Assembly: GCA_002170245.2 (NCBI GenBank)
Contig: NHFN02000019.1
Location: forward strand, 4,836-58,205
Origin: Gammaproteobacteria bacterium TMED112
GTDB taxonomy: Bacteria > Pseudomonadota > Gammaproteobacteria > Magnimaribacterales > TMED112
DNA: 53,370 bases
Direction of reading: 5' to 3'
This document shows, in pieces, positions 1-53,370 of the stretch. The translations under genes and the position numbers were made by a program. The notes beneath the pieces are model-generated. The model was given only the letters and a program-made list of their open reading frames with translations, was not told the origin of the DNA and did no database searches. Position 1 is the first letter of the stretch. Each line of letters opens with the position of its first letter.

Positions 1-27
1 TTATGTTACATATAGTGTTTCAGAGTT

Positions 28-330
28 ATGACAATGAAAAAATTTTTATTAACAGTTTCTTTTACATTAATGAGCTTAATTTGTAAGGCAGATAATCATA
101 TAAATAAAGATAATATTGATATGGTTTTATTTACAAACTCAAATAAGATAATTTTTAAGCTGCTTGATGGAACTTCATTTCAAGGTGAGATCATGAGCAA
201 GAAAACCTGCCCTCTTAAACAAAATTATCACAAAATTTTCTTTAAAAACGATGTTGTTACAAATTCACTTATCGTCATGCGTAACAATGGATTTGCTACT
301 TGCAAGTGGAAGAACCTAACAAAAATTTAA
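28..330 (+). CDS. Small secreted protein of unknown function
   Basis: I do not recognise this 100-residue protein. It starts with a short basic segment and a hydrophobic stretch (residues 3-19, ending near SLICKA), which looks like a signal peptide cleaved by signal peptidase I around residue 21, so the mature protein would be periplasmic or exported. The residue before the first cysteine is Ile, so a lipobox is unlikely. The mature part is about 79 residues with two further cysteines (in KKTCPL and FATCKW) that could form a disulfide. An alternative ATG lies six bases downstream at 34. A TATAGT box at 11-16 may be its -10. It is followed by a hairpin and T-tract. It could be a lineage-specific protein; function cannot be assigned. 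Confidence 0.6.
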   Translation: MTMKKFLLTVSFTLMSLICKADNHINKDNIDMVLFTNSNKIIFKLLDGTSFQGEIMSKKTCPLKQNYHKIFFKNDVVTNSLIVMRNNGFATCKWKNLTKI

Positions 331-338
331 TACCTCTC

Positions 339-380
339 AATCGATGCGGATAACTCCGTATCGGTTGGTTTTTTTATTTT
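339..380 (+). terminator. Rho-independent terminator after the small secreted gene
   Basis: A 12-bp stem (339-350 pairing with 355-366, including two G-U pairs) has a TAAC loop and is followed by a T-rich tract at 369-380. It ends the plus-strand gene at 330 and runs into the tail of acs on the other strand. No comparable T-tract follows on the minus side, so it appears to be one-directional. Confidence 0.7.
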
Positions 381-2284
381 CTCGACTTGATTAATTCTTC
401 AACAATACTCGGATCAGCTAGTGTTGTCACGTCACCTAAATCAGCTGTATCTTTGTTTGCTATTTTTCTTAGAATCCTTCTCATAATTTTTCCAGAACGA
501 GTTTTAGGCAGGTCTCTTGTTATTTGAATAGCTTCCGGTTTAGCAATTTTTCCAATAGATTTTGTGACAGTATCTATAATTTCATTTTCCACAAAGTCAT
601 TACTTTTTTCAGTGCCTTTTAGTATTACAAATGCATAGATAGCTTGACCCTTAATGTCATGCTCTTTTCCAACTACTGCTGCTTCAGCTACATCAGGATG
701 CGTTACAATTGCACTTTCAACTTCTGCTGTTCCGATCCTATGGCCCGAAACATTCAAAACATCATCTACTCTACCCGTAACCCAGTAATATGCATCAGCA
801 TCTCTTTTTGCTCCATCACCCGTAAAATATTTTCCTTTATACCGAGAAAAATAAGTTTGAACCATTCTTTCATGATCTCCATACACTGTTCTAATCTGAC
901 TTGGCCAGCTTTGATCAATACATAAATTCCCTTTACCTTCTCCTTTAATTTCATTGCCATCGTTGTCTACCAGTGAAGGCTTAACTCCAAAAAATGGCAA
1001 AGTTGCTGATCCAGGTTTTTTAGCAGTTATGCCGGCTATTGGACTAATTAATACTGAACCAGTTTCTGTTTGCCACCATGTGTCTACGACCTCACAATTT
1101 GATTTCCCAACTTTTTCAAAATACCACTCCCAAACCTCAGGATTAATTGGCTCGCCAACTGTGCCAAGGACTTTAAGAGAGGATCTATCTGAGTTCTCAA
1201 GATGTCTCTCTCCTTTAGCAATCAAAGCCCTTATTGCAGTTGGGGCAGTATAAAAAATATTAACCTGATGTTGATCACATATTTCCCAAAATCTTGACGG
1301 ATCTGGATATGTTGGGACTCCTTCAAACATTAGTGTTGTAGCACCATTTGAAAGTGGTCCATACAAAATATAAGTATGGCCTGTTACCCACCCGACATCT
1401 GCTGTGCACCAATATACGTCGTCTGCAGAGAACCCAAAGATATATTTGAACGACATTGTTGCGCCCAAAAGGTAGCCACCTGTTGTATGCATTACACCTT
1501 TTGGTTTACCTGTTGAGCCTGATGTATATAAAATAAATGATGGATCTTCTGCAAGCATATTTTCTGGCTGACAAACATCTGACATTTGATCAATGAGCTC
1601 TTCATAACAAATATCTCTTGAATCAACCCAATCTATATTTGCATTTGTATATTTAAAAACGATTGTTTTTTGCACATTTGGACAATTCTTCAAAGCAATA
1701 TCAACATTTTCTTTTAGATTTACCCTCTTTCCGCCTCTAATACCTTCATCGGCTGTAATTACATATTGGCAGTCTGAATCTAAAATTCTTGAACTAATTG
1801 CTTCTGGAGAAAACCCACCAAATACTACAGAATGTATCGCGCCTATTCTCATACAAGCTAACATTGAATAAGCTGCCTCAGGAATCATTGGCATATAAAT
1901 GCATACTCTGTCACCTTTTTTGACGCCAATTGACTTTAGTCCGTTTGCTAACTTGCACACCTCAATTTGCAATTTGCCGTAAGATATATTCTTTGAATTT
2001 TCTTTTTCGTCACCCTGCCAAATTATTGCTGTTTTATTCGGGTTTTTTGCTGCGTGACGATCGATACAGTTATGGGAAATATTCAGCACCCCATCACTGA
2101 ACCAAGTTGGTTCAGTAATTTTTCCAGAGTAACCTGTGCTAGGTTTTTCATACCAATCTAATTCCTTTAGTGCGTGCTCAAGAAAAAATGAACTTGGGTC
2201 AGTAACAGACTTCTCATACATTTGTCTGTATTCATCTAGATCTTTTATATTTGGATTTTTGAATTTACTTACATCAAAATTCAT
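374..2284 (-). CDS. acs: Acetyl-CoA synthetase (AMP-forming)
   Basis: Activates acetate to acetyl-CoA through an acetyl-adenylate; a cytoplasmic enzyme of acetate assimilation. The 636-residue length is normal for Acs. The N-terminal part carries the ACAS_N region, the adenylate-forming P-loop TSGSTGKPKG sits at about residues 254-263, and the C-terminal LPKTRSGKIMRR at 592-603 holds the catalytic lysine (K599) that acetyltransferases modify in other bacteria. It is the last gene of the minus-strand run tkt-pgk-fda-LOG-acs and overlaps the LOG gene by 11 nt, so co-transcription is likely. The ATG at 2284 fits the family N-terminus. Confidence 0.96.
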   Translation of the reverse strand: MNFDVSKFKNPNIKDLDEYRQMYEKSVTDPSSFFLEHALKELDWYEKPSTGYSGKITEPTWFSDGVLNISHNCIDRHAAKNPNKTAIIWQGDEKENSKNISYGKLQIEVCKLANGLKSIGVKKGDRVCIYMPMIPEAAYSMLACMRIGAIHSVVFGGFSPEAISSRILDSDCQYVITADEGIRGGKRVNLKENVDIALKNCPNVQKTIVFKYTNANIDWVDSRDICYEELIDQMSDVCQPENMLAEDPSFILYTSGSTGKPKGVMHTTGGYLLGATMSFKYIFGFSADDVYWCTADVGWVTGHTYILYGPLSNGATTLMFEGVPTYPDPSRFWEICDQHQVNIFYTAPTAIRALIAKGERHLENSDRSSLKVLGTVGEPINPEVWEWYFEKVGKSNCEVVDTWWQTETGSVLISPIAGITAKKPGSATLPFFGVKPSLVDNDGNEIKGEGKGNLCIDQSWPSQIRTVYGDHERMVQTYFSRYKGKYFTGDGAKRDADAYYWVTGRVDDVLNVSGHRIGTAEVESAIVTHPDVAEAAVVGKEHDIKGQAIYAFVILKGTEKSNDFVENEIIDTVTKSIGKIAKPEAIQITRDLPKTRSGKIMRRILRKIANKDTADLGDVTTLADPSIVEELIKSRK

Positions 2285-2813
2285 TTAATTTAATAGTTTT
2301 AATTAACTCTTCGATGGTAGCTGCAATAAAAAGTTTATTAGAAATTGACGGCAACATGCCAAGTTCAACGTTCTTCTCCAACCATTTTAGAATATCTGTC
2401 CAACAATCATTTTTATTAAAAATAAAGATGTTTTTTTCAATTAATTTTAGAGAAAGATGATTAAATGCATCAAAGAGTTCATCTGCAGTGCCAACTCCAC
2501 CAGGCATAACAACAAAAAAGTCTGATTGATCGATTAAGCTCTTTTTTCGAAGGTAAAAGTTTGATTGAACTTCTTCTTCATCTAAATAGCTGGGCTTAAT
2601 CATCTCATTATCGAACATGGGAAGGGTTATGCCTTTGATAATGCCTTTCTTTTTTGAGACCTTTTCTGATAATTTTCCCATCAAGCCTCTTTTACCACCA
2701 CCATATACAAGCTTGAATTTAGATTCAGATATAAAAGAGGCAAATATGTCTAGATCATTATCTAAATTTAACTTTGGTGTCAATGATGATAAAAAGACAC
2801 CAACAGATTTCAC
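2274..2813 (-). CDS. LOG family protein (TIGR00730 type)
   Basis: A 179-residue Rossmann-like protein with the two family signatures: GGGKRGLMG at 38-46 and PGGVGTADE at 104-112, the nucleotide-binding and catalytic motifs of the Lonely Guy family. Members hydrolyse nucleoside 5'-monophosphates to base and ribose 5-phosphate. In plants they activate cytokinins; in bacteria the physiological substrate is often unknown. Translation starts at a GTG that directly abuts the fda stop codon, and the gene overlaps acs by 11 nt, so it is embedded in the central-carbon operon. The ribose 5-phosphate product would feed the transketolase encoded upstream; that link is inference. Confidence 0.85.
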   Translation of the reverse strand: MKSVGVFLSSLTPKLNLDNDLDIFASFISESKFKLVYGGGKRGLMGKLSEKVSKKKGIIKGITLPMFDNEMIKPSYLDEEEVQSNFYLRKKSLIDQSDFFVVMPGGVGTADELFDAFNHLSLKLIEKNIFIFNKNDCWTDILKWLEKNVELGMLPSISNKLFIAATIEELIKTIKLNEF

Positions 2814-3827
2814 TTATTTCTCTAAGCTTTCGCTCCACTTTCCGAGTGAAGCAAGTTTATTCATTTTGGCTCTATGAGAAAAAGCATCTTGAGCTGCAGA
2901 AATATTCTCTTTTTTGCCGTGCCATGCTGAAAGAGCAGATGCTTGAAGTGCTCGACCATAGGAAAAACTTAATTTCCATGGAAAGCTACCAATCTTGTTC
3001 ATCATATCTAGATGTTGAGTAGATTCTATTTCAGTCTGACCGCCTGATAAGAATGTAATTCCTGGCAGTTCAGCTGGCACATTCTCTTTTAGGCACTTTA
3101 TGGTTTCTTGAGCGACCTCCTCTGCAGTTGCGTTATTTATGTGATCAGTACCTGGTGTCACCATGTTTGGTTTCAAAATTGTGCCTGATATGTCGACATT
3201 GTATGTGCTGAGATAATCAAAAAGTGATTTAATAGCCCTGCCTGTGGCATCGTAACAATCTTCAATAGAATGATCGCCGTTTATTAACACCTCTGGCTCT
3301 ACAATTGGAACCATGCCGTGTTTTTGTGCAGTTTTAGCGTAGCTTGCAAGTGACTCCATATTTGCGTCAATACATTCTTGTGTTGGTAGATTTTGAGCAA
3401 TATTTATAACGGCCCTCCACTTTGTAAATTTTGCACCTAATCTTGAATATTCGCTACATCTTTCATCAAGATCGTCTAAACCTTGTGTTAATGTTTCAAG
3501 GTCTGAAGTGTTAAAGGACTGTAAGCCTTTATCAACTTTAATCCCTGGAAGAGCTCCATTATCAAGAATTAATTCCAAAAGTGATTTGCCTGATTCAGAA
3601 TGTTGACGAAAAGTCTCATCAAATAAGATAACCCCTCCAATGTTTTCTTTCATGCCTTCAGAAGTAAAAAGAAGTTCTCTATAGTTTCTTCTGTTCTCTT
3701 CAGTACATTCTACGGATATAGTATCGAATCTTTTTTTACATGTTGGGTTGCTTTCATCTGCAGCGAGAATACCTTTACCATCAGAAACTATGTATTGCGC
3801 TATTTTAGATAAATTCGAGAAATTCAT
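2814..3827 (-). CDS. fda: Fructose-bisphosphate aldolase, class I
   Basis: Cleaves or forms fructose 1,6-bisphosphate in glycolysis and gluconeogenesis. This is the Schiff-base class I enzyme of the animal/plant type: the lysine in TILKPNMV (K219) is the expected Schiff-base residue, with supporting KWR at 136-138 and VEPE at 176-179. Its 337 residues fit the family. The N-terminal segment GILAADES is characteristic. It sits 7 nt after pgk and abuts the LOG gene, as part of a tkt-pgk-fda operon like that of Pseudomonas. A class II metal-dependent aldolase is ruled out by these motifs. Confidence 0.95.
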   Translation of the reverse strand: MNFSNLSKIAQYIVSDGKGILAADESNPTCKKRFDTISVECTEENRRNYRELLFTSEGMKENIGGVILFDETFRQHSESGKSLLELILDNGALPGIKVDKGLQSFNTSDLETLTQGLDDLDERCSEYSRLGAKFTKWRAVINIAQNLPTQECIDANMESLASYAKTAQKHGMVPIVEPEVLINGDHSIEDCYDATGRAIKSLFDYLSTYNVDISGTILKPNMVTPGTDHINNATAEEVAQETIKCLKENVPAELPGITFLSGGQTEIESTQHLDMMNKIGSFPWKLSFSYGRALQASALSAWHGKKENISAAQDAFSHRAKMNKLASLGKWSESLEK

Positions 3828-3834
3828 TGAAATG

Positions 3835-4953
3835 TTATTTTAACCTTAATGCCTCAATAGATGGAAGTTTATTCCCTGACAAATACTCCAAAAATGCTCC
3901 ACCTGCTGTTGATGCATAATGAAATTTAGACGTATCTGAAAACTTGTTGATTGCAAAGAGAGTTTCGCCTCCACCTGCAATTACTTTGGACTTAGAATTT
4001 TCTAAAAAAGCTATCAATTGTTTTGTTCCATTAGAGAATTTATCAATCTCGAAAATACCAAGAGGGCCATTCCAAATAATATATTCGTCATTTTGAGATA
4101 TTTTGTTCTCATTGAGCTCAATATCTAGAATCATTTTATTTTCAGGAACGTCTTCAACAGGAATTAAGTCCACATCATTTGATTGTGGTGTTGCTGCAAC
4201 ATAAACGTGTTTGGGAAGAATTATTTTATTCGTCGATAACAATTCTTTTGCTTTATCCAACATATCATCTTCAACGATTGATTTTCCTATTGGGTTGCCT
4301 GCAGCTTTCAGAAAAGTATTAGCTATTCCACCACCGACAACAATTGCAGAAGAGTTGGGGAGTAAATTATTAATTACTTTTAACTTAGTTGATATTTTAG
4401 AACCTCCAACTATGCTCAAAATTTGTTTATTTTCTTTAAGTGCTAACTCTAAATTTGTTATTTCCTCAGAAAAGAGAAGCCCAGAACATGCATTTTTTGA
4501 AAATTTAATTGCACCTAATGTGGAAGCTGCTGTTCTGTGAGCGGTAGCAAAGGCATCCATGACATAAACATCAAAAGCTTTTGCGATTTGTTCAGATAGA
4601 TTTTTATTATTGTCATTCTCTCCGTTGAAAAATCTTATATTCTCCATAAAACAAAAACTGTCTGGAATATTTTCAAAATTATTTATGAGGTCTATTTCCT
4701 CATTTAACCTTTTTTCAAACCATTTCTTAATAGGTAATACTGATAGATCAATATCAAATTCTCCCTCTTTTGGTCTACCAAGATGCGTAATAACGCACAG
4801 CTTTTTTGTATGTTTTAAAATATAAAGCATTGATGGAAGTGCAGCAGAAAGCCTTTCATGACTAAGAATCTCCCCATTTTCAATAGGCACATTCAAATCG
4901 ACTCTCAGACCTACTTTCTTGTCTGTGAGAACTGTGTGCTCAAGATGATTCAT
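3835..4953 (-). CDS. pgk: Phosphoglycerate kinase
   Basis: Interconverts 1,3-bisphosphoglycerate and 3-phosphoglycerate with ADP/ATP. The 372 residues are slightly short for bacterial PGK (about 387-400) but all landmarks are present: RVDLNVP near residue 18, THLGRP near 58, the IVGGSKISTK segment in the middle and the glycine-rich GGGET nucleotide loop towards the end. The ATG at 4953 overlaps the tkt stop by 4 nt, which indicates translational coupling. No gap or epd gene lies between tkt and pgk. Confidence 0.96.
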   Translation of the reverse strand: MNHLEHTVLTDKKVGLRVDLNVPIENGEILSHERLSAALPSMLYILKHTKKLCVITHLGRPKEGEFDIDLSVLPIKKWFEKRLNEEIDLINNFENIPDSFCFMENIRFFNGENDNNKNLSEQIAKAFDVYVMDAFATAHRTAASTLGAIKFSKNACSGLLFSEEITNLELALKENKQILSIVGGSKISTKLKVINNLLPNSSAIVVGGGIANTFLKAAGNPIGKSIVEDDMLDKAKELLSTNKIILPKHVYVAATPQSNDVDLIPVEDVPENKMILDIELNENKISQNDEYIIWNGPLGIFEIDKFSNGTKQLIAFLENSKSKVIAGGGETLFAINKFSDTSKFHYASTAGGAFLEYLSGNKLPSIEALRLK

Positions 4954-6911
4954 ATCATCTGTTTGATTTTTTTTGTTATTTTTTCTGGTGTAAATCCAAA
5001 ATGATTCATTAAATCTTTGCCTTTACCAGATTCGCCAAAACATTCTATGCCAATGACATTTTGAGTATGCTTATACCAAGAGTTAGGGTGGCCACATTCA
5101 ATAACAATATTTGTTGTTTTGGAAGAGAAAATTTCATTGTATCTATCCTTGTTGCTGAGAAGAGTTTCAAGACATGGCACACTTACTACGTTGCAGTTGA
5201 TGTTATCTTTAGTTAATAGTTTTTCTGCTTCAAGTGCTAAACCAACCTCTGAACCAGTAGCAATTAAATTGACGGTAGCTTCATTTTTCTTTGAAACAAA
5301 ATATCCCCCCATTTTTAGTTGGTCTAATTCTTTCACACCAAAAGAGTCTAAATTCTGTCTGGACAAAATAATTGAAGTCGGGCCGTCAGTCCTAGAAAGT
5401 GCTTCTTTCCATGCAACAGCTGTTTCAGATAAATTTGCTGGCCTCCATGTAGACATGTTTGGAGTAGACCGCAAGGTTGTTAAATGCTCAATTGGTTGAT
5501 GTGTAGGCCCATCTTCGCCGAGTGCAATTGAATCATGTGAAAATACAAATATTACTCTAATGCCCATTAAAGCTGCCATCCTAACCGCATTTCTTCCGTA
5601 GTCCATAAAAACTAAAAATGTACCGGAGTAAGGAATTAGTCCTCCATGTAAAGCGATGCCATTCATAACTGCATTCATTCCAAATTCTCTGACTCCATAA
5701 AAAATATAGTTGCCATCATTGTTTGAATTAATATCAATAGAGTTTTTGGTATTGGTATTATTCGATCCGCTTAAATCAGCAGAGCCACCTATCAATTCAG
5801 GTAAATTTGCTTGTAAAAATTCAAGAACCATCTGAGAACTTTTCCTGGTTGCTAAAGAATCAGAGTTTGAAGACAAATTATTCAAAAATTCATTAAAACC
5901 CGCATCAAAGTTATCAGGCATTTCTCCTTTTATTAATCTTTGCATTAAATTAAATTTGTCTGGATCTGCTTTTAAAAATTGCTGACTTAAATCATCCCAT
6001 TCTTTCTCAAGTCCAATTCCTTTTTCAACAGCACTCCATGAATCATATATCTCCTTATCCAGCTCAAATGGTGCATAAGGCCAATCTAAGTTTTCTCGAA
6101 GAGTTGTCATTGCCTCTTCACCTAGAGCTGCTCCATGCGATTTTTCACTATCTTGTTTTTCTCCTGCCCCATAACCAATAGATGTTTTACAGACAATCAT
6201 AGTTGGTTTATCAGCTAACTTTGCTTCCTCTATAGCTGAATTAATCTCATTTCTTTTGTGTCCGTCAACATTATCAATTACATGCCATCCATAAGATTGA
6301 CACCTCAATGCAATATCATCTTGGTACCACGCATCGATTTTTCCATCAATTGATATGCCATTGCTATCATAAAAACAGATAAGCTTGTTAAGCTTTAATA
6401 CGCCAGCCAAAGACATAGCTTCGTGTGATATGCCCTCCATTAGACACCCATCACCTAAGAAGCAGTAGGTCATATGATCAATTGGTTTTAGAGAATTAGT
6501 GTTGATTTTATTTGCCAAAATCTTTTCTGCTAATGCCATTCCTACAGCATTTGCTATACCTTGCCCAAGGGGCCCAGTTGTTGTTTCAACTCCATCTGTG
6601 ATACCAAATTCTGGATGGCCAGGTGTTTTAGACTTTAATTTTCTAAAATCTTTTAAATCCTGAATTGATAAATTGTACCCACTAAGATGCAACAAGCTAT
6701 ATAAGAGCATTGATCCATGTCCATTTGACAAAACAAATCTATCTCTATTAAACCAGTCAGGGTTTTTAGGTGAATGTCTTAAGTGGTCTCTCCACAATAC
6801 TTCTGCTATGTCAGCCATGCCAAGTGGCATTCCAGGATGTCCTGATGCAGCATTTTCAACAGCATCTGCTGACAAGAATCTAATAGCGTTAACTAATTTA
6901 TTAGTAATCAA
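4950..6911 (-). CDS. tkt: Transketolase
   Basis: Thiamine-diphosphate enzyme that transfers two-carbon units in the pentose phosphate pathway. Its 653 residues match the family. The N-terminal ASGHPGMPLG (22-31), the TPP/Mg motif GDGCLMEG (153-160) and the C-terminal pyrimidine domain with GEDGPTHQPIEH are all clear. The start is a TTG at 6911; the resulting N-terminus aligns with other transketolases, and I see no ATG that would do better and no clear ribosome-binding site. It is the first gene of the minus-strand operon. A TATAAT box reading on the minus strand lies at 6934-6939. Confidence 0.95.
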   Translation of the reverse strand: MITNKLVNAIRFLSADAVENAASGHPGMPLGMADIAEVLWRDHLRHSPKNPDWFNRDRFVLSNGHGSMLLYSLLHLSGYNLSIQDLKDFRKLKSKTPGHPEFGITDGVETTTGPLGQGIANAVGMALAEKILANKINTNSLKPIDHMTYCFLGDGCLMEGISHEAMSLAGVLKLNKLICFYDSNGISIDGKIDAWYQDDIALRCQSYGWHVIDNVDGHKRNEINSAIEEAKLADKPTMIVCKTSIGYGAGEKQDSEKSHGAALGEEAMTTLRENLDWPYAPFELDKEIYDSWSAVEKGIGLEKEWDDLSQQFLKADPDKFNLMQRLIKGEMPDNFDAGFNEFLNNLSSNSDSLATRKSSQMVLEFLQANLPELIGGSADLSGSNNTNTKNSIDINSNNDGNYIFYGVREFGMNAVMNGIALHGGLIPYSGTFLVFMDYGRNAVRMAALMGIRVIFVFSHDSIALGEDGPTHQPIEHLTTLRSTPNMSTWRPANLSETAVAWKEALSRTDGPTSIILSRQNLDSFGVKELDQLKMGGYFVSKKNEATVNLIATGSEVGLALEAEKLLTKDNINCNVVSVPCLETLLSNKDRYNEIFSSKTTNIVIECGHPNSWYKHTQNVIGIECFGESGKGKDLMNHFGFTPEKITKKIKQMI

Positions 6912-6933
6912 AGTAAGGTAATTGTTTAAGACA

Positions 6934-6943
6934 ATTATATAAT
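6934..6943. promoter_or_regulatory. Overlapping divergent -10 boxes between tkt and dapF
   Basis: The 56-bp gap between the start codons of tkt and dapF contains ATTATATAAT, which reads TATAAT on both strands (plus 6938-6943, minus 6934-6939). It could serve as the -10 of both genes, so the two promoters would compete. I could not identify good -35 boxes on either side. Confidence 0.4.
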
Positions 6944-6967
6944 TCTAAATTGAGAATTGATCATAAT

Positions 6968-7681
6968 ATGAAAACTAAGTACACAAAAATGCAATCTAAT
7001 GGAAATGATTTTTTGGTGGCAGAAGACTATGGTATCGTAGCAAAGACAAAAGAGCTGTCAGATAGAAAGAGAAATATTGGTTTCGATCAACTTCTCTATT
7101 TCCAAAATGGAAATATGCCAAAATTAAGGGTATATAATGCTGATGGTTCAGAAGCAGATAATTGTATAAATGGTTTAAGATGCGTAGCTTTTTTGTATGG
7201 TTTAAAAAATACTTACATTCAAATCAAAAACAAAAAGTTTCTTGTAAATACGACTACAAATGGTGCAACTGTTAAAGCAGACATGCCAATAGTTAGTAAA
7301 ATTCATAATTGGTTTGTTATTGAGTTTGGAAATAACCACATAGCAAAATTTTGCAAAAATATTGATGAGTTTGATTTAAAAACAGAGTATCTAAGAGTAA
7401 AAAGCATTAAACCATTCAATAAGATTAAAGATTTCAATATGAGCATATTTAAAATTTGTGGGGATATAATTAAAATTCGAACATATGAAAATGGCACCGG
7501 AGAGACATTGTCCTGTGGCTCGGCAACAATATCAGTCGCCTATGCACTTAGGAAAGAATTGAATTTGAATGAATTAAAGTTTTCATCACGTGGTGGTGAC
7601 ACTAAAGTTAACATTTTAAATGATGGTATAGTTTCGGAAGCAAGCGCAGAAATTTTAGAAGAAGGGTTTTTGAATGGATGA
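6968..7681 (+). CDS. dapF: Diaminopimelate epimerase
   Basis: Converts LL- to meso-diaminopimelate for lysine and peptidoglycan synthesis. I place the start at the ATG at 6968 (237 residues, beginning MKTKYTKMQSNGNDF), because the usual DapF N-terminus F/YxKMxGxGND begins there; an upstream TTG at 6950 adds only six unlike residues. Both catalytic cysteines are visible: C66 in NCINGLRC and C183 in GETLSCGSA. The first motif is normally CGNG, so an Ile replaces the first Gly, and the protein is somewhat short (E. coli 274). It overlaps xerC by 8 nt, matching the dapF-xerC-yigB order of E. coli and Pseudomonas. Confidence 0.88.
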   Translation: MKTKYTKMQSNGNDFLVAEDYGIVAKTKELSDRKRNIGFDQLLYFQNGNMPKLRVYNADGSEADNCINGLRCVAFLYGLKNTYIQIKNKKFLVNTTTNGATVKADMPIVSKIHNWFVIEFGNNHIAKFCKNIDEFDLKTEYLRVKSIKPFNKIKDFNMSIFKICGDIIKIRTYENGTGETLSCGSATISVAYALRKELNLNELKFSSRGGDTKVNILNDGIVSEASAEILEEGFLNG

Positions 7682-8567
7682 ACTAAAAAAATCTCTTAAA
7701 GATTTTTTAAGAGTTAAAAATTACTCTGATCATACAATCTCAAATTATGAGAGAGATGTTAACAGGTTCCTTGAATATTTAAGCGATCAAGAAATAGATC
7801 CTGATGACATAAGCACTTCAATAATTACCAGGTGGATAATATTCTTAAGAAAAAATGGTCTAGGCAATAGGTCCATTCAAAGAAACATCTCTTCACTCAA
7901 AAATTTTTATAAATTTCTATTTAAGAGTAGAGCAGTAGATACTAATCACTTCGAATCTGTTCAATCTCCAAAAACAGGCGAAACTCTACCTAAAGCCTTA
8001 ACACCTGAAGAAGTAGAGAAGTTGTTATCTTTTAAACCTAAAACTTTTTCTGATTCAAGAGATAAAGCCTTTCTGGAATTATTATACTCATCAGGGCTAA
8101 GGGTCTCTGAAGCTATTAATGTGAATATTTCGTCCTTTGAATCTGATTTAAATTTTGTGAAAGTTCTTGGTAAAGGAAATAAAGAAAGAATATTGCCAGT
8201 GGGGAGGTATGCAAGAGATGCAATATTTAAATGGCTTGAAACAAGAAATGAAAATATCAGTAATACTGATGCACTTTTTACTAATAGGTATGGCAAAAGA
8301 ATTTCTGTAAGAGCTATGCAACAAAGAATATATAGAATCTCGATAGTCCAGGGTATGTCTCCTGTAAGCCCACATATGTTACGACATAGTTTTGCTACTC
8401 ATATCCTTGAATCAAGCGGTGACCTAAGATCTATACAAGAAATGCTAGGCCACAGCAGCTTAAGCACAACTCAAATTTATACAAAACTAAACTTCCAACA
8501 ATTAGCAAAAATCTACGATAAATCTCATCCACATGGCAAGAAAGAAAATAAGACTAATAACATTTGA
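7674..8567 (+). CDS. xerC: Tyrosine recombinase XerC
   Basis: Site-specific recombinase that, with XerD, resolves chromosome dimers at dif. The 297-residue protein has the SAM-like core-binding N-terminal domain (about 1-90) and the catalytic domain with R143 (SGLRVSE), K167 (LGKGNKER), H234 and R237 (HMLRHSF), H260 (LGHSS) and nucleophile Y269 (TQIYT). The position between dapF and a YigB-like HAD gene identifies it as XerC rather than XerD. It overlaps the downstream gene by 35 nt. Confidence 0.92.
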   Translation: MDELKKSLKDFLRVKNYSDHTISNYERDVNRFLEYLSDQEIDPDDISTSIITRWIIFLRKNGLGNRSIQRNISSLKNFYKFLFKSRAVDTNHFESVQSPKTGETLPKALTPEEVEKLLSFKPKTFSDSRDKAFLELLYSSGLRVSEAINVNISSFESDLNFVKVLGKGNKERILPVGRYARDAIFKWLETRNENISNTDALFTNRYGKRISVRAMQQRIYRISIVQGMSPVSPHMLRHSFATHILESSGDLRSIQEMLGHSSLSTTQIYTKLNFQQLAKIYDKSHPHGKKENKTNNI

Positions 8568-9261
8568 TTTAGACGATACGGTTTGGCCAAATCACAAAGT
8601 AATAGTAGATGCCGAGAATGCGTTATGGAATTTTCTATTGATAAAAGTGCCGGATGTAAAAAATCATCTACATGAAGAAAATATTAATGAAATCAGAGTT
8701 GAGCTAATTGAAAAAGATAATTCATTAAAATTCGATCTTACTAAGTTTAGAAAAGATGTTGTAAAAGAAATTTTACTCAAAATGGGGCTCGATGATAATG
8801 AGGCAATTTACTATAGCAATGAAAGTTTTAATGAATTTTTTAAAATGAGAAATAAAGTGCAGCTCTACAAAGACGCAAAAACTATTTTGGAAAGATTACA
8901 CAGAAAAGTGACTATTGGTTCTTTGTCAAACGGTAATGCTGATTTAAATCTTATAGGAATAAATTCTTTTTTTGATTTTACTATTAGTTCAAAAGACGTA
9001 GGCTCGAACAAACCATCTCCACCGCATTTTTTGAAAGCATTAGAGCTTGCTTCATGTGATCCGGAAGAAGCTATTCATGTGGGAGATTGTCCTATAAATG
9101 ATGTTGGGGGTGCTAGAAATTGTAATATAAATACCATATGGTTTAACTGTGAGAAGAATAAGTGGAATGAAATATTTCCGTGCGATCTTCAAGCAAGAAG
9201 CTGGAAAGATCTCTATGAGATTGTAAGTAAAAATTTTATTTTGGAGAAAAAAAATGTTTAA
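8533..9261 (+). CDS. yigB: HAD-family phosphatase, YigB-like
   Basis: A 242-residue haloacid-dehalogenase hydrolase with the nucleophile motif DLDDT at 12-16 (D12 and D14), motif II SLSNG in the middle, a lysine in SNKPSPPHF and the motif III acid pair in VGDCPINDVGG. Its place directly after xerC, overlapping it by 35 nt, matches E. coli YigB, a phosphatase acting on FMN and on 5-amino-6-(5-phosphoribitylamino)uracil. The substrate here is inferred from position and family, not from specificity residues. Confidence 0.75.
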   Translation: MARKKIRLITFDLDDTVWPNHKVIVDAENALWNFLLIKVPDVKNHLHEENINEIRVELIEKDNSLKFDLTKFRKDVVKEILLKMGLDDNEAIYYSNESFNEFFKMRNKVQLYKDAKTILERLHRKVTIGSLSNGNADLNLIGINSFFDFTISSKDVGSNKPSPPHFLKALELASCDPEEAIHVGDCPINDVGGARNCNINTIWFNCEKNKWNEIFPCDLQARSWKDLYEIVSKNFILEKKNV

Positions 9262-9427
9262 CCCGTTCAATATGACCAAAGACATGAAGGGCATGGAAAA
9301 AATGATAAAGCCTGCGTTGGAGAAGTTTATGAAAGAGTCTGGTTTTGTTAAAAAAGAGGAGCTTGATAAAGCTGTAGAAAGAATTGACTCTTTAGAAAAT
9401 AGATTAGCTGAACTTGAAAAAAATTAA
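9254..9427 (+). CDS. Mini UbiK/YqiC-like coiled-coil protein
   Basis: A 57-residue ORF with ATG at 9254 overlapping the YigB-like stop by 8 nt, encoding a Met-rich amphipathic N-terminal half followed by FVKKEELDKAVERIDSLENR, then LAELE. That second half resembles the C-terminal coiled coil of UbiK/YqiC (BMFP family), which ends in a similar V-x-REE-FD…LE-x-RL-x-LE pattern. UbiK (about 96 residues in E. coli) is a trimeric accessory factor for ubiquinone biosynthesis. If homologous, this is a strongly shortened version. Spacing suggests translation coupled to the HAD gene. The alternative is an unrelated small coiled-coil protein. Confidence 0.55.
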   Translation: MFNPFNMTKDMKGMEKMIKPALEKFMKESGFVKKEELDKAVERIDSLENRLAELEKN

Positions 9428-9429
9428 AT

Positions 9430-9840
9430 TTATTCTGTAACTGTCAAAGCATCTAACATGTACTGTACTGATCTTTCAATTTCAAGTTGAGAACAATCTA
9501 TACACATGCCTTTTGCGGGCATGGCATTGTACCCATTATAAGCATTTGCCGTGAGCACCTCTAATCCTTTTGATGTTCGATCAGTCCATTGATCTAAGCT
9601 CGCAAACATAGGGGCACCAGCTAATCCGGCTGTGTGACATGCAGCACATCCTTGGTTGTAAACTGCTTCACCTGATCGTCCAACAGGACCATCTGATTCA
9701 TCTGCTGACATGCCAAGCATAGCCACTACTGGCAAATCTTTTAATAAACCCAATCTTTTTCTTACTTCGTCTTCATAAGTATCAGGAGTTATAAACAATG
9801 AAGTAAAGAGCAATGAAATTAAAATTAAATATTTTTTCAT
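9430..9840 (-). CDS. Cytochrome c5-like monoheme c-type cytochrome
   Basis: A 136-residue exported electron carrier. Residues 1-18 are a hydrophobic signal peptide; the heme attachment site is CAACH after NQG; the distal methionine is in NAMPAKG; and a CIDC pair just after it is typical of the cytochrome c5 subgroup, where it forms a disulfide. It probably passes electrons to the terminal oxidase in the periplasm. It follows dsbA on the same strand after 35 nt. In Pseudomonas aeruginosa a small cytochrome and the diheme cc4 gene lie between dsbA and engB; cc4 is missing here. Confidence 0.85.
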   Translation of the reverse strand: MKKYLILISLLFTSLFITPDTYEDEVRKRLGLLKDLPVVAMLGMSADESDGPVGRSGEAVYNQGCAACHTAGLAGAPMFASLDQWTDRTSKGLEVLTANAYNGYNAMPAKGMCIDCSQLEIERSVQYMLDALTVTE

Positions 9841-9875
9841 GATTAATTTGTTGTAGCAGTATTTAAAAAATCAAG

Positions 9876-10463
9876 CTAATTGTCGTATAGAAATAACATA
9901 TTATCGATATTTCTTTGAACATCAGCAGTTCTTTTAAATTTATATTTGCCATTTATTACAATTGTTGGAACTCCTTCAAGTACTCCAGCATTTGCAAGGC
10001 TTCTAACAGTTCGTAAGGCATTTTGTGCTTTTATTCCAATGCCAAATGAGTTGTAGACATTCATAAATTTTTTATCATCATACTTGTGCCTCTTAGCGAA
10101 CTCTAAAATGTCATTTTTGCTGCTCAGGTTTTTTCGCAATAACTGTATATCCTTATATACATTTAAATGTGCTTCTTCCCCAAGATCTAAGGCAATGATA
10201 GTGTAGTAGAGTCTTGCATAAACTTCGTTTCCAGCAGGGATTTGAACTATTTTAATATCTTTTCTCTGCTCTCTCATCTTTTGCACAGTACTCTCAAAAC
10301 TAAAACAAGCGTTGCACCAATAGCCAAATACTTCAGTTACAGATTGACCTTGAATAAGATCAGATGGTATTAGTTGATAGTCTTTTCCTTGTTCAGGTTG
10401 AGCATTGACTCCAATTGATAAAAAAAAGACTAAAGCAATAAAGTTAAAAAATTTATTTCTCAT
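9876..10463 (-). CDS. dsbA: Thiol:disulfide interchange protein DsbA
   Basis: Periplasmic oxidase that introduces disulfides into exported proteins and is re-oxidised by DsbB (gene at 13748). I use the ATG at 10463, which gives a clean signal peptide (MRNKFFNFIALVFFLSIGVNA, split here as residues 1-21) and 195 residues; an upstream ATG at 10490 would add nine residues ahead of it. The active site is CNAC (C50 and C53) after FGYW, instead of the usual CPHC. The cis-proline loop GVPTIVINGKY is intact and supports a thioredoxin-fold oxidase. Neighbours dsbA-engB-polA match Pseudomonas. Confidence 0.85.
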   Translation of the reverse strand: MRNKFFNFIALVFFLSIGVNAQPEQGKDYQLIPSDLIQGQSVTEVFGYWCNACFSFESTVQKMREQRKDIKIVQIPAGNEVYARLYYTIIALDLGEEAHLNVYKDIQLLRKNLSSKNDILEFAKRHKYDDKKFMNVYNSFGIGIKAQNALRTVRSLANAGVLEGVPTIVINGKYKFKRTADVQRNIDNMLFLYDN

Positions 10464-10496
10464 AAGTATGCGAAAATGATTATATAACAAGTTAGC

Positions 10497-10502
10497 TATA
10501 AT
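10497..10502 (+). promoter_or_regulatory. -10 box directly upstream of engB
   Basis: A perfect TATAAT ends 6 nt before the engB ATG. With the usual 6-8 nt to the start site, transcription would begin at or next to the ATG, giving a leaderless mRNA; no Shine-Dalgarno sequence is visible. No good -35 is seen. Confidence 0.4.
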
Positions 10503-10508
10503 TTATTA

Positions 10509-11090
10509 ATGAAATTTAATTTTAAATATCTAAACCTTAAGTTTGAAGAAAGTGCAGCAGAGTATAGCCAATGTATACAGCATGATATGCAAGAAATTGC
10601 TTTTGTTGGAGCTTCAAATGCAGGAAAATCATCTGCTATAAACGCTATTTCCAATCAAAAGAAAATTGCTAAAACAAGCAAGACGCCTGGAAAAACAAAA
10701 CTTTTCAATTTTTTTAAAGCAGAATTTGGATACATAGTTGATTTCCCAGGTTATGGATATTCGAAAGTTTCGAAAGCTCAAAAGAAAGAATGGGCTAGAG
10801 AATTACCACAATATTTTTCTTTAAGAAAGAATCTTGCAGGGGCAATTCTTTTTACAGACATAAGAAATCCTATGAGAGAGCTCGATCTAACCATGTTTGA
10901 GATGTTGGCTAATTATGGACTTCCAACTTTAATTGTTTTAACAAAAACAGATAAAATTTCTTGGGAAAAATCAGAGGCTGTCAATAAAGAAATTAGCCGT
11001 GAGTTTGGAAATTGTCTCATGTTTTCAATAAAAGAGATTGGCTCAATCGAAAGATTAGTGAATAAAATTAATGAGCTTCTCTCCAGTTAG
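10509..11090 (+). CDS. engB: Ribosome biogenesis GTPase EngB (YsxC/YihA)
   Basis: Essential GTPase in 50S ribosomal subunit assembly. The 193 residues contain G1 GASNAGKSS (34-42), a G2-like threonine in KTPGKT, G3 DFPGYG (78-83) and G4 TKTD (145-148), with the SKTPGKTK loop typical of the family. Gene context with dsbA and polA is the same as in Pseudomonas and E. coli. Its 3' end overlaps the 3' end of polA on the other strand by 23 nt. Confidence 0.95.
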   Translation: MKFNFKYLNLKFEESAAEYSQCIQHDMQEIAFVGASNAGKSSAINAISNQKKIAKTSKTPGKTKLFNFFKAEFGYIVDFPGYGYSKVSKAQKKEWARELPQYFSLRKNLAGAILFTDIRNPMRELDLTMFEMLANYGLPTLIVLTKTDKISWEKSEAVNKEISREFGNCLMFSIKEIGSIERLVNKINELLSS

Positions 11091-13722
11091 CTCCAAAACC
11101 ATATTCAACTTTTAAGGGAACATCTATCTCAGTTGTATTTTCCATAAGATCTAAAATTGGTTTCAGATCATTCTCTGAAAATCCATCAGGCACTTCATAA
11201 ATCAGTTCGTCATGAACCTGTAAAATCATTTTTATCTCTGGTGCATTTAGATTAATCCATTCATCAATTTTTATCATTGCAATTTTAATAATATCAGCAG
11301 CACTTCCTTGAAGTGGCCCGTTTATAGCTGCTCTCTCTGCTGCTTGTCTTACCATATAATTGTTGGCAGTAATATTTGGAACATGGATCTTTCTTCCATA
11401 AAGCGTTTCAACATATTTCGTTTCCTTTGAACTCTCAACTATATTACTCATGAATTTTTTAACGGCGCTATACCTCTCAAAGTAATTATTAAGAAATATA
11501 TCAGCTTCAGCACGCGATACTCCAAGTTGATTAGAAAGACCAAAAGCACTCATACCGTAAAGCAAACCAAAATTGATAGTTTTTGCTCTTCTTCGCATCT
11601 CATCATTAACTTCATCTATCCCTGTCCCAAAAATTTCAGAAGCAGTACGCTTATGGATATCTTCATCATTTTTAAATGAATTTAGCATAATTGGATCTTG
11701 TGAATAATGAGCCATGAGTCTTAGTTCTATCTGAGAGTAATCCATTGCAAGAATTTTTTTGTTCTCAGGAGCAATGAATGCTTCTCTAATAGTGATTCCC
11801 TCTTTTGTTCTTATGGGAATGTTCTGTAAATTTGGGTCAGAAGAAGATAATCTTCCTGTAGATGTAACAGCCTGATGGTAGGAAGTATGAACTCTTGAAT
11901 TCTGATCGCAGATTTCAGAAATTTTATCTGTATATGTACTTTTTAACTTTGCTAAAGAACGATATCCTAAAATGTCTTTTACTATCTCATTTTCGTTAGA
12001 TAGTTTCTGTAAAACAGGTTCTGAAGTTGAGAAATAGCCTGTAGAAGTCTTTTTTAGACCCTTGGTATCAATCTCTAATTTTTCAAATAGAATTTCACTT
12101 AATTGTTTTGGAGAATCAATATTGAATACACTGCCAGAAGCTGCATGAATTTTTTTTACTAAATCTAAGAGTTTTGCACCAAAGTCCTTTGATAACTTAT
12201 TAAGATGGCTTGTGTCAATTAAAGCGCCCTTTCTCTCCATCTCTAAAAGTACAAATAATAGAGGGTAATCAATTGTCTTTAAGAGCTTCAATGAGCTTTT
12301 ATCAATTACTTTAATAAGTTTTTCATAAAGTTGTAGTGTTATATCAGCATCCTCAGCAGCATAGTTTGTAGCTTCTTTAATTGGAACCTCACTAAAATTC
12401 TTGTATTTTTTTGCTCCTTTACCAATAACATCTTCATATTTAATGGTTGTAGTATTTAAATAATGTTCAGCTAATGCATCTAAATTGTGTCTTGAAGATG
12501 TGCTGTTTGTTGCATAAGACATCAACATTGTATCTGCAAAAAAACCTTTTAGTTGAATATTATGATTTCTGAGTACAGCAATATCATATTTAAGATTTTG
12601 GCCAATAATTTTATTTTGATTTGCTTCCAGAATTTCCTTCAACCAGCCCACAAGCTCTGATGCATTTAGTTTCGTTTGCTCTACATGGTTAATTGGAATA
12701 TAAAACCCCTCGTCCTTTTTAACTGAGAATGAAGCACCAACTAGTTCTGCTTCGTGTGAATTGAGAGAAGTAGTTTCAGTATCAAACGCAAAGTATTCAG
12801 CATCATTTAGTTTTGATTCAAGTTTTTCTAATTCATCTATATTTCTAATTGTTACATAATCTGTTTTTCTCTTATCATTTGTTTCGCCAATAAAAGAATT
12901 AAATTCAAGCTCTTTATAGAAGGCTTTAAGCTCTCTGCTGCTAGGTTCAGGTATATTTATATCATCAAACGATAAATCTAGTTTTATGTCGTACTTTAAA
13001 GAAACAAGAAATAGATTTCTTTGTAGAACTTCTTTTTCATCTCTTAGGTTTTGTCCCACAACTCCCGTAATTTCTTCACAGTTTTTGAGAATATTTTCTA
13101 AATTGCCGTATGTATTCAGCCATTTTGAAGCAGTTTTATTTCCTACCTTCGTAATTCCTGGTATGTTGTCAGCCTTATCTCCAACCAAAGCTAAAAGTTC
13201 AGCAATTAAACTTGGCTCAACACCAAATTTCTCTTTCACATACTCATTATTAAAGAATTCATTAGACATAGAATTATGCTGAATAACATGCTCTTCAACT
13301 AATTGTGTTAAATCTTTATCAGGTGAGGAGATTAGAATCTTTTTATCTTGTTTAAACTGTTTGGATAGAGCTGCTATTACGTCATCTGCCTCAACACCGC
13401 TTTCCTCTTTTACTGTGAAATTAAATAATCTTGATAGTTTTTTTATATCTTCAATTTGAACTCTTAGCTCATTTGGCATTGGAGGTCTGTTAGCTTTATA
13501 AGCCTGGTAGTAATCATTTCTAAAGTTAGGTCCTTTAGCATCAAATACCATTACCATTGGAATGCCTGGATACTTTTCAATAAGTTTTCTAAGCATTGAT
13601 GCAAATCCTCTTGTCGCTCCAGTTGGTTTACCAGCAGATGTAGTTAGTGGGGGCAAGGCATGAAATGCTCTGTATATATATGAAGTTCCATCAATTAAAA
13701 TTAAATCTGGTCTAAATATCAT
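11068..13722 (-). CDS. polA: DNA polymerase I
   Basis: Replication and repair polymerase, 884 residues. The 5'-3' exonuclease domain (about 1-280) shows the D-rich metal sites, e.g. GVEADDVIAAL and GDKADNIPGI. The 3'-5' exonuclease looks active: D314 and E316 in FAFDTETTSL and a later Y-x3-D in YAAEDADITL. The polymerase domain has the A motif DYSQIELR, the O-helix RRRAKTINFGLLYG and the C motif QVHDELIYEVP. It is transcribed divergently from dsbB with 25 nt between the start codons, and ends inside engB. Confidence 0.97.
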   Translation of the reverse strand: MIFRPDLILIDGTSYIYRAFHALPPLTTSAGKPTGATRGFASMLRKLIEKYPGIPMVMVFDAKGPNFRNDYYQAYKANRPPMPNELRVQIEDIKKLSRLFNFTVKEESGVEADDVIAALSKQFKQDKKILISSPDKDLTQLVEEHVIQHNSMSNEFFNNEYVKEKFGVEPSLIAELLALVGDKADNIPGITKVGNKTASKWLNTYGNLENILKNCEEITGVVGQNLRDEKEVLQRNLFLVSLKYDIKLDLSFDDINIPEPSSRELKAFYKELEFNSFIGETNDKRKTDYVTIRNIDELEKLESKLNDAEYFAFDTETTSLNSHEAELVGASFSVKKDEGFYIPINHVEQTKLNASELVGWLKEILEANQNKIIGQNLKYDIAVLRNHNIQLKGFFADTMLMSYATNSTSSRHNLDALAEHYLNTTTIKYEDVIGKGAKKYKNFSEVPIKEATNYAAEDADITLQLYEKLIKVIDKSSLKLLKTIDYPLLFVLLEMERKGALIDTSHLNKLSKDFGAKLLDLVKKIHAASGSVFNIDSPKQLSEILFEKLEIDTKGLKKTSTGYFSTSEPVLQKLSNENEIVKDILGYRSLAKLKSTYTDKISEICDQNSRVHTSYHQAVTSTGRLSSSDPNLQNIPIRTKEGITIREAFIAPENKKILAMDYSQIELRLMAHYSQDPIMLNSFKNDEDIHKRTASEIFGTGIDEVNDEMRRRAKTINFGLLYGMSAFGLSNQLGVSRAEADIFLNNYFERYSAVKKFMSNIVESSKETKYVETLYGRKIHVPNITANNYMVRQAAERAAINGPLQGSAADIIKIAMIKIDEWINLNAPEIKMILQVHDELIYEVPDGFSENDLKPILDLMENTTEIDVPLKVEYGFGANWREAH

Positions 13723-13733
13723 CGGACTATATA

Positions 13734-13739
13734 TATAAT
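13734..13739 (+). promoter_or_regulatory. -10 box directly upstream of dsbB
   Basis: TATAAT within an alternating AT stretch ends 8 nt before the GTG start of dsbB, which predicts a near-leaderless transcript. The minus strand of the same 25-nt gap also offers TATTAT (13735-13740) for polA. Confidence 0.4.
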
Positions 13740-13747
13740 ACTTAATA

Positions 13748-14251
13748 GTGAAAGAAATAATTAAAAATTACAGCGATATCTTCATTACATTAAGTGCTGC
13801 CATCGTAATGTGTGGACAATATTATCTTGAAAATATTGTTGGTCTTGAACCTTGTAACTTATGTATTTTGCAAAAACTCTCAGCGCAAGCAATATTTTTT
13901 ATATTTCTATTAAAAACGATAGTGCGTAAATTCAATATCATTTTTGATTTTCTAGGTTTAGGGGTTTTAATTTTTGGTGCATCTGCCAGTGGAAGACAAA
14001 TTTATCTTCAAAATTTACCAGCTAGTCAACTAACAGGAGGATATTGTGATATACCGTTTGAGTTTTTATTTAATATGTATCCTTTCTTTGATGCGCTTGG
14101 AAAAGTTTTTCAAGGAAGCAGCAAGTGTGCAGAGGAATCTTGGGTTTTCTTATATCTGAATATACCTGAATGGGCGCTCTTATTTTTTACTTCAATGATA
14201 TTGTTATTATTGGTAAGATACTTTTTAGTATATTTTAAGGGCCAAAAATAA
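13748..14251 (+). CDS. dsbB: Disulfide bond formation protein DsbB
   Basis: Inner-membrane quinone reductase that re-oxidises DsbA. The 167 residues show four hydrophobic segments (about 10-27, 42-60, 65-82 and 142-162). The first periplasmic cysteine pair is C36-C39 in PCNLCILQ, and the second is C100 and C127 in the long loop, as in E. coli DsbB. The start is GTG at 13748. It lies immediately ahead of pckA (3 nt gap), possibly in one transcript. Confidence 0.9.
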   Translation: MKEIIKNYSDIFITLSAAIVMCGQYYLENIVGLEPCNLCILQKLSAQAIFFIFLLKTIVRKFNIIFDFLGLGVLIFGASASGRQIYLQNLPASQLTGGYCDIPFEFLFNMYPFFDALGKVFQGSSKCAEESWVFLYLNIPEWALLFFTSMILLLLVRYFLVYFKGQK

Positions 14252-14254
14252 TAA

Positions 14255-15778
14255 ATGTCTAGATCTCTCAATCTGTCAAATTCAGAGTTAATAGAAAAAT
14301 CAGTTGCGAATAATGAAAGCGAACTGACTCATACTGGTGCACTACTATCACTTACAGGTAGAAGGACTGGCAGAAGTCCAAAAGATAGGTTTATTGTTCA
14401 AGAAAATAGCACAAAAGATAAAATTGAATGGGGTGAGGTAAACAAGCCATTTGACTCAGATCATTTTGATAAGTTGTGGGAAAAGGTATCAGCTTATCTA
14501 GATGATAAAGATCATTTTGTTTCAAATGTGCATGTAGGCTCTAATATTGATCACTACATACCAGTTGAAGTAAAAACTGAGCTTGCCTGGCACTCGTTAT
14601 TTTCGAAATTAATTTTTATTACGCCGAAAATTTTTAATGAAGAGAATAAAGAAATATGGAAAATTGTTACAGCAGCAAATTATGTTTGTGATCCTGAAGA
14701 AGATCATACTAATTCTGAATCATGTGTAATTATTAATTTTTTACGAAGAAAGGTCTTGATTGCCGGAATGAAATACGCAGGAGAAATGAAAAAATCCATG
14801 TTTGCAGTCCAAAACTTTCTTCTACCAGAGAAAGGTGTGCTACCAATGCATTGTTCTGCCAACCAAACAGCTGAAAAGAGTACAACATTGTTTTTTGGCC
14901 TATCGGGCACAGGTAAGACAACTTTATCTACCGATCCAAAATGTTCACTTATTGGAGATGATGAGCATGGGTGGGGTGATGGCACAGTTTTTAATTTTGA
15001 AGGTGGTTGTTATGCAAAATGCATTAACCTATCAAAAAAAAATGAGCCTTTAATTTGGGATGCGATTAAATTTGGCAGCATATTAGAAAATGTAGTGATA
15101 AATAACCAAGGTGTACCTGATTATACTGATAGTAAGCACACAGAAAATACCAGGGTTTGCTACCCAAGAGATTTCATAGATGGAGCAGTGCCTTCTAACG
15201 AAGGCGATGAACCTGATAATATAATTTTTTTAACTTGTGATTTGTCTGGGGTTTTACCTCCAGTAAGCATCTTAGATGAAAATGCCGCAGCTTATCATTT
15301 TTTAAGCGGTTACACAGCAAAGGTTGGCTCTACAGAGATAGGTGCTTCTAAATCAATGGATTTCACTTTCTCAACTTGCTTTGGTGCTCCATTTTTTCCT
15401 CGACCTGCAGGAGTATACGCAGATCTTCTTATTAAGAGAGTAAAAAGAAATAATACTAAGGTCTTTTTAGTAAATACCGGCTGGACAGGTGGTGGCTATG
15501 GAGTAGGCAAAAGATTTCCTATACCAGTAACTAGGGCGATTATTAACGGCATTCAAGATAATAAAATTGACTTTGATAATCTAGCTTATTTAGACAAACT
15601 TAATCTTCATATACCCAATGAGCTCGAAGGTGTAGATCCCAATCTTTTAAACCCAAAAACCTCATGGGCTTCTGCTGACGAGTATGAACTAGAGTGCGAT
15701 AAGTTATGTAAGAAATTCAACCAAAACTTTAAAAAATTTAGTGTATCTCAAGAAATAGTAGATGCAGGCCCGAAATAG
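14255..15778 (+). CDS. pckA: Phosphoenolpyruvate carboxykinase (ATP)
   Basis: Decarboxylates and phosphorylates oxaloacetate to PEP, the entry to gluconeogenesis. The 507 residues hold RSPKDRFIV (40-48), the P-loop GLSGTGKTT (215-223), the kinase-2/metal motif SLIGDDEHGW (231-240) and NTGWTGGGYGVGKR, all typical of the ATP-dependent family. Together with acs and class I aldolase in this window, it fits growth on acetate or other C2-C4 compounds (inference). It is followed by gshA after 5 nt. Confidence 0.96.
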   Translation: MSRSLNLSNSELIEKSVANNESELTHTGALLSLTGRRTGRSPKDRFIVQENSTKDKIEWGEVNKPFDSDHFDKLWEKVSAYLDDKDHFVSNVHVGSNIDHYIPVEVKTELAWHSLFSKLIFITPKIFNEENKEIWKIVTAANYVCDPEEDHTNSESCVIINFLRRKVLIAGMKYAGEMKKSMFAVQNFLLPEKGVLPMHCSANQTAEKSTTLFFGLSGTGKTTLSTDPKCSLIGDDEHGWGDGTVFNFEGGCYAKCINLSKKNEPLIWDAIKFGSILENVVINNQGVPDYTDSKHTENTRVCYPRDFIDGAVPSNEGDEPDNIIFLTCDLSGVLPPVSILDENAAAYHFLSGYTAKVGSTEIGASKSMDFTFSTCFGAPFFPRPAGVYADLLIKRVKRNNTKVFLVNTGWTGGGYGVGKRFPIPVTRAIINGIQDNKIDFDNLAYLDKLNLHIPNELEGVDPNLLNPKTSWASADEYELECDKLCKKFNQNFKKFSVSQEIVDAGPK

Positions 15779-15783
15779 TAAAA

Positions 15784-17268
15784 ATGGTTGAAAGCAACCA
15801 ACAAAAAATTTCCGAATTTTTAAAATCAGACCAAGTAACTTACAAAGGCCTCGAAAAGGAAAACCTAAGATCTGATTTTGAGGGAAAGATCTCAAATAAA
15901 AGTTTTCCAAAAAATTTTGGTGTTCATAATTTCAATAGATATATCACTCTTGATTATTCAGAGCCGCACCTAGAGATTGTTACGCCTCCTTTTAAAGAAA
16001 ATATTGAAGCTTACAATTTTTTATGTGACTTACATAAGTATGTTGAGGAAAGTCTTGATGGTGACCTTTTGTGGAACTACTCAATGCCACCAAAATTCAA
16101 AAGAAAGTACATAAAGTTGCCCTCGCACAGAGAAGCCAACGCAACAAAGCTTGCTCATCTTTACAGGCTTGGTTTAAGAAACAGGTATGGAGATAAAATG
16201 CAAAGCACTGCAGGCATACATTTTAACTTTTCATTTTCTGACTCTGTTTTAAAATCTCTCGGCGATAATAAAACTGATATATACCTTGGTATGTCAAGAA
16301 ACTTCTTAAGGATATTTCCAATAGTCTTAAGATTAATGGGCTGTTCACCCGTAACACATAAATCCTTTTTAAAAGGAAGAAATATTAATATTGAGAATTT
16401 AGGCACTGAAGACTGTTACTTGCCAAAATCAACTTCATTACGCGTAAGTAGGCTTGGCTACTATTCAGAAGAACAAGATGAAAATTTTACTTCTTTTAAC
16501 TCCCTAGAAAATTACTTAATGACAATTAAGGAATATATAAATACCCCAAACGATAAATTTAAAAATATATCGCTTGACCTAAAACAGCAAGTCAATAATG
16601 GAACAATACAAATGGAAAGCGAGCTTTACAACCATGTTAGGCCCAAAGGGATAATATCAAATAAGATTAGAGCTTATAATCAGTTAAGAAACAAAGGTAT
16701 AGAATATCTAGAAATTAGATCTATTGATTTAAACCCTTATACAAGCATTGGGATTTCAATAGAAGACATAGATTTTTTAGAGCTTGTATTAATTTTTTGT
16801 GCACTAGCAGATTCACCTTTAATAAGTGATGTAGAGAGTGAGTGTATAAAAGAAAACATTAAAAGATCTTCTGAAGCTGGACAAAATTGTAATTTCATAA
16901 GAGATCTCGAAAATAAAAATGCTGAAGAATCAGCAAAAATAGTAACTGATGAATTTCTAACAATTCTTCAAGAATTTGCTGAAAAAGTAGGTTTAAGTAA
17001 AAGACGTGAAAATATGTTTCGTGAATACTTTCAAAGAAGTGCTTTTCCTTTATCAGAAAAGCTTCTGAATGATTTAAATCAATCGACTAACTTACTATCT
17101 TTTGTATTAAAAAAATCAGCACATATCAATCACAAAATAAAAAAAGAAAATCTTTTACTTTTCAAAAAAGAATGTGATTTATCGGAGAAGCAATATATTC
17201 GTGAAAAGAAAGAGGATAATATGATTTTTGAAGAATATTTAAGGCATTTCAGGAGAGAAATAAAATGA
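15784..17268 (+). CDS. gshA: Glutamate-cysteine ligase
   Basis: Catalyses the first step of glutathione synthesis. The 494 residues match the proteobacterial GshA family (E. coli 518): KGLEKENLR near residue 20, YITLDYSEPHLEIVTPP at about 57-73, MQSTAGIHFNFSF at about 139-151 and YLEIRSIDLNPYTSIGIS near 313-330. No gshB is seen in the window. It follows pckA closely and overlaps the oxidoreductase start by 4 nt (ATGA). Confidence 0.92.
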   Translation: MVESNQQKISEFLKSDQVTYKGLEKENLRSDFEGKISNKSFPKNFGVHNFNRYITLDYSEPHLEIVTPPFKENIEAYNFLCDLHKYVEESLDGDLLWNYSMPPKFKRKYIKLPSHREANATKLAHLYRLGLRNRYGDKMQSTAGIHFNFSFSDSVLKSLGDNKTDIYLGMSRNFLRIFPIVLRLMGCSPVTHKSFLKGRNINIENLGTEDCYLPKSTSLRVSRLGYYSEEQDENFTSFNSLENYLMTIKEYINTPNDKFKNISLDLKQQVNNGTIQMESELYNHVRPKGIISNKIRAYNQLRNKGIEYLEIRSIDLNPYTSIGISIEDIDFLELVLIFCALADSPLISDVESECIKENIKRSSEAGQNCNFIRDLENKNAEESAKIVTDEFLTILQEFAEKVGLSKRRENMFREYFQRSAFPLSEKLLNDLNQSTNLLSFVLKKSAHINHKIKKENLLLFKKECDLSEKQYIREKKEDNMIFEEYLRHFRREIK

Positions 17269-18266
17269 AAATATTGCATTGTAAAGAATATGGACCTGTA
17301 GAGAATCTTGTTTGGGAAGATATTGATTCTCGTGAACCAGGAGATAATGAAGTTTTAATCTCAATAAAAGCTGCGGCTTTAAACTTTCCTGACTATTTAA
17401 TTGTGCAGGGCCTTTATCAGTTTAAGCCTGAAGTTCCTTTTGCCCCAGGAAATGAGGGTGCAGGTATTATTAAAAAAATTGGGAAGAATGTTACTCGTGT
17501 TAAAGAAGGTGATCGAGTTTCTTTTATGCTGCCCTATGGTGCTTTTGCTGAAGAGGCATGCACACATGAGCTTGGAGTATTTCCGATTTCTGATGACATT
17601 ACATTTGAAATGGCAGCATCATATCAAATGGCTTATGGCACAAGTTATCATGCTTTAATTCAAAGAGGCCAACTTACTGAACACGATGAAGTCTTAGTGC
17701 TTGGAGCATCAGGAGGTGTTGGTTTAGCGGCTGTGGACATCGCCAAAGCCAAAGGTGCTAGAGTTGTAGCTGGAGTATCAACTGATGAGAAAGCAAAAAT
17801 TTGCCGTGATTATAATGTTGACGATGTTGTGGTTTATGGTAATGGGCCGCAAGACAAAGATGCATCAAAAGCTTTTGCAGCTGAACTAAAATCTAAGAGC
17901 AGAAATGGTGGTTATAGTATTATTTATGATCCTATCGGCGACTGTTATACGGAGCCTGCATTCAGATCTATCGGCTGGAAAGGCAGGTACCTTGTAGTAG
18001 GTTTTGCCGCTGGGCAGATACCTAAATTACCTATCAACTTAACCCTTTTAAAAGGTGCATCACTGGTTGGTGTTTTCTGGGGGAGTTTTACTGGTCTTGA
18101 AACGGCAACGAACCAACAAAATATTGTGGATATAAATGAAATGTTGGTTGACGGTAAAATTAAACCTTTAATTTCAGAAACTTTCCCAATGGAAAGGGCT
18201 GGTGAAGCCATTAAAATGATTGGTAATAGAAAAGTAATAGGAAAGGTAGTTTTAGTAAATAATTGA
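17265..18266 (+). CDS. Zinc-independent MDR-family NADPH:quinone oxidoreductase
   Basis: A 333-residue medium-chain dehydrogenase/reductase of the quinone oxidoreductase branch. It has the GroES-like N-terminal domain with NFPDYLIVQGLY (40-51) and FAPGNEGAG (59-67), lacks the catalytic zinc cysteine/histidine set, and has the NADPH-binding motif GASGGVGLAA (147-156). The substrate could be a quinone or an enoyl/acryloyl thioester; sequence alone does not decide. It is translationally coupled to gshA by an ATGA overlap, which suggests a redox-protection role (inference). Confidence 0.85.
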   Translation: MKILHCKEYGPVENLVWEDIDSREPGDNEVLISIKAAALNFPDYLIVQGLYQFKPEVPFAPGNEGAGIIKKIGKNVTRVKEGDRVSFMLPYGAFAEEACTHELGVFPISDDITFEMAASYQMAYGTSYHALIQRGQLTEHDEVLVLGASGGVGLAAVDIAKAKGARVVAGVSTDEKAKICRDYNVDDVVVYGNGPQDKDASKAFAAELKSKSRNGGYSIIYDPIGDCYTEPAFRSIGWKGRYLVVGFAAGQIPKLPINLTLLKGASLVGVFWGSFTGLETATNQQNIVDINEMLVDGKIKPLISETFPMERAGEAIKMIGNRKVIGKVVLVNN

Positions 18267-18271
18267 TTTAT

Positions 18272-18895
18272 TTATTGAGAGACAAGTAAAGATTTAATTA
18301 CAAGAGACATGGAAGAGCTATTGAATGGTGCCTTAAATATTCCAATAACTTCTGCTTTTGAATTAACAACTATCAGGTGATTGGTGTGAGATATTATCCT
18401 TTGATTCATATGGTTTTCCATGGGGGCTAATTTTTCAACACCGAGCTGATAACCGAGCTTCACAACTTCAGGCATTTCACCAGACACGCCTATGAAATCT
18501 TCGTCAAAGGCTGTTACATAACTTTTTAATCTTTCTAGAGTATCAATTTGAGGATCAAAGCTTATTAAATAATATGAAATATCATCTGTCTCAATTTTTT
18601 CAAAAATCTGTCGCATCACAGACATCATTACTGGACACTCTGTGGGGCAACTGGAGTAACCAAAATAAAGAAAATTAAGGCTTTGTTTTTTAAGAATCTC
18701 TTTTGTGAAAATATCTCCGTTATGATCAATTAGATTAAAATCCCTCAGCTCCTGAAAGCTTCCATAGCCATAATAACCGTTTACTTTCATTTCTTCAGGA
18801 GAAAGAATTCTTGGCTGACTTATTCTCCAAACAGAATAAAATAAAAGGAATAAGACTACAGAAAATAGTATAAAAGTTAGTAAATTTTTAGACAT
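18272..18895 (-). CDS. SCO1/SenC copper chaperone for cytochrome oxidase
   Basis: A 207-residue membrane-anchored thioredoxin-like protein: one hydrophobic anchor at 6-22, the copper-binding CPTEC (C83 and C87) and a histidine ligand in ISHTNH (H170 or H173). SCO proteins mature the CuA centre of cytochrome oxidase subunit II. It is the last gene of the SURF1-to-SCO operon and overlaps ctaB by 8 nt. In Pseudomonas a senC gene ends the same cluster. Confidence 0.9.
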   Translation of the reverse strand: MSKNLLTFILFSVVLFLLFYSVWRISQPRILSPEEMKVNGYYGYGSFQELRDFNLIDHNGDIFTKEILKKQSLNFLYFGYSSCPTECPVMMSVMRQIFEKIETDDISYYLISFDPQIDTLERLKSYVTAFDEDFIGVSGEMPEVVKLGYQLGVEKLAPMENHMNQRIISHTNHLIVVNSKAEVIGIFKAPFNSSSMSLVIKSLLVSQ

Positions 18896-19748
18896 AGAGC
18901 ATTATTAAGAAATCTATGTAAGTTGCCAAGAAGAAAAGAAGCATATATCTTACGGAAAAATTAAAAATCTTCATAGAAAGTTGATTGTTTTCATCATTTA
19001 GATATTCAATACACAGATATATAAAGTAAAAATTTAAAGCTGTGGTAGAGATTAGATAGAAATACCCTGTTAAGCCATAAAAAAATGGTGCCAAAGAGGC
19101 TCCTAATAGCAATACTGCATAAATAATCATTTCTTTTTTTGTTCTTGAAACACCTTTTGCAATAGGCATCATTGGTACCCCCTCTTTTTTGTATTCATCC
19201 ATTCTATCAATTGCTAGAGGCCAAAAGTGTGGCGGGGTCCACAGGAAAATTATTAATACCAAGATTAGTGGTAACAGTGATATTTCATTAGTTACAGCAG
19301 TCCATCCTATTAATGGTGGAAGTGCTCCTGATAGCCCACCAATAACGATATTTTGTGGTGTAGACCACTTTAAATATATTGTATAAACCAGGCTGTAAAA
19401 AATAAATCCAAATGTGGTGATGAAAAGAGTTAAAAGGTTTGAGAAATACAGTAACAAACTAGAACCAATGAATAATAAGATAGCTGTGAAGGTTAAGGCT
19501 TGTGACAACGTGATATCCCCTGTGGCAAGTGGCCTTTTTTTTGTTCTCTCCATATTCTTGTCAGACTCTCTATCAAATATTTGATTTAACGAAGCAGAAG
19601 AAGCAGCTAAAAGAGCAAAACCAAGCAAACTTGCAAGGCTTGAAAAAATATTCGAATAAAACTCAATTGTTAAAAGCATGCCAACAAGTGCTGTAAGTGT
19701 TAAAAGTAGAACAATTTTTGGCTTACATAGATTTAAGAAACTTGCCAT
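18888..19748 (-). CDS. ctaB: Protoheme IX farnesyltransferase (heme O synthase)
   Basis: Adds a farnesyl group to heme B to make heme O, the precursor of heme A. This 286-residue UbiA-family membrane protein has about eight or nine hydrophobic segments; the prenyl-diphosphate motif is NQIFDRESD with ERTKKRPLATG, and the second Asp-rich loop is DRMDEYKKEG. It sits between ctaA (4 nt gap) and SCO (8 nt overlap). The symbol cyoE is used in other genomes. Confidence 0.95.
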   Translation of the reverse strand: MASFLNLCKPKIVLLLTLTALVGMLLTIEFYSNIFSSLASLLGFALLAASSASLNQIFDRESDKNMERTKKRPLATGDITLSQALTFTAILLFIGSSLLLYFSNLLTLFITTFGFIFYSLVYTIYLKWSTPQNIVIGGLSGALPPLIGWTAVTNEISLLPLILVLIIFLWTPPHFWPLAIDRMDEYKKEGVPMMPIAKGVSRTKKEMIIYAVLLLGASLAPFFYGLTGYFYLISTTALNFYFIYLCIEYLNDENNQLSMKIFNFSVRYMLLFFLATYIDFLIMLYV

Positions 19749-19752
19749 AAGA

Positions 19753-20724
19753 TTAAGCTCTCCTGAACGCTAGGAAAGTCATAACAACAAAAGACAAAAA
19801 CAACATCACACCTACTATATTGTGCGCAACTGCATTCCACAATGGAAGGGAGCTCAGAATATTATTAACTCCTAAAAAGATCTGAATACCTAATATGGAT
19901 AAAAAACCTATGACGATTAATTTAGACTCATTTGACCAAAGCTTAGCTGCCAGAAAGATAGAGTAGATAAAAACAATTATGGCTCCTATTCTATGTGTTA
20001 AGTGAATAGCTACTCGAGCCTCATTACTCATTTGCCCATATAGGTAATTTGGCCCAATTGACTGAAATAAATTGAAACCTTCTTCGAAGTTAGTATTTGG
20101 TATCAATTCTCCCTGGCAATATGGTAAGTCTAAACAAGCTCTTGCAGCATAATTTGTAGATGTCCAAGCGCCTAAGAAGATTTGAAAAACTATCAAGACA
20201 AATCCTATTAGAATATATGGTTTATTTCGAACTAATATTAGATATGAGTTAGTTATCTTTAAAGATTTCATGAAAATTATTAAAAATAATGAGGTAACTA
20301 TCATTGCCCCAAAAAGATGAGTGGTAACAATTAATGGATGTAACTTTAAGCTTACAGTTAAATATCCAAAAATACCTTGACCTATTATTATCAAGAGTAA
20401 TGCCAATGACTCTGTTTTCATTTTTTGTTTCGCGAATGCAATTGATACAAGCGCAATAGCTAAGAGGCCCAATGCTGCTGCAAAATATCTATGAACTACC
20501 TCAGGAATTATTTTATCGATCTCTACTGGTGAATTAGGATATAAGTTTTCAGCTATCGCTATCTCATCTGGAGTTGTTGGAAAAGTGACAAAGCCATAAC
20601 ACCCTGGCCAATCAGGACAACCGAGCCCTGCATCAGCCAATCTTGTCCAAGCGCCTAAGCCTATTACAATAAAACAAAACCCCACACCAATCGCTGCAAA
20701 TACTTTCGTGTTAAAAATATTCAT
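19753..20724 (-). CDS. ctaA: Heme A synthase (COX15/CtaA)
   Basis: Oxidises the heme O methyl group to the formyl of heme A. The 323-residue membrane protein has eight predicted helices, histidines expected to ligate heme (in EVVHRYFAA, THLFGA, THRIGA and AHNIVG), and extracytoplasmic cysteine pairs in GCPDWPGC and CLDLPYC. It starts inside the preceding gene with a 4-nt overlap. Its presence shows that the neighbouring oxidase uses heme A. Confidence 0.94.
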   Translation of the reverse strand: MNIFNTKVFAAIGVGFCFIVIGLGAWTRLADAGLGCPDWPGCYGFVTFPTTPDEIAIAENLYPNSPVEIDKIIPEVVHRYFAAALGLLAIALVSIAFAKQKMKTESLALLLIIIGQGIFGYLTVSLKLHPLIVTTHLFGAMIVTSLFLIIFMKSLKITNSYLILVRNKPYILIGFVLIVFQIFLGAWTSTNYAARACLDLPYCQGELIPNTNFEEGFNLFQSIGPNYLYGQMSNEARVAIHLTHRIGAIIVFIYSIFLAAKLWSNESKLIVIGFLSILGIQIFLGVNNILSSLPLWNAVAHNIVGVMLFLSFVVMTFLAFRRA

Positions 20725-21275
20725 AATATTTGTTTCACCTCCTCAAAAATTTCATTAAAAGTAAGGTCTGATTTAAACTCCCATATAAGAAGAGAAAAAG
20801 AATCCACTAAAAGCAACGAGTTTGATGTGTAAGGATCTTGAATCCTACCTTTAGTATGATTTTTAAATAAATCATCCTTATCGTATAAATAAATTACACC
20901 TGGAAAACTAGTTCTTAACTCTTTAGCACTCTCAAACTTATCTTTATCTTTGTAAACTACCATTCTTAATAATCTGTGTCCCTCCCTCCTTAGGGTTAGT
21001 TTTGAACTTCTAGCAACATCATATATATCCTTACTCAATTCAAGATTATTAAAATTATCAAAATACACAAAGTAGAATTTTCCTGGAGTAAATTGAAATT
21101 TATCTCCATCTTCTCTAATCAAATTGATATCTGTAATTTCAATCTTTGGTTCAATGGGAATCCCTTTGGTATAGATTTCAGGTTTATAGCCTAAGAAATA
21201 TGTGAGTGTTGATGTAGTTAATGTCAAAAGAGGGATTAACAAAATTATGAGCGCTAGTCTGTATTGTCTATCCAT
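20721..21275 (-). CDS. Uncharacterised membrane-anchored protein of the cox cluster (PA0111 position)
   Basis: I cannot assign a biochemical function. The 184 residues start with one transmembrane anchor (about 7-28), and the rest is likely periplasmic: a stretch KFYFVYFDN resembling the beta strand that starts thioredoxin-like SCO folds, then a segment with GVIYLYDKDD and a C-terminal half ending in LLVDSFSLLIWEF. It has no CxxxC pair. It overlaps SURF1 by 8 nt and ctaA by 4 nt. Pseudomonas has an unnamed gene at the same place between SURF1 and COX15. I infer a role in oxidase or heme A assembly. Confidence 0.7.
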   Translation of the reverse strand: MDRQYRLALIILLIPLLTLTTSTLTYFLGYKPEIYTKGIPIEPKIEITDINLIREDGDKFQFTPGKFYFVYFDNFNNLELSKDIYDVARSSKLTLRREGHRLLRMVVYKDKDKFESAKELRTSFPGVIYLYDKDDLFKNHTKGRIQDPYTSNSLLLVDSFSLLIWEFKSDLTFNEIFEEVKQIL

Positions 21276-21957
21276 CTTTTCTCCTATATGCGTAAACGGT
21301 CAATATTATTAGGGCCGCACACAAACCAAACCATTGTATGGCATATCCTATATGTTTGCTTGCAGACATATTTACAGGCTTTTCAATTAAATCTAGTTTT
21401 TCTTCTTGCCTTACACCCAAATTAAATAAAAAATTATGTAAATATATATCCTTTTTAAAATTAAATTTATCAGAGATATATCTTGAGTCGAATTCCTGAA
21501 TAATTCTGATGTCAGATTCTTCAATATTTTTTACAAAAGAATTATTCTCTTTTTTAAGGACAGTCCCCTCAAGTTCTCTCTTATCTTTTGGCACAATAAT
21601 GCTTGGAAGATCATTTTTAATCATGTTCCTCGGAACAAAACCTCGATGCACAAAAATTAATGACCCATCAGCGACTTCAAACAAATGATAAATTTTAAAA
21701 CCAGCCTTACCTTTTAATATTGCGTTGTCTTCATATATTACAAGGTCTTTGAAGCTTCCTGACATTTTTATGGGCTGCCAGTTTTTGTAAGTTTTGCTTT
21801 GCTCAAGATTAATTGACGGTCTTGATAGCAGTTCGTCATAATTGGCGATAATTATGTTTTTTTCTTCTGCTCTTTGTATTTGCCAGAAACCAAGACTAAT
21901 TGTTATAGGAGCAAAAATAATTGCAAAAATTAATATCTTTGATTTAAAGCTATTCAA
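21268..21957 (-). CDS. SURF1 family cytochrome oxidase assembly protein
   Basis: Assembly factor thought to help heme A insertion into subunit I. The 229 residues show the SURF1 layout: an N-terminal helix (8-25) followed by LGFWQIQRAEEK, a periplasmic domain with VHRGFVPRN, and a C-terminal helix preceded by KHIGYAIQWFGL. The start is a TTG at 21957. The divergent DUF2909 gene begins only 15 nt away, so both promoters must lie in or overlap the coding sequences. Confidence 0.9.
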   Translation of the reverse strand: MNSFKSKILIFAIIFAPITISLGFWQIQRAEEKNIIIANYDELLSRPSINLEQSKTYKNWQPIKMSGSFKDLVIYEDNAILKGKAGFKIYHLFEVADGSLIFVHRGFVPRNMIKNDLPSIIVPKDKRELEGTVLKKENNSFVKNIEESDIRIIQEFDSRYISDKFNFKKDIYLHNFLFNLGVRQEEKLDLIEKPVNMSASKHIGYAIQWFGLCAALIILTVYAYRRKDG

Positions 21958-21972
21958 TGTTTTAATATCTCC

Positions 21973-22185
21973 GTGTTAAAAACTATCGTATTTATTTTAC
22001 TTATATTGGTTTTAATAAGCTTGGCGTCAAGCTTAGTATTTCTTTTCATTGATAGGGGTAAACCAAACAGAAAGCGCATCATGTATGGATTAGGTTTTAG
22101 AGTTACTCTCGGTGCAATTTTAATTATTCTCATAGTTTATGGCATAGCAACAGGGCAACTTGGCAACCAAGCGCCCTGGGGTTAA
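21973..22185 (+). CDS. DUF2909-like twin-transmembrane protein
   Basis: A 70-residue protein with two hydrophobic segments (2-24 and 42-62) separated by a basic loop containing DRGKPNRKRIMYGLGFRV. This matches the small DUF2909 family found between coxIII and SURF1 in many gammaproteobacteria; its function is unknown. The start is GTG. It is the only plus-strand gene within the oxidase region, and its stop codon interlocks with that of coxC (TTAA at 22182-22185). Confidence 0.8.
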   Translation: MLKTIVFILLILVLISLASSLVFLFIDRGKPNRKRIMYGLGFRVTLGAILIILIVYGIATGQLGNQAPWG

Positions 22186-23108
22186 AGGATATAGACAAAC
22201 AGAAATAAACAAACCCAAACTACATCTACGAAATGCCAGTACCAAGATGCTGCTTCAAAACCAAAATGTTCTTTATCAGTGAAATGGTTAAAACCAGCGG
22301 ATCTCGCGAGTTGTGTTGCAAGAAAAATTCCACCAATCAGAACGTGCATACCGTGGAATCCAGTAAGCATAAAAAATGTGGTTCCATATACGCCTGAGTT
22401 TAGTTGTAACCCTAAGTGAGCGTAAGCTTCATAATATTCAAGAGCTTGCAAAATAACAAAAATAAAGGCAAGAGACACAGTAATCGCTAACCAAAAATTA
22501 AATCTTTTTCTATTGTTGTCTTTAAGTGCCATATGGGCAAAGTGAACAGTGCCGCTAGATGTGAGAAGAACTATGGTGTTATAAAGTGGTAGCCACGTTC
22601 CAATATCTCGTAAACTATGAAGGTACATATTCTCTTCAGGTCCTTTTGTCAAAGCCTGATCACCCATCAAGCTTTGTTCTGGTGTGATCATTGGAGGCCA
22701 CGTTGCTTCAAATTCAGGCCAAAGCAGATCACCTGCTAAACCTTTTGCAGTTGCCCCTTCTCCACCAAGCCATGGTATAGAGAATGTTCTTATATAAAAT
22801 AACGCACCAAAAAAAGCGGCAAAGAACATGACTTCAGAGAAAATGAACCAGCCCATTCCATAAACATATGAGTTATTTAATTGAGGTGTATCTAGTCCAG
22901 CTAAAGATTCTCTTGTAACCACCGAAAACCAATATGCCATAGTGGCAATAACAGCGGCCACACCAAAAAAGAACATTGTTGTGCCTTTGCCCATTACTGC
23001 ATCAGCTGCCCCGACACCAAAAAAAAGCATTGCCACAGCGAAAACAATTGGTATGGAGCTTTTTTCAGGCACATAGTATTTTTGATGGCCTGTTGAATCA
23101 GTGCTCAT
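22182..23108 (-). CDS. coxC: Cytochrome c oxidase subunit III
   Basis: Core membrane subunit of the heme-copper oxidase. It has 308 residues and seven predicted helices, with family landmarks near the C-terminus: FFMLTGFHGMHVLIG and SWYWHFVDVVWVCLFLFVY. An extended loop around residues 100-150 (WPEFEATWPPMITPEQS) is typical of the proteobacterial type. It overlaps Cox11 by 11 nt at its start. Confidence 0.95.
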   Translation of the reverse strand: MSTDSTGHQKYYVPEKSSIPIVFAVAMLFFGVGAADAVMGKGTTMFFFGVAAVIATMAYWFSVVTRESLAGLDTPQLNNSYVYGMGWFIFSEVMFFAAFFGALFYIRTFSIPWLGGEGATAKGLAGDLLWPEFEATWPPMITPEQSLMGDQALTKGPEENMYLHSLRDIGTWLPLYNTIVLLTSSGTVHFAHMALKDNNRKRFNFWLAITVSLAFIFVILQALEYYEAYAHLGLQLNSGVYGTTFFMLTGFHGMHVLIGGIFLATQLARSAGFNHFTDKEHFGFEAASWYWHFVDVVWVCLFLFVYIL

Positions 23109-23652
23109 GATTTACTGCTAGTATTTCCTCTCTATCATTTTCAAACAAAGTATATGATAAATAGACGTTATTTACATTCTGACTAAGCTCTGAATCAACA
23201 TAAAACCTTACTGGCCACTCTTGTGTTTCATAGGGATCAAGTGTTTGTTCGCTGAAACAAAAACATTGAATTTTCTTTACGCTTTCAGCAGCTAGACCAG
23301 GGGAAACCGATGGAACTATAGATAGGGTTAATTTTTTGTTTGTGTTGTTAGTTGCGATATAAGAAGTTTTGCTGACTTTGTCCGTTAAGACCTCTAAATT
23401 TGTTTCTGATGGGTAAAAGGTGACAGGGGCTGAGCCATTAACGGTACTTAAAAATCTTATATTTACTTGTCTTTCATATGTTTCATTATTTTTTTTAAAG
23501 AAATCTGATGGTCCATATATTTTCCCATTCAAACCAGTTACTTCACAAAATACATTATAAAGCGGAACTAGCATGAACGAAAAAAAGAACATAAAGATGA
23601 CTGCACCAAGCAAAGATACAAAAACCTTGTTCTTTAAGGGTCCGTTACTCAT
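23098..23652 (-). CDS. ctaG: Cytochrome c oxidase assembly protein Cox11/CtaG
   Basis: Delivers copper to the CuB site of subunit I. The 184-residue protein has one N-terminal membrane anchor (about 9-31), a periplasmic immunoglobulin-like domain and the copper-binding CFCF motif in [16 protein letters not shown], followed by the conserved VRFYVD. It overlaps coxA by 4 nt and coxC by 11 nt; the order coxB-coxA-cox11-coxC is the standard operon. Confidence 0.94.
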
Positions 23653-25229
23653 TTAACCTTTGGTGGGACGTCAAATGTGTGATATGGGGCTGGCGAATCG
23701 ACCGTCCACTCAAGACCATCAGCACCATCCCAAACCTGTGGAGTAGCTTTTTTTCCAGCAAATACTGTTTTAACGACAATATACAAAAATAATAGTTGTG
23801 ATAAACCAAATAAAAATGCTCCTACTGAAGAAACAGCATTCCATTCAGCAAATTGCAAAGCATAGTCCGCATATCTCCGTGGCATGCCTGCAAGACCGAC
23901 AAAATGCTGAGGGAAAAATGTAATGTTTACGCCTATAAATGAAAGCCAGAAATGCATTTTACCCATCCTCTCGTCATACATGTTACCTGTCCATTTTGGC
24001 AACCAGTAATAGACTGCAGCCATTATGGAAAATACTGCACCAGGAACAAGAACGTAGTGAAAGTGAGCTACTACAAAATAAGTATCATGATATTGAAAAT
24101 CCGCTGGTGTAATAGCCAGCATTAATCCAGAAAAACCGCCAATTGTGAAGAGAACGACAAATGCTATTGCAAACAACATTGGTGTTTCATACGTAATAGA
24201 GCCTTTAAAAATTGTAGCGCACCAGTTGAAGACTTTTACCCCTGTTGGGATTGCTATGAGCATTGTTGCCCACATAAAAAATAATTCTGCAACAAGAGGC
24301 ATGCCAACTGTAAACATGTGGTGTGCCCAGACCACAAATGACAATACTGCAATAGAAACCATCGCATATACCATAGAAGCGTGACCAAATAATGGTTTTC
24401 TCGAAAAGGTCGAGATTATATGTGATGTAATACCAAATGCAGGCAGTATCATTATATAAACCTCTGGATGTCCAAAAAACCAGAAGACATGTTGAAATAA
24501 AACAGGATCTCCTCCGCCTGCAGCATCAAAAAATGATGTGCCAAAGTATGCATCCATTAATAGCATAGTAACTGCACCGGCTAAGACAGGCATAACTGCA
24601 ATGAGAAGATAAGCTGTAATTAACCACGACCAAACAAACAAAGGCATCTTCATTAATGTCATCCCTGGAGCTCTCATATTCATAATTGTGACTACCACAT
24701 TTATTGAGCCCATAATTGAAGAAGCACCCATAATATGAATAGCGAATACAAAGTAAGCTATGTTTGGATAATTGGTTGATAATGGTGCATAAAAAGTCCA
24801 ACCAAAACCTGGCATACCGCCCTCCATAAATGCTGTTGATAGCAAAATAGAAAAAGCAACTGGCAACAACCAGAAGCTTAGATTATTCATTCTAGGCATA
24901 GCCATGTCTGGAGCTCCAATCTGTAGGGGTATTAACCAGTTAGCAAGACCAACAAAGGCCGGCATCACGCCACCGAAAATCATAATTAAGCCATGCATGG
25001 TTACAAGCTGGTTATATCTTATAGGATCCATTAGCTGTAAGCCTGGCTCAAATAATTCCGCCCTTATACCCATAGCAAACGCTCCACCCAAAAGGAAAGC
25101 TGCAAAAGCAAACCACAAATATAATGTACCAATATCTTTATGGTTTGTTGTTGTTAACCAGCGCATGAAGCCTTTTTGCGGGCCATGATGGTCGTCATGA
25201 TGATTATTATTTTCAACTACTGCACTCAT
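23649..25229 (-). CDS. coxA: Cytochrome c oxidase subunit I
   Basis: Catalytic subunit containing heme a, heme a3 and CuB. The 526 residues show twelve predicted helices, the cross-linked His-Tyr motif in [12 protein letters not shown], the CuB histidine pair in WAHHMF and the heme ligands in HFHYVLV. HPEVY together with the D-channel region near NNLSFW places it with the A-type aa3 oxidases. It begins 9 nt after coxB. Confidence 0.97.
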
Positions 25230-25238
25230 GTTCTGCTC

Positions 25239-26390
25239 CTATAAATTTGTTTCCTTGTATTCAACTATGTCTTTTGGAATAACAATCTCTCCATCTCCTG
25301 ATCTCTCATTACCCCAAGCTAGTCTAGTAAAAGTTATAACTGAAGCCATCTCTACCTCATTTAGTTGCTCGGCAAATGACTGCATTTGGCTTCCTCTTAT
25401 TCCTTCCATTAAAATTTCTATTTGTTTAGCTTTGTTATTCATTACCACGTCACTACCTGCAAGGGCTGGATAGAAACCAGCAATACCAGCTCCGTTTGTT
25501 TGATGACATGCAGCACATCTAGTCTCATAGATTTCTTCACCTGTTGCAAGCAACTCGTCTGATGACCATTCTTTTTCAGTTAAATATGCAATTTGTTCAA
25601 TAATCTCTCTTTTTGATTGCAGCCATTCTTCATACTCTTCTTGAGTAACTGCCTTAACCACGATAGGCATATATGCGTGTCTTTCGCCACAAAGCTCAGT
25701 GCAGTTGCCTCTATATATTCCGGGAACATTTACCTTCGTCTTAGCAACATTTATAAAGCCTGGTATTGCATCTTGTTTTACTGCAAAGTCACTCATGTAC
25801 CAAGAATGAATTACGTCATTGCTTGTAATTAAAAAACGTACTGGAGTATCTACTGGTATTACTACCGGCTCATCGACTTCTAACAAATAATTCTCATTTT
25901 TTTCAACCCTATTAAATTCGTATTGGTCTGGAGGGGTGGTCAGATTAGAGAAAAAACTCAATGGTTTATTTCCAACTTGTTCGTCAAGGTATTTGTATTG
26001 CCATTTCCATTGCCACCCAACAACCTGTATGTCAATACCGCCTTCCTCAGACTCGTGATCGTATATTTTCTTTAAAGTAATAGAAGCTGGAACAGCCATC
26101 GCTATTAAAATAAGTGTAGGAACAATTGTCCAAAGCATTTCGACTGTGTGGTTTTCTGTGAAGGTTGCAGGCTTTTTGTTGTTCGATCTTCTATATTTCC
26201 ACATGGACCAAAAGAGAATCCCAAAAACTACAACCCCAATAGCTACAACAACAAAAAATATTGTCATGTGCAGTCCAAAAACTTCTTTACTTATATCGGT
26301 TACACCAACAGGCATATTAATGTCTAACCAATCGGCAGACATAAAAAGTGATAAGGGGTAGAGAATAAGTGCCCAGAGCTTGTTCTTCAT
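25239..26390 (-). CDS. coxB: Cytochrome c oxidase subunit II with fused cytochrome c domain
   Basis: Electron-entry subunit, 383 residues. It has an N-terminal hydrophobic leader (4-18), two membrane helices (about 40-63 and 84-104), and a cupredoxin domain with the CuA ligands H195, C230, E232, C234, H238 and M241. A C-terminal extension from about 275 carries a class I cytochrome c with CAACH (292-296), as in caa3-type enzymes. This fused heme can accept electrons from soluble cytochromes such as the c5 encoded at 9430. It is the first gene of the cox operon. Confidence 0.96.
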   Translation of the reverse strand: MKNKLWALILYPLSLFMSADWLDINMPVGVTDISKEVFGLHMTIFFVVVAIGVVVFGILFWSMWKYRRSNNKKPATFTENHTVEMLWTIVPTLILIAMAVPASITLKKIYDHESEEGGIDIQVVGWQWKWQYKYLDEQVGNKPLSFFSNLTTPPDQYEFNRVEKNENYLLEVDEPVVIPVDTPVRFLITSNDVIHSWYMSDFAVKQDAIPGFINVAKTKVNVPGIYRGNCTELCGERHAYMPIVVKAVTQEEYEEWLQSKREIIEQIAYLTEKEWSSDELLATGEEIYETRCAACHQTNGAGIAGFYPALAGSDVVMNNKAKQIEILMEGIRGSQMQSFAEQLNEVEMASVITFTRLAWGNERSGDGEIVIPKDIVEYKETNL

Positions 26391-26396
26391 GTACGC

Positions 26397-26427
26397 AATA
26401 TACTACTATAAATACTGTTAATGTCGA
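26397..26427 (-). promoter_or_regulatory. Possible coxB promoter
   Basis: On the minus strand, TCGACA (26427-26422) is followed after 19 bp by TATATT (26402-26397), which ends 6 nt before the coxB ATG. A second reading uses TAGTAT with a 16-bp spacer. Either would give an almost leaderless transcript. Confidence 0.3.
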
Positions 26428-26455
26428 GTAATAAACGCCACTAATGTATAGTTTT

Positions 26456-26641
26456 TTAATCGTTTATAATTTTAATAGATTCTATGATATTGTTTTCTTT
26501 TTTATCAAATTCATCGCCTTTCATTTTTAGGTATTTGCAAGATACACACCTTATTTCCGAATCGTCATTTTTTAAGACTATTGAATCAATATCTCCGCAT
26601 GATGGGCAAACAGCACCAGCAATAAATTTAAACCCCTTCAT
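26456..26641 (-). CDS. yheV: YheV-family putative zinc ribbon protein
   Basis: A 61-residue protein with the family N-terminus KGFKFIAGAVCPSC and two CxxC pairs (C12/C15 and C32/C35) that should bind one zinc ion. E. coli YheV shares the RFIAGAVCP opening and the spacing. Function is unknown. The ATG at 26641 overlaps the aroE end by 14 nt, so it is the last gene of the purE-tsaC-hemF-aroE-yheV run. Confidence 0.85.
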   Translation of the reverse strand: MKGFKFIAGAVCPSCGDIDSIVLKNDDSEIRCVSCKYLKMKGDEFDKKENNIIESIKIIND

Positions 26642-27386
26642 CTAATAGCCTCTTAACATCTTCAACACCAGGTTTTGTATTAAACCATAAACAAAAACAC
26701 TCTGAAGCTTGTTCTACAAGCATACCTAAACCATTGTGGAAATTTGCTTTTTTTGAAATCGAAAGTGTTCTTAACCTCGAATTTGTTTCATTTGCATAAT
26801 TTATATCGTAAATAAATCCATCCCTATTTAAAGAAAAGTGTTCAAAGATTTTTAAGGTGTTCAAATCTAGCGATGAAGCACAATTTATGATCAGATCTAT
26901 GTTTTGTCCTTTATATATATGCAAGCTAGAATTTTTATAAGTAGCATCTATGGCTTTTGATTCTGTTCTGTTTTTTATGTAAATATTTTTGTTTGTTTTT
27001 ATTGTTTCCAGTATTGCATTTGCCGCACCACCTAGACCATAAACTAAAATATTCATGTTCTGATAATCTATGTTTTTTGAATTTAGATCATTAATTAAAC
27101 CAATACCATCTGTAGAGCTCGCTTTAAGACCTTTCTCATATATACAGTTTATTGATTCAAAATTTGAATTGAAATTATCAGCAACTAAATGTTTGTATGG
27201 TTTGGTGATGTTTAGCCCAAAGCCATCTTTTTCAAAAAAATCATCGATAAAACACAATGGATCTTTTTTTATGTCATAAATTGAGTATTCAATTGAGTAA
27301 TTAAGTTGCTTTGCGAACTCCTGATGGATTTTAGGAGAAAGAGAATAGCCAATTTCTTTCCCCAAAACACCTAATTTATATTTCAT
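26628..27386 (-). CDS. aroE: Shikimate dehydrogenase
   Basis: NADPH-dependent reduction of 3-dehydroshikimate in aromatic amino acid synthesis. I start at the ATG at 27386 (252 residues); a TTG three bases upstream is the only extension. Visible motifs are the substrate-binding SLSPKIHQ, the catalytic lysine in NITKPYKH, the aspartate in STDGIGL and the nucleotide-binding GLGGAANAIL. The protein is at the short end for AroE (E. coli 272). It overlaps hemF and yheV. Confidence 0.92.
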   Translation of the reverse strand: MKYKLGVLGKEIGYSLSPKIHQEFAKQLNYSIEYSIYDIKKDPLCFIDDFFEKDGFGLNITKPYKHLVADNFNSNFESINCIYEKGLKASSTDGIGLINDLNSKNIDYQNMNILVYGLGGAANAILETIKTNKNIYIKNRTESKAIDATYKNSSLHIYKGQNIDLIINCASSLDLNTLKIFEHFSLNRDGFIYDINYANETNSRLRTLSISKKANFHNGLGMLVEQASECFCLWFNTKPGVEDVKRLLDEGV

Positions 27387-28296
27387 CAATCCAGTTCCTT
27401 GGAGTTTTTAAGACATCGTAAAGTTTTTGCTGTTGGGTTGTGAGTTTTTCATCGTACTTATAATGCCATTCAACCTTATTAGGCAAAGACATTAAAATTG
27501 ATTCAATTCTTCCTCCTGATTGGAGGCCAAAAAGAGTACCTCTGTCATATGTGAGGTTAAACTCTACATACCGCCCTCTTCTAAATCTTTGAAATTTATT
27601 TTCTACTTCTGTATATTTTTTAGTTTTGTGTTTATTGATTATTTCAACGTAGTTTTTAATAAAATTTTCACTGACTCTTTGTGAAAAATTAAGGCCTTGA
27701 TCGGTTTGCTCAAATTTTCTTTTTTCATAAAAAATGCCACCAATACCCCGGTGTTCTTTTCTATGAGGTATGTAAAAATATTCGTCACAATTCTTTTTTG
27801 CCATTTTATAAAAATTACTGTCAATCACTTCGCAAGCTTTTTTTGCTCCCTCATGCCATTTCTGACAATCTTCTTCATCTAAAATATATGGAGTAAGATC
27901 AAATCCACCTCCGAACCATTCTTCAAAAATCTGATCTTCTTTAAAAGTACAGAAATATCTGATATTAAGGTGTGCTGTGGGAATATAGGGGTTTTTGGGG
28001 TGGAAAACTACTGATACGCCTGTTGCAAAAAAAGGCAATCCCATCGATTTGCTCTTATTTCCAACTGAAGATTCAGGCAATGATTTTCCTGTTATAGATG
28101 AAAAATTTATTCCAGCTTTATCAAAAAAATTTCCATCGTCTATAACAATTGAATTACCATAACCAAGTTCCTTTTTTTGCCAAACGTCATCTTGAATCTT
28201 TGATTTTTCTTCAAAGTGTTTCACTTTATCAAAAATTGCTTCATGCATACCTTTAAATGCTTTAGAGATTTGTTCTTGTTTATCTAACATATTCAT
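27376..28296 (-). CDS. hemF: Oxygen-dependent coproporphyrinogen III oxidase
   Basis: Aerobic oxidative decarboxylation of coproporphyrinogen III in heme synthesis. The 306 residues carry the family hallmarks WFGGGFDLTPYI, ADKAH-equivalent PHRKEHRGIGGIFYE and GRYVEFNLTYDRGTLFGLQ. The presence of the aerobic enzyme fits an oxygen-respiring cell and the neighbouring oxidase. It overlaps tsaC by 17 nt and aroE by about 11 nt. The order tsaC-hemF-aroE is conserved in Pseudomonas and Vibrio. Confidence 0.96.
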   Translation of the reverse strand: MNMLDKQEQISKAFKGMHEAIFDKVKHFEEKSKIQDDVWQKKELGYGNSIVIDDGNFFDKAGINFSSITGKSLPESSVGNKSKSMGLPFFATGVSVVFHPKNPYIPTAHLNIRYFCTFKEDQIFEEWFGGGFDLTPYILDEEDCQKWHEGAKKACEVIDSNFYKMAKKNCDEYFYIPHRKEHRGIGGIFYEKRKFEQTDQGLNFSQRVSENFIKNYVEIINKHKTKKYTEVENKFQRFRRGRYVEFNLTYDRGTLFGLQSGGRIESILMSLPNKVEWHYKYDEKLTTQQQKLYDVLKTPRNWIDEI

Positions 28297-28798
28297 TGTT
28301 TTCTAGGTCTAGTATTTTAGATGGTTTTTTCTCATCTCCTAGTGGCCCATCAAGAGCCCCAAATAATTTTCCATCAAAAACATCTTTAACTTCATTTATG
28401 TTTCTACATGTAGTTTCTCCAGAAATATTTGCAGAGGTAGATATTATCGGTTTATTAATTAGTTTCAAGAAGTGTAGAAGATTTCTATCCCCAGGTATTC
28501 TTGCTGCTACTTTTTGTTGATTTGTTGGAATAAGCATAGTTGTAAAAGTGTTTTCATTAGTTTTAATTAATGAATAATATTTGCTTTCAATATCAAAGTA
28601 TTTTGTTAACTGTTCAAATGAACAGAACAGGAGAATATATTTCTTATCATTGTCCCTTTCTTTTACTAAATCTAAGGTTTCTATATTTCCAATTGTATTT
28701 AGGCCACCGATGCCCCACACACCTTCTGTTGGGTAGGCTATTACTTTTTTATCAAGAATCCACTTGGCCGCTAAATTAGCTTCTTTAGTTATATTCAA
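28280..28798 (-). CDS. tsaC: Threonylcarbamoyl-AMP synthase
   Basis: Makes the threonylcarbamoyl adenylate used for the t6A modification of tRNAs decoding ANN codons. The 172-residue YrdC-fold protein has YPTEGVWGIGG (20-30), KRxx-like basic residues, and STSANISGE near 120. The start is a TTG at 28798 that overlaps the purE stop (TTGA), so translation is coupled. Length and motifs fit the short TsaC type without the extra Sua5 domain. Confidence 0.9.
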   Translation of the reverse strand: MNITKEANLAAKWILDKKVIAYPTEGVWGIGGLNTIGNIETLDLVKERDNDKKYILLFCSFEQLTKYFDIESKYYSLIKTNENTFTTMLIPTNQQKVAARIPGDRNLLHFLKLINKPIISTSANISGETTCRNINEVKDVFDGKLFGALDGPLGDEKKPSKILDLENNEYVR

Positions 28799-29289
28799 TC
28801 TCTATCAAGATTTTTATCTTTCTGAATGGTTTTTTCTCTTAGTTCTTTTTTAAACTCAACCATCTTTTGAGCCATTGAAACATCACTCACGCCCAACATT
28901 TGAGCTGCAAAGATACCAGCATTAGTTGCTCCTGCAGTGCCAGCTGCAAAAGTTGCTACAGGCACGCCAGCCGGCATTTGAAGTGTTGAAAGTATTGCAT
29001 CCAGTCCGCTTAAACTATGTGCTGTTGGCACTCCTAGCACTGGACTCGATGAGTGTGCTGCAACAGCGCCAGCAAGGTGCGCAGCCATACCCGCAATAGC
29101 TATATAAGCCTTACACCCTCTTTCTTTTGAGCTTTTTAAATATTCAACAAGAACATCAGGCGATCTATGGGCAGAAATAACTTTAAGTTCACAATCTATA
29201 TCGAAACTTTTCAAGGATTTAATTGCAGCCTTGCCAAGATCTACATCTGAATCTGAACCGAGAATTACAGAAACTTGTATATTGTCCAT
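28795..29289 (-). CDS. purE: N5-carboxyaminoimidazole ribonucleotide mutase
   Basis: Purine biosynthesis; rearranges N5-CAIR to CAIR. The 164 residues contain the class I signatures GSDSDVDLGKAA (12-23), VISAHRSPD (38-46) and GMAAHLAGAVAAHS near 68-81. Class I PurE normally depends on PurK, which sits next to purE in relatives but is not adjacent here. It is the first gene of the minus-strand set and is divergent from def, with 26 nt between starts. Confidence 0.94.
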   Translation of the reverse strand: MDNIQVSVILGSDSDVDLGKAAIKSLKSFDIDCELKVISAHRSPDVLVEYLKSSKERGCKAYIAIAGMAAHLAGAVAAHSSSPVLGVPTAHSLSGLDAILSTLQMPAGVPVATFAAGTAGATNAGIFAAQMLGVSDVSMAQKMVEFKKELREKTIQKDKNLDRD

Positions 29290-29300
29290 ATTTATAAAAC

Positions 29301-29306
29301 TATAAT
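29301..29306 (+). promoter_or_regulatory. -10 box directly upstream of def
   Basis: TATAAT ends 9 nt before the def ATG, predicting a leader of only a few nucleotides. No Shine-Dalgarno sequence is present. A TTGTAT at 29275-29280 is a poor -35 candidate with a 20-bp spacer. Confidence 0.4.
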
Positions 29307-29315
29307 AACTAATCT

Positions 29316-29828
29316 ATGAATAGGTTAAATATATTAACATTTCCTGACCCAAGGTTAAGAAAAAAAGCAGTTCCAATAACTGCTTTTGACAAAGAGCTTG
29401 AAAAAAAAGCTAAGGATATGCTTTTTACCATGTATGAAGATAAAGGCATTGGCCTTGCTGCAACCCAAGTAGATATTCATGAACGTTTAATAGTTATTGA
29501 TTTATCAAAAGATGGTTCAGACCCATTAGTAATAATTAATCCCAGTTATGAGGTTCTAGATGATGCTCTTGAAATTTCAAAAGAAGGTTGTCTTTCAATT
29601 CCAACCTTTCAGCAAGAAGTGCCGAGAGCAAAAAAAATAGCTCTTACTTATCAAGATTTAAAGGGCCAAACACAAAAACTTACAGCTGATGGTTTATTGG
29701 GCTTCTGCATTCAGCATGAAATAGATCACCTTAATGGAAAATTATTAGTAGACTATGCGTCATCATTAAAAAGAAGCCGCATAAAAGAGAAACTAATGAA
29801 GTCTAAGGATGTCAATAACAAAAGTTAA
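29316..29828 (+). CDS. def: Peptide deformylase
   Basis: Removes the N-terminal formyl group from new proteins. The 170 residues carry the three family motifs: GIGLAATQ (44-51), EGCLSIP (90-96, metal ligand C92) and QHEIDH (133-138, ligands H134 and H138, catalytic E135). It overlaps fmt by 20 nt, the partner enzyme that adds the formyl group to initiator tRNA. Confidence 0.97.
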   Translation: MNRLNILTFPDPRLRKKAVPITAFDKELEKKAKDMLFTMYEDKGIGLAATQVDIHERLIVIDLSKDGSDPLVIINPSYEVLDDALEISKEGCLSIPTFQQEVPRAKKIALTYQDLKGQTQKLTADGLLGFCIQHEIDHLNGKLLVDYASSLKRSRIKEKLMKSKDVNNKS

Positions 29829-30744
29829 AGTTGGTTTTGCAGGCACACCTCAAATTGCCTTTGATATATTCTCAGAAATCTTCTCATCAGATGATATTTC
29901 TACTGAGTTTGTGCTTACACAGCCTGATAAATCGTCAGGCAGAGGTTTAGTTGTATCTAAATCCTTGTTTGCAAATACAAGCGATCTTGAAGTTTTCCAA
30001 CCTATTAATTTAAATGATGAAAAATTAATCGGAAAAGTGAAAGCTTTTAATATTGATATTTTGGTTGTTGTTGCATATGGAAAAATACTGCCCTCATGGC
30101 TTCTCAATACACCTAAATTCGGCTGTCTAAACGTTCATTTTTCCAACCTTCCAAAATATAGAGGTGCTGCGCCAATACAAAGAGCTATTGAAAATGGTGA
30201 AAAAGAAACAGGTGTAAGTTTTATGAAATTAACTGAGGGTTTAGATGAAGGGCCAGTTTATAAAAGCTTGTTAGTAAATATTGAAAATAAAGATTATTTT
30301 GAAGTTGAGTCATTGTTATTAAAAAAATCTTTAGAAAGTATTTGTGATGTTATAAAAGCAGTAGCGAATAACTTAAAACCCACAAAACAAGATCACTCCA
30401 GAGCTACTTTGGCAAAAAAAATTAATAAAAGTGAGGGAGAAATTAATTGGATGAATACTGGCGAGGCAATCAAGAACAAGTTTTTAGCGTATAAAAAGTG
30501 GCCTAATGTTTACTTCAAATACAAGGGGCTTAAGGTAGAGGCTGTAAATTTACATCTGCATTCACATGAAATTGGAAAACCCAGTGAAGTTTATGATTTT
30601 GATAATAAATCGTTGAAAGTATATTGTGGGGATGGTGTGATAGCAGTAACTTCAGTAAAGTTTCCAGGCAAGAAAGTTATAGATTCAAAAGATTTCTTTA
30701 ACTCAAAAAGGGATATAATTTCTAAAGGAGATTTATTGATTTGA
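29809..30744 (+). CDS. fmt: Methionyl-tRNA formyltransferase
   Basis: Formylates Met-tRNAfMet. The 311-residue protein has the catalytic Asn and His in LNVHFSNLPKYRGAAPI and the aspartate in EGLDEGPV, plus the C-terminal OB-like domain from about residue 205. The canonical HxSLLPxxRGA is read here as HFSNLPKYRGA. It overlaps def by 20 nt and trkA by 4 nt (TTGA). In related genomes rsmB stands between fmt and trkA; it is absent here. Confidence 0.95.
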   Translation: MSITKVKVGFAGTPQIAFDIFSEIFSSDDISTEFVLTQPDKSSGRGLVVSKSLFANTSDLEVFQPINLNDEKLIGKVKAFNIDILVVVAYGKILPSWLLNTPKFGCLNVHFSNLPKYRGAAPIQRAIENGEKETGVSFMKLTEGLDEGPVYKSLLVNIENKDYFEVESLLLKKSLESICDVIKAVANNLKPTKQDHSRATLAKKINKSEGEINWMNTGEAIKNKFLAYKKWPNVYFKYKGLKVEAVNLHLHSHEIGKPSEVYDFDNKSLKVYCGDGVIAVTSVKFPGKKVIDSKDFFNSKRDIISKGDLLI

Positions 30745-32081
30745 AAATAATCATATTGGGGGGTGGCTCAATTGGAGGCAGTGTTGCTAAAGAGCTTTCT
30801 TCAGAAGAAAACGATGTTGTTGTAATTGATAACAATGACGAAAATCTTGAGCCAATAAAAAGTGTGGAAGGCATTCAAACATTGTTTGGTAATGGATCAT
30901 CTCCAAAAATGCTTGAGAAAGCAGGGCTTGATGAAAGCAGCCTATTATTGTGTCTAACAGATTCTGAGGAAACCAATTTGTTAGCGTCCTTAATTGGAAA
31001 AGAAAAATTCAATGCTGGACGTATAGTATGTAGGTTAAAAGGGTCTGAGTATAAAGAAATTGCTGAAGAAATTACTCCTTTTGTTGATTTTTTTATTAAT
31101 CCTGAAGACCTTATAACAGAAGAAATTAAAGACCTTTTACATCACCCTGGTGCTCTCGAAATATTAGATTTTGCGGAGGGTAAGATTAAATTAGTAAGTG
31201 TTTACGCAAAAGGTTCAGGTATATTGGTAGGTAGACAGATAAAAGAGCTTAAAGACGATTTGCCTGAATACGAAACAAGAATTCCTGCCTTATACCGTGA
31301 TGAAGAACTTTTAATTCCAACAGGTGAAACAATAATTAAGGAAGGAGATGAGGTGTTTTTTATAGCTGATGAGAAGCATATAGAGGATGTAACAAAAGAG
31401 CTACAAAAGCTTGAAAGCAAATATAAGAACGTCTACATAGCTGGAGCCGGAAATATAGGAAAATCTTTAGCAAAAAAGATTAACGATGATTTTAATACTA
31501 AATTGATAGAGAAAAATGTAGAGCATTGCGAGCGAGCTTCAGAAGAACTAGATGGTATTCTGGTATTAAATGCAGACGCAGCTGACAAAGACTTTTTATC
31601 TTCAGAAGGAATTGAAGAATGCGATGTTTTTGTTGCTGTCACCCAAGATGATGAATCGAATGTGCTTTGTTCATTAATGGCAAAAAAACTAGGATCAAAA
31701 AAAACTATTACAATTATTAATAAAGAGGCTTATTTTGACTTAGTGGGCAAAAATGAGCTCGATATAATTATTTCTCCAGTACAAATAACCGTATCTCATG
31801 TTCTCAAGTACATAAGAAAAGGTTCAGTATCAAACGTTCACAAAGTAAAAAAGGGCATGGCTGAAGCAATAGAAATAATAGTAGACTCTTCATATCAAAA
31901 ACTAAAAGGCAAAATAATTTCTGATTTAAAACTAGATGAAAACATTACTATTCCTGCGCTCAAAAGGGATAAAGATGTTCTTATGGTTCACGGCAACACC
32001 AAAATACATGATGAAGATCATTTAATTGTTTTTTATAAAGACAAGGACGTTATAGATAATTTTTATAATACTTTTAGATGA
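30741..32081 (+). CDS. trkA: Trk potassium uptake regulator TrkA
   Basis: Peripheral membrane NAD-binding regulator of the Trk K+ channel. The 446 residues form two repeats, each with an RCK N domain and a TrkA_C domain: the first glycine-rich loop is GGGSIGGSVAKEL (residues 6-18), the second is AGAGNIGKSLAKK near 233. The start is a TTG at 30741 with a good Shine-Dalgarno (AAAGGAG at 30724-30730), overlapping the fmt stop. trkH follows with a 4-nt overlap, giving a complete system. Confidence 0.95.
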   Translation: MKIIILGGGSIGGSVAKELSSEENDVVVIDNNDENLEPIKSVEGIQTLFGNGSSPKMLEKAGLDESSLLLCLTDSEETNLLASLIGKEKFNAGRIVCRLKGSEYKEIAEEITPFVDFFINPEDLITEEIKDLLHHPGALEILDFAEGKIKLVSVYAKGSGILVGRQIKELKDDLPEYETRIPALYRDEELLIPTGETIIKEGDEVFFIADEKHIEDVTKELQKLESKYKNVYIAGAGNIGKSLAKKINDDFNTKLIEKNVEHCERASEELDGILVLNADAADKDFLSSEGIEECDVFVAVTQDDESNVLCSLMAKKLGSKKTITIINKEAYFDLVGKNELDIIISPVQITVSHVLKYIRKGSVSNVHKVKKGMAEAIEIIVDSSYQKLKGKIISDLKLDENITIPALKRDKDVLMVHGNTKIHDEDHLIVFYKDKDVIDNFYNTFR

Positions 32082-33514
32082 TTAGTTTGTTAAAATTACT
32101 AAGATTTCTTGGCCCAACATTGTTATTTTTTGGAACTTTTGTTGTTCTACCACCTTTGATTTTAAGTTATTTCAATAATGTTACAGATATTCGCATGTTA
32201 TATATTTATCTGGCTTGTGTAACGTATTCTGCCGTTGTTCTTTTAACACTAAGGCAAAGAAAATTTTCATATAGTCCCAAAGACGGTTTTGTTATAACTT
32301 TTTTAACATGGATGTTAATTTCATTATTAGCCTCATTACCATTTCTGAATATTGGTTTAGTATTTTATGATGCTTTATTTGAGGCAGTTTCTGGTTTAAC
32401 TACTACGGGCTCAACGATTATTAAGGATTTATCCCAATTGCCAGATCACATCCTTATATATAGACAGTTATTACAGTGGGCTGGAGGTGTAGGTTTAGTA
32501 ATAGTTGTTTTGGCAATAATTCCAGCAGTATCTGGTGGTATGAAGGTTCTACAAGCAGAGACCTCTGGGTTTGCTGATAAAAGTTTCTCACCACGATTAA
32601 GAGAAACAGCTAGATCTCTTCTTAAGTTTTATTTCCTTATAACTATAGCGTGTGTATTGTCATATTGGCTGGCTGGAATGACATGGTTTGAGGCTTTTTC
32701 TCATTCTTTTAGTACTGTTTCAATTGGTGGTTTTTCAATTTACAACGAAAATTTTGGATATTTTGACAATCCTGTAGTAGAGTTCGTCGCCGTATTTTTT
32801 ATGCTGATATCTGCAACAAACTTTGGCCTACATTTCTTATCATTTACAAAAAGGAGTTTCAGACATTATCTAGCAAATGACGAGCTTAAGCTTTTTTTAA
32901 GCACAGTCCTTGTCGTTGTTTTAACCTCAACACTTACTCTTTACTTAAAAGAAGGCTTCAGTATAGACAATTCAATTAGATATGGTGTCTTTCAATCAAT
33001 CTCAATTATTACAACAACTGGTTTCACGCTAGAACCACTTTCGGGTCTTGGAGGATCTGTTGTGTTTTTAATATTTATTGTTGCTTTTATTGGTGCTTGC
33101 TCAGGTTCTGTTGGTGGCGGAATGAAGGTATGGCGAATTTTATTAATGTTTAAGGTTGGTTTTTCAAATATTACAAAAATTATGCATCCTAGTGCTATTA
33201 GCAGTGTTAAGCTTAACGGCGAAAAGATAGTTTCCTCACAAATTGAAGCTGTGTTTTCATTCATTGCTATTTACATATCTTTTTTCTTGTTATTTATGTT
33301 TGTGTTGATCTTGCAAGATGTAGATTTCTATTCTGCTTTCTCAGGAACAGCAGCAGCTATAAATAACCTTGGTCCTGGATTAGGAAATTTTTCTGAGAAT
33401 TACTCTGTTCTTTCAGATGTTGGTAAATTAACGCTGACTTTGGCTATGATTGTAGGTAGGCTTGAATTGTTCGGGGTATTGATACTTTTTGTGCCGTCGT
33501 TTTGGAGAAGTTAA
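32078..33514 (+). CDS. trkH: Trk potassium channel subunit TrkH
   Basis: Membrane pore for K+ uptake, 478 residues with about ten transmembrane segments and four pore loops, visible as glycine-containing filters such as LTTTGSTI (near 106-113), FSTVSIGGFSIYNE, ITTTGFTLE and NNLGPGLG. It overlaps trkA by 4 nt (ATGA) so the two are made together. The stop codon interlocks with that of the convergent acyltransferase (TTAA at 33511-33514). Confidence 0.95.
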   Translation: MISLLKLLRFLGPTLLFFGTFVVLPPLILSYFNNVTDIRMLYIYLACVTYSAVVLLTLRQRKFSYSPKDGFVITFLTWMLISLLASLPFLNIGLVFYDALFEAVSGLTTTGSTIIKDLSQLPDHILIYRQLLQWAGGVGLVIVVLAIIPAVSGGMKVLQAETSGFADKSFSPRLRETARSLLKFYFLITIACVLSYWLAGMTWFEAFSHSFSTVSIGGFSIYNENFGYFDNPVVEFVAVFFMLISATNFGLHFLSFTKRSFRHYLANDELKLFLSTVLVVVLTSTLTLYLKEGFSIDNSIRYGVFQSISIITTTGFTLEPLSGLGGSVVFLIFIVAFIGACSGSVGGGMKVWRILLMFKVGFSNITKIMHPSAISSVKLNGEKIVSSQIEAVFSFIAIYISFFLLFMFVLILQDVDFYSAFSGTAAAINNLGPGLGNFSENYSVLSDVGKLTLTLAMIVGRLELFGVLILFVPSFWRS

Positions 33515-34326
33515 TAAATATTAGTTTCACCAGAACGTGGTTTTTTAAATTTTTTATACTCCCAATAATATAACTCTGGTGCTGTTAAAATTGCCTCTTC
33601 AAACAATTCATTCATCTCTTTAGTATTTATATTGTTTTTTATTTTTTTACATACTAGTTTATATTTTTTTTGTTTGCCCTTTGTTAAATAAATAAAATGA
33701 AGATCGTGTGTTCCTTTTTTAGATAGTTTTTCAATCAGATCAATGCATAAGCACTCTTTATTAAAGAATTGTTCATAAACTCCCCTTTTGTGAGGAACAA
33801 GATCAGAGGCAATCAAAATATTGTTTTTATTAAAAAAGTTTTTTAGCAAATATTTAAATCCATTTGTTGTTGCTGGGAACATTTTAGCTCCTTGTCGTTG
33901 CCTAACTTTTAAAAGATTTGTTTCAAGTGTTTTATTTTTTACTGGTGTATATAGAACGTCAATTTGCGACAAAAGCTCTGAAAGAACAAATATCAAAATA
34001 TCTACACAACCCATGTGTAGTGTAAAAAAAAGTTTTGGCCTACCGTTCTCTAGTGATTTTTCTTCTAAATAATCAGAATCTATTAACTTTTTGTAATTGT
34101 CACTTCTTCCCCATACAAAAGGAAACAACAGTGATAATTCAACTGTTTCTCTTAAGCTCTTTCTAATTAGTTTCTTGTCATAGCTAAAACAGTGCTTAAT
34201 ATTTTTTTCAGTAACATTTAGTTGAGAAGTTTTAAAAAGAAACGCAACTATATAAAAAATATAGGAAGTGGCTTTTAAAAGTAAAAGCGGAGTGCGCGAA
34301 ATTAATACAAAGAGTATGCTAAACAT
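33511..34326 (-). CDS. LpxL/HtrB-like lipid A acyltransferase, divergent
   Basis: A 271-residue protein with an N-terminal membrane anchor, the H-x4-D catalytic dyad in LHMGCVD (the usual form is HFGNWE) and the conserved ending ELYYWEYKKFKKP, typical of the lysophospholipid acyltransferase branch that adds secondary acyl chains to lipid A. It is short for LpxL (about 300). It lies next to the glycyl-tRNA synthetase gene, where Pseudomonas carries the lauroyltransferase homologue PA0011. Acyl specificity cannot be inferred. Confidence 0.75.
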   Translation of the reverse strand: MFSILFVLISRTPLLLLKATSYIFYIVAFLFKTSQLNVTEKNIKHCFSYDKKLIRKSLRETVELSLLFPFVWGRSDNYKKLIDSDYLEEKSLENGRPKLFFTLHMGCVDILIFVLSELLSQIDVLYTPVKNKTLETNLLKVRQRQGAKMFPATTNGFKYLLKNFFNKNNILIASDLVPHKRGVYEQFFNKECLCIDLIEKLSKKGTHDLHFIYLTKGKQKKYKLVCKKIKNNINTKEMNELFEEAILTAPELYYWEYKKFKKPRSGETNIY

Positions 34327-34372
34327 CTATAAAATAATAAAATAGCTTAATTAGCATAATATAGGAAAAATT

Positions 34373-38698
<4,326 letters not shown>

Positions 38699-38706
38699 TC
38701 TTTTTT

Positions 38707-39804
38707 CTATAAAAGAAGTGGCATTAACACAAGAACTTGATTTGGATCGCCACTTTCAACAAGTGCGCTTTTATCACTTCCGAAACTAATTAGAGATATT
38801 TCTTCCTCATCTATCGTGCTTAACACTTCTTTTAGATAATTTACATTAAATGCTATATCGAAGCCATTAGATGGTCCTGTAATATCTAGTTTTTCTTCAG
38901 CAGATTCTTGATCTGGATTGTGTGCTGATATATCGAGGACTCCTGAATTTGCTTTAAGCTTAACACCCTTAAACTTTTCACTAGTTAAAACAGATACTCT
39001 AGATAGGGAATCAAGCATATTCTTTCTATTGAACGTAATCTTTGAACCTTCACCTTTAGGAACTACCTGATTGTAATTTGGATAATTGCCGTCTATCAGT
39101 TTTGATTTAAATGTAAATTTTTTAGACATAAATACAATGTTATTTGTATTTATGTAAAACCCAATGTCTTCGTCATTTTTGGAAAGAATTTTCATTAGCT
39201 CGACTACAGTTTTTCTAGGAATAATGCCATTGAAATTGCCTTCTCCCTCAAGGTTTGATTTGTAGATAGATAGCCTGTGTGCATCTGTAGCAACCATGTC
39301 TAGCGATTTTTCATTTTTTTCAAACAAACATCCATTTAGGTAGTGCCTCCAATCTTGGTTAGCCATAGCAAATGATGTTTTTTGAAAAAGTTCAAAGAGT
39401 TTATGTGATGAAATTTTATATGTCGTGTCGCTTTTAACAACGTCAAAATCAGGAAAATCTGATCCAGGAATTGTTGATAGATTATATTTGCCAGACGAAG
39501 ATCTAACTGTGAGTTTTGAGCTTTCCTCATTGAGCTCAAAAGAGACCTGTCCGTCAGGAAGCTCTCTAATAATGTCAGCTGCTTTTTTTGCAGGAATTGT
39601 TGTTTCGCCTGGAAGCTCTATGTTTGCCCCATCTAAAGAAACACTCAGTTCCACCTCTAAATCTGTACTTAATAACCTAACAGAATCTGCTTCACACCTA
39701 ATAAGAATATTGCTTAGGATAGGTAGAGTTTGTTTTTTGTCTGCTACTGCTGCTAAAGACTGAAACTCGTTTATTATTGCTGATTTGTCTATTTTAAATT
39801 TCAT
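38707..39804 (-). CDS. dnaN: DNA polymerase III beta sliding clamp
   Basis: Ring-shaped processivity factor. The 365 residues match the family (366 in E. coli), with three repeated clamp domains, the opening MKFKIDKSAIINEFQSL, the middle WRHYLNGCLFE and ATDAHRL segments, and the end VLMPLLL typical of DnaN (usual MPMRL). The gene starts 1 nt after dnaA ends and precedes recF by 8 nt. Confidence 0.97.
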   Translation of the reverse strand: MKFKIDKSAIINEFQSLAAVADKKQTLPILSNILIRCEADSVRLLSTDLEVELSVSLDGANIELPGETTIPAKKAADIIRELPDGQVSFELNEESSKLTVRSSSGKYNLSTIPGSDFPDFDVVKSDTTYKISSHKLFELFQKTSFAMANQDWRHYLNGCLFEKNEKSLDMVATDAHRLSIYKSNLEGEGNFNGIIPRKTVVELMKILSKNDEDIGFYINTNNIVFMSKKFTFKSKLIDGNYPNYNQVVPKGEGSKITFNRKNMLDSLSRVSVLTSEKFKGVKLKANSGVLDISAHNPDQESAEEKLDITGPSNGFDIAFNVNYLKEVLSTIDEEEISLISFGSDKSALVESGDPNQVLVLMPLLL

Positions 39805-39805
39805 A

Positions 39806-41104
39806 CTAAGCTGAAAGACTTCTTCTCAATTTTTTGTAATCTTCATCAATCTCAAGATTATCTTTTTTGAGTTCTTTAGTTTTTTCACAAGCATGTATCA
39901 CTGTGGTATGGTCTCTACCACCAAAAGCCTCTCCAATTTCCGGAAGGCTGTGATTTGTAAGCTCTTTAGACAAAGCCATCGCAATTTGTCTTGGTCTTGC
40001 GATAGATCTGTTTCTTCTTTTTGAAAGCAAATCGCTCATTTTTATATTGTAATAATCAGCGACCACTCTTTGTATATTGCCAATTGTCACCATTTTTGCC
40101 TGAATGGCTAAAACATCTCTTAGTGACTCTTTAATGAGCTCTATGTTGATTTCTGATTTAGCAAACTTAGCGTTTGCTGCAACCCTTTTCAAGGCGCCCT
40201 CTAGCTCCCGAACATTAGATTTAACTTGTTGTGCAATAAAAAAAGCGCAGTCTTCAGGTAGCTCCAGGTTCATTTCCTCAGCTTTCTTAAGAAGGATGGC
40301 TGTTCTTGTTTCAAGAGCGGGCGGATCTATAACTACAGACAAACCCCAGCCAAATCTGGATTTAAGCCTATCTTCTAGCCCCTCTATTTCTTTTGGATAT
40401 CTATCACAAGAGAATATCATCATGTTTCCACTTTCAATAAGGCTGTTAAAGGTGTGGAATAGCTCATCCTGAGACTGTTCTTTTCCAGCAAAAAACTGAA
40501 TATCATCTATTAATAAGGCATTAAGGCCCCTGTAAAATTTTTTAAATTCGTTTATTGCTCCGAGCTGTAAGGCTTTGACCATATCGCTTACAAACCTCTC
40601 TGAATGCACGTAGCATATTTTTGCATTTGGTCTTTCCTCTAAAAGTTTATTTCCAATAGCATGCATAAGGTGAGTTTTGCCCAAACCTACACCACCATAA
40701 ACAAATAGTGGATTATATTGGGTTTGTGAGGCCTGTTCAGCCACCTGTTGGGCTGCAGCCAGGGCAATTTGATTAGATTTTCCTGTGACAAAGGTGTCAA
40801 AAGTATAGTTTTTGTTAAGGCCTGTTGTTTGGGGTTGTGTTTGTGTGGAAGCCTTTACAGAGACATTTAATATAAATTTATTTCGTCCTATATTGTTTTC
40901 AAGCAGAGTTGTTATTTGTGGTAAGTACTTTTCTGTGAACAAATCTCCAACAAAGTTGTTAGGCGCATAAATGTTAAAGTTGTTCTCTTTTAAATCAAAC
41001 TGAAGTGGTTTAATCCAAGAGTTAATTTCTGTACTATTTAGATCTTTTTCTAGCTCTTTAACACACTGGTTAAAAATATTTATTGTTGAAACCTTGTTAG
41101 ACAT
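39806..41104 (-). CDS. dnaA: Chromosomal replication initiator DnaA
   Basis: AAA+ origin-binding initiator, 432 residues. Domain I spans about 1-85 and the linker is short. Walker A is GGVGLGKTH (137-145), Walker B is LLIDDIQFF, and the DNA-binding domain IV carries the signature [14 protein letters not shown] near the C-terminus. It heads the dnaA-dnaN-recF-gyrB operon. No Shine-Dalgarno is seen. DnaA-box sequences at 41104-41112 and 41174-41182 flank the upstream gap and could mediate autoregulation. Confidence 0.97.
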
Positions 41105-41184
41105 GTTGATAAGTTTATAATACTTAAGCTTTTTAAAACATGTAATAAATACATTGTTTTTTTGTTAAAAAACTGTGGATAACT
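41104..41184. other. Candidate oriC or dnaA control region with two DnaA boxes
   Basis: The 80-bp gap between dnaA and rpmH is very AT-rich. It holds a perfect DnaA box (TTATCCACA on the minus strand, 41174-41182) and a one-mismatch box TTATCAACA (41104-41112) in the same orientation, overlapping the dnaA start codon. Between them is an ATGTA-ATAAA-TACAT inverted repeat. This is the location of oriC in Pseudomonas, but the region is short and has few boxes. Confidence 0.5.
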
Positions 41185-41319
41185 ATGAAAAGAACACTAA
41201 AGGTTACAAATATTAAGAGAAAACGAACTCATGGGTTCAGGGAAAGAATGTCAACCAAGGCTGGCAGATCTGTTCTATCAAACAGAAGGCTGAAAGGCAG
41301 AAAGTCTCTAGCTGTATAG
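41185..41319 (+). CDS. rpmH: 50S ribosomal protein L34
   Basis: A 44-residue ribosomal protein, [14 protein letters not shown] at the start and then [20 protein letters not shown], ending LKGRKSLAV; this is the invariant L34 pattern. It starts 2 nt after the perfect DnaA box, is transcribed away from dnaA, and precedes rnpA by 5 nt. Confidence 0.97.
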
Positions 41320-41324
41320 CATTA

Positions 41325-41645
41325 ATGAGCAAAGAGCTTACCCTCTCAAAAAACCAGAGAAGAAAAAAACTTACCAAAGAGGCGTTTGGTTGGGATGTTT
41401 ATGAAATAACAGCCGGGGTTTCAGTGTTTTTCAACACTAATAACGAAAACAAAAACTCTGTTTTGGTTTTAGTTCCTAAAAAAGCAGTCAAAGAGGCTTT
41501 TAGAAGAAATCTTTTAAGGAGAAGAGCAAAAGAAGTGTTTAGATTAAATGTAAAAAGGAATAAGTCTGTAGATTATTTGATAAAATTTAGTAAGTTTGTT
41601 GAGGGTTTTGAAGGCAACCTTAAGGATTTTTTTAAAAATGTTTAG
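41325..41645 (+). CDS. rnpA: Ribonuclease P protein component
   Basis: Protein subunit that binds the 5' leader of pre-tRNA with the RNase P RNA. The 106 residues are poorly conserved overall, but the family's basic motif is clear as RRNLLRRRAKEVFR, with LVLVPKKAVKEAF before it in place of the usual VSKKVGKAVxRN. Position between rpmH and yidC supports the call. It overlaps the yidC start by 8 nt, so the usual small yidD gene is missing. Confidence 0.88.
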   Translation: MSKELTLSKNQRRKKLTKEAFGWDVYEITAGVSVFFNTNNENKNSVLVLVPKKAVKEAFRRNLLRRRAKEVFRLNVKRNKSVDYLIKFSKFVEGFEGNLKDFFKNV

Positions 41646-43143
41646 TCCAAGAACAGTGTTCGCGTTTTTGTCTTTAGCTCTTGTATTGGGTTTAATTTAT
41701 GAATGGAACTCAGGCAGTAAATCAATAAAACTGGAGCAGTCTGTTTTAGTGCAAAACTCTGCAGGCCTTTCAGGGTATGAGAAGATTAGCAACAATAGTC
41801 TCGATTTGTACATTGACAAAGCTGATGGGTCAATAAAAGAAGCCTTCCTGTATGAAAAAGAGCGTGGAGATGGTCTTATTAAAACCAGGCTTATGTCAAA
41901 CGACGCTCTTCTTAAGTTCTATTTTAAAACCTCGATATCAGGCTTTCAAAATAGCATTCCTTTTAAAGTAATAAGCAAAACAAACAGCTCTCTTGTTTTA
42001 GAAGGGGCAGATCCGAATGGGAACATTCTAGAAAAAGCCTTTTATTTTGAGGGACCAAATACTGTGAAGATTGATGATAGTTTGAAACTAGCCTCTTCTT
42101 CGTTTGGCAGTATTTCTGCTTTTAAAACCTTTTACCGAAACAAAAACAAATCAATTGATTATGGGGTTTCCTTTTCAAGGGATCATTTAGCATACAGCAC
42201 GAGCGATGATGTTTTTAATGACGAGCAAATCACATCCATAACAAACAGAGAAGATTACACAGGAAACTGGATAGGTTATTCTCAAAAACACTTTGTTGTT
42301 GCGGTTTTTGACAAAAATAATCAACAAAAAATATCATTATACCCACAGGATGAGAACGGGGTTTACAGGTTTGGTTTTTCAGAAGAGGCAGTGCCGACAT
42401 CTGGGGGCTATGTTTCGACCACCAGCCTTTTCCTAGGGCCAAAACAGAAAACTGTTTTAGAGCCTATTGCTCCTCATTTTAAATACAACCTCGACCTTGG
42501 TTTTGTTTATGGGATAGGCGAATTTCTCATAGTGGTGCTTAACTTCTTCCACTCTTTGGTGGGTGATTGGGGTTTTGCAATTGTTCTACTAACCCTTGCT
42601 TTTAAAGTTTTATTGTCGCCTCTTCAAATAATGCAAATTAACTCCATGGTGAAAATGAGAAAACTTCAACCAAAAATCCAAGAAATTCAAGACATGCACA
42701 AAAATGACCAACAAAAAATTGGAATGGAAATGATGCAGCTTTACAAGAAAGAGAAGTTTAATCCTTTGGCTGGCTGTTTCCCTATGATTCCTCAAATCCC
42801 AATCTTTTTAGCAATGTTTTGGGTAACAAGAGAGGCTTTTGAGTTTAGGGGCGAAGCTTTTTTGTGGATACCCGATCTGGCTGAGTCTGACCCTTATATG
42901 GTTGCTCCGATACTTATGGGTGCAATGATGTATTTGTCACAACTTATGATGCCCAAGCCCCCACAGTCCCAAGGAATGCAAGCTCAAATATCTCGACAGA
43001 TGATGATAGTTTTTCCGCCAATGTTAACTCTTATATTTTTGTTCATGCCAGCAGGTGTTGTCATATATTCTGTAATCAACATGGCGCTTTCAATTGTCCC
43101 ACAGGCAATTATATTAAGAAGCGTAAGCCCCAATGGCGGGTAA
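41638..43143 (+). CDS. yidC: Membrane protein insertase YidC
   Basis: Inserts and folds inner-membrane proteins such as AtpE. I place the start at the ATG at 41638 (501 residues, MFSPRTVFAFLSLALVLGLI as N-terminal anchor) rather than the upstream in-frame ATG inside rnpA. A large periplasmic beta domain (about 40-300) is followed by the conserved five-helix insertase core with WGFAIVLLTLAFKVLLSPLQ, the positive QINSMVKMRKLQPKIQEIQ loop and NPLAGCFPMIPQIPIF. It overlaps mnmE by 11 nt. Confidence 0.95.
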   Translation: MFSPRTVFAFLSLALVLGLIYEWNSGSKSIKLEQSVLVQNSAGLSGYEKISNNSLDLYIDKADGSIKEAFLYEKERGDGLIKTRLMSNDALLKFYFKTSISGFQNSIPFKVISKTNSSLVLEGADPNGNILEKAFYFEGPNTVKIDDSLKLASSSFGSISAFKTFYRNKNKSIDYGVSFSRDHLAYSTSDDVFNDEQITSITNREDYTGNWIGYSQKHFVVAVFDKNNQQKISLYPQDENGVYRFGFSEEAVPTSGGYVSTTSLFLGPKQKTVLEPIAPHFKYNLDLGFVYGIGEFLIVVLNFFHSLVGDWGFAIVLLTLAFKVLLSPLQIMQINSMVKMRKLQPKIQEIQDMHKNDQQKIGMEMMQLYKKEKFNPLAGCFPMIPQIPIFLAMFWVTREAFEFRGEAFLWIPDLAESDPYMVAPILMGAMMYLSQLMMPKPPQSQGMQAQISRQMMIVFPPMLTLIFLFMPAGVVIYSVINMALSIVPQAIILRSVSPNGG

Positions 43144-44425
43144 GGGTCTTGATCCTATATTTGCACAAGGATCGCCTCCCGGGCGCTCAGCAATTGCTGT
43201 TGTTCGAATATCTGGAAGGCTGCCAGACTCTTTTTACAATGAATTAAATATTAAAAAAAACAGTCGCTCTTTTTTTTTAAGGAAGCTTGATTTCGGTGGT
43301 TTTTCTGACAGTTGTCTGGTGCTTAACTTTCCTGGGCCTAGCTCTTATACAGGAGAGAGCATGCTCGAGATTCACTCACATGGAAATCAGTTAATTGTGT
43401 CTGAGTTGTTTCGTTGGCTTGAAAAAAGGGGTCTTAGAGAAGCAGAGGCTGGGGAGTTTAGTAAAAGAGCGTTTCTTAATAGTAAAATCAGTCTTGTTGA
43501 AGCTGAAGGGGTCTCTCTTGGAATAGAGGCTGAAACAAAAGACCAGCTTGTTGCTTTAGATTCTTTTCGATCTGGGTCTTTATCAAAAAAAATTGAAAGT
43601 GTTATTTCTCAACTAAATTTAGTCTTGGTTGATTTAGAGGCTCAGCTTGATTTTTCCGATGAAGAAGGGGTTGCAGAAAAAGACGTAAGCTCAATACAAG
43701 GTTCGCTTGATTCTGTTCTTGGAGAACTAGATGCATTGTTGAAAAACTATAGGCCTTATGAAAAAAACTCATTAAAGAAAAGGGTAGTTTTGGTGGGCCG
43801 CCCTAACGTCGGCAAGTCTTCTATTTTTAATTCGCTATTGGATGAAGAGGTTGCGATTGTTTCAAAAAATGCTGGCACCACAAGAGATGTCGTAAGAAAA
43901 GTATTGCCTCTTTCCGGTTTTGAGGTTGAAATCGAAGATACCGCAGGTCTTCGTTCAGCCACGAATGACGAGGTTGAAAAAACTGGTATGGGCTTAACCA
44001 TTAAAGCTGCTTCTTCTGCAGACCTTTTAATTTATGTGAAAGATGACCCAAAAGAAATTGTCCCAAAAGAATTTAAAGAACGTTCTTTGGTGGTGCTCAA
44101 CAAATGCGACCTTGCCCCAGCTCCTACTTCATTTTCAGGAATTTCGGTTTCTGCAAAAACAGGAAAAGGTATAGATCTTTTGCTTGAAAAAATGCGAAGC
44201 CTAGCAACAAGCAGTTCTGGACAAAGGTTAGTCTCAGAAAGAACTCACAAAAAGCTTGAGAACACAATGAGCATAATGTCTAAAGAGGTTGGTGGTAACG
44301 ACTTTTTTGAAGTTACTGCTCAAAACATAAGAGACGCCAATAAGGAGCTTAATGAAATCTATGGTGAGCTAGATAATGAGAAGATACTTGATCAAATTTT
44401 TAAAAACTTCTGTATAGGCAAATAG
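43133..44425 (+). CDS. mnmE: tRNA modification GTPase MnmE
   Basis: With MnmG, builds the cmnm5 group on U34 of certain tRNAs. The 430 residues have the formyl-THF-binding N-domain, the G domain with GRPNVGKSSIFN, DTAGLR and NKCD, and the C-terminal CIGK (427-430), the conserved cysteine of the family. It overlaps yidC by 11 nt. It is separated from its partner mnmG by 184 bp, the largest gap in the window. Confidence 0.96.
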   Translation: MAGKGLDPIFAQGSPPGRSAIAVVRISGRLPDSFYNELNIKKNSRSFFLRKLDFGGFSDSCLVLNFPGPSSYTGESMLEIHSHGNQLIVSELFRWLEKRGLREAEAGEFSKRAFLNSKISLVEAEGVSLGIEAETKDQLVALDSFRSGSLSKKIESVISQLNLVLVDLEAQLDFSDEEGVAEKDVSSIQGSLDSVLGELDALLKNYRPYEKNSLKKRVVLVGRPNVGKSSIFNSLLDEEVAIVSKNAGTTRDVVRKVLPLSGFEVEIEDTAGLRSATNDEVEKTGMGLTIKAASSADLLIYVKDDPKEIVPKEFKERSLVVLNKCDLAPAPTSFSGISVSAKTGKGIDLLLEKMRSLATSSSGQRLVSERTHKKLENTMSIMSKEVGGNDFFEVTAQNIRDANKELNEIYGELDNEKILDQIFKNFCIGK

Positions 44426-44609
44426 TTTTCTTGTTGAGTTTTTGTGGATATTTTTTTAACCACATGCTGTCAACAGTTAAACAGCGCTAAACAAATAGTA
44501 TAAACACAGAGAACCCTTGCTTTTCATTTTTTATAAAACCCTTATAAAAAGGTATAATCCAAAGTTATTAACAGAAAGGGATCGCCTTAATAATAACAAT
44601 AAACATAAG
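44426..44609. other. Largest intergenic gap: possible origin region or mnmG promoter
   Basis: This 184-bp gap contains two convergent DnaA-box-like sequences five bases apart, TGTGGATAT (44443-44451, reverse orientation) and TTAACCACA (44456-44464), each one mismatch from consensus. A GCTGT…ACAGC inverted repeat follows (44466-44485 region), then a run of AT-rich sequence with a TATAAT at 44553-44558 that may be the mnmG -10. The position mnmE-mnmG is close to that of oriC in E. coli, which lies beside mnmG. Confidence 0.45.
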
Positions 44610-46424
44610 ATGAATAATATATTTGATTTAGTAGTAATAGGAGGGGGGCACGCTGGCGTAGAAGCTGTGCTTTCCGGAAAGCGAATGGGGCTCAGTGTTG
44701 CTTTAATTACGTTAGGCATAAACAAAACTGGGCGCATGTCTTGTAACCCAGCCATAGGAGGCATTGGTAAGACACACCTGGCAAAGGAAATAGACGCGCT
44801 AGGCGGTTACATGGCAGAAGCCACGGATTTAGCAGGCATTCAGTTCAGAACCCTTAACAGAAAGAAAGGACCAGCCGTTCAAGCAACAAGAGCTCAGGCT
44901 GACAAAGAGCTTTACGAAAAAACCATTCAAACAAAAATTGAAAAAGAGCAAATCGAGACGTTTGAAGATGAAATTATAGATTTTGAAGAAAAGAATGGGG
45001 AGGTTTTTGCCGCTATCGGAAAAAATAACAAATATAATGCGAAAGCATTCGTACTCACAACAGGAACGTTCCTAAACGGAACTATTTTAATAGGGAACAG
45101 CAAAAGAGAAGGAGGTAGGATAGATGAAAAAAAAGCATCTGGCTTAGAAAGCTTTTTTGAGAAACAAAGCCTTATGCTAGGCCGCCTTAAAACAGGCACG
45201 CCTCCAAGACTTGCAAAAGAAACTATCAATTTTGAGGCGCTGGAAGAACAGCCAGGAGATAAGGAAGCACTCTACATGTCGTTTATGGAAAACAAAAACC
45301 CTCACCCAAAACAGGTTTCTTGTTTTATCACAAAAACAAACATGAAAACTCACGACATAATTAAAAAAAACATAAACAAATCAGCCATATATTCTGGTCT
45401 TATAAGTGGAGTTGGACCCCGATATTGCCCTTCAATTGAAGACAAAATAATGAGGTTTGCCTCAAAAGAAAGCCACCAAATTTTTGTGGAGCCAGAAGGC
45501 CTTGAAAGCAACTGGATCTACCCAAATGGCGTGTCTACAAGTTTACCAGCTGATGTACAGGAAGAATATATAAGGTCTATTAGAGGTTTTGAGGGCGCCA
45601 CAATATTGCAGCAGGGCTATGCTGTTGAGTATGACTATATAGACCCAAGGAACCTTGAAAAAACCCTTAAGTTAAAAAATTTTAAAAACCTCTATTTGGC
45701 TGGACAAATCAATGGGACAACAGGCTATGAAGAAGCAGGAGCGCAAGGCATTATCGCAGGCATAAACGCCTCTCTTTTAGCTCTAGGAGAAAAAGAGTGG
45801 GTACCACAAAGACAAAACAGCTATATGGGTGTCTTGGTTGATGATTTAACAAAGTTCGGAGTGAGCGAACCTTATCGCATGTTTACATCGAGAGCGGAAC
45901 ACAGGCTGGTGCTGAGACAAGACAATGCTGACGAAAGAATGTTTGAGGCGGGAAAGAGAATGGGCTTAATAAGCAAAGAAAGAGAAGAGGTTTTTTTGAA
46001 AAAACAAAAAGAAAAAAAAGAAAACCTTGCTGAGCTAAAAAAGACCAAGATAAGGCTCGGAAACAAAACCAAGACTGCGCACGACCTTTGCAAAAGGAAC
46101 GATTTCACCATAGAGGGCGTAATGGAGAAGCTTACGAAAACAAACAAAAGGTTCGTGGAAACATATTACGATGTTCGGTACTCTGGCTACATAGACAAGC
46201 AAAAAAGAGAACTTGAAAAACTGCAAAACCTAGAAGAGCATGATTTGGGATTAATCTTTGATTACACTGAGGTTGTAGGTCTTTCTGGAGAAGTTAAAGA
46301 AAAACTTAACGCAACAAAACCCAAAAACTTGCTAGAAGCCTCGAATGTTGAGGGCATTACACCAGCAGCCCTAAGTGTGCTGGCCATCCACCTAAAAAAA
46401 ATAGATGCAATCAGAACAAGCTGA
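44610..46424 (+). CDS. mnmG: tRNA uridine-5-carboxymethylaminomethyl modification enzyme MnmG
   Basis: FAD-dependent partner of MnmE. I start at the ATG at 44610 (605 residues, [19 protein letters not shown]), since the FAD-binding loop GGGHAG at 11-16 fits the family; an in-frame start at 44517 would add 31 unlike residues. Further signatures are [15 protein letters not shown], RMLNTxKG-like [17 protein letters not shown] and [16 protein letters not shown]. The coding strand becomes A-rich from here through parB. It overlaps rsmG by 20 nt. Confidence 0.95.
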
Positions 46425-46980
46425 GTCACTTAAAAAACTTGCAGACCTAATCGCGGAGAAAAACAAACAACACAACCTCACCTCAGCAAAAACAGCCAGA
46501 GAGGTTTATAAAAACCACATTAATGACTGCGTTCAGGCCTTTCAAACAGTCCAAAACAGACTTAAAAAAACAGTTATAGACTGTGGGTCTGGTGCCGGAT
46601 TGCCAGGGCTTGTCTGGGCCACACTAGATCCTAGCAAAAACTTCTATACTGTAGACAGCACACAAAAAAAGACAGCATTTCAGAAATTAGCAATAAGGGA
46701 GCTGGGCCTTAAAAATGTAGTTGCTTTGAATGAAAGGGTCCAAAACATAACCCTAGAGCAAGAAAATACCATTGTGTTTAAGGCCTTTTCATCTGTCAAA
46801 GAAGGCCTCCTTAGTCTCAACAAAAAAAACAACCACAAAAACATACTCTTTCTTAAAAAGGACGATGAAAAAACGAACCAAGAGATAACAGAAGCGTCTT
46901 CTTTGTTATATGATTACAAAAGGCACGAATATGCGTCAAACGACACGAATATGCTCGTGCTCGAACTTTATGACAATTAA
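46405..46980 (+). CDS. rsmG: 16S rRNA (guanine-527 N7) methyltransferase RsmG
   Basis: SAM-dependent methylation of 16S rRNA G527. The 191 residues show [11 protein letters not shown] near 20, the SAM loop [13 protein letters not shown] at about 57-69 and the acidic [10 protein letters not shown]. It overlaps mnmG by 20 nt and parA by 11 nt, in the standard mnmG-rsmG-parA-parB order. Confidence 0.94.
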
Positions 46981-47749
46981 AATAGCCATAACAAACCAGA
47001 AAGGAGGGGTTGGAAAAACAACAACGGCGGTTAATCTTGCTGCTACCCTTGCCAAGGTTAACAGAAAGGTTCTTCTGATTGATATTGACCCACAAGCAAA
47101 TGCAACCTCGGCTGCAGGCGTAGAAAAAAACACCAAAGACTCTCTCTATGAGCTTTTTGAAAATAAACTTAATCTCGATGAGTGTGTGGTTAAGGCCACC
47201 GGAGGCTACGAAATACTACCAGCAAACTCAAACCTCATTGCCACAGAAAAAATTATTGAGCAAACCAAGAATAGAGAAAAATTCTTTTCTAGAGAGCTCA
47301 AAAAAAACATCAACAAATATGATTATGTTTTATTTGACTGCCCCCCATCGTTAAACCTTCTTACTATAAATGCAATGGAATATTGTAAGAAAGTATTGGT
47401 GCCAGTGCAGTGTGAGTATTATGCACTGGAGGGTTTGGTTACTCTTAAGAGCACAATTGATCAGCTTAATGCCGCGCTTGGTTTAAAGATTGAAATAGTA
47501 GCAATTCTTAGAACAATGGCTGACTGGCGAAACCGGCTTACCAAAGAAGTTTCTGCGCAGCTTGAAAAACACTTTAAGAAAACCGTTCTTAACACAATAA
47601 TACCAAGAAATGTTAGGTTGGCAGAGGCGCCAAGCTATGGCCAATCCATAGTTGATTATGATATAAAATCAATTGGTGCGGAGGCTTTTTTAAGTTTGTC
47701 CGGCGAGTTTATCAGGAAGTTTGAAAATGGCAAAAAAAACATCTCTTAA
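46970..47749 (+). CDS. parA: Chromosome partitioning ATPase ParA (Soj)
   Basis: Deviant-Walker ATPase that moves ParB-parS complexes. I start at the ATG at 46970 (259 residues, [18 protein letters not shown]), because the P-loop KGGVGKTT at 11-18 must be N-terminal; upstream in-frame ATGs lie inside rsmG. Further motifs are DIDPQAN and [10 protein letters not shown]. It has no N-terminal helix-turn-helix, as in chromosomal Soj. It overlaps rsmG by 11 nt and parB by 23 nt. Confidence 0.96.
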
Positions 47750-48602
47750 TAAAGGGCTACAAGCTTTGCTGGGTGAGGTAACACCAAAAGCTACGAGCCC
47801 GAAAAAAACAACAACCAAAACAAAAAAATCAAACAACAGCTCATCAGGCAGCGAAATTAACATAAGCGCCATTAAGGCGAACCAATACCAACCAAGAACC
47901 AACTTTGATGAGAAAAAACTTAAAGAGCTTTCAGAGTCAATAAAAAAACACGGCGTGATTCAGCCCGTTTTGTTAAGACAGGAGGGCAAAGGGTATGAAC
48001 TTATTGCAGGAGAGAGAAGGCTTAGAGCTTCAAAACTCGCCGGCCTTAAAAAAATCCCAGCAGTGGTTGCAAAAATTTCTAATACACAGTCTCTAGAGAT
48101 CGCTATACTTGAAAACGTTCAAAGAGAAGACCTTAACCCACTAGAGGTTTCAAAAGGCTACCAAAGACTAAAGGAAGAGTTTGGTTATACACAAGATCAG
48201 GTTGCCAAAAGTGTTGGAAAACCTCGAAGCTCAATAGCAAACTCATTAAGACTATTATCGTTACCAGAAAAAGCACAAAATGAGCTCGAAAAAGGGACCA
48301 TATCTGAAGGCCACGCCAAGGTTTTGTTAGGAGTTGATCCGTCAAAAATAGAAGCTATTCTTGAAAGAGTTTTGTTCGAACAGCTTTCTGTAAGGGCTCT
48401 AGAAAACTCACTAAATAATACAAGCAAAAACCAAACTAACAAGAGTGAAAAATCAAGAGACGAGCTTAACCTAGAGTCAGCTTTAAGCTCAAAACTGGGG
48501 TCGAAAGTAACTATTGATGATACTAAAGGAAAAGGAAAAATGACCATCAAATACTATTCTTACGATGAGCTTGATGGAATCATTGAGAAAATATCATCTT
48601 AA
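47727..48602 (+). CDS. parB: Chromosome partitioning protein ParB (Spo0J)
   Basis: CTP-dependent sliding clamp that loads at parS. I start at the ATG at 47727 (291 residues, [17 protein letters not shown]), a family-typical ParA-interacting N-terminus; residues 18-42 are a Lys/Thr/Ser-rich linker. CTPase motifs are GERRLRA (95-101) and [10 protein letters not shown], followed by a helix-turn-helix around [20 protein letters not shown] and a C-terminal dimerisation domain. Its likely targets are the two parS sites in recF. Confidence 0.96.
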
Positions 48603-48611
48603 CCCTGTAAA
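48583..48611 (+). promoter_or_regulatory. Possible ATP synthase operon promoter
   Basis: TTGAGA (48583-48588) and TGTAAA (48606-48611) with a 17-bp spacer lie at the end of parB, giving a predicted start near 48618 and a short leader before atpB at 48645. The match to consensus is 5/6 and 4/6. A promoter inside parB would fit the 42-nt gap. Confidence 0.35.
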
Positions 48612-48620
48612 CAACAATAA

Positions 48621-49637
<1,017 letters not shown>

Positions 49638-49650
49638 GGAGGTTGTGAAT

Positions 49651-49881
49651 ATGGAAGTAGAAGCTGCAAAATTTATAGGAGCAGGGTTAATGTTTGGTTT
49701 GGCTGCAATCGGGGCTGGAGTGGGCGCGGGCGTTTTAAGCTCTAAGCTAATCGAGTCAATTGCAAGACAACCAGAGCTAGAAGATCAACTAAGACCTACA
49801 TACTTTTTGGGTATTGGTCTTGTAGATGCTGTGCCAATGATTTCAGTTGGTCTGGCGTTTTACGTATTATTTGTTGCTTAA
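49651..49881 (+). CDS. atpE: ATP synthase F0 subunit c
   Basis: Membrane ring subunit. The start is the ATG at 49651 (76 residues) because a strong Shine-Dalgarno AAGGAGG sits at 49636-49642. Two helices form a hairpin: the first has the glycine-rich GAGVGAGVL, the loop is ARQPE, and the second carries the ion-binding D59 in GLVDAVPMISVGL. The residues expected for sodium binding are not seen, so proton coupling is likely. Confidence 0.96.
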   Translation: MEVEAAKFIGAGLMFGLAAIGAGVGAGVLSSKLIESIARQPELEDQLRPTYFLGIGLVDAVPMISVGLAFYVLFVA

Positions 49882-49884
49882 AAA

Positions 49885-50361
49885 ATGAATTTAAATGCAA
49901 CACTACTTGGACAGATGATAGCTTTTGGGCTGTTCGTTTGGTTTTGTTGGAAGTTTGTTTGGCCACCATTATTAGCCGCCATGGATGAGAGAGCTGAAAA
50001 GATAGAGCAGGGTCTTAAAGACTCTGAAGAGAGCGCAAACAAAATTCTTGATGCTGAAGAACAAAGCAAAAAAATGTTGGCTGAAGCAAAAAAAGAAGCA
50101 AAAAAGATAATGGATAATGCTAAAAACCAGTCTGAAAAGATTGTGGATGAGTCAAAAAATAAAGCTACAGAAGAAAAGGAAAGAATCGTGGGTTCAGCTC
50201 AATCTGAAATAGAAAAAGAGGTTGTTAATGCAAAGAAAACTCTAGAAAAAGATTTTGCATCAAGCGTTATGTCAGCAGTAAAAAAGATAGTTGCCAAAGA
50301 GGTTTCTGAGAGCAGCCATCAAAACACAGTAGACAAAAGCCTAGACGATTTTAGAAAATGA
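49885..50361 (+). CDS. atpF: ATP synthase F0 subunit b
   Basis: Peripheral stalk subunit, 158 residues: one N-terminal membrane helix (about 7-26) followed by [12 protein letters not shown] and a long charged, alanine-rich coiled coil. The start begins 3 nt after atpE ends, and the end overlaps atpH by 4 nt. Confidence 0.94.
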
Positions 50362-50876
50362 ATAAACTATTAGAGGTGTACTCAAAAGGGCTTTATGACT
50401 CATTAAGAAACGAGAGCATAACTAGTGTGGTTGAGCATTTTCAACATATCTCTAATGATGCTTCTGTTGGCGAATTGACGGATTTGTTTAAAAACAAAAC
50501 TGTTCAAAAAGAAGAGAAACTTAAGGCAGCTATAGCCCTTGTTGATGGGGATAGCGACTTAGAGGCGTTTATGAAGACCCTTGGAAATAATGGGCGCTTA
50601 GATTTATTGCCAGCCATATTTAGTTTTTTTGTGGATTATGCATCTAGAAGACAAAACAATGTGCCAGTAAAGGTAACAGTAAATGAAGAGCCAAATGAAG
50701 AAATCAAAAACAAAGTATCTTTATTTGTTACACAAAAAATGGGACACAAAACCCCAATTAAATATGAAATAAACAAAGCAATGCTGGGTGGTGTTGTTTT
50801 AAAGTACAAAGACAACGAGATAGACTTGAGCGTTGATAATAAACTAGATGGATTAAACTCGGTTTTAACAAATTAA
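50358..50876 (+). CDS. atpH: ATP synthase F1 subunit delta
   Basis: Links the peripheral stalk to the F1 head. The 172 residues have the helical N-terminal domain and the conserved C-terminal pattern [22 protein letters not shown], equivalent to xxDPxLIGGxxIxxGDxxxDxS. It overlaps atpF by 4 nt (ATGA). Confidence 0.93.
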
Positions 50877-50886
50877 AGGAGAAAAG
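50875..50886 (+). promoter_or_regulatory. Strong ribosome-binding site of atpA
   Basis: AAAGGAGAAAAG stands directly before the atpA ATG at 50887 and is repeated letter for letter before atpD (53301-53312). Most genes in this window lack such a site, which suggests that the F1 alpha and beta subunits are deliberately translated at a high and equal rate. Confidence 0.8.
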
Positions 50887-52434
50887 ATGACAACTAAAAT
50901 TAACCCTTCAGAAATATCAAGCATCATCAAAAAAAAGATAGATGGATACAAAGGAGCAGCAACAGAAGCAAATGTTGGAGAGGTTCTAACAACAGCTGAC
51001 GGTATAGTACAGATCTTTGGTTTAGAAGATGCCATGTATGGTGAGTTATTAGATTTCGGAGAAGGCACTTATGGTTTGGCGCTTAACCTGGAGAATGATT
51101 CGGTTGGTGCTGTTGTGCTTGGAGACTCTGGACATATCAAAGAAGGCCAAAAAGTTAAAACTACTGGAAGGGTTTTAGATGTGCCAGTTGGTGAAGGTCT
51201 TAAGGGTCGAGTTATTGATGCTTTAGGCAGGCCGATTGATGGAAAAGGTGAAGTCAAAGCAGCTCTAAATTCTCCTATCGAAGTTGTGGCGCCTGGTGTT
51301 ATTGATAGAAAATCAGTAGACCAACCAGTTCAAACAGGAATCAAATCCATTGATGTTATGGTTCCAATTGGCAGAGGACAAAGAGAGTTAATAATTGGAG
51401 ACAGACAAACAGGAAAAACAGCCATTGCTATTGATACAATTATCAGACAAAAAGATTCAGGCATTACTTCGGTCTATGTCGCTATTGGGCAAAAACAATC
51501 GACAGTAGCAACTGTGGTAAGACAGCTTGAAGAAGCTGATGCGCTAAAAAACACAATAGTTGTTTCAGCTAGTGCGGCAGAAAGCGCAGCGTTACAGTTC
51601 TTGGCGCCTTATTCAGGGTGCACCATGGGCGAGTATTTCAGAGATAGGGGTGAGGATGCTTTGATAATATATGATGATCTTTCTAAACACGCTGTAGCAT
51701 ATAGACAAATATCTCTGCTATTAAAAAGACCCCCAGGCAGAGAGGCTTTTCCAGGTGATATTTTTTATCTACACTCAAGACTATTAGAAAGAGCTTCTAG
51801 AGTTAATGAAGACTACGTTGAAAGATTTACAGAAGGAAAAGTAAAAGGAAAAACCGGTTCTTTAACTGCACTTCCTATAATTGAAACTCAAGCAAGTGAT
51901 GTTTCTGCATTTATTCCGACAAATGTTATATCAATCACAGATGGTCAGATCTTCTTGGAAACTGATCTTTTTAACTCAGGAATAAGGCCAGCAATTAATG
52001 TTGGTATTTCTGTATCTCGTGTTGGTGGAGCGGCACAAACTAAAATCATTAAAAAGCTTGGTGGTACTGTAAAATTAGCTCTTGCTCAATTTAGAGAGCT
52101 TGAGTCTTTCTCTCAATTTGCTTCTGATTTAGACGACGCTACAAAAGAACAGCTCGAAAATGGGCAAAGAATTACAGAGCTTTTCAAACAAACACAGTTT
52201 GCTCCACGTTCTGTAGCTTGCATAGCAGTTGTCTTGTATGCAATTGAAAACAAATATTTAACAGATGTTGAAAAGGACAAAATGCAGTCTTTTGAAGAAA
52301 ACTTGAGAACACACTTTAAGTCAAACTATGGAGAGGTTTGGGAAGAGATTAACAAGACAGGAGACTGGAACGAGGACCTAGATAAAAAGTTTAAAGAGAT
52401 TGTGAGTTCATTTATGAAGGAAGGTTCTTGGTAA
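50887..52434 (+). CDS. atpA: ATP synthase F1 subunit alpha
   Basis: Non-catalytic nucleotide-binding subunit, 515 residues (E. coli 513). It has the P-loop GDRQTGKTA (171-179), [11 protein letters not shown] in the N-terminal part and the signature region with [13 protein letters not shown]. Its strong ribosome-binding site matches that of atpD. Confidence 0.97.
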
Positions 52435-53301
52435 ATGGCACAAACTAAGGAAATAAAAAAGAAGATCGGCAGTGTTCAGAACACTAAGAAGATCACCTCA
52501 GCAATGGAGCTGGTAGCTTCTAGTAAAATGAAGAAAACTCAAGATGCCATGAAGAATGGCAAACCATATTCGCAAAAAATTGTGGAGTTAATTGATAATT
52601 TGGCAGGAGCCAGCTCAGAATACAAGCATCCCTTTTTCAAAACTTCAAATCAAAAAATTGATATTTATATTGTTGTAGGCACAGACAAAGGTTTGTGTGG
52701 AGGGTTGAATTCAAACTTGTTTAAGATGGCTTTAAAAAACATGGCTACTAGAGAAGCTGAGGGACGTAAAGTGAAGGTTGTTTTGTTTGGTAAAAAAGCT
52801 ACGGAAGTATTTTCACGACTAAAGAATGCTGAAGTGCTTGGAAGTGCTTCTAAGCTTGGAGATATCCCGACAGTGGAGGATGTTATAGGTGCCGCTCAAA
52901 TTGCTGTTGCTGAGTTTGAGAAAGGCACAGTCGGCAATGTTTACTTATATGGTAATGAGTTTGTTAACACAATGAGTCAGAGCCCTTTTGAAAGAAGAGT
53001 ACTGCCAATTGCGAATTTAGAAAGTGATAAACAGGGCAAAAAGGTTTGGGACTATATATATGAACCAGGCTCTAAAGAAATATTAGACTTACTGCTAAAA
53101 AGATATATAGAAACACAAATATACCAGGCGGTGATAGAGAATAATGCGTGCGAGCAAGCAGCTAAAATGCTTGCTATGAAAAATGCAACTGAAAATGCAG
53201 AAGAGATTATCAAAGAACTACAACTGGTATATAACAATGCAAGACAAGCAGCCATTACACAAGAACTATCTGAGATAGTTGGAGGCGCTGCGGCGATTTA
53301 A
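52435..53301 (+). CDS. atpG: ATP synthase F1 subunit gamma
   Basis: Central rotor shaft, 288 residues (E. coli 287). The N-terminal KEIKKKIGSVQNTKKITSAM and the C-terminal ITQELSEIVGGAAAI are the coiled-coil halves seen in the family, with GTDKGLCGGLN in the middle domain. The ATG follows the atpA stop with no gap. Confidence 0.97.
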   Translation: MAQTKEIKKKIGSVQNTKKITSAMELVASSKMKKTQDAMKNGKPYSQKIVELIDNLAGASSEYKHPFFKTSNQKIDIYIVVGTDKGLCGGLNSNLFKMALKNMATREAEGRKVKVVLFGKKATEVFSRLKNAEVLGSASKLGDIPTVEDVIGAAQIAVAEFEKGTVGNVYLYGNEFVNTMSQSPFERRVLPIANLESDKQGKKVWDYIYEPGSKEILDLLLKRYIETQIYQAVIENNACEQAAKMLAMKNATENAEEIIKELQLVYNNARQAAITQELSEIVGGAAAI

Positions 53302-53312
53302 AAGGAGAAAAG
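53301..53312 (+). promoter_or_regulatory. Strong ribosome-binding site of atpD
   Basis: An identical AAAGGAGAAAAG to the one before atpA; it overlaps the last base of the atpG stop codon and ends directly at the atpD ATG. Confidence 0.8.
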
Positions 53313-53370
53313 ATGAGCGAAAAAGGTGTAATTAAACAAATTATTGGGGCGGTTATTGATGTTGAGTTCA
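53313..53370 (+). CDS. atpD: ATP synthase F1 subunit beta, cut by the window end
   Basis: Only the first 19 codons are present (MSEKGVIKQIIGAVIDVEF). They match the conserved AtpD opening G-x-IxQIIGxVVDVxF. The start is fixed by the strong ribosome-binding site directly upstream. The catalytic P-loop lies beyond the window. Confidence 0.9.
   Translation, partial: MSEKGVIKQIIGAVIDVEF

Follow-up and report, generated by a model that had tools for sequence, protein, structure and literature searches.

A cysteine-less Sco-like protein encoded beside SURF1 in a gammaproteobacterial cytochrome c oxidase operon

The oxidase operon and its PA0111-type gene

The window analyzed here is a 53,370-nucleotide stretch of the genome (1.02 Mb in 20 contigs) of Gammaproteobacteria bacterium TMED112, probably a SAR86-type marine bacterium, and it carries on its minus strand a cytochrome c oxidase operon in the order coxB, coxA, ctaG, cox3, SURF1, X, ctaA, cyoE and SCO (Table 1), where X denotes the gene of interest and its product. 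The X reading frame starts with an ATG, encodes a protein without a cysteine anywhere in its 184 residues, and overlaps both of its neighbors: its start shares 8 nt with the end of SURF1 (21268-21275) and its stop shares 4 nt with the start of ctaA (20721-20724). The 184-residue gene overlapping SURF1 and ctaA that a preliminary description of this DNA had reported is thus confirmed, and the membrane anchor that it assigned to the product is found in an AlphaFold2 model as one N-terminal helix. Because homologs are present in 58 of the 61 genomes of the window's order and are under purifying selection, we regard X as a real gene and not a chance reading frame.

Table 1. Genes and features of the oxidase operon (positions in the window)
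Feature	Position	Strand	Evidence
SCO (SenC-type copper chaperone), unusual active-site loop CPTEC	18272..18895	-	PF02630, E 5.8e-26
cyoE/ctaB, heme O synthase (UbiA family)	18888..19748	-	PF01040
ctaA (heme A synthase with both loop cysteine pairs)	19753..20724	-	PF02628, E 1.5e-62
X, Sco-like protein of 184 aa with a membrane anchor and no cysteine (homolog of the PA0111 family)	20721..21275	-	ORF, profiles, AlphaFold2, structure comparison
Lost-CxxxC positions of X, residues 77-81 (Asn77 to Ser81)	21033..21047	-	Columns 129 and 136 of the alignment
N-terminal membrane helix of X (predicted), residues 3-27	21195..21269	-	AlphaFold2 secondary structure
SURF1, constant upstream neighbor of X	21268..21957	-	PF02104, E 1.6e-28
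cox3, oxidase subunit III	22182..23108	-	PF00510
ctaG/cox11	23098..23652	-	PF04442
coxA, oxidase subunit I	23649..25229	-	Position and sequence, no library scan
coxB, subunit II, CuA motif and C-terminal cytochrome c domain	25239..26390	-	PF00116, PF13442; CTELCGERHAYM read directly

The C-terminal cytochrome c domain of subunit II identifies the enzyme as a caa3-type oxidase. Between SURF1 and cox3 the opposite strand encodes a 70-aa DUF2909 protein (21973-22185, plus strand; PF11137, E 2e-14). Close by, but outside the operon region, are a DsbB gene (13748-14251, plus strand; PF02600) and, after it, genes for PEP carboxykinase and glutamate-cysteine ligase.

X of the window has no Pfam or NCBIfam match of its own, and its family is reached through profile comparisons. 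The NCBIfam model NF058629 (PA0111_fam), described as "PA_0111/PP_0108 family redox-active disulfide protein", has a curated cut-off of 230 bits and matches all 63 named relatives of X (best E 1.3e-27; one displayed score, 67 bits, is below the cut-off). It matches 15 of 18 proteins of the window's order (best 1e-23) and 106 of 185 class genomes, only one of which, G204, exceeds the cut-off; the window's X is absent from its matches at E 10 and so falls short of that cut-off. The G204 member (296.7 bits, C3:53070-53609) sits between SURF1 (C3:52370-52972) and CtaA (C3:53672-54610). A profile of 18 X proteins of the window's order, A1, aligns with the wider-family profile A5 at E 2e-37 (hhalign), and A5 finds the window's X at 7.4e-11. 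The NF058629 family and the window's X are alike in profile homology as well as in size, membrane anchor and the slot after SURF1, but the family is characterized by a CxxxC presumed to be redox-active, in place of which the window has Asn77 and Ser81. The motif is found at none of the 32 loci of the window's clade, which comprises f1 (with the window) and f3 among the four families, f1 to f4, of the order.

We take PA0110 of Pseudomonas to be SURF1. One study places PA0110 directly upstream of PA0111 and gives PA0112 as a predicted heme A synthase (PMC13128677), an arrangement with which the G204 locus agrees, and the claim that the same position is occupied in Pseudomonas holds. Transcription of PA0111 is reported to increase in biofilm dispersal (PMC13128677) and upon exposure to an NO donor (PMC13024080), and to be reduced when VirB4 is mutated (PMC10413270). 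Our search of the literature, with subscription papers outside its scope, found no functional study of PA0111 or its family, nor did we meet there the cysteine-less variant, the SURF1-bound distribution or the altered Sco loop described below. The idea of an unrecognized factor survives in part: X is an uncharacterized candidate assembly factor in a conserved oxidase-operon slot, but its family has already been named by NF058629.

SURF1 and heme A synthase as neighbors of X

X is retained in all 34 genomes of the window's order with a completeness of 90% or more and a contamination of no more than 5%. In the class, the A1 profile matches 143 of 276 genomes at E 1e-3 (the weakest matches only partly read), SURF1 (PF02104) is present in 165 and CtaA (PF02628) in 174. 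SURF1 occurs in all 143 genomes with X and CtaA in 140 of them; X is missing from all 111 genomes that lack SURF1, occurs in none of the 13 that have CtaA but no SURF1, and is present in three of the four (drafts) that have SURF1 but no CtaA match, counts that are not independent trials because the genomes are related. SURF1 is present but A1 finds no match in 22 genomes; 14 of these were read, and 11 of the 14 contain a divergent X; we saw none at the SURF1 locus of G093 or G247 or at one of the two SURF1 loci of G070, and the SURF1 locus of G321 ran off its contig. Among the remaining eight, NF058629 matches G071, G162 and G206, the last two weakly.

Gene order was compared over 156 distinct X loci (58 from the order and 98 from the class outside it, with three repeat fetches dropped). 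SURF1 stands directly before X in 152 of these, its stop at most 170 nt ahead of the matched part of X, and the next recognized gene after X is CtaA at 116 loci, CyoE at 31 and SCO at two, with none at seven. At two of the CtaA loci, L118 and L138, about 1 kb separates X from CtaA. Named loci were represented by the best 80 of at least 583, which were chosen by similarity to cysteine-bearing members and are no unbiased sample; they include Herbaspirillum, Noviherbaspirillum, Undibacterium, Massilia, Aromatoleum and Thiohalobacter. SURF1 precedes X in 79 of these 80, CtaA (55) or CyoE (24) follows, and all 80 of the similarity-chosen loci carry CxxxC.

X is likely confined to the Gammaproteobacteria, to judge from 16 of the strongest out-of-class loci. 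In a draw across the phylum 112 of 249 genomes matched at 1e-7, with a best value of 4.5e-17 outside the class versus 7.2e-72 inside it. The 16 out-of-class loci that were read, which come from 15 genomes and are among the strongest though not strictly the top 16, all score far better as SCO and carry CPD[VI]CP, and we rejected them as X. CxxxC is present at 27 of 30 loci from the phylum draw. Three loci, L280, L281 and L287, have a wider-spaced cysteine pair in its place.

A role in heme A delivery had been suggested for X, and it could take the form of a service to CtaA, in which the CxxxC of X keeps the redox state of the CtaA loop cysteines or X passes heme A to SURF1. The position of CtaA as the next recognized gene at 116 of 156 loci, its overlap with X in the window and its presence in nearly all genomes with X are what such a role would lead one to expect. 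Where CtaA adjoins X, both loop cysteine pairs are present in 116 of 116 sequences, bar three gapped or masked cells, and the cysteine-less clade is no exception, its CtaA having kept all four loop cysteines in 32 rows, with a single residue masked. From the 31 genomes with the order SURF1-X-CyoE, 20 were chosen for a high-scoring unlinked CtaA (PF02628), and not one of these 20 proteins has the C-x5-C loop pair while X in the same genomes has CxxxC; two of these genomes, G072 and G259, have a second PF02628 match, and the reading covered one match in each. Given these 20 proteins on one side and the cysteine-less clade on the other, the cysteines of X and of CtaA come and go independently in the sequences read. 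Since X also stays beside SURF1 where CtaA is elsewhere, the link to heme A synthase is weak, and with X missing from every genome that has CtaA without SURF1 we consider a service to CtaA quite unlikely. The lasting link of X is to SURF1 and not to heme A synthase, because SURF1 is upstream at almost every locus, CtaA varies, and the cysteines of X and CtaA are uncoupled in the proteins read. The adjacency to SURF1 could be inherited operon order.

In the 20 chosen genomes (L290-L309), the unlinked CtaA scores much higher on PF02628 and is without the loop pairs, as if the operon CtaA had been replaced by another CtaA type. Some of the other 11 SURF1-X-CyoE genomes have an ordinary-scoring CtaA elsewhere (e.g. 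G159, G235, G323), and SURF1-X-CyoE genomes G288 and G320 give no PF02628 match.

Kinship with Sco and loss of the CxxxC motif

Profiles built from X only and SCO only align at E 1.3e-17 in a single hhalign comparison, with their cysteines in register, and iterated X and SCO profiles recruit each other, a type of iteration in which drift is possible. A profile of the 63 named relatives aligns with Bradyrhizobium ScoI at E 7.4e-13, and 49 of the 63 match Pfam SCO1-SenC. In a tree of the ORFs from fetched loci, 159 X and 36 SCO sequences fall on separate branches with support 1.0. These sequence comparisons show X and SCO to be homologous.

The predicted structure agrees with a fold of the Sco type. 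An AlphaFold2 model of the window's X has a thioredoxin-type domain after the anchor (mean pLDDT 86.6, pTM 0.74), and a model of the cysteine-bearing relative L239 reaches a pLDDT of 91.5. Comparison with SCO folds had been proposed as a check on the preliminary description, and Sco structures head the matches to the window model both in Foldseek (4bpy at 6.4e-6, then 6n5u and 4wbj) and in VIA-align, where the best row has a Z of 13.6 over 146 residues at an rmsd of 3.3 (2k6v 13.6, 4bpy 13.3, 2b7k 12.9). The margin over other proteins is small for the window, since thioredoxin-like 8t4c reaches a Z of 12.6 and proteins of this kind outrank some of the Sco rows; for L239, 2b7k scores 16.0 against a best non-Sco value of 14.1. 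The anticipated thioredoxin-like fold without copper cysteines is thus borne out in the model, as a Sco-like one. With Sco/SenC proteins (PF02630; ScoI 4wbj, yeast Sco1 2b7k), X shares this fold and a single membrane anchor, both predicted, and the CxxxC of its family aligns with that of Sco. The oxidoreductases TlpA, ResA and CcmG likewise have a membrane-anchored thioredoxin fold; their active site is CxxC, whereas relatives of X have CxxxC and the window's X no cysteine, and the best Sco rows outscore these types, for the window by about one Z unit or less, with some Sco rows lower.

Absence of the copper cysteines is true of the window's X but is a derived trait of its clade and does not describe the family, in which CxxxC is found at 123 of 156 loci. 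Outside the order, 97 of 98 class loci have the motif, as do all 13 loci of f2 and all 13 of f4; it is absent from all 19 of f1 and all 13 of f3. In a tree of SURF1 and CtaA (57 of the 58 order loci plus 13 outgroups) f1 and f3 are united with a UFBoot of 100, so a single loss of the cysteines accounts for the window's clade. A second, separate loss is seen at the G064 locus and in G587, the other genome examined of its family.

One might suppose that X in the window's clade is a decaying, useless remnant, for it has lost both cysteines and its C-terminal tail. For cysteine-less X, all 13 pairs compared give a dN/dS of 0.04-0.14, similar to the 0.03-0.12 of cysteine-bearing X (seven computable of nine pairs) and no higher than the 0.04-0.29 of SURF1; dS is saturated in several of the pairs, and certain sequences enter more than one pair. 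These values, along with the retention of X in all of the more complete genomes of the order, make decay very improbable, and the substitution pattern shows cysteine-less X to be under purifying selection. Residues kept after the loss include Pro15 and Gly38 (32/32 each), Arg or Lys at 101 (32), Asp158 (31), Trp67 (28; Phe in the window) and Asp179 (28; Glu in the window).

Three candidate correlates of the cysteine loss were rejected. Coupling of an SRIG-like C-terminal tail to the cysteines is not general: cysteine-less G064 retains the tail, and the tail pattern is unmatched at 38 of 98 class loci, cysteine-bearing or not, many of which miss it by one residue. A shortage of reductant was discarded as a cause with DsbD-type proteins present in all four families (55 of 61 order genomes). 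PCuAC does not track the cysteines, since it is found in 12 of 14 f2 genomes and in none of the 47 of f1, f3 and f4.

The same data bear on two further explanations of what X does. It might itself deliver copper to CuA or CuB as an independent chaperone that uses the two cysteines only, as its Sco superfamily membership, the CxxxC of most loci and the placement in an operon for a copper-site enzyme would allow. Sco proteins have a CxxxC...H copper motif, however, and no distal copper-binding histidine is conserved in the X family: the commonest histidine column is filled at 40 of 156 loci, and the copper histidine of ScoI is without a counterpart in the alignment with the relatives profile. 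A true Sco is already encoded in the window's operon, and cysteine-less versions persist under selection. An independent chaperone function is accordingly unlikely in general, and the earlier suggestion of copper delivery is unlikely for the window's X, which has neither cysteine nor conserved distal histidine. Alternatively, SURF1 may be the sole partner of X, which would then be a structural component of the subunit I/SURF1 assembly intermediate and whose cysteines would be incidental in all species. Such a role would account for its co-occurrence with SURF1 and for its survival of cysteine loss on two occasions; it is hard to square with the presence of both cysteines at all 123 loci outside the two cysteine-less lineages, and we regard it as fairly unlikely.

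The Sco loop and a possible role beside SURF1 and Sco

The active-site loop of Sco is altered where X has no cysteines. It reads CPxEC at all 32 loci of the cysteine-less clade, at none of the 25 of f2 and f4, and in none of 85 other SCO ORFs, whether operon-linked or not, and the conserved Tyr and Asp that precede the copper histidine in the YxxDH of Sco are also replaced in the clade. When each X is matched to the Sco encoded in its own operon (three repeats dropped), the canonical CPDxC is found at 61 of 65 loci with a cysteine-bearing X versus none of 34 with a cysteine-less one, where the loops are CPxEC (32) or CA[MS]LC (2). Independence cannot be claimed for the 65 comparison loci (25 from the window's order, 30 similarity-chosen named loci and 10 others), CPDxC occurs at only six of the 10 others, and the covariation rests on two cysteine-loss events. 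The Sco loop is altered despite CxxxC in X at L044 and L179 (both G087), L049 (G320) and L150 (G148). In the sequences compared, then, CPxEC is peculiar to the window's clade, but an altered loop as such is not. In the SCO of the window the loop is CPTEC, and among 142 distinct SCO ORFs a Glu at this place was seen only in the window's clade.

By count, the changes in Sco do not stand out, since SURF1 has changed as many conserved columns, and only the place of the Sco changes is telling. In the clade two of 21 conserved columns changed in SCO, two of 21 in SURF1 and one of 64 in CtaA; against a yardstick from outside the order, f1 and f3 changed two of 23, two of 23 and five of 66, respectively, and f2 and f4 changed one, none and five columns. 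Sco often lies outside the operon: of 13 additional class regions retrieved to look for it, 12 had no recognized Sco beside the operon. The parallel between cysteine loss in X and the altered Sco loop is suggestive and falls short of proof.

Our preferred reading, to which we would give roughly an even chance, is that X is an oxidase accessory factor that cooperates with SURF1 and Sco; in most bacteria it would have redox or copper activity, and here it would be a non-catalytic holdover. X would be a Sco paralog with a one-helix membrane anchor that works next to SURF1 in cytochrome c oxidase assembly, sitting in the SURF1 complex and touching both SURF1 and Sco. In most Gammaproteobacteria its CxxxC, which comes without a copper histidine, would most likely exchange thiols or pass copper with Sco while the copper sites are assembled, in a manner analogous to TlpA with ScoI or human SCO2 with SCO1. 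Human SCO2 keeps its copper ligands and is comparable to X as a Sco paralog, with no direct kinship claimed. SCO2 is reported as a possible thiol-disulfide oxidoreductase for SCO1 (PMC5249081), and a reference title within PMC9145763 states that TlpA reduces ScoI and subunit II. In the window's clade, CxxxC was lost once, the Sco loop changed on the same branch, and X was kept, perhaps as a non-catalytic docking or scaffold subunit.

A more specific and rather doubtful version of this proposal makes X a dedicated Sco partner that bridges Sco to SURF1 and coordinates copper loading with heme a insertion; when X loses its redox or metal site, the active site of Sco would be rewired, CPDxC giving way to CPxEC or CAxLC, so that X is no longer needed there. 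If true, it would describe a three-protein SURF1-X-Sco assembly module, such as we did not meet in the literature searched. X is a widespread, named but unstudied Sco-like protein, found in our samples only together with SURF1 and, where its cysteines are lost, accompanied by an altered Sco active site, and it offers a genetically easy entry to oxidase assembly in which natural cysteine-less variants can serve as controls. The CuA motif, which would be the target site, is intact in the window's subunit II and in all 30 others that were read out of 58 found (one from f1, seven from f2, nine from f3 and 13 from f4).
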